Shown: positions 1 through 64,000 of the stretch, in pieces
How the letters are laid out: the number at the start of each line of letters is the position of its first letter
Position numbering within the stretch: the first letter of the stretch is position 1
The notes under the pieces: model-generated
What the model saw: only the letters and a program-made list of their open reading frames with translations
What the model was told of the DNA's origin: nothing
Databases searched by the model: none
Assembly (NCBI RefSeq): GCF_002994745.2
Contig: NC_037090.1
Coordinates: 14,186,001 to 14,250,000, forward strand
Direction: 5' to 3'
Length of the DNA stretch: 64,000 nucleotides
Origin: Rosa chinensis
Taxonomy: Eukaryota > Streptophyta > Magnoliopsida > Rosales > Rosaceae
Program-made: the position numbers and the translations under genes

Positions 1-914
1 GAAGTTTGTCACCATTTTTTTATCATTATTGTGGTACTACACTTTGTCTGAGAATTTCTATTCTTTCACCTTTTGAGATCCAAATAGTTGTAAATAGCTT
101 TCAGTATGTACCTGCCCATTACTTTTATAAAGCTAGCTGTAAATCTTAGCTTGGTCTCTAAGAATCCAATGGAAACTGGATAATACTTTTCCAGCCCTGA
201 GTCCTGATCTATAAGATTATCATTGTGTCTCCTTTCGCAAAGGCATTGTGCCTACAAGGCTGGATTGTGGTGACCAAGGTACCCATTTGGGGATTTACCA
301 CCACAGCAATGTTCAAGTTCTTGTATGGCAGGAGACACAATAGTCATTAGGTTCATTGCTTAACCATTTGCTCAAGTTCCAAAGAAATTACAGGGAGTTG
401 AAGGCGGTGAATGTAATGGTAAAGGGCGGCACAAAGCCTCGAGATAAGTGAAGAATATATGGCATAGTTGCTGAGTTCCACCAGCTTCGATCTGCATTAT
501 TGGTGTTATAGGGAACAAGAGGAATGAGCCATGGATGGGCCTATAGTTTCTTTTCTTCTTCTACTTGTTTTGCGTGTGGCAAATCAATAATGATAGTAGT
601 TATAGAAATAATGAAGAGGTAATGACAAATGGGGTTGAACTGGACACGAACTTGTGGACAAAAAAACCTACATACCTAGCCATCTTAGTCAAATCCACCC
701 TGCTGCAACCTTCCTAATGATCTTGTTTTTTTTTTTTTTTTTTTTTTTTTCATTTTCTAGAGTTGATGGACGTGGAACTAATGAAATCAACACAAAATCG
801 ACAAGACCAAGTGATCAACACATGGTCCATCGAAAAAGAAATGCCATGAACACATGTTATGACTGGGAGAATGACCCAACATATTGCTAAGAGTTCAGAT
901 CAATGTTAATGTAA
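1..914. other. Unassigned flank, no gene recognised
   Basis: I see no reading frame here with recognisable protein similarity. A run of 25 T residues lies at 726-750 and interrupts the only open frame of any length. The right edge leads into a LINE remnant. Confidence 0.5.
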
Positions 915-1640
915 TTGGGATATATACAAGCATTTGCTCCATTTTTGCGAATATGTTTAAAAGCCTTTGCGACCCAATGCAGATTGTGTCGTGCTCCTAG
1001 AGTGATAGAGGTGAATTGGCATCCCCCATTGATTGGTTGGGTTAAGAATAATTTTGATGGAGCTTGGAAACATGATGAGGGGGTTGGAGGTTATGGAGCT
1101 GTGTTTAGGGATCATATGAGACGTTTTCTTAGAGCTTTTGCTTCTAATATTGAGATTCCTAGTTCCATTGCGACAGAGGTGATGGCTGTGATTAAGGCAA
1201 TTGAGCTTACCTGGGTTCGTGATTGAAAGCACATATGGTTAGAAGTTGACTTTTCTCTTATTCTGAATTTTATCAAGTCTCCGTTGTTGGTCCCCTGGAA
1301 ATTTCGTGTTAGCTGGCTCAATTGCTTGTATAAGATTTCTCAAATGACTTTTCGTGTGTCACATATTTTTCGTGAAGGTAACAAGGTAGTTGATGCTTTG
1401 GCGAATTATGGTACGACTTCTCTTAATATGGTGTGGTGGGATGCTCCACCATCTTTTATTTTATCGCAGTGTCAAAGTGACCAATTGGGTATTCCCCAAT
1501 TTCGGTTAGAATAGCTTGTTTCTTTTTCGTTGCTTTTGTAGGGAGGTTTGGTTTGGTCCCCCTCCTAGTTCATTTTTTTTCTTTTTACTTTTTTAATAAA
1601 TTCAAGTAAGGAGAATCCTTATTCGCTTCAGCTAATATAT
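915..1640 (+). pseudogene. LINE (non-LTR retrotransposon) 3' end with RNase H domain, broken
   Basis: The translation reads as the plant LINE-type RNase H domain (RVT_3 family), the last domain of the ORF2 polyprotein. FDGAW supplies the first catalytic Asp, ATEVMAVIKAIE the Glu, WLEVD the second Asp and VVDALANYG the last Asp, in the expected order. The frame is interrupted by TGA at 1223-1225, where the sister copy at 4307 reads Trp, so this is probably a TGG to TGA change. Coding ends at the stop about 1512-1514, followed by a T-rich 3' UTR with AATAAATT near 1594 and a (TA)n tract at about 1634-1660. The reverse transcriptase and endonuclease are absent, so this is a 5'-truncated copy. 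I did not find target-site duplications. Confidence 0.8.
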
Positions 1641-2069
1641 ATATATATATATATATATTTATACATTTGTGAAAAAAATAATTTTTTATATGCATGAAAT
1701 TTACATACATCAACTATTGACAATTATTTACACTCATCTTAAACTGTTAGAAACATTAATTTTTATTCATTTATTAATAATCGATTTACCACTATTTTAT
1801 CCACAAGATTATGTCTCGACCAGTAGTTTATAAGAGCAAAATAAATTGATGTAATTTGTATCATATCTACATCATCATTCTTGATCACATAAAAGTAAGG
1901 GATAGAATAATTTACATATGCAAATGGATCTCAAATTTGTGAGCAATATAGTCAACAATTTGGCCCCCCTAAATACAATACAATGGGATCAAAAATTGAA
2001 GGGATCCAATGGTTGCCAAAATGAACATAAAAAGCCACAACATTCCTCAAAACTTTCCCCAAGCTACTC
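1641..2069. other. AT-rich intergenic and upstream region of the RING gene
   Basis: A (TA)n tract near 1634-1660 is followed by AT-rich sequence without coding signal. It presumably contains the promoter of the gene starting at 2124, but apart from a TATA-like word at its right edge I identify no specific element. Confidence 0.4.
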
Positions 2070-2076
2070 TATAAAG
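2070..2076 (+). promoter_or_regulatory. TATA-box-like TATAAAG
   Basis: TATAAAG lies about 54 bp upstream of the proposed ATG at 2124. That spacing is short but possible for a compact 5' leader. The assignment rests on position and sequence only. Confidence 0.4.
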
Positions 2077-2123
2077 TGCATGCAAAGTGAAAGTTGATCC
2101 AAAGCATAAGCACACGATCCCAT

Positions 2124-2963
2124 ATGATGGAACTAGACACCACCACCACAACCATCATGGGCGCTCTGGCCACGCTCTCACCTCCCCAACTCTCCGATCT
2201 CACTCACACCCTCCTCTCCCTCTCCCACCACCACCGCCGCCGCATCTCCTCCCTCCTCTCCTCTCCCATCCTCTTTGCCCTCACCATCCGCCGCCTCAAC
2301 TCCCTCTCCCTCCACCACAAGACCCTCCTCATCTCCCGCCACGTCATCTCCTCCCTCCACCACCTCGCCCTCCACTTCCAGCCCGCCGCCAAAGCCCCAC
2401 CGCCACGCGTCAAGCTGAGAGACCTCGACGCTGTCCTCCTCCTCCTCTTGCTCTGCGAGGCCCACCAGCACGACCCTGACGCCCTCCAAGCCCCCACCGC
2501 GAAATGGCGGGAATTACTCGGCAAGTTCTACTGTGACACCATGTTAACGGTTTCCGGCATCGGGGCCCAAAACGCGTCGGTTTTGGTTTCGTACGTTGAA
2601 ATGCTGACGAGGTGTTTGAGGTTCGTTAGTGCGATGGAGAGTTGTAGTTTTGGCGGGAAGGCTGGAAGGGAAGTGCCGGCGGCGAAAGCGGTGGTGGTGG
2701 CGCTGCCGTCGGTAGAGGTGAGAAGTGGTGGCGGCGGGCCCAAGGAGTGCGTGATATGTAAGGAGGAGATGGCGGAGAGCAGAGATGTGTGCGAGATGCC
2801 GTGCCGGCATTTGTTTCATTGGGTGTGTATTTTGCGGTGGCTGAGCAAGAGGAACACGTGTCCCTGCTGCCGCTTTGCGCTTCCGACGGATGATGTGTAC
2901 GGTGAGATCCAGCGGCTGTGGAACGTTTTGGATAATGTGGCTTCGGAGAAGGGTTTAGTTTAA
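2124..2963 (+). CDS. SGR9: RING-H2 E3 ubiquitin ligase, SGR9-like (amyloplast)
   Basis: An intronless frame encodes 279 aa. The N-terminal half (ALATLSPPQLSDLTHTLLSL, then HHHRRR and a KLRDLDAV motif) matches what I recall of Arabidopsis SHOOT GRAVITROPISM 9. The C-terminus is a complete RING-H2 finger with zinc ligands at about C209, C212, C227, H229, H232, C235, C246 and C249, followed by FALPTDDVYGEIQRLW. In Arabidopsis, SGR9 is a RING E3 ligase on amyloplasts that modulates their interaction with F-actin in gravity-sensing endodermal cells; that role here is inferred from similarity. The frame stays open upstream to 2094, but I chose the ATG pair at 2124/2127 because the homologous protein begins near there. 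GC content is much higher in the first 600 bp than in the flanks, driven by His-, Leu- and Pro-rich codons. Confidence 0.88.
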   Translation: MMELDTTTTTIMGALATLSPPQLSDLTHTLLSLSHHHRRRISSLLSSPILFALTIRRLNSLSLHHKTLLISRHVISSLHHLALHFQPAAKAPPPRVKLRDLDAVLLLLLLCEAHQHDPDALQAPTAKWRELLGKFYCDTMLTVSGIGAQNASVLVSYVEMLTRCLRFVSAMESCSFGGKAGREVPAAKAVVVALPSVEVRSGGGGPKECVICKEEMAESRDVCEMPCRHLFHWVCILRWLSKRNTCPCCRFALPTDDVYGEIQRLWNVLDNVASEKGLV

Positions 2964-4294
2964 GGTAGTAATTAGTTAATTACAGACGAGGCAGTTGTGC
3001 ACTATAAAATTTCTGCCTCCCGCATTTTGTACAAGTATACATTTGTTGACACTCTCAGCCGGTTGAAAAAATATAGTCCGATCGTCTCACCTGAAGCCTT
3101 TCGTAATCCTGAAAAACTGATACGAAGTGTACGTGTAGAGATCAGATGGGGTGTCGACTTTCTGGCTGTGAAGGGGTTTTGTATGGATGTGATGAATTGG
3201 ATGTAGAGAATCACACAAGTTCTTGATTTTGACTCGTGTGGTCAAGAATGTAGTCTGTATTGTATGTAGCTAAATAAATTAATGGGGGACTATGAAATGG
3301 AAAAGCAGATATTTTAGGTAGCATTACAAGAGTAATGAATTCACCAAATTCGTTGTCATAATTTTATGTGTCATTAGTTTTGGGTAATAAATTTGCAATT
3401 GATGACGGGGTCTATGTTTATGGTTGCATACGTGTGTGGTTAATCAAAACCTAATAGATGTCTACAGTATCGCAACATGACATGATTAATCTCATCCATT
3501 TTTACTGGGATTAGATCTTATCATGAAATGAGCTCAATACCTGAAATTTTGTTGTTGTGATCATACGTAAAAGTTTGATTAATAGTTAACAGTATAAATG
3601 GTTTATATAGAGATCCACCACATTGTATAACTCGTATAAAAGAGTCAATTACTCTAAAGTATATATTCTCAAAAAAAAAAAATTACTCTAAAGTATACGC
3701 CGCAACGAATTGTAAACTATAACGTCTTTAAACTATAGAGTATAAATCCTACGGTATCTCTTAAGAAACAATCAAGAGAAGGACCAAAAGGTGAATTTAG
3801 AAATGGTCCAGATCATATTCCAAAAGCCTCTTTGATCCCAAGCCTATATTCAGAAAGTTTTGGAAACAAACTGAAAACCGACTCAAGCTCACTTTTAAAA
3901 CCCAACAGAAAGCCCACAAGTAGTTGGGCCAGCTTCAAGATCAAATTAGAAGCCCACCAGCCAACGCATGCCGACTACCAAAGTTCATGTTTGATGAGAC
4001 CAGTTCTTGTATTGCCTTTATTAACCTCAACATTACTACCCTCGCAAAACATCACTGCTATTTGTATGCCTGTGTTTTGCCTAACATAGCGACACCATTT
4101 TTCTGCTTTTTTTCCTATGCATGAACAACACTACTCATTAATGTATATCATCATTGTCTTCTAAGTCTGTAGCTTTATTACCCCTTACAGCAACATCTAT
4201 CAATGAAAAATACATAGCAACGATATTTTATAATGTAAAGGATTGTGTCATTAAACAATTTACTGAATTATATGAATTAGTATCATAAAAACAA
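2964..4294. other. Intergenic, 3' flank of SGR9-like gene
   Basis: This contains the presumed 3' UTR of the RING gene and AT-rich spacer. Short open frames around 3832-4124 show no recognisable domain. The only structured item is the micro-insertion at 3647-3697, listed separately. Confidence 0.5.
3647..3697 (+). mobile_element. Micro-retroinsertion: 17-nt payload ending in poly(A), 17-bp TSD
   Basis: The 17-mer AATTACTCTAAAGTATA occurs at 3647-3663 and again, exactly, at 3681-3697. Between the copies lies only TATTCTC plus ten A residues (3664-3680). An exact target-site duplication flanking a poly(A)-ended insert is the signature of LINE-type target-primed reverse transcription, here with an almost empty payload. 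Confidence 0.7.
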
Positions 4295-4703
4295 ACACGT
4301 TTGATTGGAAATTCATATGGTTAGAAGTGGACTCTACACTTGTTCTCAATTTTCTACAATCTCCTCATCTTGTACCTTGGCAACTTCATGTGGAATGGGG
4401 TAACTGTTTGCATCGTATTTCTCAAATGCAATTTAGTTCTACTCATATATTTCGTGAAGGGAATCAAGCTGCAGACGCACTAGCAAATTTTGGAATTACG
4501 TCCTCAGGTTTAGTTTGGTGGGATTTGGCTCCGCCTATCATTCATAGTTTTTGTAACCGGGACCGAATGGGTTTTTCTAATTTCCGCTTCTGTTGATGTT
4601 GTCAAGAGGTTTGGTGTAGTTTCCCCTCTCTGTATTTATTTTTTATTCAATAAATTTTCCTTGTTTCGTCGAGGTTCATAAAAAAAAATATACACATTTG
4701 ATT
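4295..4703 (+). mobile_element. 5'-truncated LINE 3' end with 12-bp TSD
   Basis: This is the same LINE family as the remnant at 915. The sequence 4307-4691 opens inside the RNase H domain (KFIWLEVDSTLVLNFLQSP), continues through the ADALANFG motif and stops at about 4594-4596. It then has a short 3' UTR with AATAAATT and ends in poly(A) around 4681-4690. Flanking copies of ACAC(G/A)TTTGATT at 4295-4306 and 4692-4703, with one mismatch, look like the target-site duplication. Only the last third of RNase H is present, so the fragment cannot be active by itself. Confidence 0.8.
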
Positions 4704-4756
4704 TTTGGGTGATTTAGCTTTGTGAGCAACAAGAATGATCTAAAACAAATTTAGCG

Positions 4757-4828
4757 TGTATATATGTATTGTTAATATTGACAGAGTTAGAATGTATATA
4801 TGTATTGTTAATATTGACAGAGTTAGAA
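4757..4828 (+). repeat. 36-bp tandem duplication
   Basis: Two exact 36-bp units, 4757-4792 and 4793-4828, each contain GTATATATGTATTG and GACAGAGTTAG. There is no sequence divergence between them, so the duplication is recent or has been homogenised. Confidence 0.9.
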
Positions 4829-7800
4829 TATTAGTAGTTTTAGAAATGTCCTCGCACATGCTAAAGATAGTACTTACAATGTTAGCATGATCTGTGAGTT
4901 AGTGTTTTGCAAGATGAGAAGTAATGCACTTTTATATGTTTTGGATTGTAATAGTCACCATTATTTGTCCTGATTTTACATCTAAAATAAATTAGTTTAT
5001 GTACTTCAGGTTTAAAGTGTTTGGTGTTAAGGATGACATAGGAACAATCACATGACTTTTGTAGCACCAAATTGAAGGCAAGTTCCTCTAAAGATTGCGC
5101 CCTAAAGCCCCGATCTTTTAATGAATGTCTCATAGGGAGTCTTGATTCTTAATACTGTGGCTCTGAAGTGTACCCGATTTGAGTCAAATTCCTTGCTATA
5201 GCTCAATGTAAATCTTGAACATCTACTTTGTAATTTTTTTTTTTTTTGACCTTCTATGCATTGGTGCGTAGGAGCGTCGGAAACCTCAGAACTCTTAAAC
5301 ATCGTGGTGGACAAATGAAAAGTTCATCCTATTTAATATATTTGCATTGTCTTTTGGCCTTCAGCCAAGAGACAAAATTCAATCTAGCTTCCAACTATAG
5401 CAGATCAGCCTAAAGAATAGGTCTAACTAAACAATAAAGCAAGCTTCACAGTATCACAGCAGCGGAGAACAAGGCCTAACAGAATTAAGAACTGCATATA
5501 TATCAACACAGAGGGAAGAAGCCCCATTAAGCAATTTAACAAAGCATATCTCACCCAGACAAAGTCGCAGAACTAACAGAAGGAGGAGCCTGGTAGGCTG
5601 GTACAGCAAAAAATAAGGTACTTATATTTATTGGAAGACCCTCTTTTTTTTCTTTTTTCAGTTAATCATAGATACTTTAATGGATTTTCAAATGGTTCTA
5701 GATAATGTTTAATTTGGATGCCTCAATTAGTCTTTTTATAACAGGTTTTTGTCACTTTTATAAAGCATGCTAAAAGGACAAAAGATTTCTGTCTTTGGAG
5801 AATGTTTCCAAACATATATTTGATTATTGACCCCTCTTAATTCTAAATTGGATTTTTGAATCATGAAAACCTTGGTGACAAACCCAGGCCCTACTCACAA
5901 TAACAGAAGGGGTCCAATTGATGATAATGAGTTTGCTTAAAGCTCTGGCATGCTCATATTGCATATTCAATAGGGAATTGGAGCTTGGTAAGTACAAACA
6001 TTGATGCCTCATGATCAAATAAGAGTTGCTTAGTCATTTCTCTCATGTGCAGAGCAAGCCAATTCTGAAACCATTGATTATAACAATACCTGTGTTCCAT
6101 ATCTATTGGTTTGGAGAGATAGAACGATTTTATTTCTTCACACAAAAGCATTCACAATTAGGGATGACATATAATGGCAACCTGCCCACACTGATTGAAT
6201 TGTAGGACGGTGCTGCTTTAGGCCCTTAGCTGGCTGTATCCTACACCAAATTGAATGCTTTCTCAGTTTAGTAACATGCTGCATTAATTTTCAGGGTTTC
6301 ACTTTCTTTGTTCTTCTTTTGCTCGAGAATACAATAATTTTCACATAAGCAAAATACTTTGGAATGTAGATCTGAAGAGCCACCAACCCCAGGAAAAAAA
6401 AAATCATGTTGCTGTCAACCTTTTATGGATAAATCCTATCTAGAAATCAGATTAATTGAGATTAGGATGTTCTTCAAAAGATCAATTGTTGATGCATGTG
6501 AGACTTTAATTGCGGATCCTCAAGGGTTATAAGGGTCAATTGAACCCACATATTTGATTATTTAAAAAAAAAAGCACTCATTATATAATTGTTGATTTAA
6601 TTTGTTCTTTAAAATTAACTGATATATTCAACGTGAGCAAAAAAACACAGTGAAAATCAATCTCTTTTTTTTTTTCCTTTCTTTTTTTCTTTTTTCATCA
6701 AAAAAGAAGAAGAGTTTTTTCTTTTTCTTTTAAGGACATATAGAGTTATAGACAATAGCATAAGATATGTTCATCATCATTTGGAGCAATGCTTTCATTA
6801 TGTTATTGAATAACTTGTGTGATACTCAAGAATCAGGCATGAAGATCAGAGAGGAAAATGCATTAAGAAATAAACACAATGAAACATTCATCTGCAGCAA
6901 TTGTTTTGTTTTATATTCACCACTATACTCCAAATCATAATGCACCTATTTCTAAACCACATGCACACAGATTCAGTAGTACTTGTGCCATTGTTAAGTC
7001 AGAAACAGAAATACAATGACAGATGATATGAACAAAAGTGAACCACAAGACAATTCAAATAACATCACGTGACAGTAACAGCCAGAAGTGGCTGCATCAA
7101 ACACTTCTCATAGTTCTCTGATGTAATCCCCTTAATTTCAAATTTTGAATTTTGAATCCTACTCCTATATTATTAATAATTTGCATGCAAATTAATAAAT
7201 GCACTGAATCAAATGGTCCTCAGTCCTCACCACACAGGAGTCGAGTCCTCATTGTCTCCATTGATAAACCGTTCCAAATCAAATACCCGTGAAAACACTA
7301 ATCTAACAGTTTTCAGATCCGGAATTTCAAACTACAAAACTTTCGGTAAAATCTTATATAGTTTTAATCTTTGCCTTACCAAAGAGTTCGAGCCAAATTT
7401 GGGGAAGTGTTCCATTGTATGAGTAAGGACCAAGAATGGGGTATAGTTTATGTACAACTTTATCTCTAAAGCAGTCAATTGCTTAATACCAAGAAGAGAA
7501 AACAAAGTAAAATGATTGCGTAGAAAATTAGCATAGGCTCTTCCTATGAATGATTGTCTACAGTCAAAACTTTTTCAGTAAAAAGAAACTAGACCACAGT
7601 TATTAATTTTCAAAAAAGAAGCTCATCACTGTTACCAACATTATTTTTAAGTACAGACAGACAGTGTTTCTGCTGTCAATGAATATTCATCCCCCACCTG
7701 GCGGTTAGCCAAGAGTCCAACCCTGTTCTTGGTTTTCTAAACATTGACAGTAGCAGCTTTACCTTTGCACAAGTATACATTGTCCAGAAAGAGGAAAATT

Positions 7801-7913
7801 TCCCATTTTCTCAATCCTTCTATGCAGCATTTTGTGAGTTTTATATGATCTGAAAAGGGTACTCAAGTTTAAGATCAAGAATTTGCTGGAGTGAAAGATC
7901 AAGAAGAAAGACA
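4829..7913. other. Intergenic, no gene recognised
   Basis: This 3-kb spacer holds only short open frames without recognisable domains (for example around 5824-6151 and 7213-7422). T-rich and A-rich tracts occur at 5229, 5645, 6560 and 6666. The last 100 bp or so, rich in GAAG and AAGA words, is probably the 5' UTR of the gene at 7914. Confidence 0.45.
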
Positions 7914-9257
7914 ATGATTGCTACTAGCAAGGAAGATGGGAAATTGAGGTGGGTTCTTTCTCTTTCACCCACTCACTCTCACTTACACACATATATCATT
8001 GATGATTGTTCATAATGTGATATGGGTTTTGTTTCAGTGATAGGAAAATGGAAGGAGATGAGGGTATGAGGACATTGGAGTGCCTAAGAGGAAGACTACT
8101 GGCAGAGAGACAAGCTTCAAGGGTGGCAAAAGAGGATGCAGAATCCATGGCCAAGAAGGTAATTTTCAGTTTCAAGCTATTCTTCTCAATCCTACTTGCT
8201 AAGTTGAATCTAGATTCTAGAGTATATATAATTGATTCTTATTTTTAATGCTTTAAAAAAATGTTGGGGTGTGATGACAGTTGATAGAGCTACAGAACAG
8301 GCTGAAAGAAGAGACGAAATTGAAGAACAAAGCTGAAAAGAAGCTCAAATTCTTGAAGACAAAGCTTGAATCTTTGAAACCTTCTTCTGTACCAGTTGAA
8401 TCAGAACAGTCAAGTTCCTCCGAATGTAGTGAAACATCTAGAAGGCAATCCACAAGTACTTCAAGCTCCAATAACCCAGAAGACAATGAGCCCAAGCCCA
8501 CAGTCAAAGACTCAAACTTCTCAGGAACATCCAGTCAAAATCAAGTAGTGAAGTCCACCACATCTGAGAAAAGTCATGAGAGTGATCTTTTCACTGAAGA
8601 AAATTCAACTGCTCAAAGTACTAGTCCTGCTTCCAGTTCCACTTCTAGCTTAGAATTTCCTTCCCCAGAATACTCGGGTCATAAATCTGAAGATTCAAAG
8701 AGTGGTGATCATATTAGGTATGTAATTCCAATCAAGGCACCATTGCACCAGCTTTTAACCCAACTCTTAGTTACTAATTGATGTGTTACATGTCATTTTG
8801 TTACTCATTATATATAAATAAGGTCCTGATTGAGCCTAAGTAAATCACACCAATTGGGATTGAAAAGTTGGGATAAAAGTTGGTGCCTCCAGCCTTATCG
8901 AGTTTTTAATAATGCATGTATATAAAAGATCTTCATTTTCCATGATGGGTATGCTTAGTATAGCTAATAAGAATAAAATGGCAATTTTTCAGTTACTCAA
9001 ACCAAAAGTCTACAATGGAAAAGATTGAGAATGAGAATGGGAACTTGGATTATGTTGATAACAAACTTGCATTAGTCCCTGTGATTATGCCTGCTACCTC
9101 TCACACCAGTACAACTGACCTGAAGCCAGTCAGTGCAAGTGTTAGAGAAGTTCTTGATGTTCTAAGGCATATCAGAGAAAATATTCAAAGTTCAATGGAG
9201 AAAAGGCACGTGACTAGAGTAACTGGCCCAACTGATCAAACTCAAACATGCAAATAG
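7914..9257 (+). CDS. Coiled-coil protein of unknown function, 4 exons
   Basis: Four exons join in frame: 7914-7948, 8038-8158, 8281-8717 and 8993-9257, all with GT...AG introns, giving 285 aa. The N-terminus MIATSKEDGKLSDRKMEGDE leads into a highly charged helical stretch (LRGRLLAERQASRVAKEDAE, then an IELQNRLKEETKLKNKAEKK segment). Its spacing of hydrophobic residues predicts a coiled coil over about residues 25-85. A long Ser/Thr-rich, presumably disordered section follows, and a conserved-looking C-terminal block (SASVREVLDVLRHIRENIQSSMEK) may form another helix. I recognise the pattern from plant proteins annotated as uncharacterised but cannot assign a function. There is no signal peptide or membrane segment. 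The start follows a purine-rich leader, and the frame is consistent across all three introns. Confidence 0.8.
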
Positions 9258-10052
9258 CAATAAACAATAATGTATTATAATCAAATTCTTTTTAGATGAT
9301 CTAGTTGAATATGATACATTGTATACGAAAGAGCAGAGTGTTTGGATGGATTAATATTTGTCGATGAGTAATAAAGTTGCTTGGGCTGTGCACAATTCAG
9401 TCACAGAGAGCATGTGAACTGTGGGGTTTGTTTTGCAGATGATGCTTTTGTTTGGGTCCCAAGTTTGGCCACATTCTTTGTTTGCTTTTTTTTTTTCTGC
9501 CTTTGTAGCTTGCTTCGAGTGTAATTGAATTTTTAGGAGGTGGTTGGATATTATGGCTTGATCCCTGTGACCCTCAGATTTTATTGTTGAGATTTGGCTT
9601 TGGCCAGAGCTCTTTACTGTTTTTTTGGCTAAAAGATTGGTTTGATCTGATCTTTGACAGAGTTGGTTCTGCACTTGCTAATATATTTGTTAATCAAGGC
9701 TCTTCAATTTGGAGGTCAATTCATTGTGCTCAGAAGCCTTGGGAGTTTTACCATTTTGAAGCTATTCAACTAGGTTTAATTAATGTGTTAAGATTTGCCT
9801 ATATAAGAAACACTAGAACTGATAAACACTAGAACTGAATCCTTCTGGTGTGGCTTGCAGTTGAGTCTGTGCTTAATTTGGATTTACATGCAGGACCATC
9901 ACATGCTCCGGCGCACACATAAAATGCAATTTTGTATTCTCTCAAAGACTATGATAACTAGCATTTCAGAGCTACTCAACACTTAATCCAACAATTGGAG
10001 TTTGTTAAACGGTTGTTCACAATAAAAAAATGTATAGAGGAGCACAAACCTA
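9258..10052. other. Intergenic between coiled-coil gene and MULE
   Basis: This contains the 3' flank of the preceding gene. An open frame at 9584-9832 (FGQSSLLFFWLKDWFDLIFD) shows no domain I recognise and lacks a convincing start context. Confidence 0.4.
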
Positions 10053-11250
10053 ATATAACATGGGAAAAAAATACAAACAGTACCTAACTTTTGGCCAATT
10101 AGTAACTTTAGTACATGACAAAAAAAAAATATCACTTAGTTCAGACCCCGACCCAACTTTAGTACCTAAAACACTGTTGGCCGTTACGGCGTTAGTCAAC
10201 TGTCAAACAATGAGGGGTGTTCTCGTCCTTTCACTAAATTTCTTCTTCTTCCTCGAGCTCTTCGTCTTCTTCTTCTTCCACCCAACTCTCCCATCATCTT
10301 CTCCAGACCATTGCCTGAATGAAACCCGATTAGGCGTCCCCACCACATCCACATTTCCAAATGAATTCACCGCCAGAAAACAACATATGAGATTAACAAC
10401 CAAATAGGTTGGAACAAAACCCAGAAAACAAAATGAGGAAACCAAAAAATTTTGAAGTTATATTGATTTTGTTTTTGATTTTGCATTTTCTTTCCCGATC
10501 TTCCAAATAGAAATGGAAAATCCCGATCAGATTTCACTTAGCAACCTACCTACCTACTTTGCAATTGGAACTCAACCTAGCTCTACTTCGCTCCTTTCTT
10601 CCGCTTCGGCACAATCGCCGTCACCATACCATGCTTAACCTCCACCCTAGCCTCACCGCTCTTACAACCCTCTGGCAGAGGAACCAGGGTTTCGCAGTCG
10701 TCGCCAGTCCCGAAGCTTGATGCTAACGGTGTTCTTCTCGACGTCCACGGCAACCTTAACGATTTCCTTCCCAAATCCTAGAAAGGCTCTTGTGACGATG
10801 AAGCTGTCGTCGGAGTCTTTGATCTGGACGGCGGGGAGGGGGCCTTTGATGTTGGGATCGTACCGATCGGCCATGAAGATGTGGTACCTCATGGTGGCAG
10901 AGGCGGTGGTGGAGATTGACGGTTGTGATGGGTGGTCACTAATAATGGTTAAGGGACGAGAGAGAGAGAGAGATCAGAGAGAGAGAGAGCTCTGGAAGAA
11001 GAGGTAAAATATATATATATATATATATATATAATGAATTATATATATATAAATAATAAATTAAATATGAAAGGACGAAATTACCCTTCAATATATGCCA
11101 CCTGTCACACGCCGTAACGGCCAACAGTGTTTTAGGTACTAAAGTTAGGTCGGGGTCCGAACTTTAGGTACCAAAGTGATATTTTTTTTTTGTCAGGTAC
11201 TAAAGTTACCAAAGGTCAGTTACTGTTTGCATTTTTTTCCCATATAACAT
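10053..11250. mobile_element. Mutator-like element (Pack-MULE type) with 9-bp TSD
   Basis: The element spans 10062-11241 (1180 bp) and is bounded by the 9-bp direct repeat ATATAACAT (10053-10061 and 11242-11250). Its ends are long terminal inverted repeats of about 131-133 bp (10062-10192 and 11109-11241), opening with GGGAAAAAAAT and sharing an inner block with CTAAAACACTGTTGGCCGTT. Long TIRs starting with G and a 9-bp TSD are the hallmark of Mutator-like elements. The interior encodes no transposase. Instead it holds a GC-rich piece of a small-heat-shock-like gene on the minus strand, so this looks like a gene-capturing non-autonomous MULE. Confidence 0.88.
10583..10892 (-). pseudogene. Captured Hsp20/alpha-crystallin-like gene fragment inside MULE
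   Basis: On the minus strand, 10892 down to about 10713 encodes MRYHIFMADRYDPNIKGPLP followed by a stretch ending in FGKEIVKVAVDVEKNTVSIKL. From there the same homology continues one frame over as GDDCETLVPLPEG and then EARVEVKHGMVTAIVPKRKKG, ending at 10583. The arrangement of beta-strand-like segments, with a VKVAVD...NTVSIK strand and a VKHGMVTAIVPK strand, resembles an alpha-crystallin domain of plant small HSP-like proteins. A single-base frameshift near 10713 breaks it. Its GC content contrasts with the AT-rich TIRs around it, as expected for captured host coding sequence. Family identity is moderately sure; function is unlikely. Confidence 0.55.
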
Positions 11251-13109
11251 ATGAACTTGTCATTTTGTATCAGGAAGCAATCTTCTAATTCAATATAAAC
11301 AACTCCTACATGAATCATTCTAAGCATGTATGAATCTATAAACCATGATCGTTTTCACTCTTGTTTATTAGTTGATTTCGAGTTGGATGCTTCAAGTTTA
11401 GCATGGTATCAAAATAGTGACGGATTGAAAGAGTGAGTAAAGACAGTTGTCAATCCTGCTACGGTGCTACCTCTAAATTTCATTGTTATATTTCACTTTT
11501 TTTTTATTTAAATAATGTAAAAGAAAAATGTTTAGTGAAATGCTTCAAATTAATTTAGGCAAGAAAAGACACGACAAGAAACTTTAAGTGAATACATAAC
11601 ATGAAACGTGCTCCTCACATCAAAATATTTGAAAACTTCTTCATCTTGCTCCACGAAGAAAAATTCATAGATTCGCCACAAATCAAAATGGACAAATTCA
11701 TTCACGCCTCATGCCTAGTATAGTCATGTGCATTTCACAATTCCTACCTAATATGAATGATGATGTTTAGCTCAGTTTGATCACCTCTTCAAAAGTCATG
11801 TTAAATTCAATGCGTTCCACCTCTAACACCCCACACCTGTAAGAAAGAAATGTACCTCTTATACATAAAACTGGGCAAGCAATAACCAGAAAAGTTCTTG
11901 CTGGATCGATTAGTCAAGTCGATTTCTAATCAGACTTCTCTTTTAACAGTAAGAATTCCACGGTGTCTGGAAGAAGGCCATGGGAAAGTCATTTTCAATG
12001 GCCATGAGGTTTGCCCTAATTGAAGGGTCACACAAAGTAAAGCACTACTGTATATGACTAGTCACTGCTGATAAAACTTTGGGCTAATGCTTGCCATATA
12101 TAGTTGAGCCACCATTATCAAACTCTGTGAAGCAAGAATTGAATTAGCGAAGAGACCCTGCCATTAATAAGTCGGTGCAAACATGCATTTCTAGATCTAC
12201 CATTATTTGGTGGTATTGTAGCTCTTTCTTGTGAGCACAGCACGCACACACGAGCAGTCCTCTTTCTCGTGATGACGAGAAAAGGGAACATGCAGTGATC
12301 ATTTTATGAAAATTTTGATCTAATCTTTTTGGTAGTTAATGATTATATTTCTTGCACATGTAAATTGCCTAATTAATTAATTCATGAATTAACTAATTTT
12401 TCAAAAAAAAAAAATTCCATTTTTCGAATTATATATTCTCAAAAATTCGGAAAAATTTGCGTTTTAATTTAGTCAGTCAAATTATTTTCAAACTATATGT
12501 ATTCCTGAATTCTTCGATTGAAAAAAATGCAAAATTAAATTTTTTTATTTTAATCTTTTTAATAAAAAAGTCAACTTTAAGACTAACTTTGAATTTTAAA
12601 CTTAAATAATTAAAATATTATACAATTAATGGTCTTAAACATTTTTAAAAAAATTATTATTTACAGTTTTCATTTATGATGTGTTGAAGTTTTATCTATC
12701 CAAATCGTAATATTTGAAAAAAGAATTGATTCACCCTAATCTTTTTTTTTCAAAATTTATGTTTTAGAAGTCATATTACCTACATATAAGTACTAAAAAT
12801 TACGTAAATTGATATTTCTATATCCATATTTTTACGTCAGTATTTTTATTCGTTTTAAACACGTACACATCGAATTTTATAATTTTCCATTTCTATATTT
12901 TATGACTAAAATTTTGAAAGTATTTTTCACTAAAAGTTACTGAATTATTCATGTATGTATTTTTACATTTAATTCCTGTCTCAAATTTTACTAATTATGG
13001 TAAATTGAGATTTGGCACCATGTAAATGAGGTCAAGGGGTAACATAGAACATCTTAGCTTTTTTGTGTATTTATCTCGAGACTGTGTAAAATGATCGCTC
13101 ATTGTATGC

Positions 13110-13975
13110 AATGACGGAGCTAGGATTTTAAAATATGGTGGGCTAAATTATTTTTTTTTTAGTTTGCTAATGCTTTAATTATATTATTATTTTTTATAAG
13201 TTTTACAAGTAACATGTTTTATTCTTTAAATTAAGAGAAAATTAGAATTAATTAAACAACTAAACCACATCATATATATATATATATATATATGGGAACG
13301 GATAAATTTCATTGATAAACATCATAATGACAATGCTAGGTCAAGTTAGAACGATCCGAGGATCCTTCGATTACATCCACTTCAATTTATTCGTTACTAC
13401 AATCTAGGAAAGAAAACGCGTGCAAAACTGAAATCTAAACAACGAAACTACAGACCAAAGGAAACTAAACAACTATTGCTAAAGCATTACCCGAAATCAA
13501 AGCAACTAGAATGAAAAGTTTGAGGACTAGTGACCCTTATGGTGTACCCTCTACTTAACATCTAGTTGAAGCCTTGACTTAGAATAATGCATAGAAAATT
13601 GATTAAAAAAAAAAATCAACATTATAATGTTTGATAGAAACTCGGTAACAAAAGTTTAAGACAAAAGGATACACCTACTCAAATTGTATCATGTGCTCTT
13701 GAATATAGTAATACTCGACTAACTCTTTTTCTGACCTAATTTACCCAAAAAAAAAAAATATGCGAGTATGTATCTTAAAGCAGAATAGAAAATAAAATAC
13801 AATAAAATACTTTAAATAAAGAAATAACAAATTAACATTTGGAGCTAAGTTTAAAAATTTGGGATGGGCTACTCTTTAATATTTAATTTTTAAAAATAAA
13901 ATTAAGCTGTAAATTTATGTTTTTTTTTTCAAAATTTGAGGTGGGCTATAGCCCGTGTGTAGCTACGCATTGTTG
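13110..13975. repeat. Possible old transposable element with LINE-like 3' tail inside
   Basis: The left edge contains CAATGACGGAGCTAGG and GGTGGGCTAAATT; the right edge contains GGTGGGCTATAGCCC and GTAGCTACGCATTG. These are weakly inverted relative to each other. Between them, 13290-13560 read in reverse resembles a LINE 3' UTR (GTTTATCAATGAAATTTATC next to a (TA)n tract). The boundaries are approximate and I did not find a target-site duplication. Confidence 0.3.
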
Positions 13976-14207
13976 TTACTAATAGTTCATTGCTTTTATG
14001 TGTGAAGGCATGACTCGTTGCGTGTTCTCTCATACGAATAATCATAATTATGATTATTCGTTTGAATTATAAATATAAATTCTAAACAAATGATAAACCA
14101 TTTTTTTTCCTAAATGCTCTTGGCAATAAATGTTGCCTAGGTTTTTTAGTAACTGGTTTTATTTTTTTTGAAACGTAGTAAAACGTAGAAAATAATCAAT
14201 GAGTAGA

Positions 14208-14263
14208 GTGGCCATGTTCTTTTTTTTTTTTTTTTTTTTTTTTGAAGCGGTGGCCATGTTCTT
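14208..14263 (-). mobile_element. Micro-retroinsertion: poly(A) plus a few bases, 14-bp TSD
   Basis: GTGGCCATGTTCTT is found at 14208-14221 and 14250-14263. The 28-nt insert between them (14222-14249) is a run of T followed by GAAGCG; on the minus strand it reads CGCTTC plus poly(A). It is structurally the same kind of event as the insertions at 3647, 15534 and 33203. Confidence 0.7.
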
Positions 14264-15533
14264 ATTAAAATTTATTGTTATCAAGTTACAATTGTTTTTT
14301 GTCTAATAATTATTGCCACCGAAGAGAATGATAAACTCAATCTTTTTCAACTAAGAACATGAAAACAACTGTTGGAAATTAGGGACACATGTCAGCACCA
14401 TACCTAACTTGAACATTCGGGCTCCGTTGATACTACTGAATTTGCATTATACTTCCATGCATATACGAAGCTCCTCCCATCACAAAACAGGGTGTATATT
14501 GTTGATGTGCCCACCAAGCTAATAGCTAAGAAGCATGGGCTGAGGACCACAAAGTTTCTTCTTCATTCTACTACAAGAATAACAACATTAAGCAACATTT
14601 ATCATCTAGATACTTCGAGTCAAGTATGAAGATTAAGGTAGCAAGATCATTATCTTGTCAATCATCTCTATTTTGGTTTGGTGGGGAGCTACGTCCATTG
14701 TCGATAATTGTGTTTCTTGGTTTAGTTCATGTGTACTTGTATCAATATCATAGAATTTATTAATTAGATCCAATACTTGGATGGTCTTGCTATAAAAGGA
14801 ATTTATTTTTAAAAACAAGTATAATTAATGTGCAAACTTTAGTTTTCTCCGATATCACATTTGATTCAAATGTTAATCATTTTAGAAGTTCTCTTATAAA
14901 ATGATCATCGAAAAACTTATTCTATATATATGAAAAGGTCATCTTTACGTGCAAGATAAAATCATGAATCATGCAAACATATCCATTTTACAGTGTTTTT
15001 TCATGATCATTAACATAACTGTGTTTCTCTATCATAAACATAGATCAAGAGTGTATATATTCCCTACCTGCAAAATGTACACATAGAAACTGTGCTAACC
15101 AAGAAAGGATATCCATGAACCTCTGTTTTTTCATAAGTAGAAATTCATTTATTTCCAACCCACCAATCTCATAATAGTGAAAACTAGTGAGATTTAAACT
15201 TATAATCTCCACGATATCAATTATTTTAAATAACCAACACGTCATAATCACTGACATAATTCTAATAAACTTAATCGTGAACCCATACACTATATAATAT
15301 ATACATGATAACCATGTGTTATAAAATAACAGGCAATGATATCAATTGTGGGTAAAATAACACGCTTGTTTATCTTGTGAGTACACATAAGTTTATAGGC
15401 TTTAATGTAAAATAACATGTGTTGTTCTACTTCTTTTCACCTCCTCCAACTAAGTGATTGATGGGAGTGATGCAAGATCCACTATGGCCGGGGTGGAAGA
15501 TAGACATCGAAGTTAGGTACTTCCACTAAACCT

Positions 15534-15587
15534 AAAATTAACAGCAAGTCCTTTCAAAAAAAAAAAAAAAAAAATTAACAGCAAGTC
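15534..15587 (+). mobile_element. Micro-retroinsertion: CTTTC plus poly(A), 17-bp TSD
   Basis: The 17-mer AAAATTAACAGCAAGTC is present at 15534-15550 and exactly again at 15571-15587. The insert between is CTTTC followed by 15 A residues (15551-15570). The A-rich start of the duplicated target fits a LINE endonuclease cleavage site. Confidence 0.75.
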
Positions 15588-16436
15588 AAAATATGACATA
15601 TTCATATTACATGTGAACGCGTTTAAAAGTGTTTACCTGAAGACTAGCTTCATACCTAAGGAGAAAGTGAAAAACCGTAAAATTTTTACCGCGTTGCTCA
15701 AAAAAAGGGTTTCCGCGTTGTTGAAAATAATAACAAGATTAAGATTAAGATGAGAAAATGGTGCCTAAACTGGTGGGTTTTTGCTAATAAAGGCCATGGA
15801 AACTCAAAATATCAACCAATGGAAAGGTAAGCTCTAACAAAACTACCATCTCCACAAACACAAACAAAAGCGAGGGAGAAGAACATTGTCAGACTCTGTA
15901 GCTCTGAGCTTTTTATTTTTTCCCATCTTGGATCTCATCTGACATAATTTCTGAAGATCTTGTTCCCCTAAAACTCCAAACCCTTTTCTTATCCAGTGTT
16001 TCCCTTGATCACTCTGATCTCAGACCAAGCTCTGCCATTTTCAAGTCTCTATGTGCTTTTACAGCTAACTCTGCTCCTAAATGAGATGGCAAGCATGGAA
16101 GAGCCAAACGTATTTAACCCTATTTCAAGATACGCAGAACCAGCAGGCCTCCATATTCTCTGAACTTCAATTTAAAATCTTGTTTTTTTGGTCCCTATCA
16201 ATACACACATTTTGTGACTTGACTTTAGCCCATACCCTTTTGGTTTCTATCTGAGTTTTGTTCATATTAATGGTGTCTGGATTGTTCTATAAACTTGAAC
16301 GTGGAGTTTTGGGTTTAAAACACAAGAAAGTGGAGCTGGGTTTGAGTACTACTCCTAATCCAATTCTCGCTCTTGATCACTTGATGAACTTTTTGATTGC
16401 CGGGTCGTTTGGATGATACACAAAGGTTTGCTTAAA

Positions 16437-18254
16437 ATGGTTAAACCCTGTTGGAGGCCATCTGTAGAGGAAGATGGTGCTCGACGGGGTGGTGAAGCTA
16501 GCGGACGTGTTGAAGGGTTGTTGTGGTACAAGGACCTGGGCTACCATGCTTGGGGGCAATTTTCAATGGCTGTGATCCAAGCCAATAGTACTTTGGAGGA
16601 TCAAAGCCAGCTCGAATCCGGGTTTCTGAGTGCAAACAGATTCGGTCCTCAGGGGACCTTCGTTGGAGTTTACGATGGACATGGAGGCCCCGAGGCTTCA
16701 AGATATGTGAACGACAATCTTTTCAGGAATCTCCAGAGTATGGTTCTTCTTTATCAAACTGTTTCGTTAGTTTAATGCTATAATTCTAATAAAGCTTAGG
16801 TCCTGTTCAGAACTTTGCATACAGTTTAGCAAAATATGTTTTCAAATTGTCTAGTTGAATGTATAATCTTAGGCTTGCAATCTCACAGCACATCTCATTG
16901 ATATTTATGCTGATTGATATTTGTCTATTGACAGGAATTGCATCAGAGCATCGAAGCATATCGGAAAATGTTATTCGAAAGGCGTTTTTGGCCACGGAAG
17001 AAAACTTCCTCTCCTTTGTGAGGAAGCAATGGCTAAGTAAGCCAGAGATTGCTTCTGCAGGAACATGTTGTCTGGTGGGAGTAGTGTGTAATGGACTTCT
17101 ATACACGGCAAATGTTGGGGACTCAAGGCTGGTTCTAGGGAAAGTAGAAAGGGCCACTAGGGAAGTCATAGCTATTCAGTTGTCTTCAGAGCACAATGCA
17201 AGTATGGAATCAGTAAGACACGAACTTAAGACTACTCATCCCCATGATCCACAGATTGTGGTGTTGAGACACAAAGTTTGGCGCGTCAAAGGCCTCATAC
17301 AGGTACTGGCATGGTGCCATGGTCTGCATGCTTCTGCAAATTATATTTCATTGAACATGGTTGCATGTTTTGATCTAGCACTTGTTCTATTAACTCAAAA
17401 CACTTCAAAATACTTTTATAACACTTAAAGATACGCTCTATCCGGCAAACAGGCCCCTTTGGTATCTCAAGCTTGTGCAATTCTTGAAAAATTCTATAGG
17501 AACTGCTACTTTACTAAAGCTTTGCTTATAAGTCGAAAACTTATTGTGGTTTTATGACTTAAAAGGATCTGAAAAATGTGAATTTGTTATACTGTGGCAG
17601 ATAAGGGTCTTCAGAGTATGAATAAGTTGTGGATTTTCCTGCCAGATAATAAAGTAGAAGTGGCAATATAAGTATGTTTTTTCTAAACTAATATCAAATC
17701 TCTTCTGCAGGTTTCAAGATCCATTGGTGATGCATATCTAAAGAATGCAGAGTTCAACAGAGAACCTCTACTACCCAAGTTTAGGTTACCAGATTCTGAA
17801 CCTTTCGTCAAGCCAATTCTAAGTCCAGATCCATCAATATCGGTACTCAAACTCCGACCAGAAGATCAGTTTCTCATATTTGCTACTGATGGTCTGTGGG
17901 AGCATCTTAGCAACCAGGAGGCTGTCGACATTGTCAACAATAACCCACGTAAAGTAAGAATCAGAAAGTCTAAAACTGACTTGCTGCATAGTTGGACCAT
18001 TAAAGGAGACGCTAAGATTAATGAGCCTTTTCACACTTGTTCTGCAGGGAATTGCCAGGAAGCTTATTGAAGTTGCACTACAAGCAGCAGCAAAGAAAAG
18101 GGAAGTGAGGTACTCAGACTTGAAAAGAATCGAGCGAGGAGTGAGACGACATTTTCACGACGACATCAGTGTAGTGGTAGTGTTTCTAGATCACAATCAG
18201 TTGAAAAATGGAACCTCTCGCAAATCTAATATTTCAATAACACCCAACTTCTAG
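16437..18254 (+). CDS. Protein phosphatase 2C, clade D-like, 4 exons
   Basis: Exons 16437-16737, 16935-17302, 17711-17953 and 18048-18254 join in frame to 372 aa. The protein starts [14 protein letters not shown] and contains the PP2C signature VGVYDGHGG (metal-binding Asp80/Gly81), [12 protein letters not shown] (about 158-169), [17 protein letters not shown] (Asp283) and the final [14 protein letters not shown] metal-binding pair. The [12 protein letters not shown] opening and the NPRKGIARKL and [19 protein letters not shown] blocks are characteristic of plant clade D PP2Cs. In Arabidopsis these dephosphorylate plasma-membrane H+-ATPase and are inhibited by SAUR proteins; that role here is inference. 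An upstream in-frame ATG exists at 16413, but the family begins at MVKPCW. The 5' leader upstream may contain an intron. All four exons look intact. Confidence 0.92.
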
Positions 18255-20316
18255 ATCAGGCCTTAATTCATCTCCTGCATCCTCGTATTGTAGTGTAGAA
18301 CTGTAGATTGTGGAAGTTGATGTACGAACCAACAGCAGTTGGTCAGTTGAAAAATGTCATACACAAACATCATTTGATCAGCTACTATAGCTAAAGAATG
18401 GTCTTCAAAGAAGATCAAATATGAAGTTTCAAGGATAGTAGCTTGCCAAGCCGAATGTCTTGCAAAATTGGGAGAGAAGACTTTACCCAAAATTGCATAG
18501 AACTTGGAGCTGTAGACATTGTATAATTGCTGTACCTTGTAATCTATTAATTCAAATGTGGGGTTTCATCTGGTAGTCATATCATACGAGAACATCGCCT
18601 TTCATTATCCAAAAGTACCCAATAATTTCAACACTAACCCCATCCTTTATTTGATAAAACATATGTATGACTTGGGGTACCCAAGTGCACTACAGTTCGA
18701 GATTGCAGTTATAAAAAAAATTGCTGCAAAATTCTCAATTTCTGATGCAATTTTCATCTATTTAGCACAAAGATGGCATGATTAAAAGAAAGGTAGAGAG
18801 AAAAAGAAAAGTCTTTTCTATGCTAGAAATGCCGCACTCTAATGCTAATCAAACCACCCCCCTCAAAAACCAATGTAAGAAGTGCCAAACTCATCAATGA
18901 ATACAGAGATCAACCGGCAAATACACAAGGAAATAAACAATGGTATTTCAATGCATTCAAATATAGAATCTCAGAACCTTCAAACACTCATCATTATGTA
19001 AATGGGAAAAGAATAATAAAAATATGAACATGGATAAGACAAAGAGGAGAACATAAACCAACATTTTGTGATTCCCTTTTATAAAAAAGTCAAACAGGTC
19101 CTCCATCCACAATAAGCTAAAAGAAAAATAAATTTCGACATACAATGGACGTCTTTACATTTTTCCAGTGAAAGCTTCATATACAAAATATAAAAATTAC
19201 AAAGCTAAAACTGAACAAAATTCAAAGAGTACAATCCTATCCCAAAACCCTACCTGAAGATTGCACTACTCACCCGGCAAAGCTTAAGAAAATCCACAAC
19301 TACCCTCAAAGAGACCTTGAATCAACAACCAAGAATATCACAAATTCTAGTAATACAATCTAGGGAAGGCTTCCGGCTTTTGGATCCACTGTTCAGCAAA
19401 TCTGACAAACTGATATGTAATAATTACCTTTAACTCTTGAACCCATCTCGGTCATACTTCTCATGACACAGTGTTGGACAATACTACTCAACAGTACATG
19501 GTTATACCTCTCATCTGAACACTCTCATGCTATTATCAAATACGAAACCAAAAAACTTTGAACCACAAGCAAAAGTAAAAAAGATAAAATAGCTAGCTCA
19601 GATACATAAAAATACTACATTACTTAACTGCAGATATGCCTCCCTCATAACTGATACTGTTGAAGCCATTCCCTATTATTCACTGCTTGACTCTTCTAAT
19701 TTTTAGTTTATAGTTTTCCAAAATTCATCCTACCATTAGCAGTTTATAACGTTGATTACCATTCATCAGACTATATAGACTCACTCAGAAAACCAACTTG
19801 GTACTACTGTTCAACACTGCATCATGAGTATGCGACCATAAGCCAAAATGAGCAGTTGTCCTTGTGTCAATAGAGATATCGGAAGAGTAACCACCAAACG
19901 GTCGCCAAAAAATCCTGGTAGATTAATGATTTTCCCTAGGTTGTATTCTGAATTTAAGACATTCTTGGTAGATTTCAAGGTACGCTAACAATAAGCAGGT
20001 AGTTCTTCATTACCAAATCCAGTATGAAATAAAGCTCCTCCTTGCCACCGAATTTTGTTCACCAACTTGTAGAAGATATATATCTAAATGGAAAATGCAT
20101 CGCCTGATAACCCATGCAATCAGAAGTAGGTATAGGTAGGAAGCCTCAAGGGAATCACAAAATGTTAGAACCCTAAACCTGCCAAAGAGATGACAGTATA
20201 AATTAAAACAGCATATGGAAAAGCATAATAACAAATTTAAATGGGAATAAAATAGCCCAAAGCAAGATTAACTTACGAAGAAAAATTAACGTACTACTAA
20301 GAGAGGAAGCTTCCTT
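18255..20316. other. Intergenic between convergent PP2C and MOS11 genes
   Basis: The two flanking genes converge, so this region holds both 3' UTRs and spacer. Short open frames (for example 18558-18785) carry no recognisable domain. I see no repeats of note. Confidence 0.45.
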
Positions 20317-22104
20317 TCATGCCTTTCCTACAGCACCGCCTGCAATCGCTGCCTTCTAATTTGGAAAAAATAAAAAAAGATCAGCAACCCAGTGGCAGAA
20401 TTTGAAAAGGGAAGTATACTCATATTTTAGGTATTCAGAGTAACAAAGAAACAGTTTGAGGTCTTACCTGCTCAATATTTCCCTTGTCATTCACTTGAGA
20501 GAGAGAACCTGCAGAACCATTTGAAAACCTGAAAATAGAGAACATTTTAAAGAATTAGAAGTATACTTTCACAAATCATAAGAGAACAATATGCACATCA
20601 CAACTTCAATAATTAGCTACAAGTGATAAACTGATCGAATAACAAAATATGTAGATGGCCTGCACTGACACCATACCTGAGTGACCTTGCCTTCCTTTTT
20701 TCTTCTTCCTGAGGGTCAGGTTTAGCAGTCTTAGAAACAGGTGCAAATCGGGCCAGTCGAGCTTTCTTCCTCGCATCCTCATCACTTGCCACAGGTGGAG
20801 CAGCAATCCCAAACCTGATAGAGAAAGAAGAGGTCAGTAACGCTTGCAACATGAAATAAACCAAAAAACTAAAAATTTGACCAATTCAGTTAGTGAAGTT
20901 CTATAAGCACTGGTTTGATAGAAGATACCTCTCTGCTCTAGCCTTTCTCTTCAGCTCCTCAGACTTTTTGGATGCTTCTGATCCATGTGATGTAGAAACA
21001 GTACCAAATCTGCCACAAGATCAGCCAATATGATCAGGAACTCAATTATCAGAAAGTAGAAATAAAGATGGAAAAACAGTAACATCAAGTCAAAACCTCA
21101 TGAATTTCAAATAAACTATTCATCCCTAGCCCACTATCCATTTCAACCATGCCACTCCACTCCTCTCCAAACACCATAAATTTGACACACAAGTTTTTAG
21201 GCCCCTACACTAAATAATCAGTCTTTTGCAGTCTTGAGTCCACTCCCATACGGTGAGACTTCAGACCAATTCTATTCATAAGAACCTCCAGAACATGGAA
21301 ATCTACTATTAGTTCAACATAGAAGCATCACTGTAAACTATTTGCAACCCGGTTGACAAAATCACAATCTGAGATAACTATTATTGACATGGCTCATGCT
21401 TATTTCTATGTTAATATGCACAGTTCACACACATCTATACGAATTAACCTACTCCCAATCCACCTATTAACAGTCAAAATCTATAGTAACTAGTATTAAG
21501 ATCGCCTATGCCTTGTGCATGTTAATCCACACACATGTATATGAAATAAAACAAACAATTATTCGATTGCCTCACAGAATCCAATTGTAGAAGCCCCAAA
21601 AACCCTAACCCTAAAATTCACCAAAAAAAATCAAAGCAATCCATAGAATCCAATTGTATGAAACAAAACAAACAATTATTCGATTGCCTCATAGAATCCA
21701 ATTGTAGAAGCCTCAGAAACCCTAACCCTAAAATTCACCCAAAAAAAAAATATTCAAAGAAATCCATACCTTTCAGCTCGAGAATTGCGCTTCTCTTCTT
21801 CAGTGAGCTGCACAGATATACCGAAGCGCTCGGCGCGGCGGATCTTCTTCTCAACAACAGAAGCCGGAGCAGCGCCATCCTCTGCGGCCGCAGCGGTCTT
21901 GGGGTCCTCGGAGTCCGCCTTGGACACGTTTTCAGCTGAGTCAACGGCGGAGGGTGGGGCTGTAGGGGCGGGAGTCTCGGTGGGAGGGTCTACGGGGAGA
22001 TCTGGTTTAGGCGCGGCGGCTGGGGCCGGGGGGTCGACGGCTTTGGTAGGGTTTTCGACGGCGGGAGTGGTGTCGGTGGGTTTCTGGGTATCGATGCTGG
22101 CCAT
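20317..22104 (-). CDS. MOS11: MOS11/CIP29-like mRNA export protein, 5 exons
   Basis: Minus-strand exons 22104-21770, 21009-20929, 20814-20677, 20528-20468 and 20355-20317 join in frame to 217 aa. After an Ala/Pro-rich acidic N-terminus ([20 protein letters not shown]) come repeated basic modules: [45 protein letters not shown] and ARSLRFSNGS. The protein ends [12 protein letters not shown]. These modules match the Tho1/MOS11 C-terminal region. Arabidopsis MOS11 is the homologue of human CIP29/SARNP, an RNA-binding partner of the TREX-associated helicase UAP56, needed for mRNA export and for snc1 immunity; function here follows by homology. Every intron interrupts the codon before a module's Phe (AER|F), except the last, so exon borders track the repeats. 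ATG at 22104 is preferred over the in-frame one at 22152 by comparison with the family N-terminus. Confidence 0.9.
21541..21774. repeat. 117-bp tandem duplication in MOS11 intron 1
   Basis: Units starting at 21541 and 21658 share CAAACAATTATTCGATTGCC, the AACCCTAACCCTAAAATTCA block and surrounding sequence with few differences. The second unit ends at the exon 1 donor site on the minus strand. The duplication therefore lies directly beside a splice site, which remains usable. Confidence 0.85.
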
Positions 22105-22668
22105 TGGATTAGGTTTACGGTGGGAATCGGAGAATGCGTAGATCGGTGTCAACGACGGAAAGAGAAAGAGAGAACAGATGTCGTTTGGTGTGGGTTAGGT
22201 TGTGATTTGTGAAGGTGAAGTATCAGGGATTATAGTATTTATAGGGATTAGGAAGTCACAACATTAACCGTGAGATATATTCGGAGATATTTCCTTGTTT
22301 ACAGTTGATTGGTTTTTCTTCTGTATTTTCCAAAAGGAAAAAAGAAATAAAGAATTGTTTATTCTTTTTCTTTTCTTTTGTCTTTTCTTTGAAAGAATGA
22401 GAATAATACAGATTTTTATTATTCTTTTAAATAATTTTTTTGAAAGTTATTAAAAGATGTTTGTTTCACTATCGGAAGTCGAACTCGATTTGATCACTAT
22501 TTAGCTAGTCATTTTTAGTTACAAAAATAGTGGCTGAGTGAGTTACTATTTCAGAGTCGGGAGCAACTTGGATATAACCTATCTCCAAGGGATGTTTTTC
22601 ACAAGGTCACAAGTTGGGGTTCCTATTGCAGCCTTGCATGTTTTCACTAGACCAACCTCATTGGGTTA

Positions 22669-23149
22669 TTCAGCTAGTTATTTTGTTGACTATAATTTCT
22701 CTAGTTTTTTTGTCATACGCGTAAGTTGGACTTAGTAAACAATATCTTATATCTTAAAACACCAAGGGCCAAAATAATATTGAAATGAATAAGTCATTTT
22801 CATAAAACAATTGTGGGATGAATTGTAAAACTCAGACACTAGCCGCTTAGGATCTCTACCAACTTTACGAGGCTTGACTAACACATTGCATAAATTCTAC
22901 ACTCAAAATCGCTGCAACGGAATTGTTGTTGGTAGTATTCGGCTAGTTATTTTAGTGACTGAAAATTCTCTGGTTATCTTATCATACGCGTAAATTGGAC
23001 TTTGTCTTAGCAAGCAACGTCTTATATCTTAAAGCACTAAGGGCCAAAATAATATTGAAATGAATATGAAACTAGTGAAGTTTTGTTTATAAATCAATCG
23101 AGAGATAAATTGTAAAACTCAGGCACCAACCACTCGGAATTTTTGCCCA
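22669..23149. repeat. Two diverged direct copies of a ~200-bp sequence
   Basis: Segments 22669-22860 and 22938-23149 share CTAGTTATTTT, TCATACGCGTAA, the GGGCCAAAATAATATTGAAA block and AATTGTAAAACTCAG in the same order. They lie between MOS11 and TERC. I cannot assign them to a transposon class. Confidence 0.75.
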
Positions 23150-23157
23150 TTCTTTTT

Positions 23158-23199
23158 AAATTTTTTGCACACCGGAAGTTTCCGGTGTGCAAAAAATTT
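23158..23199. repeat. Perfect 20-bp palindromic hairpin
   Basis: Arms 23158-23177 and 23180-23199 are perfect reverse complements (core GCACACCGGAA and TTCCGGTGTGC) with only GT between them. The structure ends 4 bp before the TSD of the adjacent MULE MITE. It could be a minimal fold-back element. Confidence 0.85.
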
Positions 23200-23203
23200 A
23201 CCA

Positions 23204-23570
23204 TTGATATTCGGGAAAATATCACAAATGGTGTATGAACTTTAAGTCATTCTACATTTTAGTGTACCAACTTTCAAAACTATCATAATGGTGTATCAAG
23301 TTTGCTCCAATCTTTCATTTTGGTGTACGCCGTTAAATTTTCCGTTATCTTTACAAAAAAAAAAAAAAAAAAAAAAACTGACAAAGCTAAAGGAAAGATA
23401 GCGGAAAATTTTTTTTTTTGCAAAGATAACGGAAAATTTAACGGCATACACCAAAATGAAAGATTGGAGCAAACTTGATACACCATTCTGATAGTTTTGA
23501 AAGTTGGTACACCAAAATGTAGAATGGCCTAAAGTTCATACACCATTTGTGAAGATATCTCTTGATATTC
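23204..23570. mobile_element. MULE-type fold-back MITE with 9-bp TSD
   Basis: The element 23213-23561 (349 bp) is flanked by TTGATATTC at 23204-23212 and 23562-23570. It begins GGGAAAATATCACAAATGG and ends with the near inverse. Nearly its whole length folds into one hairpin (ATGGTGTAT, TTTCATTTTGGTGTA and GATAACGGAAAATTTAACGG each appear in both orientations), with a poly(A) loop at about 23347-23367. It lies about 300 bp upstream of the TERC start. Confidence 0.85.
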
Positions 23571-23869
23571 AAAAGAAGTTCAGGGAAAAGTGTGGGAAGT
23601 AATTTACACAAGGCGAGGCCACAGCTGTAGCTGAGGCGTTGATACTGATAGCATGCGTGAAATAAAATGTTACCAGGTTTTGTTTTGTTTGTCCCTAGTT
23701 CAGATTCTGGATATGTCAATTTCTCTCTCAGCATGGCCAGTTATTCCGAAACAAAGAGGATAAGATAATACCACTCACATTATGCAACTCCTTTTCTCTT
23801 CTTCCCCACTCTTCCTCTTCCTCTTCCCCATTTGAATTTGCCACCAAATTCTCTCCCTCCCTCTTAGCC

Positions 23870-26800
23870 ATGGGCGTGGCTTCCGTCATCCACAACGGCG
23901 TTCGCATTCCTCTCAAATTCAACTCCGACCTTCCTAGGGTTTCATCGCGATCCCCAGCCCCAAAATGGAGCAGACCTCACTCCATTCACCATCTTGTTCT
24001 TCGCCTCCGCACAGGTCCCTCTCTCCTCTATCCTTCAGTTTGCTGTTTCTAGCTGACTGTCTGATACTCATCGCCGATCGGTATTCGTTGAATTTGAATT
24101 GCAGGTGGTGGTCGTGGTCGACAGTCTGTGCCAATCGTGTGTTCTAGAGCAACTGAGCAGGACGATGATGTATTTACTTCAGGTAACTTTTATCATTCTC
24201 CATTCATGAACAAAATTTACCAGATCATGTGACTGAAAATCGTAAAATTTCACTCAAATTATGGATCTTTATGTGGTTTATATGAAAAGTCGTGTTGATT
24301 TTGCAGAAGGCGAGAGGATTGATCCTCAGTCATATGATGGCATTAGTAATGTGGACACTTCTCACACTTCCACTCCGGATAAATCTAAGGGAGCTGAAGC
24401 TTATGTTACTTCTGTAAGAACTGTAGCTTTTTGGGTGAGCATCTTTTAGCTTAATTGCAAAATTGTTGATGTCGAGGGTGCTGATCAATGTTGGTGTTAA
24501 TTGTCTTTAGGTGTGTGCAGCGGTAGCATTTGGAGTTGGTGTGGGTTTTAAAGACGGTGTTGGCAAGGCAACCGAGTTTTTTGCCGGGTATGAAGAAATG
24601 TGTGGTTTATGATCTTGTTAGTAGCTGATAGAAAGTTGAGCTCTCTTTATTTTCTAAACAATTAGTCATTTGACTACCTTAGTAGGTGAAAACATATCTA
24701 GTGTTTAATTCAAAAGAATAGGGAACAAGCAGTTTGATCTGGTGATAGTTTTCATCTGACTGCATGGTTTGTGTATTGTGTTTGTCTGTGAGTCTACATG
24801 TTATTATCATTTGCTGCATCTACTGAGTGTTGGGACTTTTTCAGGTATTTACTGGAGCAAAGTTTGTCAGTGGATAACTTGTTTGTGTTTGTTCTGATTT
24901 TCAAGTACTTCAAAGTGCCACTTATGTATCAGGTCTTTTGTAATCCTTTTAGGATTCTAATTTGTGTTCCATATGTTCTCAAAATTTCTACGTAGGTGTT
25001 GTTTTTGAAGGAATTGTGAATAGTTTGCTCGTTTGACTACAGGGTCGTGTTCTTTCATATGGTATTGCTGGTGCAATCATCTTTCGGTTGACATTAATAC
25101 TACTCGGAACAGTCACACTCCAGGTTAATATAACTCCTCTGTGTGAGTGTGTTTGCCTATCTGTGCTGGTTTCTGGTTTGTATTTCTCTTTCTGAAATGA
25201 TCTGCTGTGTTGTTTTTCTAGAGGTTTGAGGCAGTAAATCTTTTCCTCGCTGCAATACTACTTTACTCATCCTTCAAGGTATATATTCTTTGCTCTGAAA
25301 ATGGTGTGGTATTTGTTATCTGAGATTAGTTTTTGAGTTAGAGATCCACTTTTGCACTTAGAGACTAGGGTGTCTCTGAAGATTTGATTAAGAACCTGAT
25401 AGTTGGCTAAGGTGGTTCCATGAATATGGTTCTGTAAACCTAGTTTCGTTTTTGATTTATCTTGAAAACCATTTCCACCTTGCACACAAAAATGAGGACA
25501 ATGAGATAGGAACTTGATTCACAACATCTGATCTTTAGGTGCTTCAGTCTGTCACTATAGGACTATATCTTTGTAATATCCTTGCTCATTTTATTGCGAG
25601 TCCATTTTTCATCAAAGAAATGCAGATGTAGGTTCTCACGATGTTTATTTTGTTGTTCTAGTTATTTTCCAGTGAAGAAGATGACACTGATCTATCTGAC
25701 AACTTTGTTGTGAAGACATGCCAGAAATTTATCCCTGTCACCGGTAATGATTTGGCTGCGTATATAATTCATTTATATAGTTGAATTGTTGTTTTCTGAT
25801 TATGTGTACGCAATTAAAACTATATCACAATTAGATAGTTTTAAGATAATTGGGGGCCTTGGCCTTGGGGATAAGCCATATGTTGCTTAAGCTTATTTTG
25901 AACTCAATATGAGTATATAAGGTTCAGCACAACCATAAAATATAAGTCTAGGAGTTCATGCTTAGGATGAACACTTTTCTTTGTCAAGAATTTCCTCACT
26001 TGATTTTTCTTCTAAATAATAATAAGAAAGTGCAATTCACAGACTGATCCTCCTGCAAGTCTACATGTTGCTTTCTATCCCTTTGGTAGATTGTGATTAG
26101 AGCTAGCAATTTATTTGCATAGTTTGATCACACTTTGCATCAATCTCTCTTTCTGCTATATGACCTAAATTTTGATGTGTATGTATGTTTGAATTTTTGC
26201 AGCTGCTTATGATGGCAATCGATTTTTTACAATTCAAGAGGGTGTGTGGAAGGTAAGTTGATTAGGTATTATAATGGTACACTATTTTATTGCATAGACT
26301 AATTTACGAGTTTCTCTGGATGACTGGCTAAATATGCCGACATTGTCTGTCTCCAATACTGGCATCAGTTTATGTGTTAAATTAATGGGCACTTGATCTC
26401 TAACAGGTGTCAAACATTTTGGGCAGGCCACACCTTTACTTCTCACGGTAGCAGTTATTGAGCTCAGTGATATAGCATTCGCTGTATGTTCTCTCAACCG
26501 ATAACTAAAGTTATGTATTATGCACATATCTAAAATGTGTATTGGCATTGTTACTTAATGTTATAATGTAAATGTTATTGATACTTCACTTTTCTGTAGG
26601 TCGACTCTATACCAGCAGTTTTTGGAATTACTCGGGATCCTTTCATAGTTTTCACTTCTAATCTATTTGCCATCGTAGGTAATTCTTGTCAAATGTAGGT
26701 TTAATCAACCATATTTCTGGAAAATATATATCTAAGCTTGTGTTGAATTATTAAATACTCTTATCTCAGGATGTGCATGTGCATGTGTAGAAGATGATAC

Positions 26801-27358
26801 TGACCCTATTTCCTTCTAATTTAGGTTTAAGGTCGCTTTACACACTCATTTCTGAGGGTATGGCAGACTTGGAGTATTTACAGGTGCACACTGATTTCTA
26901 GTGCTTTCTAGTTTTTGCACACTGTGTGGCTAATGATCATCTATCTGTTGAAGACAATCATTACAGACCCTGTTTCCTCTCCTATGTGCTAGCTTGAAAT
27001 GAGATAATATGAACACGTGGTCATTTCATTTGATCCAACTTATAGTTAATGTGGAATTGCATCTTACTTGAATTTCTTATTTCCTTTGAAAAATAATAAG
27101 GTTTGTTGCTTTTTTGATTCTTTCATTTCAGCCATCAATCGGTGTTGTTCTGGGCTTTATTGGGTGTAAAATGATCCTGGATTTTTTTGGTGGGTGTTTC
27201 AAGCACTATTGTTTTTATACATAATCTTCACTACATCCGAAGCTTAGTTTCTCAACTCTTTCACAGGGTTCCACATATCAACAGAGGTGTCTCTCGGTTT
27301 TGTAGCTACAAGTCTTAGCACTGGGGTGCTATTAAGTCTAATGAAGAAATCTGACTAG
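23870..27358 (+). CDS. TERC: Chloroplast thylakoid TerC-family membrane protein, 14 exons
   Basis: Exons 23870-24014, 24105-24182, 24307-24434, 24511-24587, 24845-24932, 25043-25123, 25222-25278, 25662-25743, 26203-26252, 26427-26483, 26600-26678, 26825-26883, 27132-27189 and 27267-27358 join without frame break to 376 aa. The Ser/Arg-rich N-terminus ([20 protein letters not shown]) looks like a chloroplast transit peptide. The mature part has the TerC fold: several hydrophobic helices with [40 protein letters not shown] and GLRSLYTLI, whose acidic residues within membrane segments are typical of the family. Arabidopsis TERC (PDE149) is needed for thylakoid formation and insertion of thylakoid membrane proteins. 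Function is by homology. A GT after GAGCAG at about 27388 suggests an intron in the 3' UTR. Confidence 0.93.
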
Positions 27359-28176
27359 CTTATGAAGTAATTCAAGCTCAGAGCAGGTAACATATTTTTG
27401 TACTTTGCTATATTTGCCTGCATTTCTCTATTGAGAATAGCAATTGCAATTGCCGTTGTTAACTTCGAAAAACGGGATTTTAATAATGAATGCATTAGAT
27501 AGGTAGAATCTAGAATTATATCATTTAATTCTGGAAAGTAATCTTGATCGAGTGTGCTTGTATTGGTCAAGAAAGAAAAGAGTTTTGTTGAGGGTTTCTC
27601 CCAAGGCGAGGGAAATAAATTCAAATTTCAGCCGTAAGATTCTGAAATTTTTACGTTACATGTAATGCTATTCTTTTTGTGATAGTGTAAGGAATACGCA
27701 GATGGGAAACATGTGAGGTTCAAGTTCGAAGGAAGTCTTGGAATGGGTTTGCCGTGGGTGATACGGAGACTGAAAATTCCTCTTCATCCAACAACGACAA
27801 ACCAATAACGCTGTGTCATCAATTGATTAATTATATAAGCTGGGTGAATGAAGTCATTCAGTTTTGTAAATTTGGTTGTAATGAGAAACAGAGGAATGGT
27901 AGAAAATCTCTTAGATTGATGTACAGTAGCAAGTTATACAGTAATTCTTTTGACCAAATTATTCTTCGTTCTTTTTTGGCTGAAGCTGATTTGCTCTTGC
28001 CTCTTGTTCACTGGTTCAAAATCGACTCTTCTGGGTTTCCAATCACACCATCTTTCCTATTCTGATGATGGTGGAAGCTTCATTATACAACCCTCTATAT
28101 AACAAAATTCCAATAAATCATATGATTATAAAACCACAAAAAATAAAAATAAAAATTATAATTTTTCAAGAGACAT
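27359..28176 (+). other. TERC 3' region with one small unassigned ORF
   Basis: Likely TERC 3' UTR and spacer. A 103-aa open frame at 27754-28065 (MGDTETENSSSSNNDKPITL) has no domain I know and may lie wholly in untranslated sequence. Confidence 0.4.
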
Positions 28177-29723
28177 ATGTGTGTCTATTGCCACTCTATT
28201 ATTTTCTTTGTTCACTTAACTTTTTTTTTTTTTTAATAGAAATTGATATCATTAGAATCAATAGCCGGCATTCAGCCAATAGCTAGAGTCTAGCTGCACT
28301 TACAGAAAGATAGCCGGCAAGAAAATCCGGAAACCCTAATCTAAGTTACGCAAACTCATTACAAGTCAAAGATAAGCTTGCTATAATGAGCGAACTTATA
28401 AACAAAGAAACTCCATGTCTTCTAGGGCAAAATCATATTCTAGCATCCCATTAGCCAATCACGCAATTGTGGTACCAATAGAAAACCACATCCTAGCCAA
28501 CAAATAGGAGCAAACTCCTTATCCATAAGCAGCTCGAAAGCCAATCTGATTTCAGATAATTACCAACTCCAGCAGAAGTTATGATCTGAAAACGATTGAT
28601 CCTGGACTATATACTAACCCAGATGCCCAAGAAGGTCCAGCTCTTAGGCCAGACCCACCTTTATCACGAAGTGACAAGTGAGGGTGGCAAGACACCCTCC
28701 TTAAAAACCCAAGAATTAAGGCCCAACAACTCGGATCTGAGCCAAGGCCTAAAGACCCCACAGCCCAAATCCGACAAAATAGAGCAGAAGCCCAAGGCCG
28801 CTCTATTATCGCCTCCGTCACCATTCTGTCTGGCGGCCGGTCTTGCCAGTAGCCCATCAAGCGCCAAAAAGTAACTCTGCTGTCTTTGCAAACACAGATC
28901 AACAACGCAATCTAAGCCCAAAATTGGCCAGAGTTCAATCACCCGCAGACCCCACCGATCGGAATTGCTACGCCGTCTCCTGATTGGGATCGACCTCCGC
29001 AACAGATTGATGTCAACCCCAACCGATCGACGCTCCGATGTCGCTGCTTTGCCTGTCGCTGATACTCTGGAGAATCTTGCACCTCCCTTCGCAAAACCCA
29101 CCTTACAACCACTGACAGTCTTGAAACCAGAGCCGCCGCAACTCGTCAACCACTGTGTGGCGACGCTGGACCCGGCGTGAATCCGCCGCAAGACTAGGGT
29201 GTCGCTCTCGCTCTCCCCCTCCACTTGACAAAAAAACTAATGATTGGACATGATTGATTAAATTTCTACGTCTATTTTGTTCACTTTACTTGCTCATTAC
29301 ATCATATATTTTAGTTTCAATTATTAAATTTATTTATCAAATCTATTTCTTTTAAAAAAAAATATTCTTATATGAATATTCAATTAAAAATGATTTTTTT
29401 TTAAACAAGAATCACTCATTTGATTATACCAATAAAAGAAATAGAATATATTAAACTTTTGTAATAAAATCACAATCTATTTTTTAGTTTTTTTATTTAT
29501 TTCAGTTTCAATGTTCTATTTCAATCCATATAAAAAAATTAGTAAGTTAACAATTATGAAGAGATTGTTTTTTGTTTCATGTTTTAAATTTTTACTTTCG
29601 GCATTCACAAATGGATAGCAAAAATTTTGATTATTAGTCATTTTGCACCTTGATAATATCTTCAATAATTCAAATGTTTATAGAGTGAATTAAGAAAATA
29701 GTAAGATGGCAATAATCGCACCC
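28177..29723. mobile_element. Old MITE of the GGGTGCGGCTATTG family, split by a retroposon
   Basis: The left end (GTGTCTATTGCCACTCTATT) and right end (GATGGCAATAATCGCACCC) are degenerate versions of the inverted termini of the MULE MITE at 41076-46974. The body around 29276-29560 (ACTTGCTCATTAC, CACTCATTTGATTATACC) matches that family too. A poly(A)-tailed element interrupts it at 28220-29275. Boundaries are approximate and no clear TSD survives. The left break of the segmental duplication falls within this copy. Confidence 0.6.
28220..29275 (-). mobile_element. Poly(A)-tailed non-LTR retroposon, 5' GC-rich part
   Basis: Read on the minus strand, the element begins with a GC-rich section (open frame 29224-28664, MEGESESDTLVLRRIHAGSS, no recognised domain) and ends in a 14-nt A run at 28220-28233 (T on the plus strand). 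Similar words flank it, TTTGTTCACTTAAC just left and TTTGTTCACTTTAC just right, consistent with a TSD inside the host MITE. Without any reverse transcriptase it is either a deleted LINE or a SINE-like element. The 5' edge is uncertain by tens of bases. Confidence 0.5.
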
Positions 29724-29737
29724 ATAAAATGTATACT

Positions 29738-30114
29738 AAGAGCATCTTTAGCAATGCTAGCCATTTTTTAGTCAAATTTTAGCCAAAGTAGCTAAAAAGT
29801 TATTTTGGCTAGCCACTTTAGAAATACGTTTGTATCAGTGCTCTCTATTTTAACTAGTTTTAAATTTATATTATATTTTAAGTGAATATTAAATAGTTTA
29901 AATGTATTTATCAATTACATAAAATAACTCAAAATGACTGTATTAAATTATAGAGAGCCTCATCTCGCTCTCTATATTTATGAGCGAGATAGCTAAAAGT
30001 TATAATGGAAAGTCACTTAGGAGTCTGGTGCAGCTGCTAAAATATATCAAAAGCTAAACATGCTCTATAAAATAGCTAAGAAGTTAAAATAAAGAGTCTG
30101 CTAAATATGCTCTT
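29738..30114. mobile_element. 377-bp MITE with AAGAGCAT termini
   Basis: Ends are inverted: AAGAGCATCTTTAGCA at 29738 and its near-complement TGCTAAATATGCTCTT ending 30114. The interior is rich in GCTAGCC and TAGCTAA words and contains no ORF. Unit 2 lacks it at the matching place (about 47478), so it inserted after the duplication or was lost there together with neighbouring sequence. A TSD is not clear. Confidence 0.7.
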
Positions 30115-30243
30115 GCCAAGATATGTTATCACCATACAAGTAGCCAAGTTGTTTATGATGACCTAACTTGTTTTTTTTTTTAAGAGAAATACAGTTCTCT
30201 CTTAGTTTGAATATAGAATAACTCTTCGGCCACATTCACCCCC

Positions 30244-30507
30244 TTACGTCACAATAGAGTAGAAGCCTGGTTGACTACTAGTATTAAAACTCATTTTTGC
30301 TGAAAATGTAATGTAATAGACAATTATAATTCAGCTTTCTCTGTCCACCGTATGATCAATACAAAAATTCCAAATAAACGGCTTAAGATAAGAACCACAC
30401 AACCTTATCATAAAATTGGAAACACGTAAGTACTTGCGCGCCGTTTCAGAACGTTACGTCAGTGCTCACTTCACACTGATCGTGTTAAATCCCAGTCCCC
30501 TATAAAA
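30244..30507 (+). promoter_or_regulatory. GST copy 1 promoter: two TTACGTCA motifs and TATA box
   Basis: TTACGTCA (reverse complement TGACGTAA) occurs at 30244-30251 and 30454-30461, and TATAAAA at 30501-30507. TGACG words are the core of as-1-type elements bound by TGA bZIP factors, which are known to control many plant GST genes. Here the two copies are about 200 bp apart, not in the classic close pair, so regulation by them is inference. Confidence 0.5.
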
Positions 30508-30608
30508 AGGATCACGCACTCCAAACATTCCCGACATTGGTCACCTAATTCCAATTTCAAAAGGAAAGCTTAACTCGACTCTCTGCAAAACCATCATCAT
30601 CATCACTC

Positions 30609-31988
30609 ATGGCTTACACGTACGATTTCTCACCTTTTGATTCATTTTAGCTTCTGGGTTTATCTGACGTTGTGTTATTTTTGTTGCTGACATTGCTTCT
30701 GGGGTTTTGGGTTTTACAGTCAGGAGGTTCTTCCCACACCCTTGGATGCCACTTCCAACCCACCCCCTCTCTTTGATGGCACTACAAGGTTTACCTTAAT
30801 TCACTCAAATTTGAAATTTGGGTTCCCTCTCTGTTTTTTTTTGTTTTTTTTTGTTTTTGTTTTAATGCTTCAATTTCACTGTGTGATCTGCTATTCCATG
30901 TGTTTATGTATTTGTTTTGTTTTTTGAAGGTTGTATACATATTACTCATGCCCATTTGCACAGAGGGTGTGGATCACTAGGAATTATAAGGTTGGTTAAT
31001 CTCTCTTTTTCACACTCTTATAGTTTGGGAATGTCGACAAGTAGCCGGATTCTATATTTGGCTTATTTTTCGTTTTGTGGAATTTGTGATGTGCAGGGTT
31101 TACAAGATCAGATTAAGTTGGTTCCTATAAATCTCCAAAACAGGCCTGCTTGGTACAAGGAAAAGGTCTACCCTGAGAATAAGGTAATGTGTTTGAACAA
31201 TTTAGCTATGTTCTTGTTTGTCATTGAGTATATGTTGTTGCAGATTGGGTGAAGCTGTTTAAATTTCTTGAATGATTATCCGCAGGTGCCAGCGCTGGAG
31301 CACAATGGAAAGATCATAGGGGAGAGTCTTGATCTGATCAAATATGTAGATAGTAACTTTGAAGGGCCTTCACTTTTCCCCAAAGTAAGATATATGCCCA
31401 GTTTAACTATGCATTGATAACCTGTCTCTGGCTCTTAAAAAGTTGACCAAACTGATGCTGTGAAATCATTTTTAGGACCCTGAGAAAGCAAAGTTTGGTG
31501 AGGAATTAATATCACATGTCGGCACCTTCACCGGGGCTTTGTATACTGCATTCAAAGCAAATGAGACAGTTAAACAAGCTGGTAAGGATCCTAATGTTCT
31601 CCCATTAGGGACTGCTTTTCTTGATAAATTTACTCTGACCAAAAATGGTTCCCTGCATCAGATGCTCAGTTTGATTACCTGGAAAATGCTCTGAAAAAAT
31701 TTGACGATGGGCCATTTTTCCTGGGTCAGTTCAGTTTGGTAAGTTGAATGTGCAATTATGTATTATGAAATTGTAGAATCTTTATGCCCTTTTAGCAATG
31801 TGGTGACCAATTCAGTGGTTAAGTGATGGTTTGAGTCTTCTGATAGAAATATGTTTTCTTTAGGCGGACATAGCCTATATCCCATTTGTTGAGAGATTCC
31901 AAAGCTTCTTATCGGAGGTGTGGAAATATGATATCGCAGCTGGCAGGCCTAAACTAGCGGCATGGTTGGAGGTACACTAAAACCCATA

Positions 31989-32040
<52 letters not shown>

Positions 32041-32545
32041 TTATATAAAATAGAAAGTTATGAACTTTTGTAGCTATTTGTTATATAAGAAATTTGAATA
32101 GTTGCTTGAAGTAGCTTAGGACATTGCACTAAGTTACAGAATAATGGTCCTTTGTTGTAGTGTAAGTAGAGCAAAGATGCAGCAATTTCTCATGAAACCA
32201 AACAAGCTTCTTTTCTTTTTCCTGCAGCAATTTCAGTCATTTGTTATCTCAAACATGGAATTAATTAGAGAGACAAAACCTATCAATCGTACTTTTGGTT
32301 TCAGATTGTGGTTAATTTGATGTTTATATCCTTCTGCAGGAAATCAACAAGATTGATGCTTATAAGGTAACCAAAACTGATCCAAAAGAGCTAGTTGGAT
32401 TCTACAAGAAGCGCTTCTTGGTACGATCCCTTTTGGCCAATCAAACTACCATGTTCATGATCTTTCTTTCTTTATATCACAGTGATGTAACAAGCCGTTT
32501 CTGACATCTCAAGAAAAATGTTTATTATTGCAGGAGCAACAGTGA
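30609..32545 (+). CDS. GSTL3: Lambda-class glutathione S-transferase, copy 1
   Basis: Ten exons join in frame to 236 aa: 30609-30619, 30720-30788, 30930-30990, 31097-31183, 31286-31384, 31476-31581, 31662-31738, 31864-31971, 32340-32420 and 32534-32545. The thioredoxin-like domain holds RLYTYYSCPFAQRVWITRNY; the Cys at position 34 in CPFAQR is the catalytic residue that sets lambda GSTs apart from Ser-type plant GSTs. ENKVPALEHNGKIIGESLDLIKY forms the glutathione-binding VP and ES motifs. The helical C-terminal domain includes FFLGQFSLADIAYIPFVERF. Lambda GSTs act as cytosolic or plastid thiol transferases, including deglutathionylation of flavonol conjugates. The first exon, only 11 nt, is the least certain. 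The exact paralogue number (L1-L3, also called IN2-1-like) is not settled by sequence alone. Confidence 0.9.
31990..32037. repeat. (AT)n microsatellite in GST copy 1 intron 8
   Basis: About 48 bp of pure AT repeat, just after the exon 8 donor. The equivalent tract in copy 2 (about 50409-50448) is shorter, so the locus has changed length since duplication. Confidence 0.9.
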
Positions 32546-33984
32546 ATGTGAGAAGAAGTGCTTCATATATGGTATAAATAAGTGGGCTCAGAGCCTCAGA
32601 TGCTATGGAGAATGTATGCCAGTCCAGATATATTATGTTTGTGTATGCATATGTTTAGGTAGGTATGGACTTGTCTGGATCTGAATGTGTAAGCTTGCCT
32701 TGGTTGTTAAAATAAAATTCAGGTCACTTAGTATTGTACTGTTGATACGTTCACAAAAATTATTATTTGTTTTCTGAAAATTAGTATTGATATCAAAAAA
32801 GTAAAAAGTAAGAGATAAAGGTACAATATGACCATAAAATATGAGAAGAATATTCAGTCTACACTTTCATTGTCAAAATTCAAAGCGAAAAATTCAATTT
32901 CATAGCTCAACAGAGTAACAACCATTACGCAAGGATGTTAGCTACCTTCCCAAACTGAAGTTTAGAGATTTCTAATGATCAGTAGAAGTACATCAGCTTC
33001 ATCTGGTCCACACTATTGCTAGATCAAGAGACTTCATTAATCTTGCTATGGCAATTGTACATCCAGAAACCCCTACAACAGATTCAAGAAAAATTCATTC
33101 ATTCCCTTTCTTCTGCCAAGTGATGAGATAGAATCATAGAATCAAGTACATGTAAAAACTAAACTTCATTTAACCATAGAGCGTATATAATTCTTGCCAG
33201 TTAAGACATTAATTCTTTATGACCAAAAAAAAAAAGACATTAATTATACGACGGCCTACGTTTGGAGAGGCTTGAATAAATTTGCGTTGCATCTAAATGG
33301 CCTCATAGCATCTTATATTACACACATCAACCATCAACCATCAACCATTTAAGCTCTAGCAAGTAACCTCATTAACAAAGGCATCAAATCAATCCCAGAC
33401 TGATTTTCTGACAAATAAAGGGGATATTTAGAAAACTTTCCAACAAATCAATTGTCGTCCATGTTCAATGAACCAGCGCAAGCCTGAAGCAGAAACTAAA
33501 CAAATAAATCATTTTTGAAGGCTCATATCAGAGCAGAGTGAGAACGAGGAGTCAAAACTGCACTTGGATGCACAAAAAGAGGTATATTCTTCTTCATCTT
33601 TCTGTTGGGTTTTGAATCTTTCGACCTTCTTTTCCATTCCATGATAGATAATCATCAAGCCAAACTTCAAAAAATTATAACTTAACCACAGAGCCCAAGC
33701 AATCAGAACCGAAACAGTTGATTCATTCTCTGTGCCAAACTAGACTCTCTTAAGAGCAAGATGAAGTATACCCTAGCAGGCCAAACAGTGAAAAGGTGAT
33801 ATAGAACTCCTACCTTAGCAGACAATACACTGGTCAAAAGGCCAGTCAAGCCTTAACATGCATATATGGCATAAGAAAAGGGTAAAAAGGAAGTCAATTT
33901 CTTCGTAAAGAAGATCGAAAGTAAAAGTGAGGAATACCTAACAAGCATGTGACTGCAAAGAGCAAATTAACATTCCTCTTCATT
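32546..33984. other. Spacer between GST copy 1 and F-box copy 1
   Basis: This aligns throughout with 50970-52330 of unit 2. No independent gene is visible. It contains the micro-insertion at 33203-33245. The GST and F-box genes converge here. Confidence 0.55.
33203..33245 (+). mobile_element. Micro-retroinsertion with 12-bp TSD; empty site present in unit 2
   Basis: AAGACATTAATT is repeated at 33203-33214 and 33234-33245 around a 19-nt insert, CTTTATGACC plus nine A residues. Unit 2 of the segmental duplication has one copy of AAGACATTAATT (about 51620-51631) and no insert. The unoccupied site confirms a post-duplication insertion and not a chance repeat. Confidence 0.88.
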
Positions 33985-35368
33985 TCAGCTTTGTAAGGAC
34001 TTGTGATGGGTTTTGAGTATCTTGACCTGCTGCTCTTTCTGTTCCACGCCATGGTAATCTTCAATCGAAAGTAGACTCTCTTCATATTGAATCATGTGAA
34101 CGTGATCTTGCTCAATTATATACCTCCCATTTGCCTCTCCTTTATCATCAAACCTCATCAATATGGTGTTGTAGACACCCCAAACCTTGATAATTATACT
34201 AAGGGAAAATTTCGCAAACAGTACACCAAGTAAAGTTCTAAGGGCATAATGAACATTTTAGTGTCAAAAATCGACGTCGTGTACTGATAGTGGGTCGAGT
34301 TTCAGATTTCGTGTACTGAAATGTTTGTTTTGAAACTTTGTGCATAAGAATTATTAGTGGCCTTTACTTGGTGTACTATTTGCGAAATTTTCCCTTATAC
34401 TATGTTCCCCAATAAATGGTGTTAGGTATGGCGCCCAGGGCCCAATCGGATTGGAGAACTTTAAGTAAAAGAGGTCAGTCCAGGAGTCACTCACATCATC
34501 CTCTCTCATGACCCATAATGTAATGCTGCCATAATATGATATTCGAGATACGTACAGACAGGCATCCTCCGAGAGACACCCCAAGATGGCTGGTGGTATA
34601 ATTACAAACATCATCGAAATTAGGCAGTCGCATACTCCGGAACTCTTCCTTAACCAGATCAAAAGCAACTATTCCGCCTTTTCTGTATATCCAATGAAGT
34701 GCATGATTTGAAACAGTCCCCTGACCATCGAATAATTAATCGTATGATTGAGGTCGGGGTTCAATCCTTTTCCAAGCGTGAGCTTTTACTGAGAACATCT
34801 TGGCCTCAACCTCACTAAAGTGCTGATCATGACGGTGGTACACATTTTCGGAGGCTACGAAAACTTTGTAGTTGTCAGTAGCCGGCAGATAGCCAACACC
34901 ATAGCAGGGTGGGAACCAGAAATCAGGATTTTTTGCGGTAAAACCAGGGTCTGGTAGTTCCTTCAGCATTCCGGTTGATGGGTTACAGATGTAAAATTTA
35001 TCGGGAAATTTATCACATCCTGTTATAATAAATAGCAATCCATTGCAGGACCCCAGTAGGCTGACAAAACAGCCCTCTTTCTGGCAACGGAAATTCAGAC
35101 TTCTAGACGAACAGGTGTCCCCAAATGACGGCTTTTCCAAGTCTAGAAATTCGATACGAGGGGTGGCGTGTGACGAGAGGAGGAGGAGTCTCTGAGTTAG
35201 GGATTTCTGCTCACAAGCTGCTTTGTATTGAGATTTGGCGAATATGGGGTCGGACAATATAATGAAACGGAAGCGTTTCGAAACGCAAGTGAATCGGATC
35301 AAGGATTTTACGGGAAGCCAAGAGAGGATAGTCACTATAATATCTTCGGGTAGGTCTGTTTCCGCCAT
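33985..35368 (-). pseudogene. F-box protein gene copy 1, disrupted by nonsense change and MITE
   Basis: The minus-strand frame starts at 35368 with an F-box (LPEDIIVTILSWLPVKSLIR), followed by an F-box-associated region with FYICNPSTGMLKELPDPGF and GVGYLPATDNYKVFVAS, as in the plant FBA/CPR1-like family. F-box proteins recruit substrates to SCF ubiquitin ligases through SKP1 binding. After 210 codons, TAA at 34736-34738 replaces the CAA seen in copy 2 (QSYD*LFDGQG versus QSYDQLFDGQG). Further downstream a 192-bp MULE MITE (34203-34394) is inserted into the coding sequence. The equivalent of the normal stop is at 33985. The N-terminal 210 residues would still be produced if transcribed, so a truncated protein cannot be excluded. 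Confidence 0.85.
34194..34403. mobile_element. 192-bp MULE-type MITE in F-box copy 1
   Basis: The element 34203-34394 has near-perfect TIRs opening GGGAAAATTTCGCAAA, with ACACCAAGTAAAG further in. The 9-bp TSD TTATACTA(A/T) flanks it at 34194-34202 and 34395-34403. F-box copy 2 at about 52553-52561 has the single unoccupied TTATACTAT, proving the boundaries. Confidence 0.9.
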
Positions 35369-35803
35369 TGCACTATGGATATGGAGACGAGATCGACGAA
35401 GATGTAGCTAGGGTTTTCATATATTTGAGAGAAGAGGGAGGACACGGAACGCTGCCGTCTGGGTCATTAAGATTGTGATGCTAGGTAATCAGTAGCTAGC
35501 TTGGATAACAAGTATGCAAGTGTGTAACAAGTTTGTTTCTTTCCGTTTAAATTTATTTTGATCCTCTCTTCTCGTCTTCTTTCCTAGTTCTTCACAATCT
35601 CAAATTCTTATTTGAGGCTTCTAACCTTGAGACACAAACAAGGCATATTCATCAACCTTACTAGAGTTTAATTCCATGGTCAGATTCATGTTTGCTTTGG
35701 TTAAGAGATTCAAAATCGAGTGATCAATGATACGTACATCACAGGACTAACTGAGCATAAAATAAACAAATAATTCTCAAATGCATGAGTGAACACACTG
35801 GCA
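35369..35803. other. Upstream flank of F-box copy 1
   Basis: Promoter-side spacer matching 53482-53902 in unit 2. No gene or defined element is seen. Confidence 0.5.
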
Positions 35804-38800
35804 GTTACAATTAGGCCTGGGCGCGGGTCGGTTCGGGCCTGAAATTCGATGAACCCGAGCCCGAACCAGAAGTATCGGTCTCGGTTCGGTCCACAGTTTT
35901 CAACATGCTAAGCCTGACAAAAACCCGAACCGAGAACAATCAATCCGGGCTATCGGTCTTTCGGTCCTAATACACAACTTTAGTCTTCCAGTGAGTTTCA
36001 GACCTTCAATATCAGCAATTCCAGAAGTGTAGCTGGAAGTCTGGAACTTTCAATTTTCCTGATTTGAAGCATCTACTCATGACATTTAGACAAGCATTTC
36101 CAGTCAAATCCTCAAATGCATACACAAATTAATACATTACAAATGGCAAATGCAGCAAATCAAATAGAGAAATACAACTTAAAGTCTGAAATCACTAACT
36201 CATTAGTCATTACAAATACAATGAAAAATTGCAAATCAAACACAACCTGCAGATCTAATAATCAAACACAAATTGCAGAACTATTTCAAAGTCCAATAGG
36301 CCAATGCAGCAAGGATAGACACAATCACACAAAGTCACAACTCATAAGAAGTTAAAAAAACAAAAAAATAAAAACAAATGCAGCAATGGTTCTGTCATTA
36401 ACAAACTGAGAAACAAAGTAACCAACTGAATGAAAAAGAAACAAATGCAGAGGCTGCAGCTACACAGCTAATGTCCATTTCAACTCTCCAAGGTTCCATT
36501 TGCATCATTCAAAATTCCAATAGCAACCTGACTTCAAACAACCTGCAATTTGCAACAAATGAAGAGAAAACACTTACTGCAACATCATAATTATGACACA
36601 ATCAGAAACCAATAGCAGCTAGTTCAAATTTTCATTAGTAACTTGTTAGAACCAATCAGTATATACGAACAGTAACCTTATATATATATACAATTGAATA
36701 TATAATAATAATAATCAATTGAAATCAAATAACTTTAATTCAAAATTGAATCACTAACTTGATCAGATAGAGGCCTGCGATGCAGTGACCTAAGACAGAA
36801 ATTCGCCCCTACTTGTGCTGTAGTTTCGGACGTCTATCTAGAGGATACAACTATCTGGTACAAGTTCTTGCACAAGAACTTGACCCTGACGAATTTTACT
36901 TTATGTTTCTCAGAATAACTTTTTTGGGGGGAGGAAGAAGAAGATCGATCGATGGATAATGACGACCGAAGGTCGTCCTTATATAAAAGCCAAGATGAAC
37001 AGTTGCGTCGGCAGTTGTTTGACGTTGTTTGATTCCATCTATTGCAACTGTTGGATTTTATCCGAAAAATTGAACAGTTAAGCAAAAATAAAATCAGATT
37101 CAGTCAAACCGAGCCCAAGAGCCCCAAGGCCCAAGGCCCATCTTTGACTTATATATCTTTGCATAATCTAATGGGAAACCCACTAGAAAAGCCCACAAAG
37201 CCCACTTCTATACATGTCATCCATTTACTTCTTTACATGGGAAACTCCCTATAAAGGCCATTAGCCTTTAAAACTTCTTCCATGTGGGACTAAAGTCCCA
37301 CAAGTTCCAACATAACTAACCTTAATTAAGTTGAAGTATTTGATTGCAGACTATGATCAATGTTGTTATACAACTTTGCTGTCTTTGACGGCTTTGAGGC
37401 ATGAGTCTTTTGACTTGATGCAATATCCTCAAGTTGATGTTCTGTACAAGAAGTCCAAAAAAAAAAAACACACATACACTCACATATTTAGTTCAAACTT
37501 CTAAGTTTCTAACAATTCAACAATGCACAATTTAAAGAATAAATAACACAAGTAATAGAACAATCAAGCACATTTTTCAAGTTTTTTCATAGAACACCAT
37601 ATCTGTAGCAGTTGGGAAGTATTCTATCTCTGATATGCTCTGTGAGTTGATCCAATTTTGCATGCATATGAGGGCTTCCACAGTTCTTGGAGTCATTGAA
37701 CTTCTAAAGGGATCAATGACCCTACCTCCAGTACTAAAAGAACTTTCAGAAGCCATTGTACTCACTTAGATTCCAAGCACATCTTCGGCCACACACTGGA
37801 GATTTGGGTACTTAACTCCATTAAGCTTCCACCACAACAAAATGTCAAATTCATCATCATCAAAGGCTCCATCAATTGGATCAAGACAGTACATGTCCAC
37901 TTCATGTTGCACAACTACCTCCTCTGATTCCTCTAGTTCTTTTCTCCAATGATTCATCATATCTACCCTCTTGCCACTCATTGTCCTTGTACTAGATGTG
38001 CTACCACCAGTGATACCACTTTATTGGCAACTTTTGGCTTTCTGATTACCATTTGAAGATGCATACAAATCGGTAAGTGCCACCACCAACTCCTTGAGTT
38101 CTTCACTCTTCTTCTTAACTGTAACTTCATCTATTACAAGGTATCTCCTACATGTGCTGCTGAAATTCCTAAGTTTATACCTAGGATCAAGCACTAAAGC
38201 TACCAAAAGAAGTTGATTCAGGTCATCTACCTGTGCAAAGTATTTCTAGAACTTTTGTTTCATCTTCACATCCATCATTTGAAGAATTCTTTCTGCTTCA
38301 TTCTCAAATTGATCTTCCTCTCTGTTAAACAGCTCCTCAATCTCAGATTGAATGGCAACAATGTCATGAAAAGCTCTATGTGAGGTAGGCCTTGTTGAAG
38401 CACTGACCCGCAAGGTTACTTCATAAAAAACCTTCAAAAACTGGACGAAAACCTTAGCTTTGTCCCAATCGGCTTGAACTGGTGGTCCAATCCTCTTTTT
38501 GACTTGAGATCAACCAATACAAATCCATCCTCATCCTGCTCAATATCATCAGGTTCATCAAAATAGCTTTCATACTTGGACTCATCATCGTCAGCCATTC
38601 AAAGGCCTTTTTAAGCCCTAGAGCAGTCTCTAACATAATAAATGTTGAATGCCACCTAGTTGGAACATCTAAGACACATATTTTTCTAGACTCCAGCTTC
38701 TCTTTCTCAACACAATTCTTGAAAGCATCAAGCCTTGCCGAACTGCTCCTCACATACTTAACTGCATTCCTAATTAAGCTCACAGATTTATCCAACATTG

Positions 38801-40319
38801 TGAGTCCTGATCTCACAATGAGATTGAGGATATGAGCCATACACCTCACATGCAAAAATTTGCCCCCCATAACCGGCTGCTTCACCCAATTTACCAGTTT
38901 CTTTCTCACAAAGTCAATTGCATGCTTATTAGTAGAAGCATTATCAACATTAATCGTCAAAACCCTCTCTGTACCCCATTGAATCAAACAACTTTCTATC
39001 AGCTTCCCTATGCTTATACCTTGGTGATTAGAGATCACACAAAAGTTTAGAATCCTTTTGTGCATTTTCCATCCAAAATCTATAAAGTGTGCAGTTAAGA
39101 CCATGATAGTTTATGTTTTGCACTGATGTCTATGTATCAGTGGTTAAACATAAAGTACTTCCTCAACTCGAGTCTTTTTTCATCATACATATTCAAAAAC
39201 AGCTTGACAATGGTTCTCCTAGATGGAATTTCCCACTTAGGACATGCCACTGAACAAAAGTGCCTAAACCCTTTCCTCTCAATTGCACTAAATGGCAATT
39301 CATCCATCACTATCATCTCAACTGCTGCTATCTTACAAGCATCTTGGGTCCAATTTTTCAAAGCTAAACTAGGTTCACCATTCAGACTCCCATCACTACC
39401 CAAAACCTGCTGCCCTTTTTCTATATCAGCTCTACCCGGATACTTCTTACACACATCGTTAATGTGTCTCCTAAGACTGCTAGTTCCATTATCATAAGGA
39501 TCACATGCTAAATCAGTTGTGCAGTACTTACATTACAGTCCGGGTTTCCTGCATCTTCTCATCAACCATCTCGAAAAGAGGCTTCTCAGTTTTGTAGAAG
39601 TGCTCCCAAATCTTGGAAAGAAACTTTGTTGTCAGCTTCTCAGCCTTCTTCTTCTTCCCCTTCCTTGGGTCAACTGGTGGTCAAGATGCTGGACTTGGGG
39701 TGGAGTTACTTGCATATGCCGTGGAGCCTGCCAGAACAATAGCCTTTGGGTTTGCCGGCGCACTACCTGAAGCCATGCTTGTTGTAGTTGCACCATCTGG
39801 TAATGACTTATTTGAAGCTATTGGAGTTTTAGGGTTTTCACTTTTCAATTATGGGACAGATTGAAATAAGTTGAGAGCTCGAGTCAAAATCCTGGGTCTA
39901 GGGAAGGATATGATCGATGAATTGAAGAAATCGGACCAACTGATGCAAGAAATTATCCTAAATGGGATGATGTTAGGGTTTGGGGATGAAAATTGGGGAA
40001 GAACAGTTGAGAGCTCGAGTTGAATGATCGAGCAAATGAGAGAAAATGAGCTAAGGTTAGAGTTTTTGGTCGTCCACATGTATAAATTAAAGACCAATAA
40101 AATATTGCTACATGTATAAGTGAAAATATCAGTCCGGGTCGGTCTACCCGAACTCAGTATCATCCCAAACCGTGACCGACCCATTTGTTTACTATTGGGT
40201 TCGGTTTTGACCCGAACCGTGAAGAAAAATACAAAAACCCGAACCGGCCCGTCTGTCTATCGGTTATTTGGTTCGGTTCCTCAGTCTATTGGCCTCAAAC
40301 ACCCAGGCCTAGTTACAAT
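35804..40319 (-). mobile_element. 4500-bp hAT transposon, 8-bp TSD
   Basis: The element runs from 35812 to 40311. It is flanked by the 8-bp duplication GTTACAAT (35804-35811 and 40312-40319), diagnostic of the hAT superfamily. Its short TIRs are TAGGCCTGGG and CCCAGGCCTA. Both subterminal regions are packed with GGTTCGG, CCGAACC and CCCGAACC words, as expected for hAT transposase binding sites. Unit 2 has the unoccupied site (GTTAGAAT, about 53903-53910, one mismatch). The transposase gene inside is damaged, so this copy is non-autonomous now. Confidence 0.93.
37577..39776 (-). pseudogene. hAT transposase (RICESLEEPER-like), degenerate
   Basis: Reading from ATG at 39776 on the minus strand, the N-terminus has KLTTKFLSKIWEHFYKTE and a BED-type zinc finger remnant (CKYC...SLRRHINDVC at about 39535-39450). 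The RNase H-like catalytic region follows (MVLTAHFIDFGWKMHKRILN, INVDNASTNKHA, HVRCMAHILNLIV, DVPTRWHSTFIML), then LVLDPRYKLRNF. The C-terminal hAT dimerisation domain reads DILLWWKLNGVKYPNLQCVA and STMASESSFSTGGRVIDPFR. Several stops and frameshifts interrupt it, including after GNGT at the zinc finger, near 38450 and at 37763-37765. The domain order is complete, so an autonomous ancestor is clear. Confidence 0.85.
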
Positions 40320-41558
40320 GCACAACCATTCCTCTATGTTTCTGCTCTTTCTCCATATTGAATCATGCCGATACTATCAAACACAACACATTAACAATAA
40401 AAGAATGAAACACATTGATCCATTATAAAGTGTAATTGACAAGATGGTCAACAAGAGTTTCATTTCGAAAACCGATTTCACGACAAATATAACTATAGTT
40501 TCACCAACACAAAAAATCTCTCATTTGATTTATACCAATAAAAAAAAATTGAATACATTAAAGTTTCCTAATAAAATCACAATTTGATTTACTTCTTTTT
40601 TTTTTAATTTTTTATTTAAATTTCAATGTTTGTCGATCTATTTCAATCCATGTTAAAAGATTAATAAATTAACAACTGTGAGCAATGAATAAGAGAAAAA
40701 AAAAATTTCTCGTCTTTTACCCTGCGTTTAGATGAGAAAATTCAAAATTATAAAATCCGTAGGAATTTATAAATAACGGAATTTTTAACTCCATCAATTG
40801 CAATTTCTATTGTTTGGTTGTATCTATTTAAGATTTTAAATGTATAATAAATTAAGAAAGTTTAAAACAAATAAAAAAATAAAATAGAAAAAAGTCTTGT
40901 TTTGGAAATAAAAATTGAATACTACAAATGAATTCATAAATGACACCTATTTTGGCGGAAATTGAAGTGGGGAATTTAAATAATGAATTCCTTCGTTTTT
41001 TTTTTTCCACAGAGAAAATAAATATTCCAATCTAATAATGCCAAACGAGGGAATTGGCTTGTAGGAATTATGAAAGGGTGCGGCTATTGACATCCTACTA
41101 TTTTCTTAGTTCACCCTACAAACATTTAAATTATTGAAAGATTATATTACCCAAGTGCAAAATAACTAATAAGTACATTAATTTTTGAAAATCCAAATAT
41201 GTAAGAAAAAATAAATATATATAAGTAATTAATTAAATACAAAGACTACTTAATTTCTCATTGGATAACATTAATCTTTATCTTCTCCACCCAAATTTGA
41301 ATTTATTACTATTTTTTTTTTGTTGTTGCCTCCTCATCGTTCATTCGTTATTCAATTCACAAAACCATTACCTTTAACTTCATCAAAATCTTTGCAATAT
41401 TCTTTGTGAACACCGAAAGTAAAAATTTAAAACACGAAGAAGAAAAAAAATCAATCTCTTCTTCATTGATCATAGTTGTAAATTTACTAATCTTTCTACA
41501 TAGATTGAAATAGAGAACATTGAAATTGAAAGAAAAAATTAAAAAAATAGGAGTAAAT

Positions 41559-41721
41559 TGTTATAAAGTAGAGAGAATATGGAGAGAGAATAGTAGGGAG
41601 GAAGTAGAAGTATTTCATTCAGTCTCATTAGCCTCCTTTATATAGAGGTAGGGTTTACATCAAAGTACACAACTAATGAGTATTTACGTGGACAGCCATA
41701 TAGATAATAATATTTACAACA
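41559..41721 (-). repeat. 3' LTR of the minus-strand element
   Basis: 163 bp, ending in TG/CA. On the minus strand it starts TGTTGTAAATATT and contains the TATA-like TCTATATAAAGGAGG. Apart from the 13-bp insert ATGGAGAGAGAAT it equals the partner LTR. Confidence 0.9.
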
Positions 41722-43014
41722 CTCCCCCTTGGATGTCCACCAATGAATGATGATATTGGACGCGCTTATTGTTGCCTCGTTAAAAACCTTGCCAGGTAAC
41801 AAAAACCCAGTGGGACAAAAATAACCCTGGTCGAAGGACAAAAAGAGCACAACGCGCATATGTCCTAGGTAGCATGCTTCTGGATGCTCCCCCTGATGAG
41901 AATCTCCCTCTGATCGTTGCAAGCCTTAATTATGTGTGCGATAAGCTACATGTACTATGTATAGTGGTTTGATGTGTCTATCACTGATGTGAGACCACGT
42001 GTGCTTTGCATATAGGGGCTCATCACAAATTTTCATACCTGAAAAGGTTAAGCAATACCAACAAAGCTAGCTGATTGTCAATAAGCCTTACCTCATATGA
42101 TAAGGTTAGAAATAATCTCATATGCTCAAATTCATACACAAAGTAATAGCTAAACAATATAAAGAAATTGACACATTTAACTTTGTATAGTTTAAAACAT
42201 TGAAAAAATCATCATGGCATACCTAGCCATACACATCAATATCTTTGTGTATTGATATGTCTCATATAAGCTTCTTCAAGAGCTCTAAATAATTCATAAC
42301 TTTGCGAAAGTTAGAATATGTTGCAACATTATATTCATAATTCGAATTCAATAGTAGTCTCTTCATAGTACTCATTAAGGCAATTTAGATCTCGTTGACT
42401 AGAACGAAATGAGTACATATGAGCTAGCTTTAGACTCTTTGATTCCATAAGTGAGCTTTAGGCTCTTTCAACCTTTCATGAACTTGAATTATTCATGTAT
42501 TTGAATCCCTTAAGGATTTGATAAGCAATACGCTTATTATGACACTTTTCTTTTGAGATTATGCTTTTAACAATGTATCTTTAAGATCTTCATAATATAC
42601 GATGACAACGTGCCATAAATCTCTCGTCAATATAACAGCTATATGTAACACTGTACTTATAGAAAATTGTCATTCGTATAAGGGAAGATATTCATAATCT
42701 CATGTCTCGATAAATAGACATTGTGTCATAGTGATTTATCTTCACTTTTGATAAATACCTTTTTGTACCATGTAGGGTTAAAGGTCCAAGAATTCCATCA
42801 CGTTTCAAATATCCAATTTCATTGGAATTGCCTCTTTCCAATTTGGCCAATAATATACTTTGTCGACATTCATAATGAAACGTGGTATAGCGTCAATACA
42901 AGCCTTAATGATTTTTGGTAGCTTCCAAATGTAAATTATCATCGATGATCATTAATCATAGATCCCACACATTCTTATATGCATGCATTAACTATAATAA
43001 GCTTATTAATATTG

Positions 43015-44780
43015 GGTACCCATGCCACTTCTGGGGCATACATTGTCACTTCCAGAACAATCATCTCTCATAGATGAATTATGTAGAATGTGGATCTTTT
43101 TACGTATAATCTCATGTCGAGCACTATAGGGCTTGTATGATCTTCCCTTTTTTGGAGCTTAAAACTTTAGACCTGGTGGATATAATCCACACAAATTCAC
43201 GCCATTCTTTTAATAACATTAGTTTTCTCTCCCCCTAATGGCGGGGATACTTTCTTATTTTGACCACTTGTAAACATGTTTTTGATAATATCACTTCCTT
43301 AGAGTGAAGAAATTTATTGGTTGGTGGCGAACCCATACCAAGTTTAGGTCAAAAACATTTAGTTTATGAGCATAAACTATACTGATAAATAGTCTCACCA
43401 AGACATCAGCGATTTTACAAGGGACCAACATTGGTCTATGTCATTCTTTTCAAAGGACCATATCATTTGGACCAACATGTCTGCTACCATGCATAGTTGG
43501 TCTAGATTGTCTATGCAATCATGTTATGCTTTAAGGATTTTAATCCAAGTAAATTCTTTTGCAAGGAATATCATTATCACTTTAGGTACAAAGCTCAAAA
43601 TGAGACATGGTCGAAAAGTCTCACACCAATTCATATTGTTCTTCAGGAACAATATTTCTCCCCCTTATGGCAGGAGGATTGTCTCATTAAAGTGACAACT
43701 CGCAAATATGTGGTAAAGAAACAATTTGATTGTGAGTAAGGTTAGCAGTCATCAAAACTTGTAAGTGATTCCATGCAACATGGCCAACAAAGATGACATA
43801 ACTGGTCAAGCCAAAATAGTGTATTTGGTTCAATGAACTTCTGGTTCATGACATTATATGTGTAATCGAAGCTTCAGGTTCGAATATTTTTCCTATGAAC
43901 TGCAAGTTCTAAGATTTCGTAATTTGAACTTCGGGTTCAAATAAATTTGGTGCTCGAAACTTCAGGCTCGAGGTGACTAAAGTGAATCTTCAAGTTCACT
44001 TTTAACTAATTTATATTTTATACTCAAAGCTTCGGGTTTGAGTTTTATTGTTAGAACTTCAAGTTCTGCTATGAAATTTTGAACTTCTGGTTCAAAATTA
44101 TTACACTCAAAATTCATATGGTCGAAGTATAGGACTGCTGGTCCGTATGAGTAAAAAAAATTAATTTAAAAGATAAGTACTGTAATGTAAGTACATAACA
44201 AAATAGGAAACTTGCAGGGAAACAGATAGATAATGGAATATATTTTACAGTTGAAACTTCTAGTTCCTTGAATGAAGAAAATACACAGAACTTCTGGTCT
44301 GCTTAACTTCACAAATATGATAATTTTTTTTTCTCTCCTCTAATCACACAAGAACATAATTTTATCTTGTGGAGAACGTAGCTTCTAGCTTTACATTCAA
44401 AATTGAACTCCAAATTCACATTGTCGTGCGGAGGAGGGAACCCCAATACCCAAACATTTTTGAGGAACTTCCGGCCCTCTTATAATTATTGGGGATAAAA
44501 AAAAATATGTGAGTTCATATACTCATTGTATAGCTCTGAGGATCTTCTGGCCCTCATAATTGCATAAATTCTGAAGAGCTTCATGTCACAATTTTCCAAT
44601 TTACATTTCATGATCCTAGAGGAACTTCAGGTCCCCATATGATCAGGGATCAAGTAACATGCGATTTTGATCATTGTATAATTCTGAGGAACTTCTGTCC
44701 CTTCATTTCACAATTTGGAATATGTAACTCTTGAGGAACTTCAGGCCCTCTGTAATCGAATCAAGAGACTTCAGGTCTCG
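43015..44780. repeat. Array of stem-covarying hairpins, cluster 1
   Basis: About 20 short inverted repeats share the loop core CTTC(A/G/T)(G/A)G while stems differ from copy to copy yet stay complementary. Examples are ATATTGTTC/GAACAATAT (43633-43655), ATTTTGAAC/GTTCAAAAT (44076-44098), ACTCAAA/TTTGAGT (44022-44043), GTGAA/TTCAC (43982-43999), TCGAA/TTCGA (43866-43883), ATGCC/GGCAT (about 43022) and GAGAC/GTCTC (about 44764). Spacing is irregular, mostly 25-70 bp. Some members around 44250-44720 pair imperfectly (GAGG with CCCTC). The array lies inside the LTR element on the far side of the gag remnant. Confidence 0.85.
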
Positions 44781-45456
44781 ATCTATTTTGATTACAAAAT
44801 TCACAAGTAGATATAGGTGTGAGTTCACCATATCAATTTTCCAGATTGAAAGAAAGAAGAAGGTGAATCAAAAGGTCAAAATAGATAAATACATACCTGA
44901 AGCTCTTTCAATTAAAAGACTAATATATGCCCAGATCATATATATGCATAGAATTGTGTAACTAGATAAGTTTTTCCCTTAAAAATTATACAAACTGGAG
45001 CATGCCAAAATGTTATGTCCTGCAAGACAATAATTAATCATAGTAATGACGTCCTCAGGACTAACAGTGCTATAAAGCCAATACTTTATATATTGAATAA
45101 TACAAATCCATTAATTTGCTGTAAATCAAATTGAAAAACATCACCCAGTGGCCTTTCGTTATGAAAAATTTGGCATATAAAGAAAGGAAACATATAGGCA
45201 ATTATCAAGGTTTAGCAAAAGAAGCATGCAGCAGATGAATTCAAACTATAAGATTAAGAAGCAACAGAGTAGTCAAAGTAAATAAATGGAGACCACCCAT
45301 TCCATCACAAGTCCCAAACCAAGACCACCATGAATCTTTAACAAACCGATCAAGGCCAATTATTATTGGTAAATTTGAAAAATGCGCATCGATATGAAAA
45401 CAGATTCAAAAAAGAAACGATGCAAGTGGTATGTGCAATAGAAATACGCGATCATG

Positions 45457-45708
45457 TCAAGAACAAAATTGGGAGATTAACTTCCACATCGCACAGTGAA
45501 TGAAGATATTAAACTCATAGATCAAAGTTAAGGTCAAAAGCAACAAGGCTGCACCAAAAACTTTAAGATCATCATGGAGTCTAAAAAAAAATAGATCAAG
45601 GGCCCAAGACAGGTAGTTCTTGCCAGAGATGTCAAGGGTGACAAAATCCAATTTTGCCAAATTCGTCATCTTCCTGCCACAATGAAGATGAGGTATGTTA
45701 GGATCCAT
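45457..45708 (-). pseudogene. Copia-type gag N-terminal fragment
   Basis: The minus-strand frame has TNLAKLDFVTLDISGKNYLSW, the conserved start of plant Copia gag (UBN2-like) proteins, then diverges after LDLFFFRLHDDLKVFGAA. It ends after 83 codons, far short of a full gag. It lies downstream of the 5' LTR and a hairpin cluster, in the sense direction of the element. Confidence 0.7.
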
Positions 45709-45713
45709 GTATA

Positions 45714-45942
45714 GTGTTAGAACTACAGGTTCTTAACAAATAAGTAATTAATATCGAAACTTCAGGTTCGAAAAAAAATGAACATTGGATCGCAATTATA
45801 TACACGAAGCTTCAGGTTCGTGGTCTTATTATTAGAACTTCAGGTTCTAAAATTCCGTATTTTTGAACTTCGGGTTCAAACGGATATGTACTCGAAACTT
45901 CTTGCTCGAGTAGCAGTAGTGAAACTTCAAGTTCACTTGTAT
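45714..45942. repeat. Array of stem-covarying hairpins, cluster 2
   Basis: Seven hairpins in 230 bp: AGAAC/GTTCT, TCGAA/TTCGA, CACGAA/TTCGTG, TTAGAAC/GTTCTAA, TTTGAAC/GTTCAAA, TACTCGA/TCGAGTA and AGTGAA/TTCACT. All have loops built on ACTTCAGG or close variants. In element sense this cluster sits between the 5' LTR and the gag fragment, in the leader. Confidence 0.85.
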
Positions 45943-46062
45943 TATGAATATTAAGTATGTTTAATTGATAAAACATATAAGATAATTTTAATTAAATAAA
46001 TATCAGATATGCTATAAGGAATGATACAGCAAAAATATATCCATTATGTTAACAACATATAC

Positions 46063-46107
<45 letters not shown>

Positions 46108-46584
46108 GTATACAGGAACTTGTGATTAGATAATCATATGAAACCATATATATATATATTAAAGTGCGATTATAGAATCATAGCTAGTAAACTATATATA
46201 TATGCTTGCCAATAGTTTGCAACCAACTAGAGTACGATAAAGGAACATGTTTGTGAAGCAGGATATATTAAACTATATATATATATAGAATTGCAGAAGC
46301 ACAAAAAAAATAAAACATTCCATAAACCCTACTGAAGCAACTGCAATAAGGCGCCGCCCACATTTTGTTTAATATGTTGCCGTATATAAAAAAAAAATAA
46401 GTCAAAAAATAAACAAAACGTTGATATGATGCCGTATATCTCCATAAACCCTAATATGCATAATTGATATAGATTATAAATAAACTCATAGATCATGAGT
46501 TATAGTTAAGAGCAACAACGTTGCACTATAAACTTGTAGATCATCATAGAGTTTTAAGAAAAATAGCAGAGCGTGCTGATAACG

Positions 46585-46734
46585 TGTTATAAAGTAGAGA
46601 GAATAGTAGGGAGGAAGTAGAAGTATTTCATTCAGTCTCATTAGCCTCCTTTATATAGAGGTAGGGTTTACATCAAAGTACACAACTAATGAGTATTTAC
46701 GTGGACAGCCATATAGATAATAATATTTACAACA
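46585..46734 (-). repeat. 5' LTR of the minus-strand element
   Basis: 150 bp, identical to the other LTR apart from the 13-bp indel. Just inside it lies the putative primer-binding site. Confidence 0.9.
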
Positions 46735-47544
46735 TAAATCATATTATGATTTTTTTAGGAAACTTTAATAAATTTTAAATTTTTTTATGAGTATAAATTA
46801 AATGAGAGATTTTCTCTAAAAATATTTATTTTTTAATTGGATATGTCATATAAGGATATTATTGGAAAGAGAAATGGGTTAAATAAGTAAATTTAATAAT
46901 TAAAATTAAAATTTAGGGTGTAATGAGCAAGTAGGGTGAACTAAGAAAATTGTAGGGTGGCAATAGCCGCACCCATTATGAAATCCTCACTTTCAATTAA
47001 ATTCCATCATTTTTTCTTTCATCCAAACACACTTTTTACTTGCAGCAATGGAAAGCAAAGATTTTGATGAAACACTAATGATTTTGTGAATTGAATAATG
47101 AATAAGATATTTTGTTTTCATATTTTAAATTTTTAGTTGCAGTAAGGGATAGCAAAGATTTTGATAACACTAATGATTTTGTGAATTGAATAATGAATAA
47201 GAGATTTTTTTTTCCTTGAAATTTAATAACAAATTAACTATGAGGAGGCAACAAAAAGACAAAAATAGTAATAACTTCATGAGAAATTCTTAGGTAGGGC
47301 AAACGTATCAGCCACGTGATACGCCCGGTCAGTTATCGAATGAGAAATTAAATAGTCTTTGTATTTAATTAATTGAGTATGTATTTAGTTTTCCTTATAA
47401 ATTTAGATTTAAAAAAATTAATTTAATTATTAGTCATTTTATACTTGAGTAAAATAGTCTTGCAATAATTCAAATGATATGTTATCACTATACAAGTAGT
47501 CGAACACCTGCATGTTCTTCATGAAGACCTAATTTTGTTGATAA

Positions 47545-48690
47545 AGAAATACACTTATTTTAAATTCAAAACTTAAATCACAAGTCGGATGAACGAGCTC
47601 ATTCACCCGGATGAACGAAATCTTGCACGGGCTAGGATTTCTTGAACAAAATTGCACAGCAGAAAGAAGACCCACATTAGTGTATCACATTTAACTTTTA
47701 ACCCACATCAATTAAACAATAAATTGCAGATTTGCAGAACAAGGAGATAATTGTTGGGAGAGTATGTTGCATACCAGTATACCACTATACCAGATAAGAC
47801 TTGATCTCTGAGACTCTGAGAGAAGTGGAGAAGGGAGAGCGGCAGGCGTGTCCCAGTTGCATCCTGGCCTAGTCGTCAGAGGACCAGTACGGCGCCGCCA
47901 CCTTCCAGAATCTCCGAAGCAGCATCTGCAAATCCAAACCCTCTCTTTGCTGCTACCACTGGCGGAGGAGGAGAGAGTGAGATTATGAGAGACGATTCTC
48001 CAATCTCCAGTTCGAAATGTCGAACTGGAATTTCGAAATTTGCTTGAATTTCGCTCACCGCTTGCGTTCTTTCTTCGATTTCGTTCTCCAAAGACCTTTC
48101 GATTCGATGTTGAAACCCTAGCTCTCCAATGACCTTTCGATTCGATTGGATTTGCTGAAACCCTAATTTGTTAGTTTCGAAATTTGCTTGCCCGTAGTCG
48201 ATGAGTGGAAGCATGAACCAAAATTTGCTTGAATCAAGAGGTTGAAGAGGAAATTAAGAAACGGATGCTTGTCTGGAATGATTTCTGATGAGATTGTGGC
48301 TTGGGAGAATGGGAGATGAGTCATTCCTTCAGGAAATAGACATCGAGGCTGGATCTGAAATTGACGGACGGAGGCATTCTTCGAACTATCGGGAGTGCCG
48401 GAGTGGGGAGTTATAAGGAATACAAGGGCTGGGCTTCTGGAATATGGACAGGCTCAGGGCTACGCAATTTTAAAAAAAAAGTATGGATCTAATTTTTTTT
48501 TTTTTGGCTCAAAAATCTCGGACGGGCTTGAGCCCGTCCTAGTCTGTGCATAGATCTGGCCCAGTCCACCCCCTTATAATTAACTAATTATCGTCTTTTC
48601 TCGGTGGATCTCCAAAACGGCCAAACCAGAAGCGATGCAGTGTTAGATTGGCCTTGCGTCCTTCATGACCGACTAGTAGACTGGTTCAAC
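47545..48690. other. Unit 2-specific insert of unknown origin
   Basis: Unit 1 has only about 100 bp between the corresponding flanks (30180-30280). The insert has a GC-richer centre with an open frame on the minus strand (48214-47876, MLPLIDYGQANFETNKLGFQ), no known domain, and a partly repeated phrase (GACCTTTCGATTCGAT, about 48091 and 48131). Near the right edge is a hairpin GGACGGGCT-TG-AGCCCGTCC (48520-48539). I could not find TIRs or a TSD. Confidence 0.45.
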
Positions 48691-48869
48691 GGATCATTAC
48701 TAGTTCTAAAACTTTTCTTTGCTGAAAATGTGATAGACAATTATAATTCAGCTTTCTTTGTCTACCGTACGATCAATACAAAATTCCAAATATACGGTTT
48801 AAGATAAGAACCACACAACCTTATCATAGAATTGGGAACACGCAAGTACTTACGGACCGATTTCAAACA

Positions 48870-48923
48870 TTACGTCACTGCTCACTTCACAGGATCGGTG
48901 TCAAATCCCAGTCGCCTATAAAA
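48870..48923 (+). promoter_or_regulatory. GST copy 2 promoter: TTACGTCA and TATA box
   Basis: TTACGTCA at 48870-48877 and TATAAAA at 48917-48923 correspond to the proximal pair of copy 1. The distal TTACGTCA of copy 1 has no counterpart because the upstream sequence here has changed. Confidence 0.5.
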
Positions 48924-49020
48924 CGTTCACCAACTACGAACATAGACCACATTACAAACCAAATTCCCATTTCAAAGGAAAGCTGAACTCAACTCTCTGC
49001 AAAACCCATCATCATCACTC

Positions 49021-50406
49021 ATGGCTTATACGTACGAATTCTCACCTTTTGATTCATTTTAGCTTCTGGGTTTATGTGAATTTGTGTTCTTTAGTTGCTG
49101 ACATTGCTTCTGGGGTGTTGGGTTTTACAGTCAGGAGGATCTTCCCACACCCTTGGATGCCACTTCCAACCCACCTCCTCTCTTTGATGGCACTACAAGG
49201 TTTACCTCAATTCACTCAAATTTGGGTTCTCTCTCTTTCGTTGGTTTGTGCTTCAGTTTCACTGTGATCTGCTATTCCATGTGTTTATGTATTTGTTTTG
49301 TTTTTTTGAAGGTTGTATACCTATTACTCTTGCCCATTTGCACAGAGGGTGTGGATCACCAGGAATTATAAGGTTGTTTAATCTCTCTTTTTCACACTCT
49401 TATACTTTGGGAATGTCGAACAAAAGACCCTTACTTTGTTTTATATTTTGGAATCAACAAGTACCCGGATTCTATATTTGACTTATTTTTCGTTTTTTGG
49501 AATTTCTGATGTGCAGGGTTTACAAGATCAGATTAAGTTAGTCCCTTTAAATCTCCAAAACAGGCCTGCTTGGTACAAGGAAAAGGTCTACCCTGAGAAT
49601 AAGGTAATGTGTTTGAACAATTTAGCTATGTTCTTGTTTGTCATTGAGTATATGTTGTTGCAGATTGGGTGAAGCCGTTTAAATTTCTTGAATGATTATT
49701 CGCAGGTGCCAGCACTGGAGCACAATGGAAAGATCATAGGGGAGAGTCTTGATCTGATCAAATATGTGGATAGCAACTTTGAAGGGCCTTCACTTTTCCC
49801 CAAAGTAAGATATATGCCCAATTTAACTATGCATTGATAAACTGTCTCTGGCTCTTTATTAGTTGACCAAACTGATGCTGTGAAATCATTTTCAGGACCC
49901 TGAGAAAGCAAAGTTTGGTGAAGAATTAATATCACATGTCGGTACCTTCACCGGGGCTTTGTATACTGCATTCAAAGCAAATGACACGGTAAAACAAGCC
50001 GGTAAGGATCTTAATGTTCTCCCATTAGGGACTGCTTTTGTTGATGAATGTACTCTGACTAAAAATGGTTCCCTGCATCAGATGCTCAGTTTGATTACCT
50101 GGAAAATGCTCTGAAAAAATTTGACGATGGGCCATTTTTCCTGGGTCAGTTCAGTTTGGTAAGTTGAATGTGCAATTATGTATTATGAAATTGAGGAATC
50201 TTTAAGCCCTTAGCAATGTGATGACCAATTCAGTGGTTAAGTGATGGTTTGAGTCTTATGATAGAAATATGTTTTCTTTAGGCGGACATAGCCTATATCC
50301 CATTTGTTGAGAGATTCCAAAGCTTCTTATCAGAGGTGTGGAAGTATGATATCACAGCTGGCAGGCCTAAACTAGCAGCATGGTTGGAGGTACACTAAAA
50401 CCCATA

Positions 50407-50452
<46 letters not shown>

Positions 50453-50969
50453 GAAAGTTTTGAACTTTTGTATCTATTCCATTCAAGATATTATTTCTCA
50501 TTTGTTATATAAGAAATTTGAATAGTTGCTTGAAGTAGCTTAGGACATTGCACTAGGTTACAGAATAATGGTCCTTTGTTGTAGTGTAAGTAGAGCAAAG
50601 ATGCAGCAATTTCTCATGAAACCAAACAAGCTTCTTTTCTTTTTCCTGCAGCAATTTCAGTCATTTGTTATCTCAAACATGGAATTTATTAGAGAGACAA
50701 AACCTATCAATCGTACTTTTGGTTTCAGATTGTGGTTAATTTGATGTTTATATCCTTCTGCAGGAAATCAACAAGATTGATGCTTATAAGGTAACCAAAA
50801 CTGATCCAAAAGAGCTAGTTGGATTCTACAAGAAGCGCTTTTTGGTACGATCCCTTTTGGCCGATCAAACTATCTTGTTCATGATCTTTCTTTCTTTATA
50901 TCACAGTGATGTAACAAGCCGTTTCTGACCTCTCAAGAAAAATGTTTATTATTGCAGGAGCAACAGTGA
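49021..50969 (+). CDS. GSTL3: Lambda-class glutathione S-transferase, copy 2
   Basis: The exon pattern is identical to copy 1: 49021-49031, 49131-49199, 49312-49372, 49517-49603, 49706-49804, 49896-50001, 50082-50158, 50282-50389, 50764-50844 and 50958-50969, 236 aa. By my translation it differs at four positions (V7D, I58L, E139D, A195T), none in the CPFAQR active site or the glutathione-binding motifs. All splice sites and the stop are intact, so both copies are probably functional. The very small divergence, including introns, points to a recent duplication. Sub-class number is uncertain, as for copy 1. Confidence 0.9.
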
Positions 50970-52330
50970 ATGTGAGAAGAAGTGCTCCATATATGGTATA
51001 AATAAGTGGCTCAGTTGCTGTGGAGAATGTATGCCAGTCTAGATATATTATGTTTGTGGATGCATATGTTTAGGTATGGACTTGTCTGGATCTGAATGTG
51101 TATTGTGTAAGCTTGCCTTGGTTGTTTAAATAAAATTCAGGTCACTTAGTATTGTACTGTTGATACGTTCACAAAAATTATTATTTGTTTTCTGAAAATT
51201 AGTATTGATATCAAAAAAGTAAAAAGTAAGAGATAAAGGTACAATATGACCATAAAATATGAGAAGAATATTAGTCTACACTTTCATTGTCAAAATTCAA
51301 AGCGAAAAATTCAATTTCATAGCTCAACAGAGTAACAACCATTACGCAAGGATATTAGCTACCTTCCCAAACTGAAGTTTTGAGATATCTAATGATCAAT
51401 AGAAGTACATCAGCTTCATCTGGTCCACACTATTGCTAGATCAAGAAGACTTCATTAATCTTGCTATCGCAATTGTATATCCAGAAACCCCTACAACAGA
51501 TTCAAGATAAATTCATTCATTCCCTTTCTTCTGCCAAGCGATGAGATAGAATCATAGAATCAAGTACATGTAAAAACTAAACTTCATTTAATCATAGAAC
51601 GTATATAATTCTTGCAGGTTAAGACATTAATTCTACGACGGCCTACGTTTGGAGAGGCTTGAATAAATTTGCGTTGCATCTAAATGGCATCTTATATTAC
51701 ACACATCAACCATCTAAGCTCTAGCTAGTAACCTCATTAACAAAGGCATCAAATCAATCCCAGACTGATTTTCTAACAAATAAAGGGGATATTTAGAAAA
51801 CTTTCCAACAAATCAATTGTCGTCCATGTTCAATGAACCAGCGCAAGCCTAAAGCAGAAACTAAACAAATAAGTCATTTTTGAAGGCATGAGAGCAGAGT
51901 GAGAACGAAGAGTCAAAACTGCACTTGGATGCACAAAAAGAGCTATTCTTTTCTGTTGGGTTTTGAATCTTTTGACCTTCTTTTCCACTCCATGATAGAT
52001 AATCATCAAGCCAAACTTCAAAAAATTATAACTTAACCACAGCCCAAGCAATCAGAGCCAAAACAGTTGATTCATTCTCTATGCCAAACTAGACTCTCTT
52101 AAGAGCAAGATGAAGTATACCCTAGCAGGCCAAGCAGCGAAAAGGTGACAGAACCTTACCTTAGCAGACAATACACAGGTCAAAAGGCCAGTCAAGCCTT
52201 AACGTGCATATATGGCATAAGAAAGGGTACAAAGGAAGTCAATTTTTTTTGTAAAGAAGATCGAAAGTAAAAGTGAGGAATACCTAACAAGCATATGACT
52301 GCAAAGAGCAAATTAACATTCCTCTTCATT
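50970..52330. other. Spacer between GST copy 2 and F-box copy 2
   Basis: Collinear with 32546-33984; no independent gene is seen. It carries the unoccupied site for the micro-insertion (about 51620-51631). Confidence 0.55.
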
Positions 52331-53481
52331 TCAGCTTTTTAAGGACGTGTGATGGGTTTTGAGTCTCTTGACCTGCTGCTCTTTCTGTTCGACGCCATGG
52401 TAATCTTCAATCCAAAGTAGACTCTCTTCGTATTGAATTATGTTAACGTGATCGTGCTCAATTATATACCTGCCATTTGCCTCTCCTTTATCATCAAACC
52501 TCATCAATATGGTGTTGTAGACACCCGTACCGTTGACACCCCAAACCTTGATAATTATACTATTTTCCCCAATAAATGGTGTCAGGTATGGCGACCAGGG
52601 CTCAATCGGATTGGAGAACTTGAAGTAAAAGAGTTCAGTCCAGGAGTCACTCACATCATACTCTCTCATGACCCATAAATTAATGCTATCATAATTTGAT
52701 ATTAGAGATACAGACAGGCATCCTCCAAGACACACCCCAAGATGGCTGATGGTATAATTACTAACATCATCGAAATTAGGCAGTCGCATGCTCCGGAACT
52801 CCTCCTTAATCAGATCAAAAGCAACTATCTCGTCTTTTCTGTATATCCAATGAAGTGCATGATTTGAAACAGTCCCCTGACCATCGAATAATTGATCGTA
52901 TGATTGAGGTCGGGGTTCAATCCTTTTCCAAACGTGATCTCTTACTGAGAACATCTTGGCCTCAACCTCACGAAAGTCCTGATCAGGACGGAGGTACACA
53001 TTTTGGGAGGCTACGAAAACTTTGTAGTTGTCAGTAGCAGGCAGATAGCCAAGACCATAGTAGAGGGAGAACCAGAAATCACTGTAAAACCAGGGTCTGG
53101 TAGTTCCTTCAACATTCCAGTTGATGGGTTACAGATGTAAAATTTATCGGGAAATTTATCAAATCCTGTTAAAATGAATAGCAATCCACTGCAGGACCCC
53201 AGTAGCCTGACATAACCGCCCTCTTTCTGGCAACGGAAATTCAGACTTCTAGACGAACAGGTGTCCCCAAATGACGGCGTTTCCAAGTCTAGAAATTCGA
53301 TACGAGAGGTGGCGTGTGACGAGAGGAGGAGGAGTCTGTGAGTTAGGGATTTCTGCTCACAAGCTGCTTTGTATTGAGATTTGGCGAATATGGGAACGCA
53401 GGTGAATCGGATCAAGGATTTCACGGGAAGCCAAGAGAGGATAGTCACTATAATATCTTCGGGTAGGTCTGTTTCCGCCAT
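52331..53481 (-). pseudogene. F-box protein gene copy 2, frameshifted
   Basis: Same gene as at 33985-35368, with MAETDLPEDIIVTILSWLPV at the start (53481). Relative to copy 1 it has lost 33 bp in frame within the F-box itself, removing SKRFRFIILSD. It has also lost 10 bp near 53080, which shifts the frame after GFTV and leads to a stop at 53011. The remaining C-terminal half is open from 52999 to the stop at 52331 and includes IYRKDEIVAFDLIKEEFRSM and YEESLLWIEDYHGVEQKEQQ. It lacks the nonsense codon and the MITE of copy 1. The two copies were thus inactivated independently. Confidence 0.85.
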
Positions 53482-55791
53482 TGCACTATGGATATGGAGA
53501 CGAGATCGACGAAGATGTAGCTAGGGTTATTCATATATTTGAGAGAAGAGGGAGGACACGGAACGCATGTGATCCTAGGTAATCAGTAGCTTGGCTAACA
53601 CGCATGTTAAGTGTGTGTAAGAAGTTTCGTTCTTTTTCTTTCTTTCAGTTTAAATTTATGTTGACCCTTTCTTCTCCTCTTCTTCCCTATTTCTTCACAA
53701 TCTTAAATTCTTATTTGAGGCTTCCAACCTTGACACACAAACGAGGCATATTCATCAACCTTACTAGAATTTAATTCCATGGTCAGATTCATGTTTGCTT
53801 TGGTGAAGAGATTCAAAATCGAGTGATCAATGATACATAACAGGGCTAACTGAGCATAAAATAAACAAATAATTCTTGAATGCATGAGCGAACACACTGG
53901 CAGTTAGAATGCACATAGAGGGTTGTTTCTGCTCTTTCTTCATATTGAATCGTGCCAATACTATCAAACACAACACATTAACAATAAAAGAACGAAACAC
54001 ATTGATCCATCATAAAGTGTAAATGACAAGATGGTCAACAAGAGTTTCATTTCGAAAACCGACTTCACCACAAATATAACTATAGTTTCTTCAACACATA
54101 AATTTCTTATAGCATAATACAGAAATTCCGACAAAGACAATCAAACAAGATAAATATAACAGTCAAAACTTAAAAAACAAACAACGAATATATACATCAA
54201 ACCAGTTGCTACCATTACAAATATAGCTAGCTTTCAATTAAAACTGGTCCATACCACAGCTATAACAAAGAAACCTCCCATAAAGCTTGTTCCTGCAATC
54301 ATACATCCAAAAGCCCCTACAAAATCAAAGAAAGAACACTTTTGTGAAAGCCAATGACTCAATGATCAACCAGGATGAATGGTCTTTCCCTTCTGCTTGC
54401 TCCTAATACCATGTATACTGAGATATATATGTATAAAGGATATATATATAAACAATGTGCATAGATAAATATAGCCAAAAGAGGATATCAGCTCTGTTAA
54501 GCATATAAAGAGTTGACAATTTTTGTTTCTGTGTGGTGTTTCTGAGATTATGCGCAAATTGGCAGCACAGAGTGATGATATAAAGAGAGGCTCATACCAC
54601 CCTTGGAGACTCCAAGTTCATTAATATCAAAAATAGTACCCTTTCGACAGGATGAATTATGAAATAGAATGCTATTTCAGAAGCACTAAATGAAAACATT
54701 TCCCAGACAGTTGGGTCATTAAAAAAAAGATGGTCCAACCAACTTTGCATTAACAGAAACTCTTTACTAATATGAGACGTGTTAATGGAGAGAAAGTTGA
54801 GATTAAACTATCAAGCCAAGTACAGAGTTAACATATCTTTGACTTAGCATTAACAGAAACTCTTTGCGCAAAATGAGATGTGTTAAGGCAGAGCAAATTG
54901 AGATTAAACTATCAAGCCAAGTACAGGGTTAAAATATCTTTGAGTTACAGATTCAGAAGTCAGAACTCACATGCCCAGTTTGAGTTCTCAAAAGCATCTA
55001 AGCCTAGAAACTCAGTATTTCATTTGAATATTCAGTATTACAATAGCAATTATACAAACAAGGACTAATGCATTTGTAATTCACACCAATTACATATTCC
55101 ATTTTTCTCTGTAATGATGTAAAGTCAAACAACTCCAGACCCATTGCTTGCACACATATATCTAATAGAGGGTTATCAATTTACTCAAAATCACAAATCC
55201 TCTATGGGTTTACAGCAATTTAAAGCACTTCAGTTAAGTTCCTTGGTATAAAGTAGAGTTGATATGGATTTGTGGCCACTTGAAGTGATAAAATAAAACT
55301 TACAAGAGGACGGTTTACTAAAGAGTAGATTTCATGATGACTCAAATTAATCGCTAATATGAACTGACAATTCCAATGTCTGTTGCCTACATCATCAAAA
55401 ATTGATACTTGTATAAGATCACTCCTCTCAGCTGAGTGTCCTGACAGGCATCCTATTGCTACATGAAACCAACAAGTAAAACAGAACTCAAGAACAAAAA
55501 GGAAAGAAAAGGTTTACAACCTCTTTAGCAATAGTATAAAAAAGAAAGGTAACAGAACCCTCACTTTTCGAATCCACACACTGACACACATATCTTAAAA
55601 CCAAGGGAAATGGTAACTTTGAATTCTATGCTGACCAAAAGAGATACTTTATATACATATAGTTAGGAAGACGCATAAACCAGACCCTTGGTTTAATCAC
55701 ATAAGATTGACTGCCTACATCAATGAAGAGGATAAGCAGAGTCAAAATGAGAGTAAGTAACCAGCACTGTTATGCAAAGAGCAATCGAGGA
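53482..55791. other. Intergenic, no gene recognised
   Basis: The first 600 bp complete duplication unit 2. The rest up to 55650 has only short frames and a 100-bp tandem duplication. From about 55650 the sequence is the downstream flank of F-box copy 3 and matches 58270-58457. Confidence 0.5.
54747..54947. repeat. 100-bp tandem duplication
   Basis: Units 54747-54846 and 54847-54947 both start GCATTAACAGAAACTCTTT and contain GAGATTAAACTATCAAGCCA. They differ at roughly a dozen positions. Confidence 0.88.
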
Positions 55792-56876
55792 CTAATCATC
55801 AATCCGAAGTAGACTTTCTTGATATTCAATCATGTAAATCCAATCGTCCTCAAACCCAATCATATAGATGCTACAGTTGTCTTTTTTTTTTTTGAAGAAT
55901 CTTTACCAGTCCTTTCCAGTCTTCGTCAACAGATATCTCAGCAACCATACTAGTTTCCGTAACCAAGATACGATTGTAACTCCATTGCTCCTTAGGGGGG
56001 TCCGAAAGCTTCAAGTTAAAGAGCTTAGTCCACGAGTCACGCTCTCATGACCCACACATCAATTGAGTCAGCGGAAGCCCGCAGATAACGAGCTAGAGAC
56101 AGGCATCCTCCAGTAGAAACTCCGAGATGGATGTCATGTTTGCGACCTCGTTCGTTATGGAAATTGGGCGGCAGCATTTTCCTCAACTTGTGCTCATCAT
56201 CCTCTTGTGCCAAATCGAAAGCCACAATTTCATGCTCTTGATCATTAAGCCAATGAAGTGCCTCTTTCAAAAGAGTCCCCTGACCAGCAATTGAACCATC
56301 GAAATCGACCTCAAGTGTTTTCCAACCGTCAGCTCTGGACGAGAAAATGGCGGCCTCAACCTTGTCATCAACAGTAAAGCCAGCGGAGGCTACGACAACT
56401 TTATAGTCGTCGGTGGCCCGCAGATAGCCGACACCATAAACGAAGAGCTCATTTTCTTTTGGGGAAAAACCCGGGTCAGGTAATTTCTTGAAGAAACCAG
56501 TTGATGGGTTCCAGATATTAAATATTTTCTCGTTAAAAGCTAGAAATACAATACCATTGCAAGAGCCCAGAGGCAAGACTTCACCCGCTGGTGGGCGGAG
56601 AGGAAGTTTGAGCTTCCTAACAGAGGAACGGTCTCCAAACGACGGCGTCTCCAAGTCAAGGGATTCGACTCGAGGGGCGGTGGTGGAGCAGAGGAGTCTA
56701 CAAGCTAGGGTTTTGCGCTCACAAGCTGCTTGAAATTGGGACTTGGCGAATTTTGGGTCTGAGAGAATGATGAAATGGAAACGTTTGGAAACGCAGGTGA
56801 ACCGGAGTAACGATTTCACGGGAAGCCAGGAGAGGATAAGCACTATAATCTCTTCCGGTAGGTTTGCTTCCTCCAT
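55792..56876 (-). pseudogene. F-box protein gene copy 3, C-terminus frameshifted
   Basis: The frame from 56876 encodes MEEANLPEEIIVLILSWLPV and continues intact for 279 codons through VFLAFNEKIFNIWNPSTGFF, LRATDDYKVVVAS and SADSIDVWVMRA. A small deletion relative to copies 1 and 2 (where WVMREYDVSDSW follows) then shifts the frame into a stop at 56037. The remaining C-terminal homology (FNLKLSDPPKEQW, then YMIEYQESLLRIDD) continues to 55792 with at least one more shift in an A-run near 55880. The first 279 residues include the full F-box and most of the associated domain, so a shortened functional protein is possible. It is more distant from copies 1 and 2 than they are from each other. Confidence 0.8.
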
Positions 56877-57018
56877 TGCACTCTCACTAGGGAACAGAAG
56901 ACGAAACGATGAAGTAGGGTTTAAGAGCTAATATAGGGAGCAGTGACCAGTGACAGGACCCAATGACTGGGGGCAGGGTTTGCAGGTGGGTTCTGTAGTT
57001 CGTATTCAGTATTCACTG

Positions 57019-57913
57019 TTGTAAATTAGAGGTGGCAAACGGGTCGGTCCGGCCATTTTAAGCGAGCCTAGTCGTGCTTCGTGACGTGCTTGGGTCGGCC
57101 GATTTATTATAGTATCGGGCTCGTGCCGGCCCATTTACATAAACATTAAGCCCGGCCCGACACATGGCCAGAGCCCATATCGTGCCGGGCTGTGCTCGTG
57201 CCGGGTTAATAACGGGCCGTGCTCGTGCCTACCCACTGTAAAATACGATTTTACAATCTTAATTTGAACAAATAAAAATTAATTTTATTTAACTATTTAG
57301 AAAATTAAAATAAATTAAGTTCTACAACATTTTTCTTAATCTTAACTTTTTAAGATTTGATTTCTAATAATTTTTTATATTCCACTATAAGAAATAAAGA
57401 AAAAAACTCAAAATATATTGTTTTTAGTATATTATTGTGAGATTAATCTTTATTAATATAATGAATATTTAATATCTATTATTTTTTCCTTTATTCTATA
57501 GTTGTATTATTATGAGATTAGTCTTTATTAATAAACATATATTTAATATTTAGAAAAAAAATACTTATGTCAAAATAAGGATATAATGTTTTGTTTCATT
57601 ATTTTGACAATATAAAAGAAAGCATTGGTGGAATTGTCATGAGATTTTAAATAAAAATGTCTCATATTCAAATCTCATCATTGTAGTTTTTTAATATTTT
57701 TAAAAACAAAATGAAATTTTGTGTTTGTAACGGGCCAGCCCACAATATCTCTTGCTCGGGCCGTGCCGGGCCAATATTCTTAGGCCCAACCCGATCCGTT
57801 ATTCTAACGTGCTCGGGTCGTGCCGGGCCACTAACTGGCTTGGGCCGTGCCGGGCCGCTTTTAAGCGTGCCGTGCTCGTGCTTATTGGCCCGTTTGCCAC
57901 CTCTATTGTAAAT
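57019..57913. mobile_element. Non-autonomous hAT element, 8-bp TSD
   Basis: The element 57027-57905 (879 bp) has perfect TIRs TAGAGGTGGCAAACGGG at both ends and the 8-bp TSD TTGTAAAT at 57019-57026 and 57906-57913. Subterminal CGTGCCGGGC words repeat many times on both sides; the centre is AT-rich. No transposase is encoded. It is not the same hAT family as 35812-40311, whose ends read TAGGCCTGGG. Confidence 0.93.
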
Positions 57914-58010
57914 TGCAGTTTTGAATGCCTTAATAATTACTAATTTTGCTAAAATTTTGCAGAAATGATCTATATAATAGGACATAAAAACTGAACGATT
58001 AAAATGTAAA

Positions 58011-58090
58011 TGCATGATCAGAAAGGGGGGAAAAATAGAAATACGTACCTTTTGCTTAGATACGTACGTCCGTAGCCAAGAAGCCCGGTG

Positions 58091-58125
<35 letters not shown>

Positions 58126-58220
58126 CGGGCTTCTTGGCTACGGAATGCATGATCAGAAAGGGGGAAAAATGGAAATCTGTACCTTTTGCTTAGATACGGA
58201 CGTCCGGAGCCAAGAAGCCC

Positions 58221-58268
<48 letters not shown>
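58011..58268. repeat. Direct plus inverted repeat around (TA)n tracts
   Basis: An ~80-bp unit starting TGCATGATCAGAAAGGGGG occurs at 58011-58091 and 58146-58224, each followed by (TA)n. Between them, 58121-58143 holds an inverted copy of the unit's end (CCGGGCTTCTTGGCTACGG), making a potential cruciform with the first (TA)n as loop. Confidence 0.85.
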
Positions 58269-58272
<4 letters not shown>

Positions 58273-58687
58273 CACTTAGGAAGACGCATAAACCAAACCC
58301 TTAGTTCAATCACATAAGATTGACCGTCTACATTAATGAAGAGTAGTGCAGAGTATTTAGCAAACTTGCTGGGAATACAAATAATATCCAGATGCATGAA
58401 AGCAGAGTCAAAATGAGAGTAACTAACCAGCACTGTTATGAAAAGAGCAATCAAAGACTAATCACCTATCCGAAGTAGACTCTCTTGATATTCAATCATG
58501 TTAATCCAATCGCCCTCAACCCCAATCATATAGATGCTACACTTGTCTTCTTCTTTTTTAAGAATCTTTACCAGTCCTCTCCCGACGTCGCCAACAGATA
58601 TCTCGGCAACCATACTAGTTTCCGCAACCAAGATACAATTGTAACTCCATTGCTCCTTGGGGGGTTCGAAAACTTCAAGTTAAAGAG

Positions 58688-61600
58688 CTTAGACAATCTC
58701 CAATGGAGTGGTTATTTGCCAGGTGGACAATAGAACGGTAACAAATGACTGATGACATCCTTTCCAACCCACAAGTCAAATCCACGTGGATAACAATTCT
58801 AAAATTTTCTGTCAAATTTGACAGACCAAACTCAACCTGTCTTTTCTTTTTTTATCATTATTTCTCTTTCTTCCTACTCCCCTCCCACAGAGGTTCTCTC
58901 TTTCTTTTTCTGGTGCTGCATCTTCTCAGGCAATAGATGGTGATCGATCTCCATCAATTGAACTGGAAAATTAATGCCCTGGCAAATGGAATGATTTATC
59001 ATATCCCATCTCCGAACCCAGAACTCAAATCTAGAAAAACTGAGCCAAAAACCTCCCACCCAATTGAGATCAATCACAATGAACTAAACCCAAGTCTCAA
59101 TTCCCAAAAAACGAAATGCCTCATATATGTGGAATAGTCATAGCATGTGTTGATTTGGCTTTTGCCTTTAGATGTACAGAATAAATGACTATGAGTCTAC
59201 AATGAGTGACGAACTTGAAGATCTCCAATTCCAACTCCAGCCCCCAAATCTGAATTACTGAACAATAAATAAGCAGACAGTCCATAAAGTTTAAAGATTT
59301 CGCAACAGATCGATCCACAATTCCAACAACATCCTCTTCCTAATTTCTTGGTTTTCTGATATGAGCATTTTAATGTGATATTTTAATAGTTAATTCCTCA
59401 CATTTTGCTTAGTTAATTCCTTAACTGAATCGATTTTAATTCAATTTCTATTTTTAGGTACATTGGAGTAAATGAAGGTGAAATGAGCGTTAGGTCCATA
59501 ATTACCTAGAAATGATGGAGAAGAATGAAAATGCACTAAAAAGTCAACCTTGAATATTTTCTTACTCCGGCTAGGAGAATCAGAGCCAAGCAAGGAAGAA
59601 GGAGCGGCCGCCTGACCAAATGAACTTCAAATGAGCTGAAACCTTCCAGATCCATTCTAGACACCCAAAGGATCATTTCTGATGAAGAGTGCCAGAGAAA
59701 AATATGAGTGGAAGGCCTTCAAACAATCAGCCCAATTTTCTACAGAAGCAAAACCGGAAAACTGGACCTGTAAGAGGTCCAGCAGCATTTCCGGCCCAAC
59801 CACATGGATTGAAGCTCTGAAAATTTGTCAGGATGATCTACACTCATAGTGGAACATTTCATATGAAGAAGTCAAAGGCATATAATGAAGTCTTGTTGGA
59901 GAAATAATTGAAGGAATAAAGGGGAAGAAACTGACATGAAAACAGCTCAACACCACATATTCATGTTTCCCACCCACATGAAGAAAGCTAGATGCTTTTC
60001 TCTTTTTCCTTGGATATATTTTTTCTACAATCTCTTTAATAGATCATCATCACTTCCATGTTGCTGCACCTTCATGCTTTGCTTTCATTCCATCATTTCT
60101 CTTTCTTTTCCATATTTTACAAATCACTTTCATACTCCACTTTCATTATTTTTCTTCCACTCATCATTTCACTCTTCTTTTTCTTCCCTATATAAACACC
60201 TTCTCCTCTCATTCTAAAACACATTCCTTCATCCATTCCATCTTCTTTGTCTCTCCATTTCCTTTCCATTTTCCAACCAATTCCTTCATCCATTCCATCT
60301 CCTTGTCTCTCCATTTCCTCTCCATATTTCTTTTCCATTCTCTAGTTTTCTTGTTCTTCATTTTCAAGCCAAGAGAAAGAGAAGCCATGCAATACATCAA
60401 TTTCCCAACCGCCATCCACCCTTGTGTCGTCCCTAGAAGATTGCTTGCTTTCAAGGATCTTCAAGTTCTTCATCTCAAGGCTTTATCATTCATCTTTCAA
60501 GGTGTATTATATCCTTTCTCTTGTTTTCTTTGTTTGATTTTGTAAAACTATGAATTCTAGTTAACAAATAATGTTAAGGGCAAAGTTTAAAGCCCGTTTA
60601 TATGTTTTGAGATAAAGTTGTGATTTCTATATGTTGATTTTTATGTTGCTTATGTGGGTTTGTTTAATTAAATTTGCATGATAGAAAACTTTTGTATTTT
60701 AATCTTATGTGGTTGCAAACACTTAGGGTTTTGATATAATTGGTGCTAGGTTTAAGAACATGAAATCGACTTTTCGTTTTGTGTAAACTTGAATCAAAGT
60801 AGTAAAGGTTTTGTGCAAAGACCGAATTTAATTAAAGAGGATTGCAATTAGGTGGACTTTTCCATACTAAGTTGTACACTTGAGTTGATAGCCTTTCTCT
60901 ATGTCTAATGCGTTGAACATGTCATGATTGACTAGCTTTCTAGGGCTTGATTGCATGTTTGATAGGATTAATCTAGGTGCTTTCGCTTAGGTTAATTAGC
61001 ATTGAAAAGTAAAATATGGGAAATCATTTGCTTTCGAATGTTTCACATGATCAACTCCTCTCTCATGACATTTAAAATCAACTATAGGAATTGTAATTGG
61101 ATTTCTTGCATATGGATGTGGTTTTGATCTTTGTTCCTTGCGATCCACCCTTGTATATATGTTTTTACATTTTCTTTATTTTATTTATCTTAATTTTCAA
61201 TTTTATAATTCTTAAACCCCCCTCCCTTTTTATTTTGTTACTTGTATATATTTCTATTCTTTATTTTATTTTTGTAAATAATACTTTATTATTTTAATTC
61301 TTTATTTGTTTATACAATTGTATATATTTATATTCTTTATTTTATTTTTGTAAATAATACTTTTCTTTATTTGTTTCACAATTACAAGTGTACCCTCAAT
61401 CCCCGGATAGAACGATCCCTACTTACTTATACTACTAACGACATTTCAGGGTTAAATTGCGCGCTTGCTTTGAGCGCGTCATTTTCCAAGAACAACAAGA
61501 AAAACAGACAAGATCGAACAAGATTGAAGACAACTAAACCATGAACAAGAAGAGAAAAAATAAGAGAAGTAGAAAGAGGAGCTGTTTTTTTTTTTTGGTT

Positions 61601-61748
61601 ATAAAATATTCTGAAAAATATTAAAATAATGTTCAAATTTAACATATTCACTGGAATTGAAATTTGTCAAAAATAACAATTGACACATCAGCTTTCAAAT
61701 TTGAATTTGACACGAGTATTTTGAATACTCCATTGGAGATGCTCTTAG
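58688..61748. mobile_element. TIR element inserted in F-box copy 4
   Basis: The ends 58693 (ACAATCTCCAATGGAGT) and 61743 (ACTCCATTGGAGATGCT) are inverted. CTTAG flanks both sides (58688-58692 and 61744-61748) as a possible TSD. Without the solo LTR inside, the element would be about 0.9 kb. It shows no transposase, only a 58937-59137 frame without known domain. The superfamily is not clear to me. Confidence 0.7.
59352..61486 (+). mobile_element. Solo LTR, probably Gypsy-type
   Basis: The LTR 59357-61481 (2125 bp) starts TGATATGAGCATTTTAATGT and ends TTGAGCGCGTCA, the TG/CA pattern, and is flanked by the exact 5-bp TSD TTTTC (59352-59356 and 61482-61486). The terminal phrase GATAGAACGATCCCTACTTA before the end and the large size suggest a Ty3/Gypsy Tat/Ogre-like LTR. 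No internal sequence remains, so it arose by LTR-LTR recombination. Inside is a CT-rich minisatellite with TCCTTCATCCATTCCATCT units at about 60225-60330. Confidence 0.85.
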
Positions 61749-62247
61749 TCCACAAGTCACACACATCATATTCTCTCATGACCCATACATCAATGCAGTC
61801 AGTGGCATCCAGCAGATAACCAGCTAGAGACAGGCATCCTCCAACAAAAACTCCGAGATGGCTATAATGTTTGCCAAGTCTTTCATTATGGAAATTGGGT
61901 AGCAACATTTTCCTGAACTTGTGCTCCTCCTCCTAAGCCAAATCAAAAGCCACGATTTCATTATGATAATCGAGCCAATGAAGTGTCTCTTTCAAAAGAG
62001 TCCCCTGACCATTAAATAACGCATCGACATCGACCTCAAGTGTGTTGACATGAGCTGTATCAATTAACTTTATTATAATTTATCTTGTGTATTGATTAGA
62101 TTTATTTTGTGTATCAATTAGCATTAGTGCTATGGTTAACTTAGATTAGCATTGATTACATTCCTTTGTGTACATGGATGTAACACTATATAAACCTCCT
62201 TCAGAGATGAATAGACATATGACATTATTCCCATATACTTTCTGACA

Positions 62248-62259
62248 TGGTATCAGAGC
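62248..62259 (+). promoter_or_regulatory. Retrotransposon primer-binding site
   Basis: TGGTATCAGAGC directly after the LTR end is the standard sequence complementary to the 3' end of plant initiator tRNA-Met. Confidence 0.9.
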
Positions 62260-62671
62260 GGGTCTCTCTCCAATTGCGTCTCCAAATGCCATAGGCCCAA
62301 ATTTGGGTTCCTTATATTGCCATCAGAATATTCCGATTGGATTGTTACCAAGTGTCCAATGTGGGCCTTAAATTGTTATGTTGACCAAGTATCCAATATG
62401 AGACTTGTGTCCCAATTTCCAATATGGGAATTGGATTGTTAATTAATTTCACGTACAAACTTAGAGTTATGTTGCAGGTGAGGGGGCGTGTTGGAAAAGA
62501 AATATTCCACATTGGAAAAGTGATAAGTAAAATATAACTTATAAGTAGGGTGGATCACACCTAATTGTATCGAGGCCTTTTGTAATTAAAACTAAACACC
62601 TAACAGGTGGTTAAGTTGGGACAGTATCGACCATTGTATCGGTCACGGGCCGTGGTATTGAGAAGGGGGGA

Positions 62672-63827
62672 TTGTACTACATGAAAATGACACATGCTGG
62701 TGACCTTCATGCAAGTGAAGTACACCATATTCAGAAGGATACTTCACCAGGAAAGGAGAGAGAAAATATATGGTTGTGGCACCAGAGATTGGGACATCCA
62801 TCATTTGGTTACATGAGGTGTTTGCTTCCTACCTTGTTCAAAACATGCAAGGAGTCTGATTTCCAATGTGAGACATGCATCCAAGGAAAGAGCCGTTGTG
62901 CTAGCTACTCCTTCTGGTATGCAGTATTTTCTGTTATTTGTAGATGATTGTACAAGAATGTGTTGGGTTCACTTGTTGAAGCATAAAAGTGAAGTTTGTT
63001 CTGTGTTTCAAATCTTCCATACTATGATCCAAACCCAGTTCCAGACTCCCATCAAAGTCTTCCGCACAGATAATGGTGGTGAATATGTGAACCATGCCCT
63101 CCATCATTACCTAAACAACCATGGCATTATCCATCATACCACATGTCCCCAAACTCCTCAACAAAATGGTGTGACAGAGCAAAAAAACCAACATATCCTC
63201 CAAGTTGCCCGCTCCACGTTAATCGGAGCCTACATGCCTGAGTGTTTATGGGGTGATGCCATCCTTAGCACCGTTTATCTCCTAAATCGCCCACCTACAC
63301 AAGCTCTTAAAGAACCAAATGAGGATGCACACATACGTCCAAAAACACCACTTGAAGCTCTTGGCCAGTTCTTTACCTTACCACCACTCCATACCCTCCC
63401 ACCCAAGATCTTTGGTTGTGTGGCTTATAGACACATTCCATGTAGTCAGAGAACCAAGTTGGATGCTTGTGCTGAAAGGTATGTTTTTGTGGGATATGGT
63501 TCTACCCAGAAAGGATATAAGTGCTACAATCCCTCTACTCGAAAGTTATATGTTACCATGGATGTGACATTCTATGAGCAACAACTTTTCTTTGCCCCGA
63601 AGACTTCTCTTCAGGGGGAGAGCACATCTAGAGAAGTGCAGTCTTCATCAATATTGGAAGTACCAGAAATTGTTGTGGAAGAAAGAATTGTGGTACAAGA
63701 AAGAAATCAAATGGATTTAGAAGCACCAACAACAGGAATTGATGATCAAACTCAGTCAGTCTTGCCAAATTCAACTGAAGACCCCCCTACTCCTAAGTCC
63801 TACCACATCGGTCCCTATTTCTCATGA
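62672..63827 (+). pseudogene. Copia pre-integrase and integrase, frameshifted
   Basis: The first frame (62672-62947) has the zinc-binding pre-integrase motif WHQRLGHPSFGYM...CETCIQGKSR. About 62900-62940 the homology jumps frame and skips residues normally found before TPSGMQYFLLFVDDCTRMCW. The integrase core then continues to 63827 with catalytic Asp in FVDDCTR, Asp in FRTDNGGEY and Glu in QQNGVTEQKN, followed by IFGCVAYRHIP and KGYKCYNPSTRKLYVTMDV. A stop at 63825-63827 precedes the reverse transcriptase, which would lie beyond the window; Asp/Glu-rich linker sequence continues in another frame to the end. Confidence 0.85.
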
Positions 63828-64000
63828 GGATGCTCCTGAGGTAAGTCTCAATCCTAAACTTGAGTCAGATATTGTTATAAATGATGAACATGTCCTTGAT
63901 CATGAGTCTAATGTTATCATAGATAATGAGGCTAACCCTGAAACAGACCCCAACACTGAAACAAGTGTGCCCCCCAAATATCAATTGCCACATCGTACAA

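Follow-up and report, generated by a model that had tools for sequence, protein, structure and literature searches.

The window, a 64,000-nt stretch of Rosa chinensis DNA (NC_037090.1, positions 14,186,001 to 14,250,000), holds a non-autonomous LTR retrotransposon on its minus strand (Table 1). The element inserted recently, and the LTR pair and the target-site duplication TAAAT bear out an earlier, sequence-only reading of a young LTR element. In the sense orientation the LTRs begin TGTTG and end TAACA, which together with the target-site duplication gives the TG...CA structure of an LTR retrotransposon. GGGGGAG occurs four times on the minus strand of the element, once in the terminal polypurine tract (PPT) and, measured from the 3' LTR, again at 0.17, 1.5 and 1.9 kb.

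No Pfam family scored above cut-off in any of the element's 16 minus-strand open reading frames (ORFs) of at least 50 amino acids, and pol was not recognised among them. One ORF starts with what we take to be a gag-like N-terminus; this region matched nothing among the proteins searched, nor in Pfam. The terminal PPT is flanked by 10-nt inverted arms (41731-41740 and 41688-41697), complementary at 9 of 10 positions. These arms and the presumed gag start together suggest a copia-type element. Inverted arms around the PPT are an arrangement described for copia elements (PMC2829016). A retrozyme identity was rejected because the hammerhead ribozyme, a feature of retrozymes (PMC4918200), was missing from the eight Rfam matches with E up to 1 in 41000-47500. 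Membership of an Rfam family was rejected as well, the matches being weak AT-repeat and snoRNA ones under gathering scores.

Table 1. Features of the element, in window coordinates (WC, Watson-Crick; PBS, primer-binding site)
Feature	Position	Strand	Remarks
LTR retrotransposon, non-autonomous	41559-46734	minus	LTR pair, target-site duplication at both ends, placement of PBS-like site and PPT
5' LTR (sense), 150 bp	46585-46734	minus	differs from the 3' LTR by a single 13-bp indel
3' LTR (sense), 163 bp	41559-41721	minus
Target-site duplication TAAAT	46735-46739 (right copy); 41554-41558 (left copy)	.
PBS-like site, sense CGTTATCAGCACG	46572-46584	minus	by position only: directly after the 5' LTR
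Leader segment present twice	46481-46566	minus	copy at 45510-45594, 81% identity
Hairpin cluster B, leader	45719-45938	minus	loop-word hairpins 45925, 45898, 45868, 45838, 45810 and 45760; altered-loop hairpin 45719
Presumed gag-like N-terminus MTNLAKLDFVTLDISGKNYLSWALDL	45600-45690	minus	ORF
Hairpin cluster A, second leader copy	43633-44779	minus	18 loop words, 15 with at least 4 WC pairs
Tandem sub-copies within cluster A	A2 44125-44011; A1 44017-43832	minus	homologous to cluster B
Upstream PPT-like GGGGGAG	43658-43664	minus	2 nt from hairpin 43633-43655
Further GGGGGAG copies	43229-43235; 41887-41893	minus
Adjacent hairpin pair off the clusters	43022-43061	minus	arms ATGCC/GGCAT and ATTGTT/GACAAT, with loop word
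Isolated hairpin AGCT/AGCT	42269-42284	minus	loop word, 4 WC pairs
Isolated hairpin AGCAT/ATGCT	41871-41888	minus	loop word; overlaps upstream PPT-like tract by 2 nt
Terminal PPT AAGGGGGAG	41722-41730	minus	abuts the 3' LTR

A hairpin array with constant loops and variable arms

The loop word CTTCN(A/G/T)G was found 29 times on the plus strand of the element and 48 times on the plus strand elsewhere in the window, while the whole minus strand of the window has 51 copies, two of them within the element. Since transcription of the element runs off the minus strand, the loop reads C(C/T, rarely A)NGAAG in RNA. At least four Watson-Crick pairs, with G.U or A.C interruptions allowed, flank 25 of the 29 words; the exceptions are 45670, which sits in the gag-like stretch, and 44579, 44382 and 44257, the weak sites of cluster A. 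Stems are about 4-9 bp long, with 0 or 1 extra nucleotide 3' of the loop, which in sense is C-[C/T]-N-G-A-A-G. The sequence-only reading had described about thirty covarying hairpins within 43015-45942. The hairpins are real, and that interval holds 27 of the words (23 with at least four Watson-Crick pairs), but 41877 and 42274 lie outside it, towards the 3' LTR. Its quoted arms CACGAA/TTCGTG, TTAGAAC/GTTCTAA and GAGAC/GTCTC were located in the sequence, and one cluster does lie in the leader, ahead of a presumed gag-like start. Loop words 43028 and 43049 are set apart from the main clusters, and hairpins 43049 and 43641 have the 5' arm ATTGTT in common. Extra hairpins with an altered loop were seen at 45719-45733, ~ 43904 and ~ 44690.

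GAAnnTTC is half of a heat-shock element, which consists of three or more alternating nGAAn units. All eight GAAnnTTC words in 43000-45950 fall at loop words, seven on stems of at least four Watson-Crick pairs and one at the weak site 44257. A heat-shock-element array was rejected on the count of three-unit matches, which was zero in the array and the LTRs.

The array is far above chance. The structural claim had been staked on shuffled sequence giving fewer inverted repeats, and it did: strict hairpins, with at least four consecutive Watson-Crick pairs adjoining the loop, numbered 18 of 29, compared to a mean of 0.02 and a maximum of 1 when the element was put through 1000 exact dinucleotide shuffles. 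Arms vary between copies yet pair within each copy, as had been proposed. When arms were swapped between copies, consecutive Watson-Crick pairs fell from 3.93 to 1.39 (z 11.4), and the observed fit was reached in 0 of 20,000 permutations across all 29 sites. Control sets gave z 0.9 (48 sites) and z -0.1 (51 sites). Loops were read in whichever register, 0 or 1 extra nucleotide, gave the most pairing, and swapped arms had equal freedom in the permutation. Among the 19 sites with eight-nucleotide loops, 96.8% of 95 inner-stem cells were paired and 39 had double changes, counts that were accompanied by shuffle and slide controls in which the swapped or control arms did not have that freedom of register. 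Site 44625 was moved from the seven- to the eight-nucleotide group for its fit to paralogues there. Between the homologous hairpins 45810 and 44030, and 45810 and 43872, the differences are compensated.

Covariance models were also evaluated across the window. The 23 best matches to model R1 (E 0.37 or lower) were all on the minus strand of the element, comprising 18 training and 5 non-training sites. For the ten seven-nucleotide-loop sites, R1 ranked five above the best outside match and three below, and missed two. Model R2 was built from leader hairpins only (13 of the 19 eight-nucleotide-loop sites), and its 13 training sites and 4 seven-nucleotide-loop hairpins outranked the best outside match. 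With E up to 10, R2 did not recover the 3'-side sites 43641, 43049, 43028, 42274 and 41877 because their arms differ, while the altered-loop hairpin at ~ 44690 was a weak match (E 7.4).

Leader duplication and the strand under selection

Duplication of larger units had a part in the origin of the array. In three comparisons of the leader copies, identity was 86-93% for loops and 86-95% for arms, compared to 57-68% for spacers; for B and A1, identical positions were 26/28 in loops, 37/39 in arms and 44/77 in spacers. In a fourth paralogous comparison, of the GAGG block, the arms (13/20) were barely above the spacers (46/85). These classes cover 28 of the 29 sites, with 45670 excluded, and columns that differ in class between copies were held separate as mixed (identical at 21/28, 13/19, 16/17 and 15/18). 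The keeping of loops and arms over spacers in the leader copies points to selection and not repeat expansion, in agreement with the earlier view that simple tandem expansion hardly explains the pattern, with larger-unit duplication contributing.

Read in sense, the stem interruptions are eight G.U and no A.C, so the sense RNA is probably the selected molecule. By our own reading the asymmetry represents ~ 5 independent events, with p 0.03 after composition correction. Folding of the minus-strand transcript had been proposed as a check. Mean pairing probability was 0.69 in sense and 0.53 in antisense (p 0.067; 26 of 29 sites, with the stemless 45670, 44579 and 44382 excluded), but the antisense strand folds at least equally well, with z of -3.24, -5.33 and -2.39 against -2.39, -4.84 and -0.40 in sense, and folding was dropped as a strand discriminator.

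Relatives and known systems

A pattern scan of viral contigs for paired hairpin words returned eight contigs with at most one stem of 5 per strand. The PBS-side 17-mer was found in one viral contig, which enters the count of 127 loci below; by our own estimate a few chance matches are expected. A 21-mer from the 3' region had no match in genome contigs, and its match in one viral contig, with neither repeats nor hairpins there, was rejected as chance. The gag-region protein gave four pattern matches in viral contigs and no relative. The window also holds another copia integrase, for which three pattern matches in viral contigs included no relative. The hairpin-pair pattern was present at 117 or more loci in genome contigs, with no array among the matches listed. 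None of 127 chance-type loci among the matches listed was a varied-arm array, and the most distinct arms on one strand was 2 among these listed loci, compared to 10 in the element. Plasmids had no match to 45700-46734. We did not find a retrotransposon hairpin array of this kind described in the literature searched, mainly papers outside subscription; a literature match to a 13-nt hairpin word belongs to an article about a human kinase gene and was discarded as unrelated.

To our knowledge, the packaging signals of retroelements, Ty1 included, are few, not tens of copies. The 5' RNA domain of Ty1, a copia-type element, is a structured leader that acts in cis in packaging, as we propose for the element, yet it has one pseudoknot and two kissing hairpins where the element has tens of one-loop copies (PMC5454406). 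In the fungal copia element GalEa, the Conserved Hairpin Site likewise lies downstream of the 5' LTR, but it is a single hairpin with a conserved stem and a less conserved loop, the reverse of the element (PMC5445492). Sireviruses have multiple PPTs near the 3' LTR, where the element has PPT-like copies, and in both the terminal PPT is framed by an inverted repeat; Sirevirus repeats, however, are built on a CGG-CCG core in the arms and are found in the LTR or the linker, unlike the varying arms and constant loop here (PMC2829016). Palindromic CGG-CCG boxes of the Sirevirus LTR type were not found, and the array's loop word is absent from the LTRs. The Sirevirus PBS is TATCAGAGC (PMC2829016); the PBS-like site of the element reads TATCAGCACG and does not match it.

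Several to many short stem-loops with a common loop motif also occur in STNV-1, MS2 (PMC3593212; PMC6281560) and HBV (PMC8677749; PMC7612645). STNV-1 has up to 30 AXXA stem-loops (PMC3593212), compared to the 25 of 29 loop-word sites here. The element has the structural marks of dispersed packaging signals: many stem-loops, one loop motif and non-identical stems. Unlike in those viruses, its hairpin sites are concentrated in two arrays, and while the viral systems are genomes with established coat-protein binding, the element is an LTR retrotransposon. Among barley Ty1/copia elements, BARE2 RNA is packaged in BARE1 particles, with dimerisation and packaging signals conserved, which resembles the reading we propose of a non-autonomous RNA in a relative's particles; the available text on BARE1 and BARE2 describes no multi-hairpin array (PMC3735527).

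Possible functions of the array

Of the roles first suggested for the array, we infer packaging or trans-recognition to be the preferred one. Specifically, the array may be a multi-copy Gag-recognition (packaging) signal through which a non-autonomous element of copia type is served in trans, a reading to which we assign a probability of roughly 0.45. Transcription would start from the 5' LTR. The hairpins are presumably bound by protein: an RNA-binding protein would recognise the constant loop, which the stem would just present, and stem sequence may drift while pairing holds. The likeliest binder would be a Gag protein (nucleocapsid zinc-knuckle) supplied by an autonomous relative of copia type; in MMTV, Gag binding requires single-stranded purines (PMC8096270). 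Gag would bind many loops cooperatively and the RNA would be packaged into the relative's particles, with the second leader hairpin array raising avidity. The recent insertion and the lack of recognised coding capacity suggest that encapsidation and reverse transcription occur in trans. The packaging reading is favoured by the hairpin excess, the arm-swap result, the covariation counts, the R1 ranking and the leader conservation; weighing against it are the equally good antisense folding, the few independent events behind the G.U asymmetry, the GAGG block, the sites that R1 and R2 missed and the small number of packaging signals known to us in other retroelements.

That the hairpins instead serve translation, RNA stability or nuclear export in the leader, for example through a host RNA-binding protein, seems rather unlikely. 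One cluster is upstream of the presumed gag-like start, and a fixed loop on a variable stem would be equally typical of regulatory-protein sites. However, no gene to regulate was recognised, though the arrays are duplicated and conserved, and loop words 41877, 42274, 43028 and 43049 are nearer the 3' end, off any leader.

We consider it improbable that DNA mutation bias produced the pattern, with quasi-palindrome template switching in reverse transcription compensating arms without selection and loops alike by duplication. The larger-unit duplications, the palindromic nature of the arms in DNA, the equally good antisense folding and the GAGG block (13/20 and 46/85) would all fit such a process. 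It is opposed by the conservation of loops and arms over spacers in the three leader comparisons, by the loop word returning near the 3' end on arms unlike the leader's, and by the eight G.U and zero A.C interruptions, which a strand-symmetric process would give in equal numbers. Templated DNA hairpin growth, another early suggestion, is disfavored by the same keeping of arms over spacers and G.U-only interruptions.

Pairing of the GAAG loops with CUUC stretches, such as ACTTCTACTTCC in the LTR sense strand, for dimerisation or strand transfer is more doubtful still: Ty1 dimerisation has a kissing-loop model (PMC5454406), yet the complementarity here spans only 4-5 nt, frequent by chance, and loop positions 2 and 3 vary. 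The loop word is also not self-complementary, which disfavors the dimerisation through loops that had been raised. Least likely is that a transcription factor or other regulator binds the array as palindromic DNA, as proposed for Sirevirus LTR boxes, or that the array consists of heat-shock elements. Despite the palindromic repeated motifs of Sireviruses (PMC2829016) and the GAAnnTTC words at loops, a constant loop on inconstant arms inverts what a palindromic protein site would show, the sites are internal with none in the LTRs, and no three-unit heat-shock pattern was matched.

Beyond the packaging reading of this single element, it is possible, though we lean against it, that a plant retrotransposon lineage uses a repeated loop-coded Gag address, with tens of interchangeable one-loop hairpins, loading by copy number, and non-autonomous parasites that gain by multiplying the address. 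In the element, the hairpins lie in the leader array, present twice, with stray copies towards the PPT.

In plants, the way in which LTR retrotransposons, and the non-coding parasites that depend on them, select RNA for packaging is poorly known, and as of 2013 fairly little was known of packaged RNA in elements other than BARE (PMC3735527). Countable one-loop hairpins offer a candidate recognition element open to direct testing, and they predict an effect of copy number. If the packaging reading is true, an LTR retrotransposon would carry a distributed packaging code, something we did not find described in the literature searched. If the role is not packaging, the array remains an RNA feature under strong constraint, and it may expose an RNA-protein contact that a non-coding element must keep.

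The hairpin array and the covariation of its arms

We scanned the LTR retrotransposon (41559-46734) and the remaining window for the plus-strand loop word CTTCN(A/G/T)G, which was found at 29 and 48 sites, respectively. Stems with at least 4 Watson-Crick (WC) pairs, allowing G.U (or symmetrically A.C) interruptions, were observed at 25 of the 29 element sites, in agreement with the sequence-only reading of about thirty constant-loop hairpins. Strict hairpins, with at least 4 consecutive WC pairs adjoining the loop, were formed at 18 of the 29. Across 1000 exact dinucleotide shuffles, the element held on average 2.16 loop words (maximum 8) and 0.02 strict hairpins (maximum 1), and the shuffle check that the same reading had named thus came out in its favor. 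The 3' part (41559-43800) had strict stems at 4 of 5 words, compared with a shuffled mean of 0.018 (maximum 2). The hairpins are very probably real structures under selection.

If the arms were alike only through unit copying, own and foreign partners would be expected to fit equally well. In an arm-swap permutation, the mean consecutive WC run was 3.93 with the own partner and 1.39 with swapped partners (z 11.4), a fit matched by 0 of 20,000 permutations; controls gave z 0.9 (the 48 plus-strand sites in the rest of the window) and z -0.1 (51 minus-strand sites). Where the loop is 8 nt long (19 sites aligned), 96.8% of 95 cells were paired at the five inner positions and 82.7% of 133 at all seven; where it is 7 nt long (10 sites aligned), 78.6% of 70 cells were paired. 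These counts are mildly biased because each site was set in its best-pairing loop register. Sliding the partner by 1-3 columns lowered pairing in the 8-nt-loop alignment to 38-55%. Here 39 inner-pair cells were changed on both sides, with double changes at 5 of 5 pairs, and the covarying arms that had been proposed from the sequence are confirmed by these changes and by the own-partner fit. None of 500 shuffles reached the observed covariation score, number of paired cells, or number of double-change cells; 1 of 500 reached the number of pair types, and 121 of 500 the count of pairs showing any double change, which is at saturation here. For the 7-nt-loop alignment, the observed values were reached by 0 of 500 for cells paired and covariation score and by 2 to 4 of 500 for the other three measures.

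A covariance model of the 8-nt-loop alignment was searched without filters against both strands of the 64 kb. The top 23 matches, with E values up to 0.37, all lay on the element's minus strand, with the best match elsewhere at E 0.38, and consisted of 18 of the model's 19 training sites and 5 seven-nt-loop hairpins; the other 5 of the 10 seven-nt-loop sites either ranked under the best outside match (3) or were unlisted (2). A second model, built from 13 leader sites alone, ranked 4 seven-nt-loop hairpins over its best outside match (E 0.47) and did not recover 43641, 43049, 43028, 42274, and 41877 in the window. These 3'-side sites carry the loop word on arms that differ from the leader's GAA/TTC type; judged by their common ATTGTT arm, 43641 and 43049 may be related.

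Among 127 pattern-matched loci listed from viral and prokaryote contigs, none had more than two distinct arms around the loop word on one strand; by the same arm-counting rule, the element has 10 distinct arms in 14 hairpins. Queries against prokaryote, plasmid, and virus collections found no relatives of the element, and no description of a comparable retrotransposon hairpin array was found in text searches of open-access literature.

Selected strand and duplication history

Three features set a minus-strand transcript: the LTRs, the PPT beside the left LTR, and a PBS-like site beside the right one. In the sense RNA, the loop reads C(C/T, rarely A)NGAAG. Across the full set of 29 sites, the sense pairs at stem positions 1-5 (n=145) comprised 122 WC, 15 G.U, 2 A.C, and 6 others, while swapped partners at the same positions were 47.9% WC, 12.9% G.U, and 6.3% A.C. 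Under a rule treating G.U and A.C alike, the sense stems had 8 G.U and 0 A.C interruptions (p 0.004 vs an even split; p 0.03 vs the 65% G.U share seen with swapped partners). By our reading, about 5 of these 8 are independent events. These G.U-only interruptions favor the sense RNA as the selected molecule. Folding did not favor sense over antisense, either in the z-scores of three stretches (sense/antisense -2.39/-3.24, -4.84/-5.33, and -0.40/-2.39) or in the pairing probability averaged over the four inner pairs at 26 of the 29 sites (0.69 vs 0.53, p 0.067).

The element is internally rearranged: a leader segment occurs twice (46481-46566 and 45510-45594, 81%), and leader cluster B (45719-45938) is homologous to two tandem sub-copies, A1 (44017-43832) and A2 (44125-44011), within cluster A (43633-44779). 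With mixed-class columns held separate, identities in loops, arms, and spacers were 26/28, 37/39, and 44/77 for B vs A1; 18/21, 25/29, and 27/40 for B vs A2; and 12/14, 18/20, and 19/33 for A1 vs A2. Loops and arms are thus more conserved than spacers in the leader copies, where the hairpins have therefore outlasted them, which is not predicted by a pure mutation or copying process. In a fourth paralogous comparison, the GAGG block (12/14, only 13/20, and 46/85), this is true for loops and hardly for arms. Relative to its homologue 45810, hairpin 43872 has a compensated change at pair 5 (U-A for A-U) and hairpin 44030 one at pair 3 (A-U for G-C); an ungapped count from the loop also gives 44030 U-A for A-U at pair 5, a register-dependent change because the paralogue alignment gaps that 5' arm.

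Structure and surroundings of the element

The LTRs are identical but for one 13-bp indel near the LTR's 3' (sense) end, and the flanking TAAAT duplication is intact, which together indicate a recent insertion. The element has 16 minus-strand ORFs of 50 aa or longer, and in none of them did a Pfam family score above cut-off. The stretch 45690-45600 (minus), which we take to be a gag-like start, had no confirming match in any search made.

The PBS-like site differs from the TATCAGAGC of Sireviruses. It may match an internal stretch of another tRNA. Among the upstream PPT-like words, the leftmost shares 2 nt with a loop-word hairpin, the rightmost is 2 nt away from another, and two are included in a duplicated unit (43156-43279 / 43592-43711, 67%). 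The terminal PPT is surrounded by an inverted repeat (9/10 complementary); repeats of this kind have been reported from Sireviruses and from nearly half of the classic copia elements (PMC2829016). Other features of the window are listed with those of the element.

Features of the element and of the surrounding window
Feature	Position	Strand	Remarks
Left LTR	41559-41721	minus-strand transcript
Right LTR	46585-46734	minus-strand transcript
Terminal PPT AAGGGGGAG		minus	adjoins left LTR
PPT-like GGGGGAG words	41887-41893, 43229-43235, 43658-43664	minus	upstream
PBS-like site CGTTATCAGCACG	46572-46584	minus	adjoins right LTR
Second, different copia-type fragment	62817-63827	plus	integrase core, SH3-like domain (Pfam)
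F-box genes or fragments, clustered	34736-35407, 52331-53520, 56037-56927	minus	Pfam F-box, FBA_1, KIB1-4
RING finger gene	2091-2963	plus
PP2C phosphatase fragment	16859-17428	plus
Two-copy tandem repeats	47033-47214, 54742-54947		~95 bp, ~101 bp

Possible function of the array

Many constant loops on variable stems, in the RNA of an element without recognised genes, suggest an address in cis that a protein reads on the RNA. Among the closest working models for the array are the AXXA stem-loops of STNV-1, described as numbering up to 30 (PMC3593212), the packaging signals of HBV with their loop motif (PMC8677749), given as RGAG (PMC7612645), and the reported binding of single-stranded purines by MMTV Gag (PMC8096270). 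BARE2 is described as a plant copia-type element able to live off a relative's particles (PMC3735527). Such an address, taken with these packaging precedents, makes Gag recognition and packaging in trans our preferred reading, at a probability of roughly 0.45, with control of translation, stability, or export by the hairpins as its main rival: in the preferred reading, a partner Gag would recognise the constant loops, and the element's RNA would be packaged in trans.
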